64,000 bases of DNA, taken from the NCBI RefSeq assembly GCF_001719045.1, contig NZ_CP015423.1, positions 2,192,001 through 2,256,000 on the forward strand, read 5' to 3'. Both the position numbers and the translations under genes were made by a program. Under the pieces are notes generated by a model that was given only the letters and a program-made list of their open reading frames with translations, did not search any database and was not told the DNA's origin. This DNA is from Paenibacillus polymyxa (GTDB lineage Bacteria; Bacillota; Bacilli; Paenibacillales; Paenibacillaceae). Each line of letters starts with the position of its first letter. The stretch's first letter is position 1. Positions 1-64,000 of the stretch are shown one piece after another.

Positions 1-88
1 CCCCGTTTGCCACCGCCGCACGCATACAATCCCAGTCACCGGCTGGTGCCAGAAGCTCGACATCTTCTCTTCGTACTGCTGATTTCAT
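1..88 (-). CDS. U32-family peptidase / collagenase-like protein, N-terminal fragment (runs off the window)
   Basis: Only the first 29 codons are inside the window. The protein begins MKSAVRREDVELLAPAGDWD and continues CMRAAVANG. ELLAPAG-(N/D)WD followed by (M/L)RAAV-NGADAVYFG is the N-terminal signature of the U32 family (COG0826), whose members act in tRNA or rRNA hydroxylation or as proteases. The start is the ATG at 88, preceded on the minus strand by GGGGAGGGCAATA, a good ribosome-binding site. The rest of the gene lies outside the window, so the subfamily cannot be assigned. Confidence 0.75.
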   Translation of the reverse strand, partial: MKSAVRREDVELLAPAGDWDCMRAAVANG

Positions 89-450
89 TATTGCCCTCCC
101 CATATGCTGAAAACGAATGATCTCCGAGGGATAATCGTTGTTTTCAGGGCAGCTATGCTGCTTACTTGGTAATCTCATGGATGTTCCATAGACTCATTCC
201 AAAGCTGATCATGTTTAGTCAGGGGAATGGAAGCCTACTAAGAATCATATTTTAAATCCTATCCGTCTCTATCATCTTGTCCGATCATCCACACACTGAA
301 CCATCGGTTCCTCGCGTGAATTACATCCAACTCAAAAAATCCGCATCACAAACATCTGCGGCAGAATCATTCTTATCTTGTAACTAATCTAGTGTACCAG
401 ACTGCGACCTAAGCTTCTACACTTTCCAAGCGATTCCTTTAAAAAATAAT
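89..450. other. Intergenic region, no gene seen
   Basis: About 360 bases between the U32 gene and the terminator of the acetyltransferase gene. I see no open frame with a ribosome-binding site, no strong promoter hexamer pair and no recognisable riboswitch. It presumably holds the leader and promoter of the U32 gene on the minus strand. Confidence 0.5.
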
Positions 451-493
451 ACTAAAAACACCTCCAATCCCGTCAAGCGGTGCTTTGGAGGTG
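451..493 (-). terminator. Rho-independent terminator of the GNAT gene
   Basis: On the minus strand the arms CACCTCCAA (493-485) and TTGGAGGTG (467-459) pair around a 17-nt loop and are followed by TTTTTAGT. It lies 18 bases after the GNAT stop codon. Confidence 0.8.
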
Positions 494-510
494 AGTCATC
501 CTATCATTAA

Positions 511-951
511 CTAGGCAAACCTATACTTCGCAAGCATTTCTCCCCAGGGTGATATTCCCTTCTCCCTGAAGCCTGTTTTACTATATAGCTTTCTAGCTAG
601 TTCATTGTCTGGTTTATACCCAATCATGATAACATCCGTCCTATCAGTGGCTTTCCTTATTTCATCGATAACCAGTAACATCGCATTGTAGCCATAACCT
701 TGACCTTGAAATCTTTCGTCAATCATAAATCGGTAAACCCAGTAATTTCCGTCATCCGGGTCTAAACCATACATTGTAAAACCAATTAATTCGTCATCAT
801 TATAAATTACTTTAGATAAAAATCCATCTAAAAACTGACACTCCGCAATCGAAAAAAGGTTAGATACCATAAATCTTTTTTGCTCAGGTGTCGGTTTAAG
901 TTCGGCACATGCTTCCCAATTATGTTTGTCGACTGCTTTTAGCGTAATCAT
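511..951 (-). CDS. GNAT family N-acetyltransferase (BltD/spermidine acetyltransferase-like)
   Basis: This 146-residue protein is a complete single-domain GNAT enzyme, which moves an acetyl group from acetyl-CoA to an amine. The acetyl-CoA motif A is RFMIDERFQGQGYGYNAM (about residues 69-86, R/Q-x-x-G-x-G/A type). The C-terminal ARKLYSKTGF is the usual motif B. The strand before motif A, ELIGFTMYGLDPDD, together with YRFMIDERFQGQGYG, resembles B. subtilis BltD and related polyamine acetyltransferases, but the substrate cannot be read from sequence. The ATG at 951 has AGGAGG eight bases upstream. A perfect inverted repeat sits just before that site. The gene is monocistronic, with its own terminator. 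Confidence 0.85.
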   Translation of the reverse strand: MITLKAVDKHNWEACAELKPTPEQKRFMVSNLFSIAECQFLDGFLSKVIYNDDELIGFTMYGLDPDDGNYWVYRFMIDERFQGQGYGYNAMLLVIDEIRKATDRTDVIMIGYKPDNELARKLYSKTGFREKGISPWGEMLAKYRFA

Positions 952-963
952 TTTGGATTCCTC

Positions 964-985
964 CTATACGGGGAAATCCGTATAG
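964..985 (-). promoter_or_regulatory. Perfect 8-bp inverted repeat touching the GNAT ribosome-binding site
   Basis: CTATACGG and CCGTATAG are perfect reverse complements separated by six bases. On the minus strand the distal arm runs directly into AGGAGG. It could be an operator or an RNA hairpin that limits ribosome access; the sequence does not say which. Confidence 0.5.
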
Positions 986-1043
986 ACTTCCCTAGTGCTT
1001 ACTTCACTCATTATAAGATTGGTGGTATTTGGCGGGCGCCAGT

Positions 1044-1110
1044 GAAGCGTGCCATTTGAATCCGAAGAAGCGTCAACGCTCGTAGGCTCAAATGGCACGC
1101 GTAGCGCTTC
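1044..1110. repeat. Palindromic interspersed repeat, copy A
   Basis: A long inverted repeat: GCGTGCCATTTGA (1047-1059) pairs with TCAAATGGCACGC (1088-1100), and the flanks GAAGCG and CGCTTC can extend the stem. The 40-base core 1054-1093, read on the minus strand, matches 59138-59177 at 34 of 40 positions. It lies between the stalk-protein gene and the GNAT gene, so it may also end transcription from the former. Confidence 0.7.
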
Positions 1111-1144
1111 CCCCACAACCTCGCTAATCTTTTACCTACACCTT

Positions 1145-3058
1145 CTACTTCACAAAATTAAACGAATTTAACGTCGAATCCAGTGCGTTAGACTGTACAG
1201 CCGTGTTGTTCGCATCATTTAATGTTGTTGTCACAGTATACGTTTTTCCGTCACGTTCCAAAACCAATTGGTGGCCTGTGTAGCCAATGCCTTCCTCTAT
1301 ACGATGGAATGTAAAGGACACTGCCGGAACACCAGCAAACGTTACGTCCTTAACTTCCTCAACTTTGAGGTTTTTGTAGTTCTTTGCTTGCTTATCATAG
1401 AAGTCCTTGAGCTGGGATACCGTTAGTTCAAATGATTGGTCGTTGTCGATTTTGATGGAAAAACGACCTCCGGTAAACTGGTACTCTACATCGCCCAATT
1501 CAAATTGATCGCTAATCGCGGTCCAATATCGTGGGATATTCACCGTATATTCATAGGCTTTCGACGTCTTTTTGACCGTTTTCGTTTTGTCCGTCAAATA
1601 GTCGTCTTCTTCCAACTGTCCAAAGTTACTTGCTACGGTTTGAAAATCGATTTGAAGCGAGGAGATGAGCGCGTTGAACTGATCATTTCCTTTGCTTACT
1701 TTTTCAGGCACTGCGTATTCAGCCAAATAGCGATATCCATTTTGCTGAATCAGCACATTGTACTCTTTGACCCATCCATCGCCAAAATTATAGCGGTACT
1801 CCTGTACTAACCCTTGAACGCCTGCAACCTCCAGCGGATACGTCTTCTGTGCCTCATAAGCTGTGGACACAAAGGAATCGCTCAGCCATTTTTGCAGCTG
1901 CTGGCCCCAGTTCTCCAACTTTCCATCCGCTGGAGCCGAGGTTACTTTCACGCGGAAGCTCGATCCATCATTACTTTCATATTGCATCCGTTGATCGTCC
2001 ATTTTCCAGCCTGCGGGTATGCTGAGTGACACACCGTAGTCTGGATTTCCGGCCTCGCGTGTGCCTCCTACGACAGTGGACAAGTCTTTAATACTTTTAT
2101 CCTGCGCATTAAAAGAGGTCTTGAAGGAATTTAACAGTCCCGCATACTGGGCCAGATCTTTATAATTCGTTGCTTTAGCATCGGAAAAATAAACTACATA
2201 CAATCGTCCGTTGTCATAGTACTGACGATTTTCCCACAATACGCCGTCCCCATCCTTCGTAATGACACGAGCATAAGGTACCTTCGCTTTCGGGAAGGAT
2301 TTTCGATCGATCACAGTTTCTCCCGTTTCCTTGGCTGCCTGCACTAATTGTTGCAACAGATCGTCCGCATTCAGTGGAACCGGCTGTGACGCTGTGTGCA
2401 CTTCCATATAGTACGCACTGTTCTCGTCCATAAAAGTGGAGATACTCTCATCTCCACCTCCCTGACCGATGACGAGACCTGTTGGATAGTTCATAGACCA
2501 GCCATAGTAACTGTTCCCGATCTGCGTCTTGCCCTCATCATTATCAATGTTCGGTGTCTCTTCAGCTACCGTGCCCGCCTCTTCTTGTGCTTCCATCCGA
2601 ATAATGATTCCGGCGCCGTTCTTCTCCAACTTACCGCCAAGCCCTTCTGCTACTTGACGCAGAGGCACCATGAGAATACCTGATGACATTTCCGGTGGAG
2701 CTGGAAGTGTCACCTTGTGACCTCTCACCCAAGCAGTACGGCTACCAATGGTCAGCGATACAACATGAGTTCCGCTAGTGATTTTAACCACATTATCTTC
2801 AGCCAATCGAATTTTGCTGTTAAATGCCTTTTTAAAAATACCAGCTGGAACCATCAGTGCACCACTTTTTGAATATGGCTTCGTAATATTGGCATTATGG
2901 CCGTTCACGATGGCTGTATTGCTGCCGCTTTGCAACCGCAATTCCAGCATGGTTTTATCTTGATCTGCTGCAACTGCTGGCAAAGCGGAAAGCAGAAGGG
3001 ACAATGCGACAGCGCCGACCCCCAGCTTACGCATCATTTTTCTTTGAATATGCTTCAC
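1145..3058 (-). CDS. Secreted protein with copper-amine-oxidase-like stalk domain
   Basis: A 637-residue exported protein. Residues 1-30 form a Sec signal peptide (positive start, GAVALSLLLSALPAVAA). Residues about 35-155 match the copper amine oxidase N-terminal-like stalk domain common in Paenibacillus surface proteins, with its alternating ALMVPAG and ILMVPLRQVAEGLGG strands. The remaining 480 residues appear to hold three similar blocks of roughly 130-150 residues, each opening with a (V/S)(N/S)IPxxW-type strand (SMNYPTG, SLSIPAGW, NIPRYW) and ending near a (L/F)xSF motif. These are probably repeated extracytoplasmic domains. Despite the name, no amine oxidase catalytic part is present. 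The GTG start at 3058 has GGGAG seven bases upstream. The gene lies 49 bases after the HtrA-like gene, so the two are probably co-transcribed. Confidence 0.75.
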   Translation of the reverse strand: MKHIQRKMMRKLGVGAVALSLLLSALPAVAADQDKTMLELRLQSGSNTAIVNGHNANITKPYSKSGALMVPAGIFKKAFNSKIRLAEDNVVKITSGTHVVSLTIGSRTAWVRGHKVTLPAPPEMSSGILMVPLRQVAEGLGGKLEKNGAGIIIRMEAQEEAGTVAEETPNIDNDEGKTQIGNSYYGWSMNYPTGLVIGQGGGDESISTFMDENSAYYMEVHTASQPVPLNADDLLQQLVQAAKETGETVIDRKSFPKAKVPYARVITKDGDGVLWENRQYYDNGRLYVVYFSDAKATNYKDLAQYAGLLNSFKTSFNAQDKSIKDLSTVVGGTREAGNPDYGVSLSIPAGWKMDDQRMQYESNDGSSFRVKVTSAPADGKLENWGQQLQKWLSDSFVSTAYEAQKTYPLEVAGVQGLVQEYRYNFGDGWVKEYNVLIQQNGYRYLAEYAVPEKVSKGNDQFNALISSLQIDFQTVASNFGQLEEDDYLTDKTKTVKKTSKAYEYTVNIPRYWTAISDQFELGDVEYQFTGGRFSIKIDNDQSFELTVSQLKDFYDKQAKNYKNLKVEEVKDVTFAGVPAVSFTFHRIEEGIGYTGHQLVLERDGKTYTVTTTLNDANNTAVQSNALDSTLNSFNFVK

Positions 3059-3107
3059 AGTAAATCTCCCTTTAGCTTTATTTTATAGATTCAAGAGCCG
3101 TTATTGT

Positions 3108-4352
3108 TCACTTTCCAGTAGTTGCCCCTTGAGCTGGCTCCGATGTTTCCTTAGGAAGCGCTACGCCGCCATCTTCAGCGGCCTCCGAACCGTTCGAATC
3201 TTCACCATCTTCTCCAGACTGAATGGACTCATAGATTTCACCATTATCCTGTGTCAGTACTAGCTTGCGCTTCACAATATCACCGTCCGACTGCATTAGT
3301 ACACTCACCGTTTGACCTGGTTGATAGTTTTTAAGCAGCTCATTGACATCAATGGCCGAAGCTACACGCTTACCGTTAATGCTATACAGCTCATCGCCTT
3401 CCTTGATTTTGGCCTGAATGGCATTGGCTGAGGTAATTTTCGTAACTTTCAGAGGGTCCTCGGTAGGTAATCCAACGATAGCTGACCAGCTCTCTTCCAG
3501 ACTCAGACCAAGACTGGCACGCCGAACCTCTCCGTATTTGAAAAATTGGCCGATGACATATTTCACCGTATCCGACGGAATCGAAAAGCCCATATTTTCA
3601 ATGCCGACCGCCGAGAATTTCATCGTATTGATCCCAATGACCTCACCCTTGAGATTGACCAGCGGACCGCCGCTGTTACCAGGATTGATCGCGGTATCAC
3701 TTTGGATCAAACGATAAGCAGCGTTGACACCACGGTTCAGCCCGCTAACAACACCCGAGGTTGCCGAATTGCGAAGTGAAAAGGATATAGGCGTACCAAT
3801 AGCCACTACCTGCTCACCTACCTGTAGACTGTTCGTTGAAGCTGCCAAGGTGGCGGGTTTGAGGCCGCTTGCCTTGATTTTGACTAATGCCAAATCACTG
3901 ATCGGATCGCTGTAGCTGTCGGTGATTCCGTAAGATTTTCCGTCCGAGGTTACGACCACGGCATCACCTAATCCTTCGATAACATGTGCATTCGTCACAA
4001 TCCATCCATCGCTACGAATGATAACACCCGTGCCGTGAGCTAGGTTGTATCGATCTCCTCCTGCTACGGTCTCTCCCGTGGCTGAACGGCCAATGATACC
4101 GACCACAGAAGGAGATACATTTTTAACCACCTGCGGCACACGATCGGCCGATAACGTATATGTACCATTTGCGCTGTTATATGCGCCGCTGGTTCCTAAT
4201 GCTTTATTCATATCGCTTACGTTAACATAGACCCCACCATTAATGACTTTGGCCTTTAACGCAGTCCCACTGCTGGCTGCACCTGCCGTTCCAGAAACAC
4301 ATAGAGCGCTGCCCAAAGCCAGAACAACTGCCCTTTTCCCCATCTTACGCAT
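3108..4352 (-). CDS. HtrA/DegP-like serine protease with N-terminal stalk segment and PDZ domain
   Basis: A secreted trypsin-like protease of 414 residues. The start chosen is the ATG at 4352 (MRKMGKRAVV), followed at once by a signal peptide; the upstream in-frame extension has no export signal. Residues about 30-72 resemble half of a copper-amine-oxidase-like stalk domain. The protease domain spans about 75-290, with catalytic residues visible as His123 (TNAHV), Asp153 (SDLALVKI) and Ser227 (GNSGGPL). A PDZ domain follows (about 300-380, with GDELYSINGKRV), then an acidic, low-complexity tail. HtrA proteins degrade or refold damaged exported proteins. Here the usual N-terminal membrane anchor is replaced by a cleavable-looking signal and a stalk segment. 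It is probably the first gene of a pair with the stalk protein downstream. Confidence 0.85.
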   Translation of the reverse strand: MRKMGKRAVVLALGSALCVSGTAGAASSGTALKAKVINGGVYVNVSDMNKALGTSGAYNSANGTYTLSADRVPQVVKNVSPSVVGIIGRSATGETVAGGDRYNLAHGTGVIIRSDGWIVTNAHVIEGLGDAVVVTSDGKSYGITDSYSDPISDLALVKIKASGLKPATLAASTNSLQVGEQVVAIGTPISFSLRNSATSGVVSGLNRGVNAAYRLIQSDTAINPGNSGGPLVNLKGEVIGINTMKFSAVGIENMGFSIPSDTVKYVIGQFFKYGEVRRASLGLSLEESWSAIVGLPTEDPLKVTKITSANAIQAKIKEGDELYSINGKRVASAIDVNELLKNYQPGQTVSVLMQSDGDIVKRKLVLTQDNGEIYESIQSGEDGEDSNGSEAAEDGGVALPKETSEPAQGATTGK

Positions 4353-4540
4353 ATACTCACCATTTCCTCTCTTACATGACCCTGTTCTATCAGTTAGTCC
4401 AAATCTACCATAGAGGGGACACGTATACAATCGCTTTAAGCCCTATCTTTTTCTAAAAGGCGCCGTTTGCTACATCCCTGTCCTCTCATGCTATTTATAT
4501 TATAAATTTTCCAAATCCTTATATCAAAAAAATAAGCAAA

Positions 4541-4557
4541 AACGATAAATAATCGTT
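4541..4557. promoter_or_regulatory. Inverted repeat upstream of the nitrite/sulfite reductase gene
   Basis: AACGAT, five A/T bases and ATCGTT form a 17-bp palindrome about 155 bases before the reductase start, in the region shared with the divergent HtrA-like gene. It has the size of a dimeric-regulator operator. No regulator can be named from the sequence. Confidence 0.35.
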
Positions 4558-4711
4558 ATACCGTTTAGGTCATTCCTTCGTTTACGGGCATAACCAACTA
4601 TGATACCATCACATTATATCTTAGTTTTATTGTCGGAAATAAAGAATAAAATCATGAGTCCTCTATCCAAAACACTAAAGTATAAATAAGCACCCACAGG
4701 AGGTTAAAAGA

Positions 4712-6337
4712 ATGGCCTACGAACCAATCTGGAACGCTCATCCCGATAAGCTTAACAAATTCGAGTTAGTCAAGCTGGAAAAGGACGGTCTCGACGTTAT
4801 CCGTACCATTATCGAAAACTATGCCAACGAAGGCTATGACTCGATCTCTGCGGACGATATGGATCGTTTCAAATGGGCTGGGGTATATCAGCAAAAGCCC
4901 AAGGATGGTCATTTCATGATGCGGGTCCGCATCAACACAGGGATCATGACTTCAGCACAGGCACATGCATTGGCGGACATATCCGCGCTATATGGACGCG
5001 GTCTTGTGGATGTCACCACTCGCCAGGCGATTCAATTTCACTGGCTGACGGTCGAAAGCTTACCCGATATTTTCGAAAGACTGGAAAAAGTCAATTTGTA
5101 TTCCTTTGAAGCCTGTGGAGACTGCCCGCGTACCATTGTCGGTAATCCGCTGGCTGGCATCGATCCCAATGAATTGGTGGATACCCAGGAGATTGTAGAT
5201 GAAGTAAACCGCTTTTTCTTATTAAATCGTGACTTCTCCAATCTGCCGCGCAAGTACAAAATGTCTATCTCCGGTAATACGTACAATAATGCACAGGCTG
5301 AAATTAACGACCTGTCCTTCACTCCAGCCACCAAGATCCTCGACGGAAAAGAAGTGGTCGGCTTCCATGCGATGGTTGGTGGAGGTTTGTCCGCCAAGCC
5401 GCATATGGCACAGTCTCTGGATTTGTTTGTTCGTCCTGAGGAAGTACTGAAGGTTGCTATTGCTGTCACCACCATTTTCCGTGATTACGGCTATCGGGAA
5501 AAGCGGCACCATGCCCGCTTGAAATTCCTCGTTGCCGATTGGGGCCCAGACAAATTTCTGGCTAAGCTCACCGAGTACATCGGTGAAATGCCCGGACGAG
5601 GCGAGGACAAAACGATTGGCTGGCAAGCCGCCTATTTTGACGGCGTGCATCCTCAAGCTCAAAAAGGTCTGAACTATGTCGGTCTGAACGTTCCTGTCGG
5701 TCGCCTTAGTGCTGACGAGTTACATGAACTGGCCGACCTGGCTGACCGCTATGGCGATGGTCAGATTCGTACCACGATGTCGCAAAACATTTTGCTGAGC
5801 GGCGTACCGGATGAGCAGGTGGATGAACTACTGGAAGCCCCCGTCCTGCAACGCCTGACACCACAGCCCAAGCATTTTATGAGTCGTACGGTATCGTGCA
5901 CAGGAAATGAGTTTTGCAATTTGGCGATTGTGGAAACCAAAAAACGGGCGGTTGACGTTGCCGAGTATTTGGATCAGCACGTACAATTGGATGAAAAGGT
6001 GCGCATTCATTTTATCGGTTGTCCGAATTCCTGCGGTCAAAAGCATATTGCGGACATTGGTCTGCAAGGCTCGCTTATTAAGACACCGGAAGGCTTGGTC
6101 GACGCGTTCGATATCGCTGTCGGCGGAGCGCTTGGAGCAGGCGCCCAGTTTAACAAGGCGCTCAAAGGCCGCGTACGCGGGGATCAGGTTGGACCTGTAC
6201 TGGCAGAGCTCATTCAGTTCTACAAAGAAAACAGGAGCGCCGGCGAAAGCTTTTACGCATATGTACAGCGTGTAGGTATTCCGACTTTCCAGGAAAAGCT
6301 GTCTGCCATTTTACAATCCAGCCACGTTGCATCCTAA
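4712..6337 (+). CDS. Siroheme nitrite/sulfite reductase (ferredoxin-type hemoprotein)
   Basis: A 541-residue enzyme that makes a six-electron reduction at a coupled siroheme and [4Fe-4S] centre, giving ammonia from nitrite or sulfide from sulfite. The cluster ligands are clear: Cys396-x5-Cys402 in CTGNEFC and Cys437-x3-Cys441 in CPNSC, the family pattern. Two ferredoxin-like half-domains are also evident (TRQAIQFHWL near residue 105 and TTMSQNILL near 355), and CGDCPRTIVGNPLAGID lies near 135-151. It is a single-chain form with no flavoprotein partner beside it, so the electron donor is probably ferredoxin. Nitrite and sulfite reductases are hard to tell apart by eye. The ATG follows ACAGGAGGTTAAAAGA, a near-ideal ribosome-binding site. 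It is a single-gene unit with a strong terminator. Confidence 0.88.
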   Translation: MAYEPIWNAHPDKLNKFELVKLEKDGLDVIRTIIENYANEGYDSISADDMDRFKWAGVYQQKPKDGHFMMRVRINTGIMTSAQAHALADISALYGRGLVDVTTRQAIQFHWLTVESLPDIFERLEKVNLYSFEACGDCPRTIVGNPLAGIDPNELVDTQEIVDEVNRFFLLNRDFSNLPRKYKMSISGNTYNNAQAEINDLSFTPATKILDGKEVVGFHAMVGGGLSAKPHMAQSLDLFVRPEEVLKVAIAVTTIFRDYGYREKRHHARLKFLVADWGPDKFLAKLTEYIGEMPGRGEDKTIGWQAAYFDGVHPQAQKGLNYVGLNVPVGRLSADELHELADLADRYGDGQIRTTMSQNILLSGVPDEQVDELLEAPVLQRLTPQPKHFMSRTVSCTGNEFCNLAIVETKKRAVDVAEYLDQHVQLDEKVRIHFIGCPNSCGQKHIADIGLQGSLIKTPEGLVDAFDIAVGGALGAGAQFNKALKGRVRGDQVGPVLAELIQFYKENRSAGESFYAYVQRVGIPTFQEKLSAILQSSHVAS

Positions 6338-6352
6338 ATATAGAGTCTATTA

Positions 6353-6392
6353 ACAGCCTGCTTGTATTACATATACAAGCAGGCTGTTTCTT
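6353..6392 (+). terminator. Rho-independent terminator after the reductase gene
   Basis: A perfect 15-bp stem, ACAGCCTGCTTGTAT with ATACAAGCAGGCTGT, and a 5-nt loop, followed by TTCTTAT. It begins 16 bases after the stop codon. Confidence 0.85.
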
Positions 6393-6433
6393 ATCGTCAT
6401 ACAACCTCGCAATATCGTTTCCCTCAATTCCAC

Positions 6434-6460
6434 AAAAAAAGACACCGGATTACTCCGGTA
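6434..6460 (-). terminator. Terminator overlapping the stop codon of the propeller-like gene
   Basis: On the minus strand ACCGGA and TCCGGT pair across a four-base loop and are followed by a run of seven T within CTTTTTTTG. The stop codon TAA of the 6450-7661 gene is in the loop (6452-6450). Confidence 0.8.
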
Positions 6461-7661
6461 TCAATATTTTCGCAAAATCCAGTACTGTTGGCTTATGAGC
6501 ACCTGTTGTAGATGTCACCACCACGTAGCCTGAAGGTATCTTGTATATCAATCCCGTATCGTATCGGATGCCGAAGGAATTATCCTCCTTATAATGAGTC
6601 CTCGTTTCCCACACCTTCGTACCGTTTCCTTTCAGGCCTGTAATGGTGATGCCATGCATTTTCGTGGTTTTACCCAGTGGATCATATTGATCACTGAACT
6701 GGACATACAACTGCTCCTCAGGCAGATACACCCGGTCAGCCGCATAGTCCTCTGTATTACCAAATAATTGCAGGCCATTACTTAGCACCTGTGTACGCTT
6801 GCTGTTTCCTTTAAGCCCTGTTACAGCAATATGACCGCTCGGCAACTCACGTACTGCGGCAATTTCTTTACCTGATCCTAAGTCCAGATGGATGTCACGA
6901 ATATCGCGACCATATACATCTGCTTGTACCCCAACGGGACCATCTGAGCTGTTCAAAAGCGCATAATATCCATTGTGACTGCCGACCAGCCAACCCGAGG
7001 TCACTCCGGCCGTCGTTCGATTCCATTGTAGATCGCCAGTTTCAGTGTATTTGAGTACAGTGAAGGACTGCTCCGCAAGGTTTAGATAGGAGACCAGGAA
7101 ACTGCCATCCTCCAGTGTCTCCAAACCAACCTGAGAATCCTGCCCATGAGATATCAAGCCATCTGTGGGTAATGTTTTGGACCACAAGGTGTTTCCATCC
7201 TCGTCCAATCGGGAAGCCTGCAACTCTCGTATTCCGTTCGGTTTTGTATAATCAATCAGAAACAGCAAGCCCCTATCCGGCGTCTCCCGCTGGACTCCCC
7301 TGCTGCTTGTCCCGGGTTGTACGTTCAGGTCCTGCTGATGTTTCCATACAGCCTCCACAGAACTGTCCAGCTTGCCATATGTGACGTGTACTACACTTGC
7401 TTCTGTATCGTCCTCGACGTTCAGCATTAAAAACCCACCATTCGCTGCGGGTTGAATGTAATCATGAGCGTTTTCTAAATCCTTAATACTGCCAATTGCT
7501 GCACTTGTTTCGATTTCGGCTTGTTTGGGCGCAAACGCTTCAGACACCTCGGAGGCATAGGACGGTGCAGCACTATAACCCATCAAACATGCCGCCAAAG
7601 CAGCTCCTGCTACCCATGAATATACACGTGTACGTAAAACTCTACTTTGCTTAATCTTCAA
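6450..7661 (-). CDS. Secreted protein with beta-propeller-like repeats, function unknown
   Basis: 403 residues. The first 37 form a signal peptide (arginine-rich start, then VAGAALAACLMGYSAAPSYA, cleavage probably after SYA). The body is made of roughly 40-50-residue repeats with a G-(N/D)-x-x-W motif: DGNTLWSKTLP, TGDLQWNRTTAG and NGTKVWETRTH, each preceded by a short hydrophobic strand such as GSFLVSYL. This is how PQQ-like or WD40-like propellers usually look. No catalytic motif is seen. The start is a TTG at 7661, with GGGAG ten bases upstream. The convergent neighbour is the reductase gene, and nothing around it indicates a role. Confidence 0.65.
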   Translation of the reverse strand: MKIKQSRVLRTRVYSWVAGAALAACLMGYSAAPSYASEVSEAFAPKQAEIETSAAIGSIKDLENAHDYIQPAANGGFLMLNVEDDTEASVVHVTYGKLDSSVEAVWKHQQDLNVQPGTSSRGVQRETPDRGLLFLIDYTKPNGIRELQASRLDEDGNTLWSKTLPTDGLISHGQDSQVGLETLEDGSFLVSYLNLAEQSFTVLKYTETGDLQWNRTTAGVTSGWLVGSHNGYYALLNSSDGPVGVQADVYGRDIRDIHLDLGSGKEIAAVRELPSGHIAVTGLKGNSKRTQVLSNGLQLFGNTEDYAADRVYLPEEQLYVQFSDQYDPLGKTTKMHGITITGLKGNGTKVWETRTHYKEDNSFGIRYDTGLIYKIPSGYVVVTSTTGAHKPTVLDFAKILIPE

Positions 7662-7964
7662 GCGTTCCAGCTCCCTTCATGACTTCCTCAATGATGTTGT
7701 ATGAACCTTAGATGTGATAAAACTACAGACGGTTTCGCTTCAACTTGTAATGGTTGTCACGCGGGCAAGGAACTCCGTATGATGCTAAGTAATCATAAAT
7801 TATATATTTACCTCTTCAAGCCCGAGCCTAAACATCCAAAACTCCAAAATTTAGAGACTACTCAGAGACTTTCTGTCGATGAATATACGTATAGATTTAT
7901 TATTCCAGCGCTTGGTAAACTATGTGTCACATGCTTTAACGCAGGAATTTGATAAAAGTTTTCT
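7662..7964. other. Intergenic region, no supported gene
   Basis: About 300 bases between the propeller-like gene and the uvrA terminator. A plus-strand open frame at 7701-7952 has no ribosome-binding site and no protein-like character. The promoter of the 6450-7661 gene must be here, but I see no clear hexamer pair. Confidence 0.45.
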
Positions 7965-8050
7965 TTTTTTACAAAAAAAATAAAACCCTGCAAGACGAAG
8001 GCATCAATACACTAGTTCGTATTCTGCCTTCCTGCCTGTGCAGGGTTTTT
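7965..8050 (-). terminator. Compound terminator of uvrA
   Basis: On the minus strand AAAACCCTGCA pairs with TGCAGGGTTTT, enclosing an inner GAAGGCA/TGCCTTC stem, and the structure is followed by ATTTTTTTTG. It lies just downstream of the uvrA stop codon. Confidence 0.75.
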
Positions 8051-8071
8051 AAATCGTACGTTAAATGGTAT

Positions 8072-10933
8072 CTATAGATCGACTGTCTGAAGCGCTTGAC
8101 TACGCTGGGTATCCCGTTCAAGGATCGGCTTTAAGTATCGGCCTGTATAGGATTCTTCGACTCTCACGAGTTGCTCCGGTGTCCCGGTAGCCAAGATCGT
8201 TCCACCGCCGCTTCCGCCTTCCGGTCCCAAATCAATCAGATAATCGGCTGTTTTAATCACATCCAGATTATGCTCAATAACCAGCACCGTCTCTCCTGAA
8301 TCAACCAAACGATGCAGCACCGTCAATAATCGGTCAATATCGTGAACATGCAGACCGGTTGTCGGCTCGTCCAAAATATAAATGGTTTTGCCTGTGCTAC
8401 GACGATACAATTCGGAGGCCAGCTTCACGCGCTGTGCTTCACCGCCAGACAAGGTAGTTGCAGGCTGACCCAGCTTGATATACCCCAATCCTACATCCAT
8501 CAGCGTCTGGATCTTGCGATGAATCTTCGGAATATTTTCAAAAAACTCCGTTGCATCCTCAACCGTCATCTCCAGCACATCGGCAATACTTTTCCCTTTG
8601 TATTTAACCTCCAGGGTCTCCCGATTATAACGCTTGCCTTTGCACACTTCGCATGGAACATACACATCCGGCAGAAAATGCATCTCAATCTTGATGATAC
8701 CGTCGCCTCTACAAGCTTCACAACGGCCTCCCTTAACGTTAAAGCTAAAGCGGCCTTTCTTGTAGCCTCGTACTTTGGCCTCGTTCGTCTGCGAGAATAA
8801 ATCACGGATATCATCAAATACACCAGTATACGTTGCAGGATTGGAACGCGGTGTACGGCCAATTGGCGATTGATCGATCTCAACAACCTTTTCGATATGT
8901 TCTAGTCCGCGAATTTCTTTATGCTGCCCTGGACGTACTCTCGCCCGGTTTAGATCACGCGCTAACGTTTTGTACAAAATTTCGTTTACCAGTGTCGATT
9001 TTCCAGAGCCGGAGACACCAGTAACAGCTGAGAAAACACCCAGCGGAATTTTGACATTCACATTTTTGAGATTGTTCTCCTTGGCTCCGCGAATCTCCAG
9101 CCACTTATCAGCAGGCTTGCGCCGCTCGGTATTGACCGGAATGAACTTGCGTCCGCTCAAATACTGCCCGGTTAAGGAATTCGGGTCTTCCATAACTTCC
9201 TGCGGAGTCCCCTGCGACATGATCATCCCACCATGGATTCCAGCTCCTGGCCCAATATCAATGATATAGTCCGCCGCCATCATCGTATCTTCGTCATGCT
9301 CCACGACAATCAACGTATTACCGAGGTTCCGCATATGCTCCAAAGCACTTATCAGACGGTCATTATCTCGCTGATGCAGACCGATACTAGGCTCGTCCAA
9401 AATATAAAGCACACCCATCAGACTGGACCCGATCTGTGTCGCCAGTCGGATACGCTGTGCTTCACCGCCTGACAACGTGCCTGCCGCACGGCTTAAAGTC
9501 AGGTATTCCAGACCAACGTTAACGAGGAATCCCAGACGGCTGTTAATTTCTTTTAAAATGAGATTGGCAATCGACATCTCCTTCTCACTCAGCTCCAGTG
9601 TATGGAAAAAGTTTGAGGCTTCACCGATAGACAAAGCTGTCACAAAAGCTATATTACGCTCTTGAATGGTTACCGACAGACTTTCTTTTTTCAGTCGGTG
9701 TCCCTTACAGGTGTTACATGGCTTTGCACTCATAAACCCTTCAATAAATTCACGTATACCTTCAGAAGCCGTATCACGATAACGACGCTCCAGATTGGGG
9801 ATAATCCCCTCAAAGGTCACATAGGCTTCCTTACGTTGACCAAAATCATTCTCATAGCGGAAACGGATCTTCTGCTCTCCCGTTCCATGTAAAATGAGGT
9901 TCATTTGTTCTGTCGTCAATTGACTAACAGGAATGTCCTGCGGAATACCGTAGTGCTCGCATACTGACTGTAAAAATTGAGGATAATAAGTGGAAGTTCC
10001 ACCACTCCAAGCCTGAAACGCCCCATCCTCCACACTTTTTTCAGGATCGGGAATGAGCAGATCAGGGTCAACTACCATTTTAACTCCTAACCCATCACAA
10101 TCTGGACAAGCGCCAAACGGACTATTAAAGGAAAACATTCTTGGAGACAGTTCATCTATGCTGAATCCACAAATAGGACATGCAAAGTTGGAGCTGAACC
10201 GCAACTCCTCTTGCCCCATAATGTCTACGAGCAACTGCCCACCTGAAAGATTCAGTGCCGTCTCAATAGAGTCAGACAGACGCGCACGTACATCTTCCTT
10301 GACTACGATGCGGTCTACGACCACTTCAATCGAGTGCTTCTTGTTCTTTTCCAGCTCAATCTTCTCAGACAATTCACGTAGTTCTCCATTCACACGTACC
10401 CGTACAAAACCCTGCTTGGCTATATCCGTAAACAGTGTTTTATGTTCACCTTTGCGGCCGGATACCAATGGAGCCAGAATCTGAAGTCTTGTCTTTTCAG
10501 GATACTGTAAAATGCGGTCTACCATCTGTTCAACGGTCTGTGAAGTAATTTCAATGCCATGTTCAGGACAATGAGGATGACCCACCCGAGCAAACAACAA
10601 CCGTAGGTAGTCATAGATTTCGGTAACCGTTCCGACAGTAGAACGCGGATTCCGACTTGTTGTTTTCTGGTCAATGGAAATGGCAGGAGACAGACCGTCA
10701 ATCGAATCAACGTCTGGTTTCTCCATTTGTCCGAGGAATTGACGGGCATACGCAGATAAAGATTCCACATACCGCCGTTGCCCTTCCGCATAGATCGTAT
10801 CGAAAGCCAGCGACGATTTACCTGAGCCGCTAAGCCCTGTCAGGACGACGAACTTGTCCCGTGGAATCGTCACGTCAATATTTTTGAGATTATGCGCGCG
10901 TGCGCCTTTGATGATGATGCTTTCATTCGCCAA
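8072..10933 (-). CDS. uvrA: UvrA, excinuclease ABC subunit A
   Basis: The damage-recognition ATPase of nucleotide excision repair, which loads UvrB onto damaged DNA. It is full length at 953 residues. The two ABC cassettes each have a Walker A ([13 protein letters not shown] near residue 31 and [13 protein letters not shown] near 640) and a signature motif ([24 protein letters not shown]). Zinc-finger cysteines are present in CPICGFS...CPDCDG and CEACRGDGI...[10 protein letters not shown] place the start at TTG 10933 ([15 protein letters not shown], matching the family N-terminus), because AAGGAG lies nine bases before it. The ATG at 10942 directly abuts that AAGGAG and could not use it. It lies 171 bases after uvrB in the same direction, so uvrBA is probably an operon. 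Confidence 0.97.
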
Positions 10934-11104
10934 ATGTTTCATCTCCTTAGCCGTAGTTCACGTCATGCTATATCGCATTGGATTATCCCATGGAAGTGAT
11001 ATATCGCAAAGAGAACGACCACATAGGCCGCCCTCACTATTTTTAAAAGCAAAGCAATCAAACATTTTTTTTCATATGTTTTGCTTCTAGCTTATTCTCA
11101 ATCT

Positions 11105-13096
11105 TTAATCAGCTCGTAACTCCAGCAAAGCATCACGCAGCTCGGCTGCCCGCTCGAACTGTAGGTTCTTGGCGGCGTCTTTCATCTCTGCTTCCAGACG
11201 CTGAATGAGTGATTGACGCTCCTTCTTGGAAAGTTTACCCGTCTCATTAGGAAGGTAATCATTCTTAGACTCTGCCACCTTGGTTGCTTCAATAACATCA
11301 CGAATCTTTTTACGGATGGTTTGCGGGGTAATCCCATGTTCTTCATTGTACTGAATTTGGATCGCACGACGACGTTCCGTTTCCTTTATCGCTTTATCCA
11401 TAGAATCGGTAATCTTATCGCCGTACATAATAACACGACCGTCACTGTTCCGTGCTGCCCGTCCGATCGTCTGAATCAGAGAGCGCTCAGAACGCAGGAA
11501 GCCTTCTTTGTCCGCATCCAAAATCGCGACCAGCGATACTTCCGGCAAATCGAGGCCTTCCCGCAACAAGTTGATCCCGATCAATACATCGAAGGTCCCT
11601 AGACGAAGATCCCGCAAAATAGCCATCCGCTCCAACGTCTTAATCTCGGAGTGCATATACCGAACCTTGATGCCTACTTCTTTTAAATAGTCAGTCAAAT
11701 CTTCAGACATCTTCTTCGTAAGTGTGGTCACCAGTACCCGTTCTTCACGTTCTATGCGAAGCCGTATCTCACTAATGAGATCGTCAATCTGCCCCTTGCT
11801 CGGACGCACCTCAATAATCGGATCAAGAAGCCCGGTAGGACGAATAATCTGCTGTACCATCGTTTCGCATTTCTCCATCTCATAGGGTCCTGGAGTAGCC
11901 GATACATAGATGATCTGACTTACCTTGTCCTCGAACTCTTCAAACTTCAACGGGCGATTATCCAATGCGGATGGTAGACGGAAACCATGTTCTACCAGTA
12001 CATTCTTACGTGCTTGGTCACCGTTATACATGGCACGAATCTGCGGCAACGTAACATGGGACTCGTCAATGACGATCAGCATATCATCCGGGAAATAATC
12101 CATCAGTGTATATGGTGTCGCACCTCGCTCGCGGAATGTCAGTGGACCTGAATAATTCTCGACACCGGAACAAAAACCAACCTCTTTCATCATCTCGATA
12201 TCATAGCGGGTACGTTGTTCCAAACGTTGGGCCTCTAACAGCTTCCCTTGCTCCTTCAACTCCGCTAACCGCTCTTCAAGCTCACGTTCAATGTTGACCA
12301 ATGCTACCTTCATCGTATCCTCATGAGTAACGAAGTGAGATGCCGGGAAAATGGCAATATGATCACGTTCACCGATCAATTCACCCGTAAGCACATTAAT
12401 CTCGGTAATTCGTTCAATTTCATCCCCGAACAGTTCTACACGTATAGCGTGTTCCCCATGGGAAGCCGGGAATATCTCCACAACATCCCCCCGTACACGG
12501 AAAGTACCCCGCACGAAGTTGATATCGTTCCGCTGATATTGAATATCGACCAAGCGGGACAAAATCTGATTGCGGGGTTTCTCCATGCCGACTCTAAGCG
12601 AAAGCAGCAGGCTTGAATATTCTTTCGGTGAACCCAAACCATAAATGCAGGAGACACTCGCTACAATAATAACGTCACGACGCTCAAACAGAGAGCTTGT
12701 CGCCGAGTGGCGAAGTTTATCAATCTCCTCATTAATGCTGGAATCCTTCTCAATATACGTATCGGAAGACGGGATGTATGCTTCCGGTTGATAGTAATCA
12801 TAGTAGCTGACAAAATAATCGACTGAGTTATTCGGAAAAAATTCTTTAAACTCACTCGCCAGTTGAGCAGCCAAAGTCTTATTATGTGCAATAACCAGCG
12901 TAGGCCGATTCAACTTGGCAATGGTCTGTGCGATGGTAAACGTCTTACCTGTTCCCGTAGCACCCAATAGCGTCTGATGCTTCTTTCCTTCTGCAATTCC
13001 CTCTACCAATTCAAAAATGGCCTGAGGCTGATCGCCTTGAGGTTGGAATTCCGACTGAATTTCAAAAGTCTTGTCGCTAACAACGATATCACTCAT
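11105..13096 (-). CDS. uvrB: UvrB, excinuclease ABC subunit B
   Basis: The helicase-like subunit that verifies damage and recruits UvrC for incision. It has 663 residues, the normal length. Visible parts are the Walker [11 protein letters not shown] (about residues 43-52), the beta-hairpin region with [12 protein letters not shown] (about 98-109), the DEAD-like motif DESH, helicase motif [11 protein letters not shown], and a C-terminal UVR domain that contacts UvrC ([24 protein letters not shown]). It is first in the uvrBA unit. A sigma-A-type promoter and a LexA-like box lie 130-175 bases upstream, consistent with SOS control as in other Bacillales. Confidence 0.97.
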
Positions 13097-13227
13097 TGCC
13101 CTGCATCACCCTTATCGTCTAAAATGGAAACATCATGATTTTACACCAGTCGAGCTTTAACGTCTTTACCTGTAACTCTATGTCGATATTTCCCGAGCAA
13201 TGATACTTGGGAAATATGGTTGGATAA

Positions 13228-13239
13228 GAATGTTTGTTC
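13228..13239 (-). promoter_or_regulatory. Candidate LexA (DinR) box in front of uvrBA
   Basis: On the minus strand GAACAAACATTC fits the Gram-positive LexA core GAAC-N4-GTTC with one mismatch (ATTC for GTTC). It lies at the expected transcription start, four bases beyond the -10 hexamer, where bound LexA would block transcription. Confidence 0.55.
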
Positions 13240-13243
13240 CCGT

Positions 13244-13272
13244 ATTATACCTCTTTCTTACCGTGGATGCAA
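13244..13272 (-). promoter_or_regulatory. Sigma-A-type promoter of uvrBA
   Basis: On the minus strand TTGCAT (13272-13267), a 17-base spacer and TATAAT (13249-13244). The -10 is perfect and the -35 matches TTGACA at four of six positions. Confidence 0.7.
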
Positions 13273-13304
13273 ACGATAAGTCTTGAATAGGAGTGAATTA
13301 AATT

Positions 13305-14132
13305 TTGGATATCACCATCGTATTGGGCATCATCGCCGGAATCATAGCATTAATCGGTGGCTTCTTATGGGAAGGCGGCGAATTTACAGGGCTGCTTCAA
13401 GGTACATCGGCTCTCATTGTATTTGGGGGAACTTTCGCCGCAGTTGTGATCAGCTACCCAGCTTCCAAGCTGAAGACGATCCCCACCGCCCTACGGATGG
13501 CATTTAGCCGTGAGGACAATCCTACGAAGCAATATATAGAAGATTTGGTTTCCATGGCTGCCACCTCACGCCGATCCGGTGTGCTTGCGCTAGAGCGTAC
13601 TTCATCAGAGCATCCGAATGCATTTTTGCGTGAAGGTCTTCAGTTGGTCATCGACGGCACCGAGCAGGAGCAGATCAAACAGATTTTAGAGCTTGAGTTA
13701 GATGCCATTGAACACAAACATGAAGGGTACGCCAAAATATTTGAATCCGCAGGCGGTTATGCCCCTACGATGGGGATTATCGGTACTGTCATGGGCCTGA
13801 TCCATGTACTGGGCAGCCTGACCGAGCCTACTGCGCTTGGTCCGTCCATTGCTGTTGCTTTTATCGCAACACTATATGGTGTTGCTAGCGCCAATCTGAT
13901 CTTCCTGCCCATCGCATCCAAAATAAGAGCTGCCAGTGAGAGTGAAATTATCACTATGGATTTGCTGCTGCAAGGTATTTTGGCTATCCAAAACGGAGAG
14001 AATCCAAAGCTTGTACGCAAAAAGTTGGAGTTCTTTATCCGCTCAGAGCAAAATATAGATCGCAAACCGCCTCGTCGCTCACGCACAGAGGACGCTTCTC
14101 CAAAGGAGGACTTCCATGAGAGCGCGAGGTAA
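13305..14132 (+). CDS. Flagellar motor stator protein MotA/MotP
   Basis: A 275-residue membrane protein that with MotB/MotS forms the ion channel driving the flagellar motor. Four membrane segments are visible (about residues 2-22, 29-50, 145-170 and 178-202), with the long cytoplasmic loop between the second and third carrying the torque-generating charges. The motif YAPTMGIIGTVMGLIHVL is closer to the sodium-type MotP/PomA pattern than to B. subtilis MotA, but the ion cannot be decided by eye. The start is TTG 13305, with AGGAG eleven bases upstream and no nearby ATG in frame. It overlaps motB by 17 bases, so the two are translationally linked. Confidence 0.9.
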   Translation: MDITIVLGIIAGIIALIGGFLWEGGEFTGLLQGTSALIVFGGTFAAVVISYPASKLKTIPTALRMAFSREDNPTKQYIEDLVSMAATSRRSGVLALERTSSEHPNAFLREGLQLVIDGTEQEQIKQILELELDAIEHKHEGYAKIFESAGGYAPTMGIIGTVMGLIHVLGSLTEPTALGPSIAVAFIATLYGVASANLIFLPIASKIRAASESEIITMDLLLQGILAIQNGENPKLVRKKLEFFIRSEQNIDRKPPRRSRTEDASPKEDFHESAR

Positions 14133-14931
14133 GCGCCGTGGGGGTCAAGGAGGCGGCGGAGACCATCGTGACCGCTGGATGATTACCTATGCCGATCTGA
14201 TCACCCTGCTGCTCATATTTTTCGTTGTGATGTATGCCATGAGTAGTCTGGATGCTAAAAAATACGATGTCGTTGTTCAATCCCTCCAGGATACGTTCCA
14301 CAAGGGAGATTCTATTTTGGAGCAAGGCTCGGGCATTACAGGTACTGCCGATCGTTACACCAGCAAGAATCCACCCACGACCAAGCAACCACCAGCCGAT
14401 AAAAAGGAAGCTGGATCGACAAAGCTCACCGAACGTGAACAAGCATTCCGCACGCAGGAAAAAGAGCTGCAAAATTTAATGGGTGTCATTCAAGAATATA
14501 TTACGGACAACAAACTGGAAAACCAAATTTTCGTGTCAGATCAACCGCGTGGTATTGTCATTACGCTAAATGACCGCTTTTTATTCGATCAAGGTAGAGC
14601 AGCACTCAAGCAAGGCTCTGCCAACACGCTATCCAAGTTGGCCAGTCTGTTTCGAGATTTGAAAACACCGATTAGCATTGAGGGCCATACGGACAACATT
14701 CCGTTCACACGCTCCTCGAACTCATCGACGTATAAGGATAACTGGGAGCTTTCCGGCGCACGGGCACTTTCTGTACTCCGATTCTTTCTCGACAGAGAGC
14801 AACTTTCACCCTCAGGATTTCAGTATGCGGGGTATGCAGATACCCGGCCGGTTGGTGACAATAGCACCGAAGCTGGACGACAAAAAAACCGTCGTGTCGA
14901 AATCACCGTGCTTCGCCAGCTTCAACAGTAA
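14116..14931 (+). CDS. Flagellar motor stator protein MotB/MotS
   Basis: The 271-residue partner of MotA/MotP, which anchors the stator to peptidoglycan. A short basic N-terminus precedes one membrane helix, WMITYADLITLLLIFFVVMY, with the ion-binding Asp27. A linker and coiled stretch follow, then an OmpA-like peptidoglycan-binding domain in the last 120 residues (SIEGHTDNIPF, NWELSGARALSVLRFF, NRRVEI). AAGGAGG six bases before the ATG lies inside the end of motA. A terminator follows directly, so this is a two-gene unit. Confidence 0.93.
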   Translation: MRARGKRRGGQGGGGDHRDRWMITYADLITLLLIFFVVMYAMSSLDAKKYDVVVQSLQDTFHKGDSILEQGSGITGTADRYTSKNPPTTKQPPADKKEAGSTKLTEREQAFRTQEKELQNLMGVIQEYITDNKLENQIFVSDQPRGIVITLNDRFLFDQGRAALKQGSANTLSKLASLFRDLKTPISIEGHTDNIPFTRSSNSSTYKDNWELSGARALSVLRFFLDREQLSPSGFQYAGYADTRPVGDNSTEAGRQKNRRVEITVLRQLQQ

Positions 14932-14936
14932 AACCC

Positions 14937-14982
14937 AAAAACCTCCTGAGTCACGCAATAACGTGAATCGGGAGGTTTTTTT
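14937..14982 (+). terminator. Rho-independent terminator of the stator genes
   Basis: AAAAACCTCC pairs with GGAGGTTTTT, enclosing an inner CACG/CGTG stem, and the run of T follows. It starts five bases after the motB stop. Confidence 0.85.
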
Positions 14983-15167
14983 GATACATATTCATCATTA
15001 ATACATGGCTTCCGCTCTGATGTAGACGCAAAACAATAAACCGTACGAACAACGTGTATAAGAGCGGCGTACGAGATGCAATAGAGATTATTTTGTTTAT
15101 TCTATATCCCACTATGTATTAGAAGCCCTGTTGAAGTTAGGTTTTATCTTGTCATGATACTTGATAA

Positions 15168-15395
15168 TTAATAAGATAGGACAAGCTCGTGTTGCTTCTC
15201 TTGTATTTGTGAACTTTGGGGTATGCTCTGTTGTCTGCGATAGCTATATTTCCAGTCACTGTATTTATTAAGGAGTCGATCCAACTCCATGGACTTGATT
15301 AACACCCGCCGATCCTTCAATCCCACCTCATTCGCCAAATCATTTAGTTCCTTCCGCTTTTCTTCGATGCATTCCTCCAATTGTTTCCATTTCAC
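15168..15395 (-). CDS. Spo0E-like aspartyl-phosphate phosphatase
   Basis: A 75-residue protein with the Spo0E family pattern: an N-terminal helix IEEKRKELNDLANEVGLKD, a short turn, and the signature helix VLIKSMELDRLLNKY, where the S-x-x-x-D motif is the active-site hallmark. Family members remove phosphate from Spo0A~P and so delay sporulation. The start is GTG 15395 with AGGAGG nine bases upstream; an overlapping ATG runs directly into a stop. It lies downstream of the receptor/propeptide pair on the same strand but behind a strong terminator, so it is probably transcribed separately. The juxtaposition suggests, but does not prove, a shared role in developmental control. Confidence 0.8.
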   Translation of the reverse strand: MKWKQLEECIEEKRKELNDLANEVGLKDRRVLIKSMELDRLLNKYSDWKYSYRRQQSIPQSSQIQEKQHELVLSY

Positions 15396-15506
15396 ATCAA
15401 TAAACCTCCTGTTCGGTGTGGTATTTACATTAGTTTACAAGCTGATACCTTCCCTACAGGTTAAAAATATAATAAAACCCAGTTCATTCCTTTAACGGGA
15501 TGAATC

Positions 15507-15539
15507 AAAAAAGCCAGCCTCAGTAAGGCTGGCTTTTTG
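15507..15539 (-). terminator. Terminator of the receptor/propeptide unit
   Basis: A perfect 12-bp stem, AAAAAGCCAGCC with GGCTGGCTTTTT, and a seven-base loop. It works in either direction. On the minus strand it ends the transcript of the receptor and propeptide genes. Confidence 0.85.
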
Positions 15540-15546
15540 ATAACTA

Positions 15547-15648
15547 TTAAGCTCCAGTTCCATGTCCAAAAACAGTAATAGTATGGGTCAATTCAAGGAA
15601 ACTAAAAAGCCCTATAATTAGCATGTATTTCAGGTTTTTTACTTGCAT
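15547..15648 (-). CDS. Alo-type quorum-sensing propeptide (33 aa), overlapping the receptor gene
   Basis: A 33-codon gene. The product starts MQVKNLKYML, has a hydrophobic stretch IIGLFSFLEL, and ends ...TVFGHGTGA. The ATG at 15648 has GGAGGAGG about nine bases upstream, stronger than most sites in this window. The gene begins inside the last codons of the receptor gene in another frame (47-base overlap) and ends just before the shared terminator. A basic start, hydrophobic core and short polar tail are how RRNPP-family propeptides look. The P. polymyxa Alo systems are described as receptor plus downstream AloP propeptide, the mature signal being a C-terminal hexapeptide. The tail GHGTGA would be that peptide here. 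Family assignment is from recall of the Alo literature; processing is inferred. Confidence 0.75.
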   Translation of the reverse strand: MQVKNLKYMLIIGLFSFLELTHTITVFGHGTGA

Positions 15649-17011
15649 TGGTTAAAACCTCCTCCATGATACTTTCATATTCTGCTTTTTGGTCTTTCGT
15701 GGCCTCAAGTCTGAATCTTTCGAACAAAGCTGTACAGACCATACACTTTTCTTTGTTATTGATTTCAAGATATTTTCTTAAGCTTTTTAAAATATAATAA
15801 ACACCTTTCTCATGGAGAAGGTTATTAAACATATATATGGCCAGTTGGTAACACAAATCAGCATAAGTGTCATAACTAAATGACTGCTTATAATAACTCG
15901 TACCAACAGATAATTCAGTATTAAAGGACGTAAGTTCGTTAGAAAACTGCTGTAGAATATGTTCTATCAAAAAATCATACTTGTTAGCCGACTCTACTAT
16001 CGTTAATAACCCCAATAAAATTTCAGGAGGGTTACTTTTAAGAAATTGAATATACATTGGCAAACTACTTGTATCGCCCATAAGAATATTCAAGTTAAGT
16101 TGATTAGCATTTGCCCAAAGTGTGAACCTTTGCACTTCTTGCTGACCAATTTCCCCTAAATCTTCAAACCAACTCAAATCGGCATAGCCAGAAATAAACT
16201 GCATGGCCTCTTCGTATTTCCCTTGCTTTTCCAACGCATTTCCCTTCGTCAAGTAACCTTGACCATAGTAGACAACTAAATGTCTCTCAGTTTTCAATGT
16301 AGAATTCTTTTTATTAGTTTCTCTACTTTTACTTACAATAGTTGCAAGCGCTCTTAATTCATCTGCATAACGCTCTGCTTCTTTCCAATGATGCAAGTTG
16401 TAATAAAGATTTGACAGTTTAAGCAGACCATCTAAATGATAATCTAAGGGTACCCGATTTCTAAAGGGTACAAATCTTAGGGCGGCTTCCAAATTTATCT
16501 TCATATTTTCACTAACAGATATTGAAAAAATTCTATAGTGACTGATAGCCAACCTCTCGGAATGTTGGTATTTTTCATTTTCAATCACACATTCATAGAA
16601 AGGAATTGCCTCTTGTAACTTCCCTTCTTCATAAAGCTCCTCTGCCAAAGCAAATATTGTTGGAATGTGGTTAAGATCTTCCATTAAGCGTGAAAGCACT
16701 TTCTCCACGCATCGCAGATTTCCTACTTCAACACAACGTATCAGGAACGGCTTGACCCTTTTCCAATGTGGTCTTCCATCATAAAAACATTCATCCACAT
16801 ACAGGTCATACAACCAGCCCTCTGGATAATTAAACGCTTTAGTAATCAAGTCCATTTGTCTTACGGAGATAGGTTTAGGCGGATTCCCATTAAGCATAGC
16901 ACTAAATATGCCCCGATTAAGACCCGTAGCTTGTCCAAAACTATTAAAAGTGTAGCCACCAAGTTTTAGTTCTTTCTCAATTTCCGAACGGATCGTGGTT
17001 GCATTTTCCAA
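15602..17011 (-). CDS. Alo-type HTH-TPR peptide receptor with a linked propeptide (RRNPP superfamily)
   Basis: A 469-residue cytoplasmic regulator. An N-terminal helix-turn-helix (about residues 15-70: YTFNSFGQATGLNRGIFSAML, then SVRQMDLITKAF) is followed by about 380 residues of TPR-type helical repeats (FALAEELYEEGKLQEAIPFYE, NALEKQGKYEEAMQFI, LSNLYYNLHHWKEAERYADEL). This matches RRNPP receptors (Rap, NprR, PlcR, PrgX, AimR) and in particular the AloR family of Paenibacillus. Such proteins bind a re-imported signal peptide in the TPR groove and change DNA binding. I place the start at TTG 17011 (LENATTIRSEIE), which aligns with the ATG of both paralogues and has GGGGG at the right distance. 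The upstream GTG overlaps that site. The 3' end carries the overlapping propeptide gene, a feature the paralogues lack. Confidence 0.82.
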   Translation of the reverse strand: MENATTIRSEIEKELKLGGYTFNSFGQATGLNRGIFSAMLNGNPPKPISVRQMDLITKAFNYPEGWLYDLYVDECFYDGRPHWKRVKPFLIRCVEVGNLRCVEKVLSRLMEDLNHIPTIFALAEELYEEGKLQEAIPFYECVIENEKYQHSERLAISHYRIFSISVSENMKINLEAALRFVPFRNRVPLDYHLDGLLKLSNLYYNLHHWKEAERYADELRALATIVSKSRETNKKNSTLKTERHLVVYYGQGYLTKGNALEKQGKYEEAMQFISGYADLSWFEDLGEIGQQEVQRFTLWANANQLNLNILMGDTSSLPMYIQFLKSNPPEILLGLLTIVESANKYDFLIEHILQQFSNELTSFNTELSVGTSYYKQSFSYDTYADLCYQLAIYMFNNLLHEKGVYYILKSLRKYLEINNKEKCMVCTALFERFRLEATKDQKAEYESIMEEVLTNASKKPEIHANYRAF

Positions 17012-17266
17012 TAAAAACACCCCCGGCGTATTCAGATGATTTTAAAAAATCACCCTCCTCGACAATCAATTACAATATACTAGAAATTATATGAATAAAT
17101 TGGATGACGGTCAACCCCTTTTCTACACTGTTTTATTATATTATGGAATTTGATGTTTATTAAATAGTTCTCATAAAAACTAAATATATAACAATTTAGG
17201 CAATTCAATTACCTCCACGCCTGATCTGGCTTTGTCTACACTCATACTATAGGAGTGTGGAGGTCT

Positions 17267-17656
17267 ATGGAAACGACGAAACTTATAGGAACGAAAATTC
17301 GCCAATTTCGAAAATTGCGTGATATTACACAAGAACAACTGGCAGAAGCATCCGATTCAACAGGCTCCTACATAGGGAAGTTGGAACGCGGTGAAGTCAA
17401 TGTGCAGATCAAAACATTAGAGAAAATAGCAGAGGCGCTGAACACAAACGTATTTGCATTTTTTAACTTTAATTCATATGAAGAACTCAAAAGCCAGCCC
17501 TGGATATGGGGATGTATTCATATTCTTTCCCAGCAGAGTGAAGCGGAACAGAATAAAGCTTATCGGATCTTAAAAGAACTGTTCACCTCTTCAGAGGGTG
17601 AGCTTTTAGTGAGTAAATCAGGTGATTCGGATGCTAATGATAAATTAAATTCTTAG
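17267..17656 (+). CDS. XRE-family transcriptional regulator (SinR-like N-terminus)
   Basis: A 129-residue protein with one clear XRE helix-turn-helix at about residues 5-60 (IGTKIRQFRKLRDITQEQLAEAS, then YIGKLERGEVNVQIKTLEKIAEALN). The C-terminal 65 residues are mostly helical, contain WIWGCIHILSQQSEAEQNKAYRILKELF, and match no domain I can name; they may serve oligomerisation. The start is uncertain. ATG 17267 has AGGAG eleven bases upstream and a second GGAGG only three bases away, while GTG 17255 overlaps AGGAG. It lies between two receptor genes on the opposite strand and shares a bidirectional terminator with the second. Its AT-rich upstream region separates it from the first receptor's promoter. 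Confidence 0.85.
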   Translation: METTKLIGTKIRQFRKLRDITQEQLAEASDSTGSYIGKLERGEVNVQIKTLEKIAEALNTNVFAFFNFNSYEELKSQPWIWGCIHILSQQSEAEQNKAYRILKELFTSSEGELLVSKSGDSDANDKLNS

Positions 17657-17684
17657 AATTAGCGGTGCGCAATACTCTCTAATG

Positions 17685-17735
17685 TAAAAAAGGCTATGTC
17701 TCTCTACCTATAGTAGAAAAGTACATAGCCTTTTT
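17685..17735. terminator. Bidirectional terminator between the XRE regulator and the second receptor
   Basis: AAAAAGGCTATGT pairs with ACATAGCCTTTTT around a 23-base loop, with A and T runs on the two sides. It serves converging transcripts and leaves only a few bases after the stop of the minus-strand receptor gene. Confidence 0.85.
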
Positions 17736-17740
17736 GAGTT

Positions 17741-19138
17741 TTAAGGCGTCATTTGCTTAATGTTATATTCGACAGCTTTAAGTACTTTTTCATATTCTGC
17801 CCGTTGTTCATGTGTCGAATGGTCTTTGTATTTCTCAAACAATAACGTGATAGACCTGATATAGAAAGCCTTATCATTCAACTGTGAGGTTGCTTTGAGA
17901 CTGTTCAACATACTATCGATCGCCTCAGAATAGTTCCCCTTATTAAAATAATAGCGACTAAGCTCAAGAAAAAAGCGAGAATAGGTCACTAGGTCATAGT
18001 TCGTCATATAATAAGAAATATTTGTGCGTAAGTTCCTAGATTCATTAATATTCTCAGCAAAAAGGATCAAAATATCGTCTACTGTGTAATTGTAGGTATT
18101 GGCCGACTCTATTATGGTTAGTAGTCCAAGTAATATTTCCTGAGGATTATTCCTAATAAGTTCCACATAAGCGGGTAAATTAGTCATATCTCCCATTAGA
18201 ATTTCTAAATTCAAACGGTTTGCCTCTGCCCACATTTCAAATTTCTGTGCCTCTAAAACTCCCACTTCATCTAGCCCTTTAAAAGAAGTCAATTTTTCAT
18301 AGTAAGGTATAAATTTCATTGCTTCTTCATACAGCCCTTGCTTTTCAAGGGCAACTCCCTGTATTAAATAGGCTTGACCATAATAGACGATTAGATTTCT
18401 TTCTGTATTTAGAGGCTTGATTTCATGTTTTTTCAGCCTGGTTAGAATCTGCTGTTCAAAAATATTTTTTGTGATCTCCTCAAGTTCTTTAGCATATTGT
18501 ATAGTTGTCTCACAATCATCAACTTGGTAGTACACATTTGCCAGCTTTAATAAAGCATCCAGTTGATGATTTTCAGGCAAGTTTCTGCGATATGGAGCAA
18601 ATTTTATAGCTTGTTGACGATTATTCTCCAGATCTTTGTTTAAAGAGCAAGAAAATAGCCTATATTGGCTGACAGCCAGCCGCTCCGAGTGGTAATATCT
18701 TTCGTTTTCTATCACACACTCGTAAAAAGGGATCGCTTCCTTTTCTCTGCCTTCAAAATGTAACTCTTCTGCAAACTCAAATACCGTCGACACATAGGAT
18801 AAGTCCTCCGTTAGTCTCGACAATACCTTTTGAATACACTCCTTCCTCCCCAACTCCACACAACGCAATAAAAAAGGTTTGATCCGTTTCCAGTGCCCTT
18901 TCCCCTCGTGAAAGCATTCATCTATGTATAACTCATACAACCAGCCTTCGGGATACCCTAATGCCTTAGTAATCAAGTCCATCTGCCGAACGGAGATGGG
19001 CTTGGGTGGGTTACTGTTCAGCATGGTGCTGAATGTACCACGGTTAATACCAGATATTTTACTAAAGCTGCTAAATGTATAGCCTCTCTGCTTTAGTTCC
19101 GTCTCTATCTTCGAGCGGATCGTAGGTGTATGTTCCAT
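17741..19138 (-). CDS. Alo-type HTH-TPR receptor, paralogue 2 (no propeptide found)
   Basis: 465 residues, the same architecture as the receptor at 15602-17011: helix-turn-helix about residues 15-70 (FSKISGINRGTFSTMLNSN, SVRQMDLITKAL), then TPR repeats to the C-terminus (FEFAEELHFEGREKEAIPFYE, VALEKQGLYEEAMKFI, YYFNKGNYSEAIDSML). The start is ATG 19138 (MEHTPTIRS); the ATG six bases earlier overlaps the GGGGG ribosome-binding site. It lies 42 bases downstream of paralogue 3 with no terminator between, so the two are probably one transcript. The terminator begins about six bases after its stop. Frames overlapping its 3' end give only a 20-codon ORF ending in LSNITLSK, with no ribosome-binding site and no exported-peptide character. 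It appears to be an orphan receptor. Confidence 0.8.
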   Translation of the reverse strand: MEHTPTIRSKIETELKQRGYTFSSFSKISGINRGTFSTMLNSNPPKPISVRQMDLITKALGYPEGWLYELYIDECFHEGKGHWKRIKPFLLRCVELGRKECIQKVLSRLTEDLSYVSTVFEFAEELHFEGREKEAIPFYECVIENERYYHSERLAVSQYRLFSCSLNKDLENNRQQAIKFAPYRRNLPENHQLDALLKLANVYYQVDDCETTIQYAKELEEITKNIFEQQILTRLKKHEIKPLNTERNLIVYYGQAYLIQGVALEKQGLYEEAMKFIPYYEKLTSFKGLDEVGVLEAQKFEMWAEANRLNLEILMGDMTNLPAYVELIRNNPQEILLGLLTIIESANTYNYTVDDILILFAENINESRNLRTNISYYMTNYDLVTYSRFFLELSRYYFNKGNYSEAIDSMLNSLKATSQLNDKAFYIRSITLLFEKYKDHSTHEQRAEYEKVLKAVEYNIKQMTP

Positions 19139-19180
19139 GTACATCCCCCTTGTGTGGTCAGATAACCATTAAATATTAGT

Positions 19181-20578
19181 TCAGGGAACCAATTGCTTCA
19201 TACCAGAACGTACTTCTTCAAGCACTTTTCCATATTCTGCAAGTTGTTTATGTGTAATATGGCCTGTTAGTTTTTCGAATAACAAGGTTACTCCTTTAAT
19301 AAAAGTACTCTTCGTATTTAACTGAGTGGATACCCTAAGGCTTTTTATTATATTGTCAATAGCTTCTGAATATCTGCCTATGTTGAAATAGTAACGCGCA
19401 AGTTCCAGATACAAGCGGGAATAATTCCATAAAAGAGTACTTATTTGATAGTGTGATGGTGTTGAGACGAATTTCTCATAATCAGCAATTTCGTCAGAGA
19501 AAACATCTAGGACATTTTCTAAAGAGAAATTATACTTGTTTGCCGACTCTATAATGGTAATCAGACCATGAGAAATTTCTTGGGGATTTTGCTGTATAAG
19601 CTCGACATAAGCTGCTAAGCTGCTGACATCTCCAATTAAAACTTTTAAATTAAGAAGATTAGCCTTTGCCCATAATTGGAGCATTTTCACCCCTTGTAGA
19701 CCATTTTCATCCAATCCCTCAAACCATGACAAATCTTCATAATAGGGAATGAATTTTAAAGCCTCTTTATACATTCCTTGATTCTCCAACGCGTTCCCGT
19801 GCAATAAATACCCTAGACCATAGTATACGACAAGGGGCTTCTCACTATTGAAGTTATCCGGTTTCCTATTTTTCGAACAACTATAAACTTGCTGATGATA
19901 GACACTTATAGCCAGTGTCCGAAGTTCTTTCGCATACTTTATCGCATTCTCCCAATTACTTGTGTTGAAATAAACATTAGTTAACTTCAATACTCCATCC
20001 AACTGATGATTCTCTGGCAAGCTTTTGCGAAATGGATCGAATTTAATAGCAGCCTTCAAGCTGCTTTCTAAATCTTCAGTAAGCGAGTAACAAAACAACC
20101 TGTATTGACTAATAGCCAAGCGCTCCGAGTGGTAATATCTTTCGTTCTCTACCACACACTCGTAAAAGGGGATCGCTTCCTTTTCCTTACCTGCTTCGTG
20201 CAGTTCTTCTGCAAACTCAAATACCGTCGATACATAGGACAAGTCCTCGGTTAGCCTCGACAATACCCTTCGAATACAGTCCTTTCTTCCTAACTCCACA
20301 CAACGCATTAAAAAAGGCTTAATCCGTTTCCAGTGCCCTTTCCCCTCGTAAAAGCATTCATCTATGTACAACTCATACAACCAGCCTTCGGGATACCCTA
20401 ATGCCTTAGTAATCAAGTCCATCTGCCGAACGGAGATCGGCTTGGGTGGGTTACTGTTCAGCATGGTACTGAATGTACCACGGTTAATACCGGATATTTT
20501 GCTAAAGCTGCTAAATGTATAGCCTCTCTGCTTGAGTTCGGTCTCTATCGTCGAGCGGATCGTAGGTGTATGTTCCAT
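19181..20578 (-). CDS. Alo-type HTH-TPR receptor, paralogue 3 (no propeptide found)
   Basis: 465 residues, a tandem duplicate of the gene at 17741-19138. The first roughly 130 residues, covering the helix-turn-helix and the segment YPEGWLYELYIDECF, are almost identical to paralogue 2 at both protein and DNA level. The later TPR repeats (NVYFNTSNWENAIKYAKEL, NALENQGMYKEALKFI, YYFNIGRYSEAIDNII) differ much more. That is the pattern expected when DNA targets are shared but the peptide pocket has diverged. The start is ATG 20578, with GGGGG and a six-base spacer, not the ORF start 51 bases upstream. It is first in a two-gene unit. The only overlapping 3' frame encodes 11 residues, so no propeptide is evident. 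Confidence 0.8.
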   Translation of the reverse strand: MEHTPTIRSTIETELKQRGYTFSSFSKISGINRGTFSTMLNSNPPKPISVRQMDLITKALGYPEGWLYELYIDECFYEGKGHWKRIKPFLMRCVELGRKDCIRRVLSRLTEDLSYVSTVFEFAEELHEAGKEKEAIPFYECVVENERYYHSERLAISQYRLFCYSLTEDLESSLKAAIKFDPFRKSLPENHQLDGVLKLTNVYFNTSNWENAIKYAKELRTLAISVYHQQVYSCSKNRKPDNFNSEKPLVVYYGLGYLLHGNALENQGMYKEALKFIPYYEDLSWFEGLDENGLQGVKMLQLWAKANLLNLKVLIGDVSSLAAYVELIQQNPQEISHGLITIIESANKYNFSLENVLDVFSDEIADYEKFVSTPSHYQISTLLWNYSRLYLELARYYFNIGRYSEAIDNIIKSLRVSTQLNTKSTFIKGVTLLFEKLTGHITHKQLAEYGKVLEEVRSGMKQLVP

Positions 20579-20874
20579 TTCAATCCCCCTCAATATAGTT
20601 ACAGATATATCGTAGGTCATACTTAACATGTGATTTCGACCATAAGAACTTCATTACATTACAAAATAACTAAAATAGTGAAATATATGGTCTATAAAGT
20701 CATTTTATTTTATGATGCCTTAGAAGGAAGTCTTTTTTTAATGAATCCCGTGATAATTGAAAAGTTAAATGAGGTACATCTGGAGAAGCATTAAAAGCAA
20801 ACTTCAAGTTTTTTTAGTTGAATGTCACAAATGCATATCTTTTTCAGTTATATAGGCAGAAGGGAGGGACGTTA

Positions 20875-21450
20875 ATGGAAAAGCTAAATACAAATAATCA
20901 AAACGCAGATATCAATCTTGTCATAGAGCAGGTCCAAGCAGGCGACAAACAAGCATACACACATATCATACGGCGTTATCAACAACAGATTTTTTTATAC
21001 TGCTACTATTTACTTAAAAATCGGGAAGAAGCGGAAGATGCTGCTCAAGAAATATTCATTAGAGGGCTAGAACATATACATCATTTTGTACCTACCGTCT
21101 CTTTTTCAGCTTGGCTTTACAAAATCGCTCAAAACCACTGTACTGACTTATTAAAAAGAAACGCTAGAACATTCAAATCCTTCATTCAGTACAAACTGAA
21201 TCTAAAGCAACAGCCGATACACGAATATACAAATTTAATTCACGAGTTACTGGATCAGCTATCATTAAAAGATCGTCAAATTTTATTATTACGTTCGCTT
21301 GAGGATTACAACTACGAAGAGATTGCTACAATTATGGGGCTGAAATCATCCACGATCCGAAAAAGATATGAGCGACTCCGTAAAAAGCTAATCAACTACA
21401 ATGAAAAGGGAGGAAAACAAATTGAGCACTCATTTAAACCCGGAAGATAA
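20875..21450 (+). CDS. ECF-type RNA polymerase sigma factor
   Basis: 191 residues. Region 2 is visible as YLLKNREEAEDAAQEIFIRG followed by SFSAWLYKIAQNHCTDLLKR, where the -10 element is recognised. Region 4 is LSLKDRQILLLRSLEDYNYEEI followed by IMGLKSSTIRKRYERLRKKL, the helix-turn-helix for the -35 element. There is no region 3, as in group IV sigma factors. The start is ATG 20875, with GGGAGGG seven bases upstream, rather than the TTG 57 bases earlier. The last 29 bases overlap the next gene, a membrane protein of anti-sigma type, so the pair is probably a signal-responsive switch. ECF sigma factors usually drive their own operon. Confidence 0.88.
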   Translation: MEKLNTNNQNADINLVIEQVQAGDKQAYTHIIRRYQQQIFLYCYYLLKNREEAEDAAQEIFIRGLEHIHHFVPTVSFSAWLYKIAQNHCTDLLKRNARTFKSFIQYKLNLKQQPIHEYTNLIHELLDQLSLKDRQILLLRSLEDYNYEEIATIMGLKSSTIRKRYERLRKKLINYNEKGGKQIEHSFKPGR

Positions 21451-22558
21451 AGAAATTGAGCACTTACAAAAGCTTATTCGGAATACCCCATTCCAAGTGG
21501 ATTTAATTGATAGAACTATGGAACGCTATGGTAATATGAAAACAAGACGCTATGAGCGCTCTAACTCTCGTTCAAAAAGGGTTCGCAATACTTTTTTCGG
21601 AACCTCCGCTGCACTTGTAGTAGCGTTTGCACTTGTAGTTAGTACTGGTTTTATTTCACCAACAATGGCTGCATCCTTAAAACAAATTCCAGGTATTGAT
21701 TCTATATTCCAGCTTGCTGGTGATCTTGGTTTACAAACAGCAGACGAAAAAGGGCTAGTATCAAAGCCCAATCTTAGCGATACTCACGATGGCCTGACTC
21801 TCAGCGTACCAGAGGTCATGTTTGACGGAACACGTGTATCCATTGCCTTAGAACGACAAACCACTGACAAAAGATTTACAAAAGAAACAGTATCATCACT
21901 GATCAACGATATAATACTTACTATTAATGGGAAAGAAATAAACTCTTATGCACCTGCTAATACAAGCAACTCCATTGATCCTTATATGATTCCTGGAAAA
22001 AGCTCCAACTCAGTAATTATACAGTTCTCAGATTTACGTAACCAGGGGGGAAAATCCTTTCCAGATAAGTTTGATTTAACACTTTCCATGCCCGTGGCAG
22101 GGGTTCAGCAACCGTTCAAAATTCATATCCCTGTCGAGAAGAATACCAAAAACAACATAGTACAGACACCTGGCCTCAAGCGCCAGTATGAGAAAATTCA
22201 TTATACATTGGAAAAGATTGAGCTGACCCCAATTACAACTAATATAACTACACGTATTGAATTACCCAAACCCCTAAAAATCTCTACTTTACCTTTAATA
22301 AGTTATGAACTTTATGATGATAAGGGAAATGAAATAAAACAAATCGGGGGCAAAGGTTGGAGTGCAACAGACGGTAATGTTCTAATGACTGATTCTCAGT
22401 TTGAACCCTTTATATCCCCTCCAAAAGTTATTACTATTAAAGTTTATAAATACATTTTTAAAGAAGGGAATAAAAGTCAGTTTGAATTGGATAAGGACGG
22501 CAACCCAATAAAGGAGTATTTCCCTGATCTAGAGATCAGCTTACCAATAAACTCATAA
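21422..22558 (+). CDS. DUF4179-type membrane protein, probable anti-sigma factor
   Basis: 378 residues. A cytoplasmic N-terminus of about 55 residues would bind the sigma factor. One membrane helix follows (about residues 60-82, SAALVVAFALVVSTGFISP), then MAASLKQIPGIDSIFQLAGDLGL and a large extracytoplasmic part with LTLSVPEVMFDGTRVSIALER, a typical DUF4179 stretch. This layout and the overlap with an ECF sigma gene are usual for anti-sigma factors in Bacillales; the role is inferred. The likely start is TTG 21422, with GGGAGG eight bases upstream. The ATG at 21401 lies before that site and has none of its own. Two hairpins without T-runs follow the gene. Confidence 0.78.
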   Translation: MSTHLNPEDKEIEHLQKLIRNTPFQVDLIDRTMERYGNMKTRRYERSNSRSKRVRNTFFGTSAALVVAFALVVSTGFISPTMAASLKQIPGIDSIFQLAGDLGLQTADEKGLVSKPNLSDTHDGLTLSVPEVMFDGTRVSIALERQTTDKRFTKETVSSLINDIILTINGKEINSYAPANTSNSIDPYMIPGKSSNSVIIQFSDLRNQGGKSFPDKFDLTLSMPVAGVQQPFKIHIPVEKNTKNNIVQTPGLKRQYEKIHYTLEKIELTPITTNITTRIELPKPLKISTLPLISYELYDDKGNEIKQIGGKGWSATDGNVLMTDSQFEPFISPPKVITIKVYKYIFKEGNKSQFELDKDGNPIKEYFPDLEISLPINS

Positions 22559-22563
22559 AAATA

Positions 22564-22626
22564 GCTGTCGAGAGGAATCTCGACAGCCTCAGTGAAGAAA
22601 GTGAAAGTATATTTCTCTTTCTTCAC
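22564..22626. terminator. Two hairpins between convergent genes
   Basis: GCTGTCGAGA/TCTCGACAGC (22564-22587) is a perfect 10-bp stem with a four-base loop, and AGTGAAGAAAG/CTTTCTTCACT (22591-22626) is an 11-bp stem. Neither has a strong T-run, so they may act together or slow both converging polymerases. Confidence 0.55.
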
Positions 22627-22630
22627 TAGC

Positions 22631-22990
22631 TTATCTTTTAACTATAAATGTATAAACGCCTAACTTGTCACCATTAGATTTATATGCCGCCACTTGGGCT
22701 GTACCATATCCAATAACTGTAGCTTTATTGCCAGTGAGCTTAATAACGTTACTTCCATACAAAAGCATCCAGTTTGAACCTTCCATGTAGAAGTCACTTC
22801 CCATACCAAGAGGTACTTCTGTATCTTGCAGTTTAATAGGTGCCTTTTCTCCGTTAGCAGGCACAAATGTTACTTTCACTGTGGCAGGAGCTCCAACAGA
22901 TATTGTTGAACTTACTGGTGAAGCGGATGCTACTCCCCCTAAAGATAAAGCTAACGCAGAAATTGATAGTGCTAAGATCGCTCTTTTCAT
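22631..22990 (-). CDS. Small secreted protein, function unknown
   Basis: 119 residues with a textbook signal peptide (MKRAILALSISALALSLGG, cleavage after ASA at about residue 23). The mature part of about 95 residues is predicted beta-rich, and NKATVIGYGTAQVAAYKSNGDKLGVYTF resembles the closing strands of bacterial Ig-like (BIG2-type) domains. No cysteine or catalytic motif is seen. AGAGGAG lies ten bases before the ATG. It stands between the anti-sigma gene and the large glycoside hydrolase gene and is probably its own transcript. Confidence 0.7.
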   Translation of the reverse strand: MKRAILALSISALALSLGGVASASPVSSTISVGAPATVKVTFVPANGEKAPIKLQDTEVPLGMGSDFYMEGSNWMLLYGSNVIKLTGNKATVIGYGTAQVAAYKSNGDKLGVYTFIVKR

Positions 22991-23207
22991 TTGTCATTTC
23001 TCCTCTTTAAGTATTTTTACTGATTAAACATTAGACTTCCAAGCAATTGTAGACAGTAGACATCACCAAAATACTAGTTTTTTCATTTTTTCATCTCCTC
23101 CCTACTAACTAATTCCATTCTAATTCTTGATGTGTTACAAAAAAGATTAAAATAAACATATCATTTCATTTTTTACAGAATAATCATATATGATTTTTCT
23201 CGTAAAA

Positions 23208-23248
23208 ATAAATGAGCAGGTAGGATACTAAATCCCCCTGCTCATTTC
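23208..23248 (-). terminator. Terminator of the GH44-GH26 gene
   Basis: On the minus strand AAATGAGCAGG pairs with CCTGCTCATTT and is followed by ATTTTTACG. It lies just beyond the stop codon. Confidence 0.8.
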
Positions 23249-23269
23249 AGCGATAGTATTTATATCATT

Positions 23270-26200
23270 TTAATTAGCTGTCGGTTCGGTTCCCCAAACA
23301 AGTACGCCATTATGATACAACGTAGCTTTCGTATGATCGGCGAATGAAGTCTGCGTTCCTTTATACGAGTAATCGTCACTTTCGTTATAGTTCGACCAGT
23401 CTGCTTTATGAATACGGGTTTGAATTCCGCCTGTGCTTCCTCCAGGTGCTAACACGCCTGCATCCGAGTTGAAGCTGACTTCCAAATAATAATCAGCGCC
23501 TCCTACAGCTTTATCCATTTTAACCAGCTTACCATTCAGTTTCGAGCAGCTCAGCGTCGCATAGTCGCAGTTGAATGTCTGCGCGCGGTCGCCGTCGATC
23601 GTGTAGTAGTAGCGAATTTTCAACTCGTTGATCGGTACGGAGGTTGTACCTTTGTTTACAATTTGGAAATGCGGGTTCAAGTGATTGTCGTTCACATTTG
23701 TATCCGCTGTGCGATACTGGAGCACCAGTCCCGTTGTCGGCTGCTGAGTATCCGCTTTCGGCGCTGCGCTAGCCGTGTTCGAAACCGTTTGACCTGCATC
23801 GTTCTTCGCTACGACTTGGTAATAGTACATCGTGTCTGCCGTTACGGCTTTGTCGGTGTAGCTGCTTCCGTATACATCACTTGCTACTGTGGCGAAAGCG
23901 CCATTTTCAGCCGTCGAACGCTTCACTTCATAGCTTGCTGCATTCGCTGATGCTGTCCAGCTCAGCTTTACTTTCGCCGTTTCACCCGCTGCGTTCAGCG
24001 TGAAGCTGCCCGGTACTGATGGCTGCTCGGTAATACCATACGTTTTTAAGTTGGTCGGGAGCTTTTCAAGCGTGATGACGTTCGGATGATTATACACTTT
24101 TTTCAGATGCTCAAGACTGTTTTGTTTGCCGTCTCTCAGGAAATCCCCATACCATGTAGCGAACCAGCTCCAATGGGCTTGATACGCCTTCATCAGGTCA
24201 GGGTCCGGGATAGGTCCGTTTTCGCTCATGGCAACTAACTTTTTGTCCTTACCCAACGTAACAAGGTCTTCGTATTTTGCAATTTGTGGGTTGTAGTCGC
24301 CTGCTTGCGGATAAGAGTCGAAGCTCAAAATATCCACATACTCATCTCCCGGATACCAGTCGGGAGCAACAGAGTTCCAGACCCAGATCAGATTGTTCAA
24401 TTTGTGCACATTAGTCAAACGATCGTGCATCAAAATATATAATTTTTTAACAGACTCAGGACCTTTAGCGCCCCACCAGAACCATTTACCTTCCGCTTCG
24501 TGCAAAGGACGGAACAACACAGGAACTTTCGCATCCTGCAACTTCTTCAATTGCCCTGCAATCACATCGATGTCGCGAATAAGCAATTTATAATCTTCGG
24601 ACTCTGGATGATTCATCGCATATTCTATATCGAATGTAGTCGAATCGGCATAGAAGCCTCTCCACCATTCTTTTCCCTGCGTATCGATCAGACCTTTCGG
24701 CGCGTTCCAGTGCCATACAAAGGTAACAATTCCCCCTTGCTTATCCCATTCAATCGCCTTTTCCGTCTCTGTGGAACTAAGACCGTGTTCCGCTCTACTT
24801 GGCGAATAGTCGATCAGGTCAAGCGCTGCAATAGCCGGCTTTTTACCTACATTGGCTTGAAGCCAATCAATTTCGGTTATTTCCTCTTGACCGGAAAGCA
24901 TATTCTTCCCGTATTGATCAACCAGATAGTTCATCAATGCTCTTGCTTCTACCGTCGCATTCGGATTGGTGAGCGTTTTGGTTACCGCATGTGGTGGACG
25001 GTCAGCAGCTGGCTCCAGCTTGACGTAGTCGATATCATACCAGCCCCAGCCTGTTTCAAAACCGATCGTGTTCGCCCCTGCATTCAACAGAAGCTTGCCT
25101 CCGGAAGTTTCTTTAAAATCAGCCGATTTCGAAAGTATCAGCTCGCCAAACGCTTTGCCGTTTAAAGAGAAGTTGGTGCGTTTGTCATCATGAGGCGAAC
25201 GGTAGCCGATTGTAAGATTGTACAAGCCTGCCGCCTCTGCCTGGATCGTCATCGTCAGGGAATCCCCTGCATTGTGGAAATTAGTTACATAACCAGTACC
25301 GGAGAAGCCGGTTCCGCTGGATTCCACAATGGTTCCCTTCAGCGTGCCATCTTCGGCTTCATAGCGATCCGGTCCGTCTACAGGCGTTCGCGGAACCGCT
25401 TTCAAAACATTGGATTCGCTCGTTCCCGCCTTTGTTAGTGCGGTTATTTTATAATAATAAGAAGTGCCGTTCGTTACGTTCGTATCCGTATAAGACGTTT
25501 CGACCAAGTTGGATGCTACAGCAGCAAAAGGACCGTTTTCATACGTTGCCCGCTGTACACTGTAACTTACAACTCCGCTGGAAGCGTCCCAGGATAAATC
25601 TACTTTCCCATCGCCAGCCTCAGCCCTCAGCGCAAAACTTTCAGGACCTTCCACAGGTGGCACAGACGTATCATTGCCAGCAGTCAAGACGATGTGATAA
25701 GCCGTCAAAGGCGGTACTGTATAGGTAAAGCGGTTGCCTGAAATTTGTGTAATTGGCGCTGCTTCTTTAATTTGCGAGCTATTTTTGTCGAAGCCCCATA
25801 CTTTACCGGAACCGTAAGTCGTCTCACCGGAAAGATCAAATTGGGCGTCGAATGCACTGTCCATGCTTTTATTCATGACAACGAGGTGCAGTTCTTTGTA
25901 GGATGCATCCGTTACGGAAGCATGCACCGAGCTATTAACAATATCCGACGTTTGCGCGTTAACGCTGATATCACCGAAAGTAGAGCTTTTTCCGTCATAA
26001 TTGCGGTAAAGCTTGTAAGCGGCACTAACGTAGTTGTTGGCACCATCCTTTAACTTCCAGTAGTTTGCCATATAAACATCGTTTTTGCCCAAGATGCCCA
26101 ACACATCGGTCATAGCGATACCGCCGGAAATATCATTTTCGCCGCCATAGCTATACTCAGTCAAGGCCAGCTTGGTTCCCGGGTAATACTGATCCACCGA

Positions 26201-27334
26201 CTGCTTTAATCGAGGCAGTAAAGGCAAGAATTCACTGTTCCATTGAGCGATCCAACTATCTTCCTTGTAGGTCGGGTCCCACAAGGTACGAGGCGCCTGC
26301 ATTCTGGCTTTCTTCGTATCGTCATTGCCTACCTCATTCGTAATTCGTATGCCTCCACCCATCGCTTCAGGATACCAGTGCACATCGAAAACATCCAGCA
26401 ATCTCTTGCCTTCAGCTTGCGAACTGAGGCGCATTTGATCGAGGTAATAGTCCACGAACCAGCTGTAGTTGCCTTTTACAGAGTTCCAATCAGGTGCAGT
26501 TTGAAGATCTTTATAGGCGCCAAAACCGTAAAGAACGGGCCCAAAAATTTCCGCACTCGCGTCAACCGCCTTAACGGCTTTGGATAAACTTACCGACCGC
26601 TCTACCAACTCTTTCGCTCCGACCTTTTCACCATGAATGCGCGGATGCGTATGCGACCAGAGAGCGGGTTCATTGTCGAGCGAGTATCCTTTCACACCTG
26701 TTTTTGTTGAAGCAGAGCCATACTTTTTTACTAAAAAGTTGACGAATTCATCCGCATAAACCTGATTGTCTTTCAGATCAGGCTGCAATTGAAACGGCGC
26801 TTTTTTAGCGTTTACGACCTCATTCCACCGAGCGGAAGGAGCCTTTTCGCTTTCCTGCACACTTCCGTTTCCATCCTTGGCCACATAACCGGCCATCGGC
26901 AGCGTAACTAAAGAATAAGTGCCCTGCTTCAGCGATTGATCGTGAAACGAGGTTGCCACCGCACCTGGCTTTTCACATTCGACTTTTGTCAATCCGGCGT
27001 TGTCGCATAAATAGCTATCGCTGGACTGCATCCAGTCGCTTCCTGCATTGGACATATTGTTTTCCCAGTTATATCCGGTCATTCGATTGCCACCAAGTCG
27101 TCTGGCAGTCAGATTCTCATCGCCTGCCAACTCCTGATTCGTACCATAAATATAAGGGCTAATAGGCTTACGATCCTTGGATGTATCGACTTTAATGGTA
27201 ACAGTCTTTGCCGTTTGACCGTGAACTACAGTTGGAGTCGGTAGAGCACCCCCTACTATAATCGTGCATGCCATGACGACAGGCAGCCATTTGGAACGTT
27301 TGGACCAAATACTACTACTATTTTTCGCCTTCAT
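23270..27334 (-). CDS. cel44C-man26A: Secreted multidomain cellulase/xyloglucanase-mannanase (GH44-Fn3-CBM35-like-GH26-Fn3-CBM3)
   Basis: 1354 residues, exported to attack plant cell walls. Signal peptide to about residue 39. GH44 catalytic domain about 45-560, with acid/base Glu222 in YSLDNEPALW and nucleophile in ALTEYSYGG. Fibronectin III about 565-650. CBM35-like module about 655-775 (RYEAEDGTL). GH26 mannanase about 785-1090, with FRPLHEAEGKWFWW and MSENGPIPDP carrying the catalytic pair. Second Fn3 about 1105-1190. CBM3 about 1200-1350 (LQYRTADTNVNDNHLNPHFQ). The order matches the Cel44C-Man26A enzyme known from P. polymyxa. The start is ATG 27334 with AGGGAGG upstream; the 38 codons before it have no export signal. 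It cleaves beta-1,4-glucan or xyloglucan and beta-1,4-mannan with one chain. It stands alone, with its own terminator. Confidence 0.92.
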   Translation of the reverse strand: MKAKNSSSIWSKRSKWLPVVMACTIIVGGALPTPTVVHGQTAKTVTIKVDTSKDRKPISPYIYGTNQELAGDENLTARRLGGNRMTGYNWENNMSNAGSDWMQSSDSYLCDNAGLTKVECEKPGAVATSFHDQSLKQGTYSLVTLPMAGYVAKDGNGSVQESEKAPSARWNEVVNAKKAPFQLQPDLKDNQVYADEFVNFLVKKYGSASTKTGVKGYSLDNEPALWSHTHPRIHGEKVGAKELVERSVSLSKAVKAVDASAEIFGPVLYGFGAYKDLQTAPDWNSVKGNYSWFVDYYLDQMRLSSQAEGKRLLDVFDVHWYPEAMGGGIRITNEVGNDDTKKARMQAPRTLWDPTYKEDSWIAQWNSEFLPLLPRLKQSVDQYYPGTKLALTEYSYGGENDISGGIAMTDVLGILGKNDVYMANYWKLKDGANNYVSAAYKLYRNYDGKSSTFGDISVNAQTSDIVNSSVHASVTDASYKELHLVVMNKSMDSAFDAQFDLSGETTYGSGKVWGFDKNSSQIKEAAPITQISGNRFTYTVPPLTAYHIVLTAGNDTSVPPVEGPESFALRAEAGDGKVDLSWDASSGVVSYSVQRATYENGPFAAVASNLVETSYTDTNVTNGTSYYYKITALTKAGTSESNVLKAVPRTPVDGPDRYEAEDGTLKGTIVESSGTGFSGTGYVTNFHNAGDSLTMTIQAEAAGLYNLTIGYRSPHDDKRTNFSLNGKAFGELILSKSADFKETSGGKLLLNAGANTIGFETGWGWYDIDYVKLEPAADRPPHAVTKTLTNPNATVEARALMNYLVDQYGKNMLSGQEEITEIDWLQANVGKKPAIAALDLIDYSPSRAEHGLSSTETEKAIEWDKQGGIVTFVWHWNAPKGLIDTQGKEWWRGFYADSTTFDIEYAMNHPESEDYKLLIRDIDVIAGQLKKLQDAKVPVLFRPLHEAEGKWFWWGAKGPESVKKLYILMHDRLTNVHKLNNLIWVWNSVAPDWYPGDEYVDILSFDSYPQAGDYNPQIAKYEDLVTLGKDKKLVAMSENGPIPDPDLMKAYQAHWSWFATWYGDFLRDGKQNSLEHLKKVYNHPNVITLEKLPTNLKTYGITEQPSVPGSFTLNAAGETAKVKLSWTASANAASYEVKRSTAENGAFATVASDVYGSSYTDKAVTADTMYYYQVVAKNDAGQTVSNTASAAPKADTQQPTTGLVLQYRTADTNVNDNHLNPHFQIVNKGTTSVPINELKIRYYYTIDGDRAQTFNCDYATLSCSKLNGKLVKMDKAVGGADYYLEVSFNSDAGVLAPGGSTGGIQTRIHKADWSNYNESDDYSYKGTQTSFADHTKATLYHNGVLVWGTEPTAN

Positions 27335-27635
27335 GCCGCTTCCTCCCTTCAATTTAAAAAGAGCGGCACCCATAAGAATGCCCCTCCTTGAGGCTTTAAG
27401 GCCCCTTCCCTGTCCCCAAACGAGCTTATCGTTCCGTTGCAGCGTCATATCCGTGCTTGAAATGTTCCAGCCGAGAACAACACCCTCTTTCTTTGAAACT
27501 GGATTTATAATATTACCTTAACACAAAGGTATATTGACATTTTTAACTATTGTTTTAATTAGATAGTATTAATTTCTTAAATAACCATATAGCTTGAGGT
27601 ATCCCAATAGCTCTTGCTCATCCACACTGTCTTAC
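27335..27635. other. Upstream region of the glycoside hydrolase gene
   Basis: About 300 AT-rich bases. The partial palindrome ACCTT...AAGGT near 27515-27530 could bind a regulator, and no clear -35/-10 pair was found. No cre-like catabolite box was recognised with confidence. No gene is supported. Confidence 0.35.
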
Positions 27636-28019
27636 CTAGCGCACTTTATCCTTTTGAATAAGCTTATAATAGATGCGTGCAGGCTCTGATTCTCCAGTGG
27701 ATAAAATGTATTCTGCCAAAGGTGCGCACAGTTTTTGGAGATAAAAGGAGTATAGCAGCTCGGCCGTGTCAAAATGAATTTTCAACACTTGCTTCATCAA
27801 GCCTTCGAATTTGGAGTAATCCAGTTCTTCCGGGGTAATATCAAACGGGTACTCAGGAAAGGCTTTTTTCTGAATTTCAACAAACTGCTCCCTAAGCTTC
27901 GGTTGATTGCCTGAACGGGCAGCCGAGAAATTCATCATAAAAAAAGACACAAAATCCGTTTCACGGTCACTTAACTTATAGTACTCACACCAACGCATGA
28001 ATATCAGCGGTTTTACCAT
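27636..28019 (-). CDS. Hypothetical protein, all-helical
   Basis: 127 residues, not recognised. It appears mostly helical and soluble, with aromatic-rich segments (MRWCEYYKLSDRETDFVSFFMMNF, read in parts; HFDTAELLYSFYLQKLCAPL). No signal peptide, membrane helix or metal motif. The coding frame is convincing: AAAGGAG lies about eight bases before the ATG at 28019 and codon use resembles the neighbours. It stands alone between the glycoside hydrolase and the methyltransferase genes, and context suggests no function. Confidence 0.6.
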   Translation of the reverse strand: MVKPLIFMRWCEYYKLSDRETDFVSFFMMNFSAARSGNQPKLREQFVEIQKKAFPEYPFDITPEELDYSKFEGLMKQVLKIHFDTAELLYSFYLQKLCAPLAEYILSTGESEPARIYYKLIQKDKVR

Positions 28020-28187
28020 ATATAAATCTCCTTTAACAAAAGTTCAGATTTATCATGAATCTTACAAAAATCTAGCAGGTTCCATCTTATGTAATATATA
28101 GGTTAAGCCCCATTTTAAAATATGATTCCTTAAATGAATTTTGCTTTTTAACATATCCCCTTCTTATATATCTATGAAAGTGTACAA

Positions 28188-28232
28188 CAAAAAAAGACCG
28201 TTTCAGCATCTCAATGACGCTGACCAAGTCTT
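28188..28232 (-). terminator. Terminator of the methyltransferase gene
   Basis: On the minus strand AAGAC and TCAGC pair with GCTGA and GTCTT around the loop, followed by TTTTTTTG. It lies about 60 bases after the methyltransferase stop codon. Confidence 0.65.
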
Positions 28233-28292
28233 CTCATAATCATCCGTATATTCACATTCGTATTTATTCTAATCCTCTACATAGCTGCAAAG

Positions 28293-28850
28293 TTACAGGC
28301 TGCAAGTGAACACATAAGCGGGCGGGACATTGCAGTTTACCTTTTTAATCTGAATGTCAGCAAAAAAGGTGCGAAAAAAATTGTGTTTGACCTTGCTGTA
28401 CTGGAACGTAATAAATTTGCCTTCCTGGCCCAAAACCTCAGCCGTTTGTCCCAAAATGAGGCTGGATAATGCAGCGGGCAAGCTGGTGAAAGGGAGCCCT
28501 GACACGACATAATCCACTTTTGGGACCTCATACTGTCGTATATACTGAGCTACATGCTCAGCCGATCCATGAATAATGTGTACCCTCTCCAAGTGTCCGT
28601 ACTTGCTTTGTAGCGTTTTGTAAAACGATTCATTAGCTTCAATCACTAAAAGTAGCGTTTCTGGACGCTTGTTCAAAATAAGCTCTTGCGTAAACACACC
28701 GGTTCCTGCACCATATTCAATAATGCACGATGCTTTGTCAAAGTAAATCGGTGTGGCAATTTGTTTGGCCAACTGTCTTGAGCTGGGTATAACAGCGCCT
28801 ACGCTGCGTGGATGCCTGATGTACTCTCGAATAAAGTGGATCGCGTTCAT
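28293..28850 (-). CDS. Class I SAM-dependent methyltransferase (phospholipid N-methyltransferase-like)
   Basis: 185 residues. The opening MNAIHFIREYIRHPRSVGAVIPSSRQLAK is typical of COG3963 (PmtA-like) enzymes, where HPRxVGAVxPSS is the hallmark. The SAM-binding glycine motif is IIEYGAGTGVFTQEL (about residues 44-58), the acidic end of strand 2 is LLVIEANESF, and VVSGLPFTSLP replaces the NPPY of DNA and rRNA N6 methylases. The substrate may be a phospholipid or another lipid-like molecule. The start is ATG 28850 with GAGAGG just upstream. The 16 codons before it overlap no better site. Confidence 0.75.
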   Translation of the reverse strand: MNAIHFIREYIRHPRSVGAVIPSSRQLAKQIATPIYFDKASCIIEYGAGTGVFTQELILNKRPETLLLVIEANESFYKTLQSKYGHLERVHIIHGSAEHVAQYIRQYEVPKVDYVVSGLPFTSLPAALSSLILGQTAEVLGQEGKFITFQYSKVKHNFFRTFFADIQIKKVNCNVPPAYVFTCSL

Positions 28851-28966
28851 CTTTTCCTCTCCCTGCTTGACACACATGATAGGCATTCGGTTCATCAACG
28901 CTTCTTATTACATATTCATTGTATACCGATCAGAATATTGATTTCAAGCAGGCTACTGTCGGCATA

Positions 28967-29016
28967 TAAAAAGAGCGTAGTCTTATTCGACTCTAATCAA
29001 ATAATGACTACCCTCT
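28967..29016 (-). terminator. Terminator after minJ
   Basis: On the minus strand AGAGGGTAGTC pairs with GACTACGCTCT (one mismatch) and is followed by TTTTTAT. It closes the ftsEX-to-minJ cluster. Confidence 0.75.
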
Positions 29017-29027
29017 TGTTGTAACAT

Positions 29028-30344
29028 CTATTTGTCCATGGTATCCAAATGTGCCTTCTCTGCCTGCGATGCCTGTCCAGCTTTACGTCGGCGTGCGCCT
29101 ATGTGCATGGCAACAATCCGGTAGATGGAGGCTGGCTGTATGGATACGGCCCAGCTCGCGTCTGCATCAGGTGCAAGCACAACCCCTAGCTGGTGATGAT
29201 CGCCATCGTACATGCCTCGCTGCACAAACTTGCTCTCGCCCTGCAGATTGCGTACCTCCAGCTTACAAAAAGCAGAGTTGATCTGCAAGGCCTGGTGTAA
29301 CTCGGCACGGGTATTCACAACAATCCCATTCACGCGGTAAATGGCCTCGCCCGGCAGTATGCCCATGGCTGTCGCCGGACTGTCTGGCAGCACAGCGAGA
29401 ACACGCATCCCTTGCTCCGGATGGACAAACATCGGGCTAAGACGACTTTCCTCTATATTACCATACCAGATCAGCGCCTCATGAGCCAGAAAGGAGAATA
29501 ACGCTGCTAACAATATCAGCGGACTCCACCATGCAGCCAGCAAGCTCAGCAGAAGTAAAGCCACACTATACAGGAGCAAACGGTTCGAAGTAAGTACCGC
29601 CTTCTGTCGTGGTAGCTGGCCTAGCGTCACGCTGCTGAAGCCCATCAGGACTGGCAAGGCTGCCAGCATATACCCGGTTCCGGCATCGCCGCCGAACAAA
29701 GGTGTCCAGGGAAGCGTAAATCCTCCCTGAGTCGGTACCAGCAACAACAACGGAATGGGCCAGAGGTCTTCCATACGATAGCCGCCAACCAATCTTCCCC
29801 GTTTGCCCTCGACAAACAGCGGAGTGGCCGCCTTCCCCCCTTGCCAGCGAACCAACAGCGCCTCAGCCACATGCAGCACGGCGACCAACACCAACAGTGC
29901 TGGAATATCCAATCCGCGGATAGCTGCTACTGATGTTCCGAGCGCTCCTCCAGGTTGCCAGCCACTGGCCACGTTTAGGAAAAATTGAACCACACCTAGC
30001 AGACCTACCGAATAAGCGAGACACAGGTAACGGACGCGTACCAGCATGAGCAGTAATGTCGCTACCCACAGGCATACGATGGAAGCCGAGTTCAGATGCA
30101 CGCTGACGAACATTCCCAGAGCAGATAGCGCCATTCCAGCAAGCAAACCACTCCATACGACACGCCAGGTCTGTGAAGCCCAGCTATGCATTTTGGTATG
30201 AAATAGCTTGCGCTCCAGCAGCATTTGCCGACGATAACCAAGTGCTACAATGAGTATTGAGATATAATAAAACGGCTGCAAAAGCAGGTACAAGCAAGCA
30301 TTTAAGACGCTCCATCCCCATTGTAATGCCCATTCCAAGTCCAT
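29028..30344 (-). CDS. minJ: MinJ-like membrane protein with PDZ domain
   Basis: 438 residues. About seven or eight membrane segments occupy the first 295 residues (LLLQPFYYISILIVALGYRR, LLAGMALSALGMFVSVHL, LYSVALLLLSLLAAWW and others). A PDZ domain follows (about 305-400: MRVLAVLPDSPATAMGILPGEAIYRVNG). The early motif GYRRQMLLERKLFHTKMHS closely fits B. subtilis MinJ (YvjD), which links DivIVA to MinD and places the division site. Position supports this: in B. subtilis minJ lies near ctpB and ftsEX, as here. AAGGAG precedes the ATG. It is the last gene of the cluster. Confidence rests on architecture and synteny together. Confidence 0.72.
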   Translation of the reverse strand: MDLEWALQWGWSVLNACLYLLLQPFYYISILIVALGYRRQMLLERKLFHTKMHSWASQTWRVVWSGLLAGMALSALGMFVSVHLNSASIVCLWVATLLLMLVRVRYLCLAYSVGLLGVVQFFLNVASGWQPGGALGTSVAAIRGLDIPALLVLVAVLHVAEALLVRWQGGKAATPLFVEGKRGRLVGGYRMEDLWPIPLLLLVPTQGGFTLPWTPLFGGDAGTGYMLAALPVLMGFSSVTLGQLPRQKAVLTSNRLLLYSVALLLLSLLAAWWSPLILLAALFSFLAHEALIWYGNIEESRLSPMFVHPEQGMRVLAVLPDSPATAMGILPGEAIYRVNGIVVNTRAELHQALQINSAFCKLEVRNLQGESKFVQRGMYDGDHHQLGVVLAPDADASWAVSIQPASIYRIVAMHIGARRRKAGQASQAEKAHLDTMDK

Positions 30345-30466
30345 TCACACTCCTTATGCCCCTGGCCCGCTGTATAGCGGATCACGTACATTTCATATCC
30401 ATTTATTCTATATGAAATTGCCAACGTAGGGAAGACAAACCGACAGACTGCAAATAAATCCCAATA

Positions 30467-30498
30467 TAAAAGGAGGCTGTTTCCAGCCCCCTTGTTGT
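30467..30498 (-). terminator. Terminator after ctpB
   Basis: On the minus strand GGGGGCTGG and CAGCCTCC pair with a short loop, followed by TTTTATATT. It lies between ctpB and minJ, so minJ may have its own promoter. Confidence 0.75.
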
Positions 30499-30508
30499 AG
30501 CCTCACTA

Positions 30509-31975
30509 TTATTTCGCTACGCTTGTCTTCATTTCCTTCCGAATCTCTTCAATCCCCTGCTTGAGTTGATTATCATTTTTCGGATCACGAATTTTCTCAA
30601 TCAGCTTGGCTTCCATCGCTGCTGCTGTCTTCGCATCAATGATGCCGCTAGCCGTCAGCTTCGCTTGTTTTTGAAAAGCAATAACAGAGCTTTCAGTTAC
30701 TTTGTCAAAATAGCCATCCTCGCGACCTGGGTTGTAACCCAAGCCTTGTAGAATGATTTGTGCATTTTTCACATCACTGCTATTCATATTGTATTTCAGG
30801 GACTTTTCCTTGTTCAGCGGTGCTACTGTGAAGTATTCAGGCTGTTCCACCGCGATATTCGGCTTAATCCCTTTTTTATGAATCCACGTTCCATTTGGCG
30901 TTAACCATTTGGCAATCGTGATTTTGAGCAGGCTACCGTCACCCATTTGCTTGTCATAGCTGGTTTGTACAGTACCTTTACCAAAGGAATTTTCCCCAAT
31001 CAACACGGCACCCGCTGATTGCTGGAGAGCACCTGCCAGAATTTCGGACGCACTTGCGCTACCTTTATTCATTAGCAAAGTCACAGGATAATTTTTGCGT
31101 GAACCTTTGGATTTCTCTTCTTCACGCTTCTGATTCTTGTCTTCCACTTGTACAATCGTTTTGCCAGAAGGTACAAATTGCTGTGCAATATCAATGACTA
31201 CGGAAAGCACGCCGCCCGGGTTATTACGCACGTCAATGACGAGCCCTTTAAGCCCTTGTTTTTCGAGCTTCGCTAACTCTTCCTTGAAACGTTCTGCTGT
31301 ATTCAAGGAGAACTGGGTGATCGTGATGACGCCTACACCGTCGCTTTCCATATGAGCCGTTACAGTTTCCATATCAATGCTGTCACGGGTAATCGTGTAT
31401 TCGAGCGGATCAGGAGAGCCACTGCGCTGAATTTTGACTTTCGCCTGACTGCCTTTAGGTCCACGGATTTTGGAAACAGCCTTGTTTAGATCCAATCCGT
31501 CCAGTGTTTCACCATTAACAGACAAAATAATATCCTTAGAGCGTAATCCTGCCTTCTCTGCCGGGGAGCCTTTAATTGGCGTGACTACAACTACTTTCCC
31601 GTTTTCCGCTGCTACTTCAGCTCCGATCCCGGTAAAAGAACCTTCTATGGATTGCTCGAATTGTTGTGCAGTTTCTTTACCCATATAAGAGGAATACGGG
31701 TCACCGAGCGACTCCATCATACCATTGATGGCGCCATCCACCAGCTTGGTACGATCCACATCCTGATAATATTGTCCTTGAATCAAGTCCATCGCCGTCT
31801 CAATTTTGCGGATATCACTTCTGGAGGTAGAACTGCTACCTGTCACACTCGCCAGCAGTCCTTCGCCCAGAGCGCTGTTCCCTACTGTAGTCGTTCCAGT
31901 ATAGGCAAAAGTGAGCAGACTGCCGCCAAGCAGCCCGATCACCATCAAGAGTATCGCTGTACTTTTTTTCAACAT
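30509..31975 (-). CDS. ctpB: C-terminal processing serine protease CtpB (S41, PDZ, peptidoglycan-binding)
   Basis: 488 residues. An N-terminal membrane anchor (about 5-27) is followed by a PDZ domain (about 110-190, TGIGAEVAAENGKVVVVTP). The S41 catalytic core has Ser in KGSASASEILAGAL and Lys in GENSFGKGTVQTSY, the Ser-Lys dyad. A C-terminal peptidoglycan-binding domain follows (about 405-465, AQIILQGLGYNPGREDGYFD). B. subtilis CtpB cleaves SpoIVFA to trigger sigma-K activation during sporulation and lies beside ftsEX-minJ, as here. The peptidoglycan-binding tail also suggests a wall-located role. Paralogues such as CtpA have the same layout, so the symbol rests on synteny. Confidence 0.85.
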   Translation of the reverse strand: MLKKSTAILLMVIGLLGGSLLTFAYTGTTTVGNSALGEGLLASVTGSSSTSRSDIRKIETAMDLIQGQYYQDVDRTKLVDGAINGMMESLGDPYSSYMGKETAQQFEQSIEGSFTGIGAEVAAENGKVVVVTPIKGSPAEKAGLRSKDIILSVNGETLDGLDLNKAVSKIRGPKGSQAKVKIQRSGSPDPLEYTITRDSIDMETVTAHMESDGVGVITITQFSLNTAERFKEELAKLEKQGLKGLVIDVRNNPGGVLSVVIDIAQQFVPSGKTIVQVEDKNQKREEEKSKGSRKNYPVTLLMNKGSASASEILAGALQQSAGAVLIGENSFGKGTVQTSYDKQMGDGSLLKITIAKWLTPNGTWIHKKGIKPNIAVEQPEYFTVAPLNKEKSLKYNMNSSDVKNAQIILQGLGYNPGREDGYFDKVTESSVIAFQKQAKLTASGIIDAKTAAAMEAKLIEKIRDPKNDNQLKQGIEEIRKEMKTSVAK

Positions 31976-32132
31976 CTAATCGTCCACCGCCTTCTCATTA
32001 TCTTGTATCCTATTGCCTTACAACGCATATCCATCCACGAAGTATACGTCTAGCTTGTACGGAATATGTTAATTGTATCCTACTCTGTGTCTCAATGCAC
32101 ATGTTCTTCATCGGATATTAACCATTACAGCA

Positions 32133-32171
32133 AAGCCCTATCTACAACCGTAATGGCTATAAATAGGGCTT
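32133..32171 (-). terminator. Hairpin after the M23 peptidase gene
   Basis: AAGCCCTAT and ATAGGGCTT form a perfect 9-bp stem around a 21-base loop. Only a weak T-run follows on the minus strand, so termination may be partial. Confidence 0.5.
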
Positions 32172-32181
32172 ACCTTATCTA

Positions 32182-33465
32182 CTATAAATAGTTCATCGGA
32201 TTTACAGGTTTGTTATTTTCGCGCACCTCAAAATGACAGTGAGGTCCTGTGGAATTGCCCGTCGAACCAACTTCTGCAATTTTTTGACCACGTTTCACAG
32301 TCTGCCCCGTATGAACCACCGTACCGCCATTGCGAATGTGTCCGTATAGGGTCCATAGTCCGTCTCCATGGTCAATCACAACTGTGTTTCCATAGCCACT
32401 CCACCATTCGGCAACAATGACAACACCATCTTCGGCTGCATGAATATCGGTTCCCTGCGGAGCCGCCATATCAACACCTGTGTGGCCTTTAAGCTTACCG
32501 GTAATCGGATGTACCCGCATGCCAAAAGTAGATGAAAGTCGGTAATGGGATACAGGTGTAGCCAACGTGCCTGTTCCACCTGTATACGTACTGGCTGCCG
32601 CATGGCTTGAATTCGAGGCGGCACCTGAGGATGAAGATGCATATCGTTTGGCTTCAGCCGCACGTGCAGCCGCTCTAGCGCGTGCTGCTTTGGCAGCCTG
32701 CTCCGCTCTAAGCTTGTTCTTCTCCTGCACCAGACCCACACGTTTGTTAGCGAGTGCTACCAGCATGTCATTTTGCTCTTCGCTGATTTCATCTGACTCA
32801 GCAATATCATGATCGTAATTGGAAATCAGTCTTTGCTTCTCTTTTTCCTTCGAATTCAGTTCTGCTTTAGCGTCCTGCTTGAGCGCATACAGCTTCTTGG
32901 CATTTTTATATTCCGTGTCCAGCTGTTTCTTCTTGCTTACGACCAATGCCTTGTCCTTTTTATGCTCGTCCAACAGGATTTGATCCTGCTCCACGATCGT
33001 TTTCAGGGAATCTACCCGGCTGAGAAAGTCACTAAAACTGGACGAAGACATCAGCACGTCCATATATGAGACGGTTCCATCCGTATACATCAAGCGCACA
33101 CGGGTTTCCAGCATTTTTTCCCGTGACTGGATACGATCAATGGCCTCGGCTAAATCTTTTTTAGTCGCACGCAGATTATCTTCCGTTTGATCAATCTGAA
33201 CCGCAACACGAGTTAGCTGATCACTGACGCTGTTAATCTGAGCAAGCACAATTTTCAGGTTTTGCACGGTTTTATTTTTGTAATGTTCAGCATACTGTTT
33301 ATCTTGAGCAGCCTTTTTCTGTTGTTGCTTGGCAGATTGGGCCTGCTTTTCCAATTGGTTCAGCTGCGAATTGATTTCACTCATGCTTTTGGCATATCCG
33401 TCAGAAGGCTGGATTAGCAATGCGGCTACCAAGGTAGCGGCCAACACAGATCCTGTTTTTTTCAA
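32182..33465 (-). CDS. M23 peptidase with coiled coil (EnvC/murein hydrolase activator-like)
   Basis: 427 residues. Signal peptide about 1-26. A long coiled coil, about 28-255, is rich in K, Q and E (SQLNQLEKQAQSAKQQQKKA). An alanine/serine-rich linker leads to a C-terminal LytM/M23 domain (about 310-427). Zinc ligands appear intact: His and Asp in GHTGVDMAAP and HxH in GPHCHFEV. It should therefore be an active endopeptidase, unlike E. coli EnvC. The gene follows ftsX by 86 bases, so it is probably the hydrolase governed by FtsEX; in B. subtilis that role belongs to CwlO, an NlpC/P60 enzyme. The start is TTG 33465 with GGGGAG upstream. Confidence 0.85.
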   Translation of the reverse strand: MKKTGSVLAATLVAALLIQPSDGYAKSMSEINSQLNQLEKQAQSAKQQQKKAAQDKQYAEHYKNKTVQNLKIVLAQINSVSDQLTRVAVQIDQTEDNLRATKKDLAEAIDRIQSREKMLETRVRLMYTDGTVSYMDVLMSSSSFSDFLSRVDSLKTIVEQDQILLDEHKKDKALVVSKKKQLDTEYKNAKKLYALKQDAKAELNSKEKEKQRLISNYDHDIAESDEISEEQNDMLVALANKRVGLVQEKNKLRAEQAAKAARARAAARAAEAKRYASSSSGAASNSSHAAASTYTGGTGTLATPVSHYRLSSTFGMRVHPITGKLKGHTGVDMAAPQGTDIHAAEDGVVIVAEWWSGYGNTVVIDHGDGLWTLYGHIRNGGTVVHTGQTVKRGQKIAEVGSTGNSTGPHCHFEVRENNKPVNPMNYL

Positions 33466-33551
33466 CTTGCACTCCCCATCCTTTATCGCAAAATAACACC
33501 GGGCTTCCCCGTTCTAATTGATATCGAACACGACGTCCAGCCAACGCTTCT

Positions 33552-34469
33552 TTATACTTTTAAGAACTTGCGCATGGACAGGGTACTGCCAACAATTCCG
33601 ACCAGCATCCCCAAAATAATCAGCAATGCACTCAACTGAATCCAAATGCCTTCAAGTGGCATTAGCTTCAACATATTCAGAGCTATATCGCCCTGAACGG
33701 CAGTCAGCAAACGCTGATAGCCCGTAAATAAAATACCTACAGTAATAAGGGAACCAATGAGACCAATAAGCGCGCCTTCGATAAAAAACGGCCAGCGTAT
33801 AAAAAAGTTGGTTGCACCGACCAGCTTCATAATGCCAATCTCTCTGCGTCGTGCCAATATGGTCACGCGAATCGTATTCGAGATGAGGAACATGGACATG
33901 ATCGCCAGTCCGGCGACGAATATAAAGCCTACATTACGAATGAGCTTCGTAATTGTAAAGAGTGTCTCTACGGTGCCTTTTCCATAACGAACCTTTAAAA
34001 TCGGCTTCTCTGGATGCAACGTATTCAGCTTCTCAATCTTTTCGGCCACAAATGGAACCGTTGTTGGTTCAATAACCTCTACCACAATTTTGTCCGGGAG
34101 TGGATTGCTGTCCTTGTCAAAACCCTCCAGCAGCTCCTTGCCGCTGTCTCCCAAATCTTTGCGCAGCTCCTCCAAACCCTGAGCTTTAGTCACAAAGGTC
34201 GTTTTGCTGATTTCCGGCATCGCCGCAATTTCCTTTTGCAGCGTTTCACGCATGTTCTGCTCTACATTTAGCTCCAGAAATACGTTAACCTCCACCTGAC
34301 TATCTGCCTGATCAGCCAGGGAATTGACGTTGAGCACCAGCATGATAAATACGCCCAATATAAGTAATGACACAATAATCGAGGTGACGGATGCCACGGA
34401 CATCCAGCCATTGCGGAATATGTTTTTGAAACCTTCCCGCACATGACGTAAGAAGGTGTTAAAAGTCAT
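33552..34469 (-). CDS. ftsX: FtsX, cell-division ABC transporter-like permease
   Basis: 305 residues. Four membrane segments: one at about 22-45, then a large external loop of about 120 residues, then three near 175-200, 225-250 and 275-297. RREIGIMKLVGATNFFIRWPF is the characteristic FtsX coupling segment to FtsE. With FtsE it passes ATP hydrolysis to a wall hydrolase outside the membrane. Its start overlaps the end of ftsE by 11 bases. Confidence 0.93.
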   Translation of the reverse strand: MTFNTFLRHVREGFKNIFRNGWMSVASVTSIIVSLLILGVFIMLVLNVNSLADQADSQVEVNVFLELNVEQNMRETLQKEIAAMPEISKTTFVTKAQGLEELRKDLGDSGKELLEGFDKDSNPLPDKIVVEVIEPTTVPFVAEKIEKLNTLHPEKPILKVRYGKGTVETLFTITKLIRNVGFIFVAGLAIMSMFLISNTIRVTILARRREIGIMKLVGATNFFIRWPFFIEGALIGLIGSLITVGILFTGYQRLLTAVQGDIALNMLKLMPLEGIWIQLSALLIILGMLVGIVGSTLSMRKFLKV

Positions 34470-35145
34470 ATCCGTACTCCCCTCTTACCTGATCCCTTAC
34501 GATGTTGCCATTTTCAATGGCAATGACACGTTTACGCATGGAGTTCACGATGTCCTTATTGTGGGTCGCCATTACAATAGTCGTGCCCCGAAAATTAATT
34601 TCGTCCAGCAACTGCATGATCTCCCACGATGTTTCGGGGTCCAGATTTCCCGTAGGTTCATCGGCAATGATCACGGAAGGATTGTTCACGATCGCCCGTG
34701 CAATTGCTACACGCTGTTGCTCCCCACCGGAAAGCTGGGCAGGCTCACGATTCATTTTTGTTTTCAAGCCAACCAGTTCAAGCACTTCTGGTACCCGTTT
34801 GCGAATCAGCTTCTTGGGAGCTTCAATAACTTCCATAGCAAAAGCCACATTCTCATAAGCCGTCAAACGCGGCAAAAGCCGGAAATCCTGAAAAATGACT
34901 CCGATGTTACGACGAACGTAGGGAATTTTACGCTGCTTAAGCTTCCCAATATTAAAACCATTAACTGAAATTTGCCCCTTGGTAGGTACTTCTTCTCTAT
35001 AAATAAGCTTCATAAAAGTCGATTTCCCCGCTCCAGACGGGCCGACTACGTATACAAATTCATTACGGTCAATTCTGACCGATACTCCTTGAAGTGCGTG
35101 GGTTCCGTTAGTATAGGTCTTCCACACATCCTGCATTTCAATCAC
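34459..35145 (-). CDS. ftsE: FtsE, cell-division ATP-binding protein
   Basis: 228 residues, one ABC ATPase domain. Walker A GPSGAGKSTFMKLI (about 35-48), Q-loop FQDFRLLP, signature LSGGEQQRVAIARAI (about 138-152), Walker B VIIADEPTGNLD (about 158-169) and H-loop TIVMATHN. It powers FtsX. The start is GTG 35145 (MIEMQDVWKTY), matching the family N-terminus; ATG 35136 is a possible alternative. It is first in the ftsE-ftsX-M23 unit. Confidence 0.95.
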   Translation of the reverse strand: MIEMQDVWKTYTNGTHALQGVSVRIDRNEFVYVVGPSGAGKSTFMKLIYREEVPTKGQISVNGFNIGKLKQRKIPYVRRNIGVIFQDFRLLPRLTAYENVAFAMEVIEAPKKLIRKRVPEVLELVGLKTKMNREPAQLSGGEQQRVAIARAIVNNPSVIIADEPTGNLDPETSWEIMQLLDEINFRGTTIVMATHNKDIVNSMRKRVIAIENGNIVRDQVRGEYGYDF

Positions 35146-35368
35146 TCGATCACTTCCCGTTGCTTAATCATATTACGCATAACCTAATATCCATTCGACA
35201 TATTCCATGCATTTCCTTTAAAAACTTCTCTATTTCATCATACCGTTTATCATTGTAACAAATTTGTTACCTAAATAGTACCGAAAGTTTTCTGCTTTTG
35301 GCACATATATATGAATATTATGGCACACGAATCGCTATCAAGCTTATCAGACAGGAGACATCTGCATT

Positions 35369-36787
35369 ATGAAAAAAATTCATTTATCTGTCATTTGGAT
35401 ATGGTCTGGTGTTCTGGCGCTGGCCATGTTGTGGGGAGGACTTCATCTGTACGCCGACAGACAAACGCTGCCGGAGGGAGTGAGGGTCGGAGGAATGAAC
35501 GTAGGAAGCATGGATCACACAGCCGCTCTTCAGCTGGTGGATAAAAAATTGGATGCATTGAAGCAACGTCGACTGCTTCTGACGGACAGTGACAGCAGTG
35601 CACAGGATATAAAACTTACACTTGGGGAAGCAGGAATTCATTATAAAGCGGAGGCATTTCGGAATGCCGTGAAGGCACTCAGCTCGGAGCATCTATGGAC
35701 TCGTGTGCAGACACGTTTTAGCTTCGAAAAAGAATGGTCTATCATATCTTTCCGACAGGAGGAGATATTAAGGGCCCGATTCGGAGCCGATTGGGAGGAG
35801 CAACGATACGGCATGCCTATCAATGCTGTGCGTCAGATTGACGGGAATGATCAGGTTCGTTATATTCCAGGGCGCTCTGCCCGACGCCTAGATTGGCCCA
35901 GATTGGACGCTGCACTAGATAAGGCGCTGCCCAAGGATTTTACCGCTTCGGAAGAGCCCGTACGAGTGGAATTACCTTTCCGTCAGCTGGAACCGAAAAT
36001 TTCGGTGGACAGTCTACGGAACGAAGGGATTGAGCGCAAAATCGTACAGTTCTCCACCAGTCTCGGCAGTAGCTCGGAAGGACGCGTGTATAACGTTAAT
36101 TCAGCGGCAAGCACCGTTGATGGTCTAATTCTTAAGCCAGGCGACATATTCGACTACGGTCAATTGATCGCCAAGGCTGAGCGCACTCATGGCTTTCGTG
36201 AAGCTCCAGTGATCGTCAACGGTCAGTTGGAGTCCGGCATAGGCGGCGGGATTTGTCAGGTATCCAGCACGGTGTATAATGCAGCGCTGCGAGTCGGCTT
36301 GGACATTGTTGAGCGCCGCAACCATTCTTTGCCAGTCAGCTACCTCCCCAAAGGTCAGGATGCGACTTTTGCTACAGGGTCCATTAATTTTCGTTTTAGA
36401 AACAATACAGGCAAGCATTTACTGCTTCGTGCCGCTGTCCAAAACCGAACGCTTACTGTTAAATTTTTTGGTACATTTCCATCCAATGTTTCGTATGAAC
36501 TGGAATCCCATACGGTTCGCGTACTTCCCATACCGGAGAAGAGACTCCGTAATGACTCACTTTCCCCCGGCTTCTATCAAGTACTTCGGCAAGGCAAAGA
36601 AGGGTATGTGGTAGAAACATTCCGGGTAAAAAAGGTAGACGGAAAAACTGTAGATCGCACCCGAATCAGCCGCGATACGTATCGAGCGCAGCAACGCATT
36701 ATAGCTAGTTATGGCGGTGGCACATCGTCTGAGCCACAAACACGTGAACCCGAGAAATCTATTGTCGAGGACGGTATAAGCGAATAA
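35369..36787 (+). CDS. VanW family membrane-anchored protein with peptidoglycan-binding-like domain
   Basis: 472 residues. One N-terminal membrane helix (about 8-26) is followed by a region like the PG_binding_4 domain (about 45-225) and then the VanW domain (about 245-385), with FSTSLGSSSEGRVYNVNSAA, GGGICQVSSTVYNAAL and VERRNHSLPVSYLP. A G5-like or wall-associated tail ends in charged residues. VanW was named from vancomycin-resistance clusters, but its reaction is unknown, and isolated copies like this one are common in Bacillales without any resistance genes. It diverges from ftsE and ends at a shared bidirectional terminator. Confidence 0.85.
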   Translation: MKKIHLSVIWIWSGVLALAMLWGGLHLYADRQTLPEGVRVGGMNVGSMDHTAALQLVDKKLDALKQRRLLLTDSDSSAQDIKLTLGEAGIHYKAEAFRNAVKALSSEHLWTRVQTRFSFEKEWSIISFRQEEILRARFGADWEEQRYGMPINAVRQIDGNDQVRYIPGRSARRLDWPRLDAALDKALPKDFTASEEPVRVELPFRQLEPKISVDSLRNEGIERKIVQFSTSLGSSSEGRVYNVNSAASTVDGLILKPGDIFDYGQLIAKAERTHGFREAPVIVNGQLESGIGGGICQVSSTVYNAALRVGLDIVERRNHSLPVSYLPKGQDATFATGSINFRFRNNTGKHLLLRAAVQNRTLTVKFFGTFPSNVSYELESHTVRVLPIPEKRLRNDSLSPGFYQVLRQGKEGYVVETFRVKKVDGKTVDRTRISRDTYRAQQRIIASYGGGTSSEPQTREPEKSIVEDGISE

Positions 36788-36789
36788 AC

Positions 36790-36851
36790 AAAAAATCCCC
36801 CTTCCACTGTCGGCTGGACTTGTTCCAGGCAGAGTGAAAGGGGGATTTTAG
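36790..36851. terminator. Bidirectional terminator between the VanW and SLH genes
   Basis: AAAATCCCCCTT and AAGGGGGATTTT form a perfect 12-bp stem with a long loop that can fold further. A and T runs flank both sides of the convergent pair. Confidence 0.85.
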
Positions 36852-36858
36852 CTATAAA

Positions 36859-38022
36859 TTACTCGCTGCGTTTACCCAAAACAGAAATTTCTACAGGCTC
36901 ACTTTCGTTACCGTCTGCATCTTCAGCTTTGATTACCAGCCTAACCGTTGCTTTTTGAGCAAGCACACTGATACTAAATGTGCCATCATCTTTGGCTACT
37001 GCACTACCGATAGGCAGTTCGTTGGAATAGGCGGTTACTGTGGAACCTGCTTTAGCTGTCCCCGTAATTGTACCTTCTCCATCATACACATTGTTGACTT
37101 TCAGAGCTTCCGTAGTTGCTACTGCGTCAGTAGCTGTGTCTGTAGTGCTATCTGTAGTCGTATCCGTAGTTGTGTCTGTATCTGTGTTGGTATCTATTGT
37201 TGTAGAGTTGTCCGTAGTCGTGCTATCTGTGCTGGTACTTGTGCTGCTATCTCCTGTTTCGCTACCAGAAGTAGTTGACGTGTTACCATAAGTGGAATCT
37301 GTCACGTTGCTGTATGTGGAGTCCGTCACCGTTCCACCAGGAGTCGTCGTCAGATTATCGACAGAGCTCAGGTTGTAACCGGAAGCAGCGTCCAGAATAG
37401 CAATCGCCTCTGCACGAGTCAGCGACTTCAGTGGCTGGAATTTACCATCCGGATAACCGTTGATGATTTTTTGCTCCGCAGCTGCCGCTACACTTTTCTT
37501 CGCCCAAGACCCAATTTTGTCGGAGTCAATGAATTTAGTAACATCTGCTGCGTTACCCGCAGTCAGTCCAATAGCTTTGCCTACGATAGCCGCAGCCTCT
37601 TGACGTGTTACCTTACCATTTGGTTTGAGCTTGTTATCTGCATAGCCGCTTATGTAGCCTGCATTCACGGCACTTGTCAGCTCGTTGTATGCCCAGTGCG
37701 AAGCTGGAACATCTGTGAACGTTCTGCTTCCATTACCGTTTACTTTCACACCACCCGCATATGTTACGTCTGTCACTGCTGGAGTTTCCTGTGTGAACGT
37801 TCCCAAGCTGCGATTCAGAAGAACAATAAATTCTGCACGTGTGATTGCCGCATCTGGTTTTACCGCCCCGTCCAATTGCCCTGTGGCTGACCAGCGTTGC
37901 ACCTGATCTCCTGCCCAATGTCCACTTGTAGTTTGGGGAGCAGCTGCCGCTGCACTGAATGCGCTAAGAATAAGACCTGTACTCAATACACCTGTAACTG
38001 TGTTTCTTAACTTTTTTCCCAT
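36859..38022 (-). CDS. S-layer homology (SLH) domain surface protein
   Basis: 387 residues. Signal peptide to about residue 28 (LSTGLILSAFSAAAAA). Three SLH domains, about 33-85, 95-150 and 155-210 (GHWAGDQVQRWSATG, SHWAYNELTSAVNAGYISGYADNKLKPNGKVTRQEAA read in parts, KIGSWAKKSVAAAAEQKIINGYPDG), bind pyruvylated wall polymers. A linker of about 80 residues made almost only of S, T, D and N follows, then a compact Ig-like domain of about 75 residues (GTITGTAKAGSTVTAYSN). The start is ATG 38022, with AGAGGAGG nine bases upstream. The upstream ORF codons lack a signal. It is probably a surface adhesin or structural protein. Confidence 0.88.
   Translation of the reverse strand: MGKKLRNTVTGVLSTGLILSAFSAAAAAPQTTSGHWAGDQVQRWSATGQLDGAVKPDAAITRAEFIVLLNRSLGTFTQETPAVTDVTYAGGVKVNGNGSRTFTDVPASHWAYNELTSAVNAGYISGYADNKLKPNGKVTRQEAAAIVGKAIGLTAGNAADVTKFIDSDKIGSWAKKSVAAAAEQKIINGYPDGKFQPLKSLTRAEAIAILDAASGYNLSSVDNLTTTPGGTVTDSTYSNVTDSTYGNTSTTSGSETGDSSTSTSTDSTTTDNSTTIDTNTDTDTTTDTTTDSTTDTATDAVATTEALKVNNVYDGEGTITGTAKAGSTVTAYSNELPIGSAVAKDDGTFSISVLAQKATVRLVIKAEDADGNESEPVEISVLGKRSE
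37100..37340. repeat. Low-complexity S/T/D-coding repeat inside the SLH gene
   Basis: Short, imperfect direct repeats of a GTAGT-T/C-GT type unit encode DSTTD-like residues, and two copies of a TDSTY segment lie side by side. Such tracts often change length between strains. Confidence 0.6.
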
Positions 38023-38287
38023 GCTATAAATTCCTCCTCTGATTGGATTCATCATTCTTTTTTAAACACTTTACCAGAAATCAAACCCAAATAACCCCCA
38101 AATTAAAAAAATCGTCCCATATAACCATACCCCCACCTAATGTAGGATAAATAAGAAACGGGACTTAATACCTAGTTATTCACTTGGATATGTATATTTA
38201 GACAGGCTAAGGTATACTGAATGAATACTCGGTCATATGCTGGAACACCGCAATGAGGTCACAAAACCCTAGGAAAGAGGTCTTCTT

Positions 38288-39076
38288 ATGGCTCTTATTC
38301 AATGTCAGTTTTATTCGGAAGTTCTAGGTCTGAGCACATCCATGAATGTTATTCTTCCTCAGGCAACCCGTTCGCAAATCGGACTAGAGGGCAAGCAAGG
38401 AACCGGGCCACATCCGACGCTATATTTGCTGCATGGCCTGTCGGACGATGATTCAACCTGGTTGCGTCGAACCTCCATTGAACGCTATGTCGCCTCATTG
38501 GGCCTAGCTGTCGTCATGCCCCAGGTACATCGGAGTTTCTATACGAATATGGAGCAAGGAGCGGCTTATTGGACCTTTATCAGTGAAGAATTGCCGTCTT
38601 TGGCACGTTCATTCTTTCCTCTGTCCGACAAGCGTGAAGACAATTTTGTAGCCGGGCTTTCTATGGGTGGATATGGTGCTTTTAAATTGGCACTCCAGCA
38701 TCCAGAGCGTTTTGCAGCCGCTGCGAGCCTTTCGGGAGTCATGGATTTACACGCATCACGCACCGATCCTATGCAAAATGCGATGAGTCCAGCGGAGTGG
38801 CTTAACATTTTTGGTCCAGATGAAATACGTGGAACGGATCACGACTTGCTGGAACTGTTACAACGTCATGCTGCCTTGGGGACCTCGCTTCCCCGGCTTT
38901 ACCAATGCTGCGGCACGGAGGATTTCCTATATAAGGGAAATCAGGCTTTCCGTGAAACATGTAATACTACCGGAGTTCCGCTGACCTACGAAGAAGGTCC
39001 TGGGGCTCATGAATGGGGATACTGGGACGCGAAAATTCAGGATGTACTGGCGTGGCTACCACTCAAAGAGCACTAA
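38288..39076 (+). CDS. Alpha/beta-hydrolase esterase (tributyrin esterase / S-formylglutathione hydrolase-like)
   Basis: 262 residues, cytoplasmic. The opening [20 protein letters not shown] is typical of EstA/FrmB-like esterases. The nucleophile is Ser in [10 protein letters not shown] (about residue 125). The oxyanion region is [19 protein letters not shown], and the acid and base are likely Asp near CCGTEDFLY and His in [16 protein letters not shown] lies eight bases before the ATG. It is a single gene closed by a strong terminator. The natural substrate is unknown; acyl esters or S-formylglutathione are possible. Confidence 0.85.
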
Positions 39077-39089
39077 ACAGGTTAAAAAA

Positions 39090-39145
39090 TCCCCGCAGCT
39101 TCCCTCATCGCACCATGGCGAAGGGATAGGCTCGGGGATTTTTTT
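39090..39145. terminator. Terminator between the esterase gene and the glycan operon
   Basis: AAAATCCCCG and CGGGGATTTT enclose a 36-base loop, with A and T runs on both strands, so it can serve both converging units. Confidence 0.8.
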
Positions 39146-39150
39146 GCACA

Positions 39151-40785
39151 TTACGGATTTGTCGTGGTCTCCGTCGAGGGAGAGGCTTTAGTTAGTGACT
39201 TGGGTAGCACCTTGTACAAGCGCCACTCACCGTTAAACTCACGTTCAAGCTGGACCCAAGGAGCGCCTTTTTCATATAAATTCGGGTATACCATATTGAT
39301 TTTACTCAGTGGCATGCCTGACATGATCTTAGGTACAAGGATATAATCCACATGGTTATCCTGCGGATAACTTAATGCCTTATTGAACGAATAATCACTG
39401 GTGATCAGGAAGCGTTTGGGATATTGGCTGTAGACAATCATGGTGTAGGCTGAAGCCGAATCGGTCATAATGGTAGACTTCGGCAGATGCTCATCCAACC
39501 AGACGGCAATCTTACGATCTGACTCCTGTCTCACATAGTTCACATTACCCGTTCGTGTGAGAAAGCTGTTCTCATCCGGTGCAATATCCGGGCGAGTCAA
39601 CGCATAGGAAAGTAATCCAGCGGTAAGCAGCAGACTGACCGACACCAGACCAAAGGCTGCCCTCCGCCATCGTCCCTGAAGCTGGCTCAGCTCATAAGGC
39701 AACCAAGCTACAGTAATTGGGAACACGTACATAAAATAACGAAACCACCCATACGAAGATTGCTTCATCATAAGTAAAAACTGCAACCCCGGCACTGACA
39801 GGAACAGCAGCAAAATAATCAGTGTTCCCCATCGGAACAAGCGTCCACTCAACAGACGAATGAACAGAATAGCAAACAACGGTACCGAATACCAGAGTGT
39901 TTTGGAAGCAATAAATTTCAAGGCCACCAGCGGATTGGAGAAAATCTCTACAAACTTATCATCATTCAGCAGCTCTGCCGATTGAGCTGTGTTCGAATAC
40001 TCCGAATTCAGGAAGTAAAAAGCATTCCCCATAATGAGATAGTTGAAGAAAATCCACAACAGCCCGGAAAAGACCACGGGGAGCAGAAGCAGTAACCAAG
40101 TTGCCTCGACCTTGTGCAGTTTTTCTCGCAAGGCCAGCTCACGTCTGCCTATGTTTCGATGTAGAAACATGATCGCCAATACCACTCCACCCGCCATTGC
40201 CACGCCCAGAGGAACCGCTTCATAGCGAGTCCAGAACGCCATGGCAAGCGCTAATCCAGAAACAATCAGGCTTGCCGTCATGCGATCCTTGAGCCACAAT
40301 GCAAACTCAATCACCGTCATCATAATGAAATATATGTATAGCGAATCGCTCAGCCCATTGGCACCAAACAGTAAAATAAACGGATTCAGTGCATACAGCA
40401 GTGCCAGCATGATGCTCATCCCTGAGCTAAGCCCTGTTCTGACCCCAGCCCGATACAGCAGCATAGCGGTCAAAGCGGCAAAGGTAGCACTAAGAATGAC
40501 AGCAGCCAATCCATAGGTAGCTAATGCCGGAAAGATTGGATACAGCAGTAGAATCACCATTTCCAGAAGACTAGGTAGTGGATTCCAGATAAATCCGATT
40601 GCGCCCAGATGCGGGTCACGGCTGTACAACACATAAAATGCATTAGCTACGCGACTGAGCGCGTCTGTGTGCATATATCCCAGAACATAGCTGAAATAGA
40701 TGCCCGCAGACAACTCCAATGCAAGTATAAATACAAACAGACCTATAGCCATCCATCTGCTTGCAGACCATTTGCGAAAGGACAT
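39151..40785 (-). CDS. GT-C-type membrane glycosyltransferase, copy 2
   Basis: 544 residues with about ten to twelve membrane helices. The first external loop carries GYMHTDALSRVANAFYVLYSRDPHLGAIGF, where the acidic residues occupy the place of the GT-C catalytic site (PMT/ArnT-like enzymes using polyprenyl-phosphate sugars). A hydrophilic C-terminal domain of about 120 residues (LDEHLPKSTIMTDSASAYTMIVYSQYP, read in parts) follows. It is a clear paralogue of the gene at 40889-42490, roughly 60% alike by eye in the N-terminal half. It is the last gene of the operon. The acceptor is unknown: protein, wall polymer or exopolysaccharide. Confidence 0.78.
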   Translation of the reverse strand: MSFRKWSASRWMAIGLFVFILALELSAGIYFSYVLGYMHTDALSRVANAFYVLYSRDPHLGAIGFIWNPLPSLLEMVILLLYPIFPALATYGLAAVILSATFAALTAMLLYRAGVRTGLSSGMSIMLALLYALNPFILLFGANGLSDSLYIYFIMMTVIEFALWLKDRMTASLIVSGLALAMAFWTRYEAVPLGVAMAGGVVLAIMFLHRNIGRRELALREKLHKVEATWLLLLLPVVFSGLLWIFFNYLIMGNAFYFLNSEYSNTAQSAELLNDDKFVEIFSNPLVALKFIASKTLWYSVPLFAILFIRLLSGRLFRWGTLIILLLFLSVPGLQFLLMMKQSSYGWFRYFMYVFPITVAWLPYELSQLQGRWRRAAFGLVSVSLLLTAGLLSYALTRPDIAPDENSFLTRTGNVNYVRQESDRKIAVWLDEHLPKSTIMTDSASAYTMIVYSQYPKRFLITSDYSFNKALSYPQDNHVDYILVPKIMSGMPLSKINMVYPNLYEKGAPWVQLEREFNGEWRLYKVLPKSLTKASPSTETTTNP

Positions 40786-40888
40786 TCCTCTCGTTCCCCC
40801 TCAAACTTCTTGCGGTGATACAGCTGTAGCCCACTCACACCCTACAGCTGTATTCTTCCCTCCGCTACGATGCACTAAAATATAATAA

Positions 40889-42490
40889 TTATTTCGATTC
40901 TTCATGCTCTATTTTGTACAGTCGCCACTGCCCGTCAAAGTCATGTACCAGTGAGGCCCACGACGCTCCCTTTTCGAACAAATCAGGATAGTTCCGATTT
41001 ACCTGATCCAGCGGTACCCCATCCACCAAGCGCGTGACCAAGACATAATCCACCTTGGAAGCAGGCAGATCCATTAAAGATTCCCCAAAATCAAAATCAC
41101 TCGTAATCATAAACTTCTTCGGGATTTTGCTGCTCAAAATGATCGGATAGGCGGCATAAGAATCTGTCAAAATGAGAGATGAACCATAATGCTCATCCAG
41201 CCACGGCGCTATTTTCCGCTCAATAATTTGACGTTCGTAGCTTTCATTACCACTATGCGTCAAATAGCTGTGTTCATCTGCTGCAATCGCGGGGTTCGTC
41301 AGTGCGTAGGATAACAAGCCTGCTGTTACCAACATTCCTGCTGTTACCAGAGAGATTCCGATCCCCCTCATTTTCCCCTTCAATAAACTTAGCTCATACG
41401 GCAACCAGGCAACCGTAATCGGGAACACATACATAAAATATCGGAACCACCCAAAAGAAGAGTGCTTGAGCATCAGCAAAAGCTGAAGTCCAGGCACCGA
41501 TAAAAAGATTGCTAATAGCGTAAGCGTGCTCCAACTCAACAGACGTTTGTCCAACAAACGTATGAGCAAAATGGCAATCAACGGAGCAGCATACCATAAG
41601 GTTCGTTGCCCGATAAACTTTAGCATCAGCACAGGGTGGGCAAACATGGCCACAAAGCGTTGATCCTCTAACAAAGCCGCTGATTGTGTGGAATTGGAAT
41701 ATTGCGAGCGTAAAAAGTAAAGCGGATCGCCCATGATAATCCAGTTAAAAAAGAGCCACAGCAGACCGGAAAAAACAAGTGGCAACAACAATAGAAGCCA
41801 TGTCGCTTCCACCTTGTACAGGCGCTCTTTTAAAGACAATTCCGTTCTAAACATCTCTCTGTTTGTACGCCACCTATGCAGAAAAAAGATCGTCAGCAAT
41901 ACACCCAAAGCCATCGCAACGCCAAGCGGAACCGCTTCATAGCGTACCCAAAAAGCCAGTGCAAGCGCAAAACCGGATACGATCAAATTCGCCGCCTTGC
42001 GATCCTTCAACCACATACAAAATCGACTCACTGTCAACAGGATGAAAAAGATATATGGCGAGTCACTTAAGCCGTTGAAGCCAAACAGAAACATAAATGG
42101 ATTCAGTGAAAATAATAGCGCAATCAGCAAGCTGGTTGCACCGTGAAGCCCCAACTGTTTGCCCGTCGCATACAATAATGCCGCGCTCGCCCCTGCAAAC
42201 AGGCTGCTCACAATCACTGCAGCCAGCCCGTGGGAAGCGAGTACTGGAAATAAAGGATAAAACAACAGCACAATCAGTTCCATCAAACTGGGCAGGGGAT
42301 TCCATACAAACCCGATAGCACCCAAGTGTGGGTCACGACTGTATAGCACATAAAATGCGTTAGCCACTCGACTGAGCGCATCGGTATGCATATAACCAAG
42401 ATACCATGCAAAATACACACCCACGGCCAGTTCAAGAGCAGTAATACAAGCAAACAATGATAGAAATTTTCCGTGTTTTCTTAAAATCAT
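40889..42490 (-). CDS. GT-C-type membrane glycosyltransferase, copy 1
   Basis: 533 residues, paralogous along its whole length to the downstream copy. It has the same first loop (YMHTDALSRVANAFYVLYSR), the motif FNGLSDSPYIFFILL and a conserved RYEAVPLGVAMALG segment. The C-terminal soluble domain contains SLILTDSYAAYPIILSSK. The start overlaps the stop of the gtrA-like gene by four bases (ATGA), so translation is coupled. Two adjacent copies suggest that two different sugars, or two steps on one acceptor, are handled. Confidence 0.78.
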   Translation of the reverse strand: MILRKHGKFLSLFACITALELAVGVYFAWYLGYMHTDALSRVANAFYVLYSRDPHLGAIGFVWNPLPSLMELIVLLFYPLFPVLASHGLAAVIVSSLFAGASAALLYATGKQLGLHGATSLLIALLFSLNPFMFLFGFNGLSDSPYIFFILLTVSRFCMWLKDRKAANLIVSGFALALAFWVRYEAVPLGVAMALGVLLTIFFLHRWRTNREMFRTELSLKERLYKVEATWLLLLLPLVFSGLLWLFFNWIIMGDPLYFLRSQYSNSTQSAALLEDQRFVAMFAHPVLMLKFIGQRTLWYAAPLIAILLIRLLDKRLLSWSTLTLLAIFLSVPGLQLLLMLKHSSFGWFRYFMYVFPITVAWLPYELSLLKGKMRGIGISLVTAGMLVTAGLLSYALTNPAIAADEHSYLTHSGNESYERQIIERKIAPWLDEHYGSSLILTDSYAAYPIILSSKIPKKFMITSDFDFGESLMDLPASKVDYVLVTRLVDGVPLDQVNRNYPDLFEKGASWASLVHDFDGQWRLYKIEHEESK

Positions 42491-42906
42491 GAAACCTCTT
42501 TCTGACGCTGTTGCGGAACGGAGAAGATCCAGTAGCGGTTCCAGAAATAATTATGAACAGGCACGATGATGGTAGTTAGTACTTCACCGATCAGATACGA
42601 CCAACCGATCCAGTGAATGGTCACGTACATCAGAGCGGCATTTAAGAGCAAGCCACAGGTACAGACCAATAAATATTTAAGAAACTGGGTGCGGCTTCTC
42701 TCGCCGGTAGGCTCGAACGTCCAGTTTCGGTTCAGCACATACGAAACGAGCAATGTAACTACGAATCCGATTGTAGTAGCCATTACTGCTGGTACCGTAA
42801 ACAGCTCCACCAGTAGCACAAGCACACCCACATGGATACCTGTACCCAGCAATCCCACAATACCGTATTTAATGATTGGATACTTTAGATATGAACGTCT
42901 GATCAT
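42487..42906 (-). CDS. GtrA-like four-helix membrane protein
   Basis: 139 residues with four membrane helices, the standard GtrA size. Family marks are IKYGIVGLLGTGIHVGVL at the start, VSYVLNRNWTF in the middle and NYFWNRYWIF at the end. GtrA-type proteins are thought to help polyprenyl-phosphate sugars cross the membrane, working with a GtrB-like transferase, here the gene just upstream. The start is ATG 42906; it overlaps the end of the GT2 gene by 38 bases. Confidence 0.88.
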   Translation of the reverse strand: MIRRSYLKYPIIKYGIVGLLGTGIHVGVLVLLVELFTVPAVMATTIGFVVTLLVSYVLNRNWTFEPTGERSRTQFLKYLLVCTCGLLLNAALMYVTIHWIGWSYLIGEVLTTIIVPVHNYFWNRYWIFSVPQQRQKEVS

Positions 42907-43876
42907 GTTGATTAAACTCCCTGTCCACCCACAATCGGTCAGCATTCGCCCGTTTATCTGCTATCAGATAGCGAGGCCTAGCTTTAACTTCGTGATATAT
43001 GGCGGCAATATATTCTCCTACCACTCCAATCGACAGCATGAGTACACTGCCAATTATCAAGAGCAGCAAAATCACAGTGGTAAAACCGGTCACAGCGTCA
43101 CCCGTTAATTTGCGCATTAAGGTCTGAATCCCCAATACGACTGAAATCAGCATAAAAATGAGGCCCATCAGACTTACTACCCGCAACGGTACTGTCGAGA
43201 ATGAAACGATCGCTTCTGCTGCTAGTCGAATCAGCCCTAACGGACTCCAGCGGCTTGGCCCCTCTTCGCGTGGAGCCACCCGGAATGAAATCTGGGTTTT
43301 GCGGAAACCTAGCCAGGCTGTCATCCCGCGGAAAAACGGCATCCGCTCTGGCATCGCCATCCAGGCATCCACCACTCGTCGATCCAGTAGCTTATAATCG
43401 GAAGCATCCTTGAGATTAAAGCCTGTCAAGCGGTTCAGGGTCGCGTAGAACAATGAAGCACCGAGCTTTTTGCCCACCGACTCTTCTCCCCGAAATTCTT
43501 TCACACATTCGACCAAATCATAACCTTCATTTTGCCATAAACGTACCATTTCTCCAATCATTTCAGGAGGATGCTGCAAATCACCGTCCATGACAATAAT
43601 CGCATCGCCAGAGGCATTTTCCAGACCTGCGCACAACGCCAGCTCCTTACCGAAATTCCGACTCAGCCGGAGCGCGAGCAAAGAGGGCATACGACGGGAC
43701 AATTCGGACAGCTTAAGCCACGTATCGTCTTTGGAACCATCATCTACTATGATGAGCTCATAGCGTGAGGTGACAACAGACAATACCCCATCAATTACCT
43801 TAAGTGAACGCTCGAGATGCGAGCTTTCATTGTACATGGGAATGACGACGGATAAAAAAGGTGTTTTTGTCTCCAT
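42869..43876 (-). CDS. GT2 polyprenyl-phosphate sugar transferase (GtrB/DPM1-like)
   Basis: 335 residues. A GT2 domain (about 1-225) has LSVVIPMYNES, LIIVDDGSKDDT and VMDGDLQHPPEMI with the metal-binding D-x-D-like DGD. Two membrane helices follow (about 228-255 and 265-295, VVSLMGLIFMLISVVLG). It should load a sugar from a nucleotide donor onto undecaprenyl phosphate, feeding GtrA and the GT-C transferases. The start is ATG 43876, with AAGGAG six bases upstream. It is the third gene of the operon. Confidence 0.88.
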   Translation of the reverse strand: METKTPFLSVVIPMYNESSHLERSLKVIDGVLSVVTSRYELIIVDDGSKDDTWLKLSELSRRMPSLLALRLSRNFGKELALCAGLENASGDAIIVMDGDLQHPPEMIGEMVRLWQNEGYDLVECVKEFRGEESVGKKLGASLFYATLNRLTGFNLKDASDYKLLDRRVVDAWMAMPERMPFFRGMTAWLGFRKTQISFRVAPREEGPSRWSPLGLIRLAAEAIVSFSTVPLRVVSLMGLIFMLISVVLGIQTLMRKLTGDAVTGFTTVILLLLIIGSVLMLSIGVVGEYIAAIYHEVKARPRYLIADKRANADRLWVDREFNQHDQTFISKVSNH

Positions 43877-43899
43877 TCTTGCTCCTTCTTTCTTCATAT

Positions 43900-46359
43900 T
43901 CAGGAGGACTGTGCCGGGGTATCATCCAAGTCGTGCATATCGGTCAGACCATGCGTGGTCTTCTCCCAATAGAACGGCTTGGTAATGAGCTGCCAAGCGG
44001 CTTTCACCGCAGCTATACTCATAAGTACCCAATATAACGGCGAGAGTAGCCCGTATTTGACCATCGCGTATGAAAATGTTCGTTCACCGCGCTCTTCCAG
44101 TTCCCCGATGACCCAATACATTCCGGCCACATTACTGAATACGAACAGAAAGTTACCGATATAAAACTCCGCGCTGGCCAGGTAATACACATAACCCGGG
44201 AATAGCTTGGGAATAAAGGACAACTCCCAGCCAAACCATAAAATAAGCAACCCCCAAAAAATCGGATTCAGCAACGGCAACATCGGAGTTGCCAGAATCA
44301 TCACCTGAAAGCCGAAAAAGCCTTTCCAGCCCACTTCGCGCACCAGCTTAACCGGATTGCGCATATGAACCAGCCATGTCTGCATATACCCCTTGATCCA
44401 GCGTGACCGCTGACGAATCCAGTTGCCCACGCGGCTGTTAGCTTCCTCCCATGTGCGGGAATCGACAATAGCCGTTTTGTAGCCGCCTTTATACAGACGT
44501 ATGCCCAGATCGGCATCCTCGGTTACATTGTAGGGGTCCCACGCATTAATATCTTTTAATACAGATACCCGAAAATGATTGGATGTGCCGCCTAACGGAA
44601 TTGGGGTATCTAACTGCATAATACCCGGCAGCAGTAACTCGAACCACATACTGTATTCTTGAGTGAACCAGCGGGTCAGCAAATTTTGTGTGCTATTAAA
44701 ATAGTTAAGCTTCGCCTGAATACACGCATAATGCTCAGGGAGTGAATCAAACGCCGCAATGACCTTTTTAAGCTGATCAGCATCGGGACGATCCTCAGCA
44801 TCGTAAATCACGACAAACTCGCCACGTGCCCGAATAAGTCCATAATTACATGCCTTCGGCTTGGTTTTCGGCAAACCGTCTGGAACGACCAGTGTCGTGT
44901 AATAGGCCGGCAGCTTCATTTCCCGAAGTAGCTCAATCGTCTCTATGTCGTCCTCTTCAATCAGCAGCCGCACATCCAGCTTGGACTTTGGATAATCCAG
45001 TTGCTCCAAATTCCGCAATAACATCGGAAGCACGCCCGCTTCCTTATACATAGGTACAAGAATGGTATAGATCGGCAGTTTCTTTTCATCCATGGCGTCA
45101 ACCTCTTCCTTCGTAAAACGAAGCTGCGCCCCACGCCGGGAACCGAGATAAATAATGCCAAACTTAAATAGCGTCATCGCAAAATAAAACAACTGAATCA
45201 TCATATTGATGATCAACACCGTTTTCCAACTGTTCCAGAGGAGACCGAGCAGTGTAATCATACCCATGGCCGCGAACACCCAGAGCTGTCCCTTTGTAAA
45301 GGTCGTCCGTGCTGAATTGTGTGGTTCTTTTTCCAATAGCCCGGTCGTGCTCTCCTGCATCATTTCTTCACCGTAGATTTTACCCCAGAGCTGCTCCATC
45401 TCTTCCTTCGTAGCAAGCACCTGCTCTACCGGCATACCCAAAATTTCCTCCAGCTTCAAGCGTCGCTCTTCTGGCAGTGGATCGCTGACCGCCACAATAT
45501 AACGGTTCATATATTGATGGATGACGACCACGCCATATGCCATCGCCACTTGCTCGGGTAGTTTATACGCCGCATCCAGCGCGAGTTCCTCACCAATTCG
45601 CCCGATTCGGTTCTGTGTAGCAATCGCGCGGTACAAATCCGCAGGTTCCAGCATTTGCAATGACAGCAAGATGTCTCCCAGTAGTCCGCCGCTCTTCGCC
45701 TGGAACTCCAGTGCACGCTCCAGTTGTTCCGGTAATATATAGCCGGAACGAACCAGCATATCGCCTAGGCGCTCCTTGGACTCGTCGCCGCCAACCTGTT
45801 CCTGTAGCTGCTCGGCTGTAATGAAGCCCATTTCTACAAGAATATCGCCCAGCCTGCCACCGTAACGCTTCTGGTTGCGGATGGCATCTGTCAGCTGATC
45901 GCGGGTGATCATCCCGTTCTCCACCAGTTGATCCCCCAGACGGGCCTTGCCGTTTCGTCCGCTCTGCATTCCTCTTACTGCCTCTTCGCCTTCCGTACCA
46001 GAGATACTGGAAGCAGCGCCCATAGCGGTTCCTGCCGCTACCTGTTCCTGCCCAGATGCATATTGGACTTGAGCCTCCTGCACCTGTCCATCCTGTAACC
46101 CTTCATCCAGCAATTGTTCCACAGCTGCTGCTGTATCATTGGCGTTCTGTATCGCCTGGATACGTAGTTCTGTATCCTGAAGTCGCCGTTCCAACTCTTC
46201 GATATGAAAATCAAGCTTGTACAGCACCGGGGCCTGCTCTGACCGCTGAGCCTCTAGCTGTTGTTGCAGTTGTTCGATTCGCTGACGCTCTTCTTTTATT
46301 CTTCTCTTGGTTTGGCGAATTGAAACTCCTCCAACCTGCCACCTAAGCTTGTCACCCAT
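43900..46359 (-). CDS. Membrane GT2 glycosyltransferase fused to two MshEN (c-di-GMP-type) modules
   Basis: 819 residues. About 15-85 is a coiled coil. Residues 139-188 (RLGDQLVENGMITRDQL, then GGRLGDILVEMGFITAEQL) and 197-245 (ERLGDMLVRSGYILPEQL, then GGLLGDILLSLQMLEPADL) are two MshEN repeats, the fold that binds cyclic di-GMP in MshE and relatives. The rest of a GspE N-terminal-like domain runs to about 330. Two helices (about 358-405) lead to a processive-type GT2 domain (about 428-650: YTILVPMYKE, IYDAEDRPD, NVTEDADLG, RQRSRWIKGY), then about three more helices. The D, DxD, TED and QxxRW-like motifs are intact. It probably builds a polysaccharide when c-di-GMP is high. The start is ATG 46359 with GGGCGGG upstream. 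Confidence 0.83.
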   Translation of the reverse strand: MGDKLRWQVGGVSIRQTKRRIKEERQRIEQLQQQLEAQRSEQAPVLYKLDFHIEELERRLQDTELRIQAIQNANDTAAAVEQLLDEGLQDGQVQEAQVQYASGQEQVAAGTAMGAASSISGTEGEEAVRGMQSGRNGKARLGDQLVENGMITRDQLTDAIRNQKRYGGRLGDILVEMGFITAEQLQEQVGGDESKERLGDMLVRSGYILPEQLERALEFQAKSGGLLGDILLSLQMLEPADLYRAIATQNRIGRIGEELALDAAYKLPEQVAMAYGVVVIHQYMNRYIVAVSDPLPEERRLKLEEILGMPVEQVLATKEEMEQLWGKIYGEEMMQESTTGLLEKEPHNSARTTFTKGQLWVFAAMGMITLLGLLWNSWKTVLIINMMIQLFYFAMTLFKFGIIYLGSRRGAQLRFTKEEVDAMDEKKLPIYTILVPMYKEAGVLPMLLRNLEQLDYPKSKLDVRLLIEEDDIETIELLREMKLPAYYTTLVVPDGLPKTKPKACNYGLIRARGEFVVIYDAEDRPDADQLKKVIAAFDSLPEHYACIQAKLNYFNSTQNLLTRWFTQEYSMWFELLLPGIMQLDTPIPLGGTSNHFRVSVLKDINAWDPYNVTEDADLGIRLYKGGYKTAIVDSRTWEEANSRVGNWIRQRSRWIKGYMQTWLVHMRNPVKLVREVGWKGFFGFQVMILATPMLPLLNPIFWGLLILWFGWELSFIPKLFPGYVYYLASAEFYIGNFLFVFSNVAGMYWVIGELEERGERTFSYAMVKYGLLSPLYWVLMSIAAVKAAWQLITKPFYWEKTTHGLTDMHDLDDTPAQSS

Positions 46360-46603
46360 GAATTCCCGCCCTTTCAATCCAGCGCCGCTCTTCCGCAAGC
46401 GCATCCGCAAGCAGCTGCTTTAACTCCGCATCCCGCTGCTTTTTCCGTTCCAGCGCCGCGTGGAAAAGTTCCCGCTCCTCACGCAGTAACTCCTCCGCTT
46501 GCACCCGTTCCTCATGCAATGAAGATATCAGTTGATCGGCTTCAGAAGCGCGATAACCGATCCAAGCGCTCTTTAACTGACGCGCCGTCCTTTTAGTTCT
46601 CAT
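46352..46603 (-). CDS. Small coiled-coil protein, first gene of the glycan operon
   Basis: 83 residues, nearly all charged helix (EERVQAEELLREERELFHAAL, ALAEERRWIERAG), with no signal or membrane segment. Not recognised. GGGAGG lies a few bases before the ATG at 46603, and the stop overlaps the next gene by eight bases, so it is translated with the MshEN transferase. Because that enzyme also starts with a coiled coil, the small protein may pair with it. This is inference from position and shape. Confidence 0.65.
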   Translation of the reverse strand: MRTKRTARQLKSAWIGYRASEADQLISSLHEERVQAEELLREERELFHAALERKKQRDAELKQLLADALAEERRWIERAGIHG

Positions 46604-46621
46604 AATACCTCCCTGGATCAT

Positions 46622-46934
46622 CCCGACTCTGCCTTCAGCTACGTCGCTACTTTAGAGCTTTTACTTACCGTTCTCCTAAAAAACCAGGACATACCTATGT
46701 TCTCATTCAAGCCCTTCATTTACACATTTATGAAATTCGCCTGATCAAAAGAGCCCCTAGTAACTTGACATTTACTTATTGAATATAGTTCTTGTCCTAT
46801 TGAATTGGTAATTCGATGAAAAACTTAGTGCTATTCTACCATAATCATCATAGGTGTAGTATACAAAAATGTAAATTCTAGAAACTTTCACACCAGTGTA
46901 TTAATAGGTATTTGGAACTATGAATTAATGCCCC
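46622..46934. other. Intergenic region upstream of the glycan operon
   Basis: About 310 bases, AT-rich in the half next to the arginine operon terminator. It must contain the glycan operon promoter (minus strand). No convincing -35/-10 pair or regulator site was identified, and no gene is supported. Confidence 0.4.
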
Positions 46935-46967
46935 AAAAAACACAAAAGACACCGCGAACGGTGCCTT
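46935..46967 (-). terminator. Terminator of the arginine operon
   Basis: On the minus strand GGCACCG, loop TTCG and CGGTGTC are followed by TTTTGTGTTTTTTG. It lies about 85 bases after argH. Confidence 0.8.
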
Positions 46968-47052
46968 TGAAACTTAGATTGCTGATTCCTTAAAACTTGA
47001 TTTTACACAGCATCCCGCTGCTATGCAAGAGAATAATATCTTTCTTTACTGA

Positions 47053-48465
47053 TTAATTTTTCGGCTTGTGCCCTTCAAACCATGTTGATGTATTCGCCAG
47101 GAGCTGTTCACTGCGCCCAATAGCTGCCTGTACCTGTCCGGTAGCGGTTCCGCCATATACATTCCGTGCATTCACTACCGCTTCTGGTTGAAGTACCTCA
47201 TAGATACGCTCGTCAAACAGATCCGAAAACTGCTGGAATTCGTCCAGTGTCAGATCAAGCAAGTATTTTCCATGCTGGATGCAATACAGTACGGTTTTGC
47301 CAATGACCTCATGCGCCTGACGGAATGGAAGCCCTTTGCCGACCAGGAAGTCCGCAATATCCGTTGCGTTGGAAAAATCCTGGTTGACCGCTTGACGCAT
47401 ACGATCCTTGTTCACCTTCATCGTGGCGATCATCGGTGCGAACAGTTGCAAGGCTCCTTCCAGCGTAGCAACGGTATCGAACATCCCTTCCTTGTCCTCC
47501 TGCATATCCTTGTTGTATGCCAGCGGCAAGGATTTCAATACAGTCAACAAGCCCACGAGGTTTCCATAGACACGTCCGGTTTTACCACGTACCAGCTCTG
47601 GTACGTCCGGGTTTTTCTTCTGCGGCATAATGCTGCTGCCTGTGCAAAAAGCATCATCCAGCTCGACAAAACCAAACTCCGTGCTGCTCCATAGCACCAA
47701 TTCTTCGCTCAGACGAGACAAATGCGTCATAATCAGCGAGGCGCCAGCCAGGAACTCTACGATAAAATCCCGGTCGCTGACGGCATCGAGGCTATTTTCA
47801 TATACGCCATCAAACCCCAGTTGCTCGGCTACAAAGTGACGGTCGATCGGAAAAGTGGTTCCGGCCAAAGCGCCAGCACCGAGCGGCAACACGTTAATCC
47901 GCTTGTAGCTGTCTTTGAGTCGGTCAATATCACGCTCCAGCATAGACACATACGCCAGCAGATGATGTGCAAATAAAATAGGCTGCGCACGCTGCAAGTG
48001 TGTGTATCCAGGTACAATCGTGTGCAGATTATCCTTTGCCTGGCCGATTAATGCAGCTTGTACGTCATACAGCATACCCACCAGCGATACTACACGTCCT
48101 CGCAAGTACAAGTGCATATCCGTTGCTACCTGATCGTTACGGCTGCGCCCCGTGTGCAGCTTACCCCCGACCGGACCAATGGCCTCAATTAGATTTTTTT
48201 CAATATTCATGTGAATATCCTCATCCGAAACGGAAAATTCAATTTCCCCATGGCGGATACGCTCCAGGACCGTGTGCAGTCCTTCCTTGATCGTGTCTGC
48301 ATCCTCCTGCGGAATAATTCCGCATTTCCCCAGCATGGCCACATGAGCCAAACTGCCTTGAATATCTTCTTCCGCCAACGCCTGATCAAACCCGATAGAA
48401 GCCGTATATTCCTCTACCAACTTGTTCGTTTGCTTCGTAAAGCGTCCGCCCCATAGCTTACTCAT
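47053..48465 (-). CDS. argH: Argininosuccinate lyase
   Basis: 470 residues. It splits argininosuccinate into arginine and fumarate, the last step of arginine synthesis. The superfamily signature [12 protein letters not shown] (about residues 277-288) carries the catalytic serine loop; HTGRSRNDQ and YTHLQRAQP are also intact. The start is ATG 48465 (MSKLWGGRF), with GAGGGG about nine bases upstream, instead of the longer ORF start. It is the last gene of the operon. Confidence 0.96.
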
Positions 48466-48552
48466 TGCATGATCCCCTCTCTGCAATACAAGCCGTCCTC
48501 GTCGTTTGGACAAGAACGGCCCGCATTCCGTACATTTTTTTAGGTTACATTA

Positions 48553-49788
48553 TTATTTATGATTTTGTGTTACGCCCGCGTTGACCTTTAAACGCAGAGC
48601 ATTCAAACGGATAAAGCCTGTTGCATCGCCTTGATCGTAGGCTTGTGTCGGGTCGGCTTCCATGGTTGCAATGTCCGGGTTGTACAAGCTAACCGGGCTT
48701 TTAACGCCTGCACCGATAACGTTGCCTTTGTACAGCTTCACGCGCACGGTACCACTGACATTTTTCTGACTCTCATGAACCAGAGCCTGCAAAGCGACAC
48801 GTTCCGGTGCGAACCAGAAACCGTTATAAACCAAGGTAGCATAACGGGTAATCAGACTATCACGCAGATTCATAACCTCGCGATCCATCGTGATGGATTC
48901 CATTTTGCGGTGAGCTGTGAACAGGATAGTACCGCCCGGCGTCTCATAGACTCCCCGACTTTTCATGCCGACAAAACGGTTCTCTACCATATCCACACGT
49001 CCGATACCATGCTTGCCGCCGAGCTCATTCAGTTTTTCCATCACTTGCAATGGACTTAGCTGTTCTCCGTTCAAAGCGACGCAGTTACCTGCTTCAAATT
49101 CCAACTCCAAATATTCTGCTTCATCAGGAGCGTCCTCAGGCGCGTTGCTGAGCAAGAACATTCCTTTATTTTCAGGAGCACTTGGATCAAACCAAGGGTC
49201 CTCCAGCACGCCGCTTTCATAGCTGATATGCAGCAGATTACGGTCCATGGAGTATGGCTTGGCTGCAGAAGCAGTTACCGGAATGTCGTGTTTTTCCGCA
49301 TAGGCAATCATTTCTGCACGGCCCGGGAACTGATTGCGGAACTCTTCCAGCCGCCAAGGTGCGATCACCTTGATATCCGGCGTCAACGCCGCCGCGTTCA
49401 GCTCGAAGCGTACCTGATCGTTACCTTTGCCTGTTGCCCCGTGAGCAATGGCTGTTGCTCCCTCGGCAATCGCAATATCGACCATCCGCTTAGCGATCAA
49501 TGGACGTGCAATACTCGTTCCGAGCAAATATTGTCCTTCATATAAAGCACCCGCCTGAAACATCGGATAGATAAAATCCTTGGCGAATTCATCACGCAGA
49601 TCATCAATGTACACTTTGGAAGCCCCTGTAGCGAGTGCTTTTTCCTCCAAACCGTCCAGTTCTTCCTTTTGACCGATATCTGCGGTGAATGCGATGATTT
49701 CAGCATCATAAGTTTCTTTGAGCCATTTCAGAATGACCGACGTATCCAGACCGCCGGAATATGCGAGTACGATTTTTTCTTTTGCCAT
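48553..49788 (-). CDS. argG: Argininosuccinate synthase
   Basis: 411 residues. It joins citrulline and aspartate using ATP. The N-terminal PP-loop AYSGGLDTS (about residues 9-17) binds ATP, and [12 protein letters not shown] (about 118-129) belongs to the citrulline/aspartate site. GGAGG lies eight bases before the ATG. It sits between argF and argH, 87 bases before argH. Confidence 0.96.
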
Positions 49789-49851
49789 TGTTGAAGTCCT
49801 CCCCGAATGCTTCTAGCCTTTATCTTCTTTACCTATCAATACCTATCAATC

Positions 49852-50808
49852 TTATGCCATTAAAGCAACTAACAGCGCTTTTTGCGCATGCAGACGATTC
49901 TCTGCTTCATCAAAGATGACCGAATTCGGACCATCGATTACGCCTGCGCTTACTTCTTCTCCACGATGCGCAGGGAGACAATGCAGGAATAAATAATCCG
50001 GCTTCGCCAGCTTGACCAGCTCCTCATTCACCTGGAAGTCGGCAAAAGCAAGCTCCCGCTCCTTCTGCTCTTCCTCAAACCCCATACTCGCCCACACATC
50101 TGTGTAGATCGCATCCGCATCTTGTACTGCTTCCTGCGGACTCTGGGTTATAACGATCTCACTCCCTGTCAGTTTGGCAATTTCACGGGAAGCTGCGACC
50201 ACACTCGGGTCCGGCTCGTATCCAACTGGACTTGCAATGGACACATGCACTCCAAGCTTTGCTCCCCCAATCAAGAGGGAATGAGCCATATTGTTACCGT
50301 CTCCGATGTAAGCCAATTTGAGCCCTTTTAGCTTACCCTTTTGCTCATACAAGGTTTGATAATCGGCTAGTACTTGGCATGGATGCGCCAAATCACTCAA
50401 TCCATTGATCACAGGAACGGACGCATAACGTGCCAACTCTACCACATTATCGTGCCCAAAGGTACGAATCATAATGCCATCCAGATAACGTGACATGACT
50501 TGAGCCATGTCGCTAATCGGTTCGCCGCGTCCCAGTTGAATGTCATTTTTACTGAGGAAAAGGGCATGCCCGCCCAATTGATACATACCGACTTCGAAAG
50601 ATACCCGTGTACGTGTAGAGGATTTTTCGAAAATCAGTCCGAGCGTTTTCCCTTTTAGCGGCTGATAAGTTTCCCCGTTTTTGTGCTTACGCTTAATTTC
50701 AATGGCGAGATCAATTAAATACTGGATTTCCTCTGGAGAGTAATCGTCCAGCTCCAGGAAGTCCCGTCCTTTCAAATTCATCTGCTGCAGTGCGCCGCTC
50801 TGGCTCAT
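49852..50808 (-). CDS. argF: Ornithine carbamoyltransferase
   Basis: 318 residues. It makes citrulline from ornithine and carbamoyl phosphate. The carbamoyl-phosphate motif FEKSSTRTRVSFE (about 59-71), the HPCQ loop (LAHPCQVLAD) and the ornithine-site HCLPAHRGEE are intact. Clustering with argCJBD indicates the biosynthetic rather than the catabolic (arcB) enzyme. AAAGGAG precedes the ATG. Confidence 0.96.
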   Translation of the reverse strand: MSQSGALQQMNLKGRDFLELDDYSPEEIQYLIDLAIEIKRKHKNGETYQPLKGKTLGLIFEKSSTRTRVSFEVGMYQLGGHALFLSKNDIQLGRGEPISDMAQVMSRYLDGIMIRTFGHDNVVELARYASVPVINGLSDLAHPCQVLADYQTLYEQKGKLKGLKLAYIGDGNNMAHSLLIGGAKLGVHVSIASPVGYEPDPSVVAASREIAKLTGSEIVITQSPQEAVQDADAIYTDVWASMGFEEEQKERELAFADFQVNEELVKLAKPDYLFLHCLPAHRGEEVSAGVIDGPNSVIFDEAENRLHAQKALLVALMA

Positions 50809-50856
50809 GCTATCGTCTCCTTTTACACTCTAGTCTATGATAATTTGGCCTTTACA

Positions 50857-52119
50857 CTAAGCCAAATGCTCCCGAAACAATTCAGCAATCAAGGTTACAG
50901 CCTGATCTATTTCGTCTTTCGTTACATACAAGTTAGGCAACAGACGAATCACGTTTGGTCCTGCTGTAATGAACAGAATGCCCTTCTTCTGTCCTGCCAA
51001 AACAAGCTCCGCTACCGGTTCCGCACACTCAATACCAACCATCAGACCTTTTCCACGGATATCCTTTACAAAAGGACTATCCCCAAGCTGCTTTTGCAGA
51101 CTATGGAAAAGGTAATCTCCCATCTCAGCTGCACGTTCTGGTAGCTTGTCATCAATAATCGTTTCAATAGTAGCTTGAACCGCTGCCATAGCAAGTGGCG
51201 TACCACCAAAGGTAGAACCATGACTGCCCGCTGTGAACGCTTCACGCAAATATCCCTTGCCTAGCATCGCACCCACAGAGAAACCACTGCCCAGTCCTTT
51301 CGCCAATGTAAAGATATCCGGCTCTATACCATAATGCTCAAAGGAAAACAGTTTGCCCGTCCGTCCCATACCTGTTTGTACCTCGTCAATGATCAGCAGC
51401 AAACCATGCTCGCGGCACAGCTTTGTAATCACATCTACGAAAGCAGGGTCTACCGGATACATGCCACCTTCGGCCTGCACCATTTCCAGCATAATTGCCG
51501 CCGTGTGCTCACTAATGGCTGCTTCAAGCGCCGTCTGATCATGAAGCGGAACACTTTTGAACCCGGCAGGAAGCGGTAAAAATCCCTCTTTAACTTTGTC
51601 CTGACCCGTAGCGGTCAAGGTTGCCAGCGTCCGTCCGTGAAAGGATTGCGTGAACGTAATGATTTCGTAGCGACCGGTCTGCTTTACCTTCTGGTGGTAA
51701 CGACGCGCCAGCTTAATTGCAGCTTCGTTCGCTTCGGCCCCGCTGTTGCAGAAAAACACGGCATCTGCGCTGCTGTTTGCTGTCAACAAGGCAGCGGCCC
51801 GTTCCTGCCCCGGAATATGAAACAGATTAGATACATGCCACAATTCATCGATCTGTTTTTTCAATCGTTCAGCTACTGCTTGAGGCGCATGGCCGAGATT
51901 GGTAACGGCAATGCCTGACATGAAATCCAGATAACGCTTGCCCTGATCGTCCCACAGCCAGCTTCCTTGTCCTTTCACCAGTGTAAGCGGGTACCTTGCG
52001 TAGGTTGGAAAAAGGGAGCTTTCTGTCTGCGCTTTTGCCGACACCTTTTCCGTTTGCACTCCGCTTCCATCCGTACTTGGCATTTCCTCGCTCACCAGCG
52101 TATTCGGTTCCTTACTCAT
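50857..52119 (-). CDS. argD: Acetylornithine aminotransferase
   Basis: 420 residues, a class III PLP-dependent aminotransferase that converts N-acetylglutamate semialdehyde to acetylornithine. The PLP lysine lies in FTLAKGLGSGFSVGAML, the cofactor-binding Asp in LLIIDEVQTGMGRTGKLF, and SFHGRTLATL is present. The N-terminal extension of about 25 residues (SEEMPSTDGSGVQTEKVSA) is longer than usual and polar. The start is ATG 52119 with AAGGAG ten bases upstream; the GTG at 52128 touches that site. Confidence 0.93.
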   Translation of the reverse strand: MSKEPNTLVSEEMPSTDGSGVQTEKVSAKAQTESSLFPTYARYPLTLVKGQGSWLWDDQGKRYLDFMSGIAVTNLGHAPQAVAERLKKQIDELWHVSNLFHIPGQERAAALLTANSSADAVFFCNSGAEANEAAIKLARRYHQKVKQTGRYEIITFTQSFHGRTLATLTATGQDKVKEGFLPLPAGFKSVPLHDQTALEAAISEHTAAIMLEMVQAEGGMYPVDPAFVDVITKLCREHGLLLIIDEVQTGMGRTGKLFSFEHYGIEPDIFTLAKGLGSGFSVGAMLGKGYLREAFTAGSHGSTFGGTPLAMAAVQATIETIIDDKLPERAAEMGDYLFHSLQKQLGDSPFVKDIRGKGLMVGIECAEPVAELVLAGQKKGILFITAGPNVIRLLPNLYVTKDEIDQAVTLIAELFREHLA

Positions 52120-52172
52120 TATGTTCACGCTCCTTTATCGTTTGGTTATATAGGTCGAGCTATATATTGCAA

Positions 52173-53012
52173 TTACTGCATACGCACGATGCGTGTTCCA
52201 ATTGATTCTCCGCCCAGCACACGGCTTAGTACCTGCGGTTCGCTACCGTTCACAATGACGACTTCCTTCACTTTGCCGTGGATACAGGCAATAGCCGCTC
52301 TCACTTTCGGGATCATACCACCATATATTTCACCTGTGCTGATCATATCCTCAATCTCCTGTACGGTGATAGAATCCAGCACTTTCTTTTCTCCGCCATA
52401 CTTCTTCAATATGCCTGGTACATCTGTAACGACGATCATCCGACTGACCCCCAGATGAGAGGCTACCGCACCCGCCGCTGTATCTGCATTAATGTTGTAA
52501 CGCTGACCAGATCGATCAATCCCGATGGGTGCAATAACAGGCATATAGTCCATATCCAGTACACCTGTAATAATAGAGGCTTGAACGGATGTTACCTCTC
52601 CGACCCAACCGACCTCAGCGGCGTTCGACACAGGCTTGGCTTCGATTAAATAGCCATCACTGCCTGACAACCCCAACGCTCGGCCCCCATGCATCCCTAT
52701 TCTACGTACAATCTGCTTGTTAATACTGCCTGCCAGTACCATTTCCACGACATCCAGCACGGGTTCGGTCGTTTTGCGTAATCCATGAATAAACTCTGTT
52801 TCGATCCCCAGCTTTGCCAAGTTATCGGAAATCGCAGGGCCACCGCCATGTACAATGACAGGTTGAAGACCTTCCGACTGCAAACGCGCCAAATCTTCAA
52901 AAAAGGAATCAGGTAACGCAGCCAGCGTACTTCCTCCGCATTTCATCACAAAATTACGACGTGCCACTCCCGCATGATTCGCTTGATCCGCGTGTTCCAC
53001 TGCCGATTGCAT
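52173..53012 (-). CDS. argB: Acetylglutamate kinase
   Basis: 279 residues. It phosphorylates N-acetylglutamate. KCGGSTLAA (about 24-32) and HGGGPAISD (about 54-62) form the nucleotide and substrate loops, and the C-terminal GGMIPKVRAAI is family-specific. The start is ATG 53012 with AAAGGAG upstream. The polar N-terminal tail of about 20 residues is slightly long. Arginine feedback is not readable by eye. Confidence 0.95.
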   Translation of the reverse strand: MQSAVEHADQANHAGVARRNFVMKCGGSTLAALPDSFFEDLARLQSEGLQPVIVHGGGPAISDNLAKLGIETEFIHGLRKTTEPVLDVVEMVLAGSINKQIVRRIGMHGGRALGLSGSDGYLIEAKPVSNAAEVGWVGEVTSVQASIITGVLDMDYMPVIAPIGIDRSGQRYNINADTAAGAVASHLGVSRMIVVTDVPGILKKYGGEKKVLDSITVQEIEDMISTGEIYGGMIPKVRAAIACIHGKVKEVVIVNGSEPQVLSRVLGGESIGTRIVRMQ

Positions 53013-53130
53013 ATCATCTCTCCTTTTCTTCTCTGCATATCCGTGCAATTTTCAAATGATACTGGACTTCTATCCGCTCGTTGCTTCTATTATCTACAAT
53101 CCTTATTCAATCCGTATTTTATTCTGGTCT

Positions 53131-54357
53131 CTATGTCCGATAAGCAGCGTTTATCCGCACATAATCATAGGTTAAGTCACAGCCCCATGCTGTAGCCGTT
53201 CCGTTCCCGTGATGCAAATCAACAATAATTTGCACCGTATCTCCCCTCAAATAGGCTAGCGCCTCTTCTTCGTCAAAAGCGACCGGACTCGATTGGCTTA
53301 GCACAACAATATCACCCAAGCGAATATCTACCGTATCTGGATTAACTGGCTCTCCAGCACGCCCTACGGCCGCAATAATCCGTCCCCAATTCGCATCTGC
53401 TCCGAAGACGGCTGACTTGACCAGACTGGACCCAACCACCGTCTTGGCTATCGCTTGAGCGGACGCATCGCTTACCGCTCCGCTTACAGACACCTCTACT
53501 AGCTTCGTAGCACCCTCTCCATCGCGAGCAATTGCCTTCGCCAGCTCTCGGCAGATATAGGTGAACGCCTCGGCAAAAGCGTCCCAATCGGGATGCCCAA
53601 CGTTCAGCTCACGATTGCCAGCCAGTCCGCTCGCCATGGCGATTAGCATATCGTTCGTGCTCGTATCCCCATCCACCGTAATCATATTAAAGCTGGTATC
53701 CGTTGCCTGCTTTAATAGTTGATGAAGCGCCGTCTGTCCGATCGCTGCATCACAGGTCATAAAAGCGAGCATTGTTGCCATATTCGGATGTATCATGCCC
53801 GAGCCCTTGGCCGCCCCAGCGATGTGTACGGTCACACCGTCCACTTCAACCGCCACACACGCTTCCTTTTTAACTAAATCCGTTGTCAGAATGGCTTGCG
53901 TAAATTGCTCTGCTCCATCGTTTGCCCCGTTCATACGGTCAGGTAAGGAGGATATACCGCCAAGTACACAATCCATTTTCAAATGCTCGCCGATCACGCC
54001 CGTCGAGGCGACGGCTACATTGCTCTCAGCAACACCCAGTTCATGAGCCGCAGCCGAACGCATAGCGTAGGCATCCTGCTCTCCTTGTTGTCCCGTGCAG
54101 GCGTTGGCGTTCCCGCTGTTCACCACTACTGCCTGCAATCGGCCATCTGCCAAGCTCTCGCGGGTCACCTTCAGCGGTGCAGCCTGAAACACATTGGTGG
54201 TGTACACCGCAGCAGCTGTCGCTTCTACCTCGCAACGAATTGCCCCCATATCGTTGCGGTTCGAATTTTTCAGTCCGCAGTGTAATCCCCCGGCTGTAAA
54301 GCCACGCGGAGTTACGATGTTGCCTCCGTTTACTACTGTAAACTCTACTTTGCCCAT
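53131..54357 (-). CDS. argJ: Glutamate N-acetyltransferase (ornithine acetyltransferase)
   Basis: 408 residues. It recycles the acetyl group from acetylornithine to glutamate and may also use acetyl-CoA. The precursor cuts itself at the Ala-Thr pair in HPNMATMLAF (Thr becomes the N-terminal nucleophile of the beta chain), and KGSGMI precedes it. NSGNANACTG forms the oxyanion area. Its presence explains why no argA or argE is needed here. GAGGG lies upstream of the ATG. Confidence 0.95.
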   Translation of the reverse strand: MGKVEFTVVNGGNIVTPRGFTAGGLHCGLKNSNRNDMGAIRCEVEATAAAVYTTNVFQAAPLKVTRESLADGRLQAVVVNSGNANACTGQQGEQDAYAMRSAAAHELGVAESNVAVASTGVIGEHLKMDCVLGGISSLPDRMNGANDGAEQFTQAILTTDLVKKEACVAVEVDGVTVHIAGAAKGSGMIHPNMATMLAFMTCDAAIGQTALHQLLKQATDTSFNMITVDGDTSTNDMLIAMASGLAGNRELNVGHPDWDAFAEAFTYICRELAKAIARDGEGATKLVEVSVSGAVSDASAQAIAKTVVGSSLVKSAVFGADANWGRIIAAVGRAGEPVNPDTVDIRLGDIVVLSQSSPVAFDEEEALAYLRGDTVQIIVDLHHGNGTATAWGCDLTYDYVRINAAYRT

Positions 54358-54460
54358 AATTATGTGCCCTCGTTCGCAACATATTCGATGAATGACAGCT
54401 GCCTGTATTCGAAATTCCGCTCGCTGACGTTTCCGTATCCATGTTGCGGTTACTTGCTAC

Positions 54461-55510
54461 TTACGGATATACCGGTATGAAGCCCAGCCCGAGGTTCTCC
54501 TCCCATCCCATCATCAAATTTAAATTCTGAATCGCCTGTCCAGCGGCACCCTTCACAACATTATCAATGACGGAAATAATCGTAAGGCGCCCGGTTCGAG
54601 CATCTGCTGCAAAACCGATGTCGCAGTAATTCGAACCCAATACTTCCTTCGTTGCTGGCCATATACCTTCACCACGTACACGGACAAAAGGATGCCCTTT
54701 ATAATAATCCCGGTATAACCCGATAAGATCCTGATCTGTATGGTCACCCTTCAGCGTGACATAAATTGTACTCATAATTCCTCGGGTCATGGGAACAAGT
54801 TGTGTCGTAAACGTAATCGTAACGTCCTCGCCCGCAATATCACCCAGTACCTGTTCGATCTCAGGGATGTGCTGGTGCTTATTCACCTTATAAGCTTTAA
54901 AATTCTCGTTCATTTCCGCATAATGCGAAACGAGGCTTGTTCCCCTACCTGAGCCGGATACCCCGGATTTGGCATCTACAATCAGCGACCGATGGTCAAT
55001 CCAATCCGCTTTCAGTGCAGGAATAATGCCCAGCAATGTTGCGGTCGGATAACAGCCTGGATTAGAAATAAAAGAAACGCCCGCCAGCTTTTCTGCATAC
55101 ACCTCACTGAGTCCGTATACTGCTTGCTTGAGATACTCGGGTGAAGCCGCAGGCTTTTTATACCATGCTTCATACGTTTCTCCGCTTCGAAGCCTGAAGT
55201 CCCCGGAAAGGTCAATGACCTTCAGTCCGGCATCAAGAAGCTGCGGCACTAACTTGGTACTAACGCCCGATGGCGTAGCAGTGAAAACCAGATCGGCCTT
55301 GGCAGCAATTTCGTGGACTTCGACACCGTCCAAATCCTGCACCACAATGTCCGTCAGATGTGGAAACCCGTCACTGATTGGGACACCCGCGCTGGATGAA
55401 GAAATAACAGATACAATCTCTACTTGCGGATGATGAACCAAAAAACGAATCAGCTCCACCCCGCCATACCCGGTGGAACCGACAATTGCCACTTTTAACT
55501 TGCTGCTCAC
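54461..55510 (-). CDS. argC: N-acetyl-gamma-glutamyl-phosphate reductase
   Basis: 349 residues. It reduces N-acetylglutamyl phosphate with NADPH. The Rossmann motif GSTGYGGVELIRFL opens the protein, and the catalytic cysteine lies in FISNPGCYPTATLL (about residue 150). The start is GTG 55510 with GGAGG seven bases upstream. It is the first gene of argCJBDFGH, behind a promoter overlapped by two ARG-box-like sites. Confidence 0.96.
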   Translation of the reverse strand: MSSKLKVAIVGSTGYGGVELIRFLVHHPQVEIVSVISSSSAGVPISDGFPHLTDIVVQDLDGVEVHEIAAKADLVFTATPSGVSTKLVPQLLDAGLKVIDLSGDFRLRSGETYEAWYKKPAASPEYLKQAVYGLSEVYAEKLAGVSFISNPGCYPTATLLGIIPALKADWIDHRSLIVDAKSGVSGSGRGTSLVSHYAEMNENFKAYKVNKHQHIPEIEQVLGDIAGEDVTITFTTQLVPMTRGIMSTIYVTLKGDHTDQDLIGLYRDYYKGHPFVRVRGEGIWPATKEVLGSNYCDIGFAADARTGRLTIISVIDNVVKGAAGQAIQNLNLMMGWEENLGLGFIPVYP

Positions 55511-55541
55511 AGACCTTCCTCCATTCCGTTCCTATGAAATA

Positions 55542-55575
55542 TGTATTATTATACGACTCTATTCATATAAATACA
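55542..55575 (-). promoter_or_regulatory. Two candidate ArgR/AhrC boxes over the argC promoter
   Basis: TGTATTATTATACG (55542-55555) and, on the minus strand, TGTATTTATATGAA (55575-55562) each match the palindromic ARG box TGAATWWWWATTCA at 11 of 14 positions. Their starts are 20 bases apart, two helical turns, as in known arginine operators. One overlaps the -10 and the other the -35 region. Confidence 0.6.
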
Positions 55576-55576
55576 A
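55548..55576 (-). promoter_or_regulatory. Sigma-A-type promoter of the arginine operon
   Basis: On the minus strand TTGTAT (55576-55571), a 17-base spacer and a perfect TATAAT (55553-55548). Transcription would begin near 55541, about 30 bases before the argC start codon. Confidence 0.75.
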
Positions 55577-55631
55577 CACCTCATGTCATGTTATTCCTCC
55601 AAATTTAAAATATGCGCTCTTACCTATTCTT

Positions 55632-55659
55632 TTGACGGGCAGGCAGTACAGGCTATAAT
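55632..55659 (+). promoter_or_regulatory. Sigma-A-type promoter upstream of the SMP-30 gene
   Basis: TTGACG, a 16-base spacer and TATAAT on the plus strand, followed by an AT-rich start region. It would give a leader of about 260 bases before the SMP-30 gene, which is unusually long. Confidence 0.7.
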
Positions 55660-55926
55660 AAAGGGAATAAAAAATAAACAGAGGGCCTCTTGAATACAGT
55701 CTGCCGTTTTGCATAAAGAAAAGGGGGATATTCCCTTTAAATTATTTCACATATTGGTATTCATCTCGATTGGTCATTTGCTGCACTTTATGAACTTGTT
55801 GAACATGAAGGGAGTACACGTAGCACTACACACAAGAGCAAATCACATGGGCTGCATCTAGTGAATCTGCGCAGAGGAGCCGCTGAAGCGGATAATTGGG
55901 GTCGAAAATAAACCAAAACGTTAGGA

Positions 55927-56850
55927 GTGCTACACATCGAAACATATACAGCGAATATCGTTATAGATGCAAAAGCAAAGTTAGGCGAGGGGCCTAGCTG
56001 GGATCAGCGGTTTCAACGTTTATTTTGGGTCGATATTGAAGGTTTTCAATTGCATATCTATGATCCCTCTACGTGTACAGATTGTACAATAGATGTTGGT
56101 GAACATATTAGTGCAGTTGTACCTTATCTCAAAAATAAAGTAATCGTAGCGCTGATTAGTGGTCTATATTGTTTGGATATTGAGACAGGGGCCAAAGTAT
56201 TGATTCATGATCCTGAGGAAGGTAGACTAGGTAATCGTTTTAATGATGGAAAATGCGATCCTGCAGGGCGTTTTTTAGCAGGAACAATGAGCCTAAATGA
56301 CGAACACGCGCAAGGGGCATTGTATAGTTTGAGCACAAAAGGCCATGTCTCCTTACTGGTTGATAAAGCCTCCATATCTAATGGATTAGCCTGGAGCGCA
56401 GATCATCGTACAATGTATTACATTGATACTCCAACATTGGAGGTCGTCTCCTTCGATTACGATGTGGCACAAGGTACGATTAGGAATAAGCAACTGGTGG
56501 CTAGATTGGATGAAAGTGAAGGGTATCCAGATGGCATGACAATCGATGCGGAGGGCATGTTGTGGATCGCGAGATGGGGCGGTAAACGTGTCTCCCGTAT
56601 CCATCCTGCTCATGGAGAAGTGATTGCTGAGGTGTCACTCCCCGTCAATTGTGTGACTTCGTGCGCTTTTGGCGGTGAACATCTGGATGAGTTATATATT
56701 ACGACTGCTCAAGATGATGATAGTGCCGATCAACCCTTAGCAGGCGGTCTATTCATGGTAAAAACAGGAGTAAAAGGGACGCCAACCTCGTATTTCAATC
56801 AAGGACAAACGGCAAATTGGCTTGAACGATTAGTAAAAGAATCTAGCTAG
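55927..56850 (+). CDS. SMP-30/gluconolactonase family protein
   Basis: 307 residues, a six-bladed propeller hydrolase that opens sugar lactones with a divalent metal. Likely metal ligands are Glu in LGEGPSWD, Asn in RFNDGKCDPAGRF and Asp in YPDGMTIDAEG. The start is uncertain. GTG 55927 is the only standard start codon after the in-frame stop, but it overlaps the AGGAG at 55923-55927. ATC 55936 is at the ideal eight-base spacing, and the family N-terminus needs nothing before it. The gene may start at a rare ATC, or an ATG has been lost. A hairpin with stem AGAGCCCACT/AGTGGGCTCT follows the gene. Confidence 0.85.
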   Translation: MLHIETYTANIVIDAKAKLGEGPSWDQRFQRLFWVDIEGFQLHIYDPSTCTDCTIDVGEHISAVVPYLKNKVIVALISGLYCLDIETGAKVLIHDPEEGRLGNRFNDGKCDPAGRFLAGTMSLNDEHAQGALYSLSTKGHVSLLVDKASISNGLAWSADHRTMYYIDTPTLEVVSFDYDVAQGTIRNKQLVARLDESEGYPDGMTIDAEGMLWIARWGGKRVSRIHPAHGEVIAEVSLPVNCVTSCAFGGEHLDELYITTAQDDDSADQPLAGGLFMVKTGVKGTPTSYFNQGQTANWLERLVKESS

Positions 56851-56871
56851 TAAAGCCATTCTGAAGAGAGA

Positions 56872-56895
56872 AGAGCCCACTACATTAGTGGGCTC
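56872..56895. terminator. Hairpin after the SMP-30 gene
   Basis: A perfect 10-bp stem AGAGCCCACT/AGTGGGCTCT with a CATT loop, between convergent genes. No T-run follows on the plus strand. Confidence 0.6.
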
Positions 56896-56944
56896 TCCTG
56901 CATGGATTCAGTTAAGAGCATGCCTCCAGAAGGCCCTCTTGGTT

Positions 56945-57847
56945 TCAGCTTTCCTTCTTAAACCCTTCACCCAATACCTCACGAGTATTACTAATAATCA
57001 CAAAGGCTTCTGGGTCTACCAAACGGACGAGCGTTTTAAGGCGAGTTACCTCGTTTTGTCCGACTACAACCATAAGCACAGGACGTTCTTCGTTCGTGTA
57101 ACCGCCCCGTCCCGCCAGCTCTGTCAATCCCCGGTCCAAATCCTGCAAAATAGCCTGCGTGATCGTTTCTTTCTGATTGGATATGATGTAAGCCACTTTG
57201 GAGTAGCTCAGTCCCATTTCCACGGCATCAATGACCTTGCCCGTTACAAACAAGCCGATCAATGCATACAGTGCCCGTTCCGGCGAGAGGGCGAAACCAG
57301 CCAGTGTGATCACCGTGCCATCCATCAACATGACACAGAGAGAAAGACTAAAACCCGTATACTTTTGAATAATCTGCGCCAAAATAGCCAGTCCACCCGT
57401 CGAGCCCCTGCCCCGAAACACGGTACCTAAACCCAATCCTACTCCGATTCCACCATATAGCGAAGCCAGCAACGGATTTGTTGTCGGTACTGCCCAGTCC
57501 TTCGTCACATAAACGAACAGCGGAAGCATAATACTTCCCAGCAAAGAACGCAAACCGTATTTTTTCCCTAACAGCAGTACCCCTGCGATAAATAACGGAA
57601 TATTCATTCCCCACTGCGTATAGGCGGGTTCCAGACCAAACAGGTCCTCGCCCAAGATAGACAAGCCCGATACACCTCCGGATGCGATCCGGTTTGGGAG
57701 CAAGAACATGTTAAAGGTCAGCGCTGTAATGAAAGAGCCGAGTATAATCAGTAAAATATCGGTCACGTTGCGTGCGGGTCCGCTGGCGGCAATCAGAGGC
57801 TTGCGTCGTCTTCGGCGGACAGCGGGAGGATTCATTTGAGACATCAT
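56945..57847 (-). CDS. YitT family membrane protein (DUF161/DUF2179)
   Basis: 300 residues. Five or six membrane helices (about 30-190: ILLIILGSFITALTFNMF, GGIGVGLGLGTVFRGRGSTGG) with the YitT motif LPNRIASGGVSGLSIL near the start. A cytoplasmic C-terminal domain of about 85 residues (YIISNQKETITQAILQDLDRG, read in parts) is the ACT-like DUF2179. The function is unknown; B. subtilis YvjA, a relative, also maps close to prfB and ftsEX. AAAGGAG precedes the ATG. Confidence 0.87.
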   Translation of the reverse strand: MMSQMNPPAVRRRRRKPLIAASGPARNVTDILLIILGSFITALTFNMFLLPNRIASGGVSGLSILGEDLFGLEPAYTQWGMNIPLFIAGVLLLGKKYGLRSLLGSIMLPLFVYVTKDWAVPTTNPLLASLYGGIGVGLGLGTVFRGRGSTGGLAILAQIIQKYTGFSLSLCVMLMDGTVITLAGFALSPERALYALIGLFVTGKVIDAVEMGLSYSKVAYIISNQKETITQAILQDLDRGLTELAGRGGYTNEERPVLMVVVGQNEVTRLKTLVRLVDPEAFVIISNTREVLGEGFKKES

Positions 57848-57941
57848 TCTTGTTCTCCTTTAGTAAAAAAATACCGTTACACAAAAATTCCTACAGTCCG
57901 CAGGCACATGGTCTGCGGACTGTAGGAAAACGTACAGGCTA

Positions 57942-59055
57942 TTATTCTGCGTCCAGCTTAATTTGGCTGCGCAGGTAACCATCAATGAATGGATCGAGAT
58001 CGCCATCCATGACAGCTCCTACGTTGCCAGTCTCCACGCTAGTACGGTGATCCTTAACCATGCTGTATGGATGGAACACGTAGGAGCGAATTTGGCTACC
58101 CCATGCAATATCGGACTGTTCTCCGCGGATTTCGTCCAATTGCTGACGTTGCTCTTCGATCTTACGCTCGTAGAGCTTGGAACGGAGCATCGTCATGGCA
58201 CGCTCTCGGTTCTTGATCTGGGAACGTTCATTTTGACAGGTCACGACAATACCGGAAGGTAAATGCGTAATCCGAACGGCTGAATCGGTCGTATTAATAT
58301 GCTGACCGCCCGCACCACTGGCCCGGTACGTATCAATTTTGAGATCTTCCGTGCGGATTTCAATGTCCACATCATCCGCAATTTCAGGCACCACATCACA
58401 GGATACGAACGATGTATGCCGACGGCCGGAGGAATCAAATGGAGAGATACGAACCAGCCGATGCACGCCTTTCTCCGCTTTCAGATAGCCGTAGGCATTA
58501 TAGCCTTTAATCAATAGTGTTACACTCTTAATCCCTGCTTCATCACCCGCTAGATAATCCAGGGTCTCTACCTTAAAGCCCCGTTTTTCAGCCCAGCGTG
58601 TATACATCCGTAGCAACATTTGTCCCCAGTCTTGGGACTCAGTTCCGCCTGCTCCCGGATGCAACTCCAGAATGGCATTAAGTTTGTCATACGGCTGATT
58701 CAAAAGCAATTGCAATTCAAACTCCTGAAGCTTACTCAGCAGAGAAGTGACACTGTTCTCGATCTCTCCAGCCAGTGTTTCATCGCCTTCCTCATCAGCC
58801 AGCTCAGCCATCATACCAGCGTCTTCATATTCCTGACGAAGCTGTTCATAGCTGTCTACTGATGACTTAACAGCATTCATTTCTGCAATTACACCTTGAG
58901 CCTTATCATTATCATCCCAAAAGTCAGGTGCAGCCATCTTTACTTCAAAGTTTGCGATCATTTCCTGTTTGAGATCTAAGTCAAAGAGACCCCCTAAGGT
59001 TTGTTAGTTTCTTGCCTATTTCTCGCAAATCATGCTTTACACTTGGATCAATCAT
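57942..59055 (-). CDS. prfB: Peptide chain release factor 2 with programmed +1 frameshift
   Basis: RF2 reads UGA and UAA stops. The full product is 370 residues from two frames. The first frame starts at ATG 59055 (AAAGGAG nine bases upstream), runs 24 codons and meets TGA at 58983-58981. The slip site CTTTGAC lies at 58986-58980, preceded by the Shine-Dalgarno-like AGGGGG at 58995-58990, the classic arrangement by which RF2 controls its own synthesis. The second frame supplies the rest: tripeptide anticodon region and GGQ motif ([21 protein letters not shown]). A simple ORF caller reports only 57942-58961. Confidence 0.96.
58980..58995 (-). promoter_or_regulatory. prfB +1 frameshift signal
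   Basis: On the minus strand AGGGGG, three bases, then CTTTGAC. Pairing of AGGGGG with 16S rRNA close to the P-site drives a +1 shift from CTT to TTT, reading GAC instead of TGA. Confidence 0.95.
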
Positions 59056-59137
59056 GATGTCATTCTCCTTTTAATATATGGTTAGGGGGAGTGGAGCATT
59101 GTGAGTTACGGCTGGGTGAGGAGACGCTGCGCGAATG

Positions 59138-59177
59138 ATTTGATCTTACGATCGCTGACGCTTCTCCAGATTCAAAT
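59138..59177. repeat. Palindromic interspersed repeat, copy B
   Basis: A 40-base element between secA and prfB bounded by ATTTGA and TCAAAT. It matches copy A (1093-1054, minus strand) at 34 of 40 positions; the central TGACGCTTCT is unchanged. The flanks here are weaker palindromes than in copy A. Confidence 0.7.
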
Positions 59178-59235
59178 CCTCCGCTTCGCTACCGACCGCC
59201 GTAAACGCCGTAAAGTCAAACTGCTTTTTAAATAA

Positions 59236-59307
59236 CTGGCTCTGGTTATGTGAGCCAGATTAACTGCTGAATTAACTGACAAACAAGCAGATACCTGCTT
59301 GCTTGTC
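59236..59307 (-). terminator. Two hairpins after secA
   Basis: On the minus strand, first GACAAGCAAGCAG/CTGCTTGTTTGTC (59307-59278, loop of four), then CTGGCTC/GAGCCAG (59258-59236) followed by TTATTTAAAAAG. They lie 210-280 bases after the secA stop and before prfB. The T-runs are weak, so termination may be partial. Confidence 0.55.
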
Positions 59308-59516
59308 ATAATTGTTTTAAAAGAATTGAGAGCAATCTAGCCATTCATCAATATTCAAACTGACCCTCAAACAGAAGAGCTATAAGTTGAACAACATATC
59401 AGTCTCACCCCTGTATGGCACAAAATGGCCGACGGTCAGTGGTTGAACTGCCGCCTGCCATTATATGCACTGCAGGGAATAGTGTATCTCAAGATTTCTC
59501 CCTTAATTTCAATCCG
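59308..59516. other. Untranslated stretch after secA
   Basis: About 210 bases between the secA stop and the hairpins. I looked here for a shifted-frame remnant of the C-terminal zinc motif (CPCGSGKK...CHG) and found none. No gene is supported. Confidence 0.5.
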
Positions 59517-61967
59517 TTATTTTCTACGCGGACGCGAAGGAGCGGATTTCTTTTTAGGAGCCGCGGGTTCACCACTCGTCGAGATTTTATCTTCGTCGAT
59601 GACAGCCTGACGCTCTTGATTGGATTCAATTTGTGCTTTCATGATGTATGTCGCTACTTCCTCTTGGATGCTAGCAATCATAGCATGGAACATTTCGAAG
59701 CCTTCAAATTGATATTCGCGCAGCGGATCAGTACCGCCGTAAGCACGCAAGTGAATACCTTGACGCAATTGATCCATAGCATCAATATGGTCCATCCATT
59801 TGCTATCGACTGCACGCAGTACGATAACTTTCTCGAACTCGCGTACCATATCTTCGCCAATCATTTCTTCACGGCTGTGGTATCTGTTGGTAACTTTTTC
59901 GAAGATCATATCCACGATCTCCTCTTTTTCCTTGCCCCACAGGTCGTCACGTGTAAGTGTATTTTCCTCAAGCAGGTTGTTGTTCACATACTCTGCTACT
60001 TCTTCAAGTTCCCAGTTTTCAGGAATGTCATCACCGCAATGAGCTTCCACCACACGCTCAATGACAGGCTTGATCATGTCAAACACAATTTCCTTGATGT
60101 TCTCTGATTCCAGCACCTCACGGCGTTGCTTGTAAATAATAGCACGCTGCTGGTTCATTACATCATCATACTGGAGAACGACTTTACGTTGATCAAAGTT
60201 GTTGCCTTCGACACGTTTTTGAGCTGATTCGATAGCACGTGTAATCATACGACTCTCGATAGGTTGGTCTTCCTCGAAACCCAACCGCTCCATCATATTC
60301 AGTACGTTGTCCGCACCAAAACGCTTCATTAACTCATCGCCCAGCGATAAGTAAAACTGTGTGGAACCCGGATCACCCTGACGTCCTGCACGTCCGCGAA
60401 GCTGATTATCAATACGACGGGATTCATGACGTTCTGTACCGATGATGTGCAAACCACCGAGTTCTGATACGCCTTCGCCCAGTACGATGTCAGTACCGCG
60501 TCCAGCCATGTTGGTAGCGATGGTAACTGCGCCAGCTTCACCTGCACGGGAAATAATCTCAGCTTCCTCAGCATGATACTTGGCGTTAAGCACTTTGTGA
60601 CGAACGCCTTTGCGTTTCAGCATTTCAGAAAGAAGCTCCGAGTTTTCAATAGAAACCGTACCTACTAATATCGGCTGGTTCTTTTTGTTACGCTCCAGGA
60701 TTTCATCTACCACTGCATGGAATTTGCCTTTTACGCTCTTGTACACTACGTCAGGCATATCCACACGCTGGTTGGGGCGATTCGTCGGAATTTGGAGCAC
60801 TTCCAGACCATATATTTTTTTGAATTCTTCTTCTTCTGTTTTCGCTGTACCCGTCATCCCCGCCAATTTGCGGTACATACGGAAATAGTTTTGGAATGTA
60901 ATCGTCGCTAGCGTCATGCTTTCATTTTGTACAATGATGTTTTCCTTCGCTTCAATGGCTTGATGCAAACCATCACTATAACGGCGTCCAGCCATCAGAC
61001 GACCTGTAAACTCATCGACAATCAGAACTTCACCGTCAGCTACAACATAATCCACATCCAAACGCATAATAGCATTAGCCTTCAATGCCTGTACAATGTG
61101 ATGATTAATTGTAACACTTTCCTGATCGTACAAGTTTTCGAGACCAAAGAAATTTTCAGCTTTGGATACGCCGTTTTCGGTCAAAGCAACCGACTTCACC
61201 TTAATATCCAGCGTGTAATCTTCTTCAACATTCAGGCTCTTCACAAAACGGTCGGCCGCGAAATACAACTCTGTCGATTTCTGAGCTTGTCCTGAAATAA
61301 TCAATGGTGTACGAGCTTCATCGACGAGAATGGAATCGACCTCATCAATGATACAGAAGTACAACGGACGTTGAACCATCTGCTCTTTGTAAAGCACCAT
61401 ATTATCGCGTAGATAATCGAACCCGAACTCGTTGTTTGTACCGTACGTGATATCACAAGCATACGCTTCCTGCTTGGCGGCATGATCCATATTGGCCAAA
61501 TTCAGCCCTACGGACATTCCCAGGAAGTTATAAATCTGTCCCATTTCTCCGCTGTCACGTTGCGCCAAATAGTCATTGACCGTAACCACGTGCACGCCTT
61601 TGCCCAACAGAGCATTCAAATAAACCGGCAGTGTTCCTACCAGTGTTTTACCTTCACCGGTTTTCATTTCGGCAATTTTACCTTCATGCAGCGCAATACC
61701 GCCGAGCAACTGTACGTCATAATGACGTTTACCCAGCACCCGTTTGGACGCTTCACGAACCGTTGCAAAAGCTTCCGGCAAAATTTCTTCAGCCGTAGTC
61801 CCTTGTTCGACCCGAGCTTTAAATTCCTCCGTCTTCGCTTGCAACTCCTCATCCGAGAGCTTTTCGAAATCCGGCTCTATCTTATTGATCAGTTCAACCG
61901 TCTTCATTAAACGCTTGACATCACGTTCATTGGTATCTCCGAAGATTTTCTTAACAATTCCTAGCAT
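59517..61967 (-). CDS. secA: Preprotein translocase ATPase SecA
   Basis: 816 residues. The motor that pushes proteins through SecYEG. Walker A MKTGEGKT (about residues 102-109), DEAD-like [13 protein letters not shown] and the helicase [10 protein letters not shown] motif are intact, as are the cross-linking and scaffold regions. The tail ends with a lysine/arginine/proline-rich stretch ([12 protein letters not shown]) and has no C-terminal zinc-binding motif C-x-C-x8-C-H. The B. subtilis protein is about 25 residues longer and ends with that motif. AAAGGGG lies just before the ATG. Confidence 0.96.
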
Positions 61968-62191
61968 GGTTTACCCCTTTCACGCAAAACAATTAATAGA
62001 ATCAATTTCACAATAAGAAAGGGTCCATGATGAAATTGATTCCCGATATGTTTGACAGGCCCGGCTGTACCAGCCCATCGTGCGATGTTCTTTGCATAAA
62101 TTGTAACAGTTTGTAGGACATGCCGCAACACAAGCAGCCTCCAGATTTGCATCCGGTTAAAGATACCAAAACAATTGACGCACGAGATACA

Positions 62192-62217
62192 CAACTTGGT
62201 TATACTTATCCAAGTTG
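62192..62217. repeat. Inverted repeat upstream of secA
   Basis: CAACTTGG and CCAAGTTG are perfect 8-bp arms with a 10-base spacer, about 225 bases before the secA start. It could be an operator or a leader hairpin. The surrounding 400 bases between hpf and secA hold no gene. Confidence 0.45.
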
Positions 62218-62251
62218 AATTTTCCTTACATTTACAAAAAAACATATAAAA

Positions 62252-62287
62252 GAGCCTTATCCCGCCAGATTCGCAAGGATAAGGCTC
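62252..62287 (-). terminator. Terminator of hpf
   Basis: On the minus strand GAGCCTTATCC pairs with GGATAAGGCTC around a 14-base loop and is followed by TTTTATATG. It separates hpf from secA. Confidence 0.8.
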
Positions 62288-62379
62288 GTGTTGTTTTCAT
62301 TTTCCTAATATCCATGAAGCATGCTTCATTCGAAATCGTTCTATTCATTTTAAAATGTGAAAAGTTCCTACTTCACAGG

Positions 62380-62940
62380 CTATTCCCGTTCGATCAGACC
62401 GTATTTACCATCATTGCGCTTGTAAACTACGTTAACTTCTTCGTTGTCAATATTGGAAAATACAAAGAAATTATGTCCAACCATGTTCATTTGAAGAATA
62501 GCTTCTTCCACATCCATAGGTTTCAATAAGAAACGCTTGGTGCGGACGACTTCCAGCTCATCCAGTTCTACATCCTCATCTTCAGCAACAGCCACGCCTC
62601 CTGCCGGATCTTCCACAAAAAGGGTTTTCAAACTACCTTCCTGACGGAATTTTCGGTTTAGCTTGGTTTTGTGCTTGCGAATTTGCCGTTCAAGCTTGTC
62701 TACCACGGCATCAATGGATGCATACATGTCATCGCTCTCGTCTTCGGCACGGAGTACAAGCCCCGGCAAAGGAATGGTTACTTCTACAGTGTGCAAATCT
62801 CTGGTTGTGCTTAACGTTACACTTCCATCAGACGTCGGGGGTGCATCGAAATACTTTTCAAGTCTGCTGAATTTCTTATCAACGTAGTCCTTCAAAGCGT
62901 CGGTAACCTCGATCTGTTGACCTCGTACTGTTAAGTTCAT
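62380..62940 (-). CDS. hpf: Ribosome hibernation promoting factor, long form
   Basis: 186 residues. The N-terminal HPF/RaiA domain (about 1-105: MNLTVRGQQIEVTDALKDYV, KLERQIRKHKTKLNRKF) blocks the decoding site of idle ribosomes. A linker leads to the C-terminal dimerisation domain (about 130-186: VRTKRFLLKPMDVEEAILQM, FFVFSNIDNEEVNVVYKRNDG, read in parts) that joins two ribosomes as 100S particles. The start is ATG 62940, with AAAGGAGG nine bases upstream, not the longer ORF start. It is alone on its transcript. Confidence 0.93.
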   Translation of the reverse strand: MNLTVRGQQIEVTDALKDYVDKKFSRLEKYFDAPPTSDGSVTLSTTRDLHTVEVTIPLPGLVLRAEDESDDMYASIDAVVDKLERQIRKHKTKLNRKFRQEGSLKTLFVEDPAGGVAVAEDEDVELDELEVVRTKRFLLKPMDVEEAILQMNMVGHNFFVFSNIDNEEVNVVYKRNDGKYGLIERE

Positions 62941-62964
62941 AGGGCACGCCTCCTTTGCCCCTTC

Positions 62965-62994
62965 AGTATAGCACATATGTTAACGCCAAGTAAA
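62965..62994 (-). promoter_or_regulatory. Candidate promoter of hpf
   Basis: On the minus strand TTTACT, an 18-base spacer and TATACT, ending 25 bases before the start codon. Both hexamers are imperfect, and hpf genes often have additional stress or sporulation promoters. Confidence 0.4.
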
Positions 62995-63040
62995 AAAAGA
63001 ACCAACATTTCGAAGCTATTTTACAAAGTTCTTCTTTTTT

Positions 63041-63374
63041 CGCTAAAACGCTTCCCATAACGTCATTCTTTGAAAACAGGTCTGTTTAAATTTGACTTGC
63101 ATACATATGTGAATAATGAGTGCATATACGAATATTGCTCCGCTGACGTCATGACAAACAACTATTTTTGGCTTCATGCTAAGCGATTTTTATCGAAAAA
63201 GGGGGTGTCCCTTTCCCGCTTGACAGGTACATGGACTTGTGCGGTATGCAAGGCCTGGTTACAACCCAGACAATTTATACGAAAGGATTATTACACCCAG
63301 CCTAGCTGGCTCTTCCCTATACGGAGATCCCAAGATAACGGATTTGGAAGAGATGGAAAGTAGGAAGCTAATCC
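63041..63374. other. Leader region of the surface-protein gene
   Basis: About 330 bases. TTGACT (63092-63097) with TAATGA 16 bases later is a weak plus-strand promoter candidate. The open frame at 63070-63363 has no ribosome-binding site and unlikely composition. The stretch may be a long structured leader; no known riboswitch was recognised. Confidence 0.35.
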
Positions 63375-64000
63375 ATGGCTTTTATTCAGCGTTACGTAAC
63401 GAACCAGACGGGGGCTGTCACCTTTATAGGGAATACACTTGGGCTGGCACGCTCTAATTCGGTAGGAGTGCCGGGAACAACGACCAGCATTGGCGCGTTC
63501 ATCACAACCAATACAGCCTCTCGCTTCGGCACGTATCCATTTGGCACGACTTCTGCCTTTACCAGTAACTCATCGACAGCATTCCTTGTGCTCCCTGCGG
63601 GCAGTACGGTGCTGTACGCTGAGCTTATTTGGGGAGGAAGTTATGCCAACGGCAGTACCAATGTATTGTCCAGCACCAACAACCCGGTCACATTTCAGAC
63701 ACCTGCTTTATCTACTACGGTCAGTCCTGAATCTGCAACATCAGTCAACGTCACCAGTCTCAGTACCTATGTGAGAACAGCGAATGTCACAAATCTGGTC
63801 ATTCAAGGCGGTGCAGGGGCATACACGGTCGGAAATGTGACGGGCACCATCACGGTTCCCGATTCCACCAACACCAACCATGCCGGCTGGACGCTGGCTG
63901 TGGTGTACAATAACCCATCTCTGCCCTTCCGTAACCTGTCGCTACGCGTTGGTGGTGAAGGGGTCAGTACCGCTACAGGCTCGGTTAATGTGGTGGTGAG
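63375..64000 (+). CDS. Repetitive surface/exported protein (DUF11-type), N-terminal part, runs off the window
   Basis: 208 codons are inside the window, with no stop. The protein begins MAFIQRYVTNQTGAVTFIGN and continues GLARSNSVGVPGTTTSIGAF, the start shared by large Bacillales proteins that carry DUF11-like repeats. It is rich in T, S, G, V and N and beta-rich throughout (LVLPAGSTVLYAELIWGGSYANG, read in parts; NVTSLSTYVRTANVTNLV). No classic signal peptide is seen at the start, which is usual for this group. AGGA lies about nine bases before the ATG, and the start is otherwise unsupported. Size and function cannot be given. Confidence 0.72.
   Translation, partial: MAFIQRYVTNQTGAVTFIGNTLGLARSNSVGVPGTTTSIGAFITTNTASRFGTYPFGTTSAFTSNSSTAFLVLPAGSTVLYAELIWGGSYANGSTNVLSSTNNPVTFQTPALSTTVSPESATSVNVTSLSTYVRTANVTNLVIQGGAGAYTVGNVTGTITVPDSTNTNHAGWTLAVVYNNPSLPFRNLSLRVGGEGVSTATGSVNVVV

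Follow-up and report, generated by a model that had tools for sequence, protein, structure and literature searches.

At pherotype loci such as PlcR-PapR, ComQXPA and agr, the signal varies together with the sensing part of its receptor, while the output part stays constant. The locus described here belongs to the Alo systems of Paenibacillus polymyxa, 16 loci of which are described for strain ATCC 842 (Voichek et al. 2020, PMC7425212). There, AloP13 yields the hexapeptide SHGRGG and, in a B. subtilis test, the adjacent spo0E-like gene was activated by AloR13 and shut off by SHGRGG (Voichek et al. 2020, PMC7425212). AloR14, which adjoins AloR13, is described as having only a degenerate peptide sequence, and Alo13 is called highly conserved among P. 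polymyxa strains in an account that reports one peptide tested (PMC7425212).

Alo loci as such are already published; what looks new here is the pherotype character of one of them. We analysed a 64 kb stretch of chromosome, referred to below as the window. Our explanation, which we hold to be very probable as a whole, is that the window carries an alo13 locus with a different signal allele, whose peptide would switch AloR and spo0E and whose signal and sensing part would form an exchangeable pherotype module.

A propeptide frame overlaps an Alo receptor gene

The receptor gene, aloR, spans 15602..17011 on the minus strand and encodes a predicted HTH-TPR receptor of 469 aa, constant to about residue 160 and variable thereafter. 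While the ORF listing puts its start at GTG 17020 (the 472-aa reading from which AloR residues are numbered here), we took TTG 17011 as the start because it is preceded by GGGGGTG and is an ATG in two relatives (L062, L064); the same evidence shows the start given in the first-pass annotation to be correct. Ahead of the gene lies a promoter-like site, TTGACC-17-TATAAT (17086..17114, minus strand), with 11/12 consensus matches—a consensus match only, at a level reached by 9 sites in the region against 7.9 expected.

AloR matched the TPR_2 family PF07719 with 28.4 bits (Pfam cut-off, 27), and its predicted model is a helical solenoid (mean pLDDT 88.9), for which a fold search ranked eukaryotic LGN TPR proteins alongside NprR, Rap and AimR. 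A Pfam search of AloR returned no HTH model at E 0.1. Three observations nevertheless argue for an N-terminal HTH: the model shows helices between residues 10 and 62, residues 1-80 are 96-97% identical between receptor types, the AloR13 type included, and paralogues of AloR have HTH_26 matches, albeit below cut-off.

The propeptide gene, aloP (15547..15648, minus strand), encodes 33 aa, MQVKNLKYMLIIGLFSFLELTHTITVFGHGTGA, from an ATG at 15648, and overlaps the 3' end of aloR over 47 nt, stop codon included. Its ribosome-binding site, AGGAGGT (15657..15663, minus strand), is spaced 8 nt from the ATG. The hydrophobicity of the product peaks at 2.2 over 12 residues, its length falls within the 32-50 aa range of Alo propeptides, and it ends in VFGHGTGA. 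From the position of SHGRGG in AloP13 and a comparison of tails, GHGTGA (codons 15550..15567, minus strand) is the predicted mature hexapeptide, given a presumed processing of the same kind. Past the frame lies a terminator-like hairpin with a U run (15504..15541, minus strand; -22.6 kcal/mol, z -6.3), which a simple consensus terminator scan did not list. A 33-codon frame with a strong ribosome site starting inside the receptor's 3' end, its polar tail GHGTGA and a terminator after it had all been proposed from the sequence beforehand, and each was recovered as described. Class A receptors (P0002-P0009 and P0011; 460 aa) end in ...NASKKP, 9 residues short of the end of the window AloR, so that the AloR tail overlapping aloP may be dispensable.

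The locus is orthologous to alo13

A search of 75 genomes of the genus, the window's own included, returned a close receptor (E <= 1e-130) in 15 of them. Each of the 15 has a frame that starts with ATG, encodes a hydrophobic core, overlaps the receptor end and carries xHGxG at its own end, so that the frame conservation named beforehand as a test was indeed found; the aloP ribosome site is weaker in some relatives, such as G025 with GGGGGTG. Synteny extends to the neighbour locus of uvrB, motA, motB and spo0E (14/14 relatives) and, within the stretches compared, to an aloRb-type receptor (13/14) and an XRE gene (11/14).

The link to published work runs through G025, whose frame encodes the published 23-aa AloP13 propeptide. 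Of the published alo13 primers, G025 matches one, and a second in its unmutated form; for a third, the upper-case part had no match at any locus. The window AloR shares 60% overall identity with the G025 receptor. By these sequence comparisons, the window locus is the alo13 orthologue of a P. polymyxa-group genome, with a different signal allele. Comparison with published AloP propeptides, another check suggested in the first-pass annotation, led to an orthologous locus encoding AloP13 itself. That the frame at 15547-15648 and the receptor at 15602-17011 (both minus strand) form an aloR-aloP pair is supported by synteny, by receptor homology and by a propeptide that is conserved in 15/15 close relatives, own genome included. 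Of the claim that the locus was complete, the receptor and propeptide stood; it had overlooked the spo0E-like gene further downstream, a probable operator and the apparently exchangeable allele.

Signal tails and receptor types vary together

Among the 15 genomes the AloP tails fall into six types around a shared HG-G core. The tails are GHGTGA (window, G018), GHGIGG (G013), AHGVGC (G008), GHGNGNYSTYGHGNGH (G027, G019), YHGAGG (G060, G062), NHGMG (G061, G059, G063) and SHGRGG (G026, G025, G007, G045). Between the window and G013, the hexapeptide itself differs. In the aloP genes L059 and L061 (of G027 and G019), the ending GHGNGNYSTYGHGNGH amounts to two near-copies of the signal per propeptide, and the two doubled tails differ only by 4 synonymous codons.

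AloR identity within types is 88-99%, and between types it is 93-99% for residues 1-160 against 25-61% beyond. In the database, 22 of 120 listed receptors (P0001-P0022) all fall into the same six classes, at 71-100% to their class and 95-99% identity in residues 1-160; some of them derive from the genomes already compared, and P0001 represents the window's own cluster, or very nearly. Records labelled P. polymyxa (labels as given) occupy at least two classes, that of the window and that of G027 and G019.

For the mature codons, six within-type pairs gave 6 synonymous and 0 nonsynonymous differences, against 10:19 in the rest (p 0.005), a count that treats the doubled tail as mature over its full 17 codons and owes 4 of the 6 to that tail's first part; with only the last six codons of the tail counted, the figures become 2:0 against 14:19 (p 0.20). 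These numbers are suggestive of purifying selection on the AloP tail. Because the codon result depends on the doubled tail, the case for constraint leans more on the shared xHGxG core than on the codon test.

Signal and sensing half cross the flank tree as a block

Against G027, its nearest relative in the set, the window shows 93-99% identity across 8.5-15.5 kb and, in bins of 250 bases, 87-94% across 16.5-17.5 kb, with a drop to 66-74% over 15.5-16.5 kb, where coverage is 35-46% in the first two bins. Along aloR, identity falls from 98% just upstream of the gene to 84% in codons 91-200, 68% in codons 201-330 and 63% in codons 331-472. With G018 the pattern differs: 79-98% over 8.5-15.5 kb and 90-96% over 15.5-16.5 kb. 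Elsewhere in the window, between 21750 and 23250, identity to G027 also falls from >90% to 67-85% and then recovers.

Phylogenies gave the same picture. The flank-gene tree groups the window with G027 (support 100/100), whereas the module tree, built from receptor residues from ~141 onwards, groups it with G018 and G013 (100/99); this tree contains one long branch, G008, and long branches meeting elsewhere are flagged in it. In AU tests, whose five groups were chosen after the trees had been inspected, the flank data rejected a clade of window, G018 and G013 (p 3.5e-161), one of G060 and G062 (p 1.3e-71), the SHGRGG group as a clade (p 1.8e-11) and a clade of G027 and G019 (p 4.3e-4); conversely, the module data rejected a clade of window and G027 (p 9.7e-5). 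Peptide type changes 8 times on the flank tree versus 5 times on the module tree, 5 being the minimum for six types. Signal and sensing domain appear to have been swapped jointly at one fixed position, in conflict with the flank tree, which suggests that they pass between species as a unit, with the DNA-binding half and the target gene left unchanged.

As a control, two other peptide-bearing Alo receptors were compared between the window genome and G027. Each 80-residue segment of these receptors shows 90-99% identity, and the last seven residues of their propeptides are identical; Alo loci in this pair are therefore not swapped as a rule. Set against its best G013 match (orthology assumed), one of the two shows 74-88% identity and no step, with tails QHGGS versus THGGA, and so tails can also drift slowly.

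A constant palindrome precedes the predicted target gene

On the minus strand, aloR and aloP are followed by the hairpin, a 22-base palindrome and a Spo0E-like gene (15168..15395, minus strand; PF09388, E 7.9e-14), the predicted target, which adjoins the aloR locus in 14/14 relatives. A promoter scan listed none directly ahead of spo0E; this fits, without demonstrating, dependence on an activator.

The stretch from terminator to spo0E is conserved in all 15 genomes, TTYATYCCGTTAAAGGGATGAA included. In the window, the palindrome reads TTCATCCCGTTAAAGGAATGAA (15483..15504, minus strand) and consists of 8-bp inverted repeats, with one mismatch here, around 6 bp. Searched with a pattern derived from the conserved TTYATYCCGTTAAAGGGATGAA, it occurs at <=2 mismatches as a single copy per genome, always at the locus, in 15/15 alo13 genomes, and the window genome holds no second copy at <=3 mismatches. 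The palindrome is likely the AloR operator. A near-constant AloR N terminus together with a single constant site fits AloR acting on spo0E.

Neighbouring paralogues

Past an XRE-type gene, two paralogous receptor genes stand in tandem, aloRb (17741..19144, minus strand) and aloRc (19181..20629, minus strand), and behind neither was a propeptide frame with a ribosome site found. The number of such paralogues varies among relatives, and their C-terminal half is the more variable one. The window's own genome contains 21 AloR-like places (L001-L021), 16 of them near full length; behind about 10 of these 16 genes lies a short hydrophobic frame that overlaps the gene (its start unclear in one case), and 7 of the 10 frames end in GGA, GGF or GGI.

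Weighing alternative explanations

Were the 33-aa frame a chance ORF and the receptor an orphan, one might point to the family-model search of the AloP product, which found no match. Yet aloP is the sole frame in the 64 kb window, on both strands, that combines an ATG, >=7 nt of AAGGAGGTGA, a length of 30-60 aa and a hydrophobic core, and 20 first-order Markov sequences of window length yielded 2 such frames, that is, 0.1 expected per window. As 15/15 genomes have a frame that overlaps the receptor gene, with a hydrophobic core and an xHGxG tail, and as the G025 frame is the published, secreted AloP13, we regard a chance origin as extremely improbable. A separate question is whether the palindrome at 15483-15504 serves some other regulator, or belongs to the terminator region, rather than being an AloR site. 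It abuts the hairpin, and no matching site lies near the AloR paralogues of that genome. There is also a tension with ATCC 842, where SHGRGG represses other alo genes (PMC7425212), since the window genome has one site only. Against this stand the near-constant receptor N terminus and the distribution of the palindrome: one site per genome, directly ahead of spo0E, in 15/15 genomes that carry this aloR, compared with a 2-mismatch match in only 3 of 60 other genomes, none near an AloR gene. We consider a role independent of AloR unlikely.

A working Alo13 pair could also exist with neutral variants, any xHGxG peptide being heard by all types and the C-terminal half of AloR simply evolving fast in a variable region. 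The HG-G core in all 15 tails would fit, as would the peptide-less orphans: aloRb and aloRc likewise diverge more after residue 160, if with a weaker step (aloRc versus G027: 96, 89, 69, 50, 44 and 54% along the protein), and the DNA spanning them (17.5-20.25 kb) matches G027 at only 63-88% identity. The whole region is therefore variable, and the step at residue 160 may in part reflect fast TPR evolution without a peptide, or recombination for other reasons. Neutral variation would, however, have to account for discrete classes after residue 160 (88-98% identity within, 25-61% between), into which the 22 database receptors among the 120 listed, some from the same genomes, also fall; for the module and peptide crossing the flank tree as a block; and for two other Alo loci that show no such crossing between the window and G027. 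Neutrality thus appears to us a distinctly unlikely account. Our preferred reading, in which exchanged modules carry different specificities, is a probable one, if held with some reserve: in the P. polymyxa group, alo13 would act as a pherotype locus, with at least six mutually deaf dialects arising from swaps of aloP and the receptor after ~160, each joined to an invariant DNA-binding half with a single operator and a single spo0E, the dialect of G027 and G019 having two signal copies per propeptide.

Proposed mechanism and comparison with known systems

Because the alo13 experiments can be combined with orthology, we propose a comparable secretion, processing and spo0E switch. AloP, made from the frame overlapping the aloR end, would be exported via its hydrophobic N terminus, trimmed to a peptide from its C terminus, most likely GHGTGA, and re-imported. 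There, GHGTGA would bind the C-terminal TPR part of AloR. Peptide-free AloR would activate spo0E, with the palindrome at 15483-15504 as its probable site, an activation that the peptide would turn off; with less Spo0E-like phosphatase, Spo0A-P would be favoured at high density. aloP and the part of the receptor that starts near residue 161 would constitute one allelic, exchangeable specificity module, with the HTH half, operator and spo0E constant across types. If these are swappable dialects with a single output, spo0E, the locus offers a compact natural experiment on specificity change in RRNPP receptors; as the constant and variable halves of AloR meet at ~160, specificity is testable by a small peptide x receptor matrix. 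If true, this also bears on which plant-growth-promoting Paenibacillus strains hear each other.

With Alo13 of ATCC 842 the window shares the locus, gene order, a near-identical receptor N-terminal half, the propeptide build and the downstream spo0E-like gene, as well as an AloR without a working peptide gene alongside (AloR14 there), but it has GHGTGA in place of SHGRGG (PMC7425212). The window receptor moreover belongs to another type after residue 160, and the window has three receptors in tandem. If it acts like alo13, the locus resembles the arbitrium system AimR-AimP-aimX in that peptide binding lowers expression of the adjacent downstream gene (PMC7425212). Unlike arbitrium, it lies beside chromosomal uvrB and motAB and has a Spo0E-like gene as its predicted target. 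As in PlcR-PapR, ComQXPA and agr, signal and sensing part co-vary at the window locus around a constant output part; what sets alo13 apart is that sensing and output parts meet within a single cytoplasmic HTH-TPR protein, near residue 160, and that the target and probable operator are adjacent and constant.
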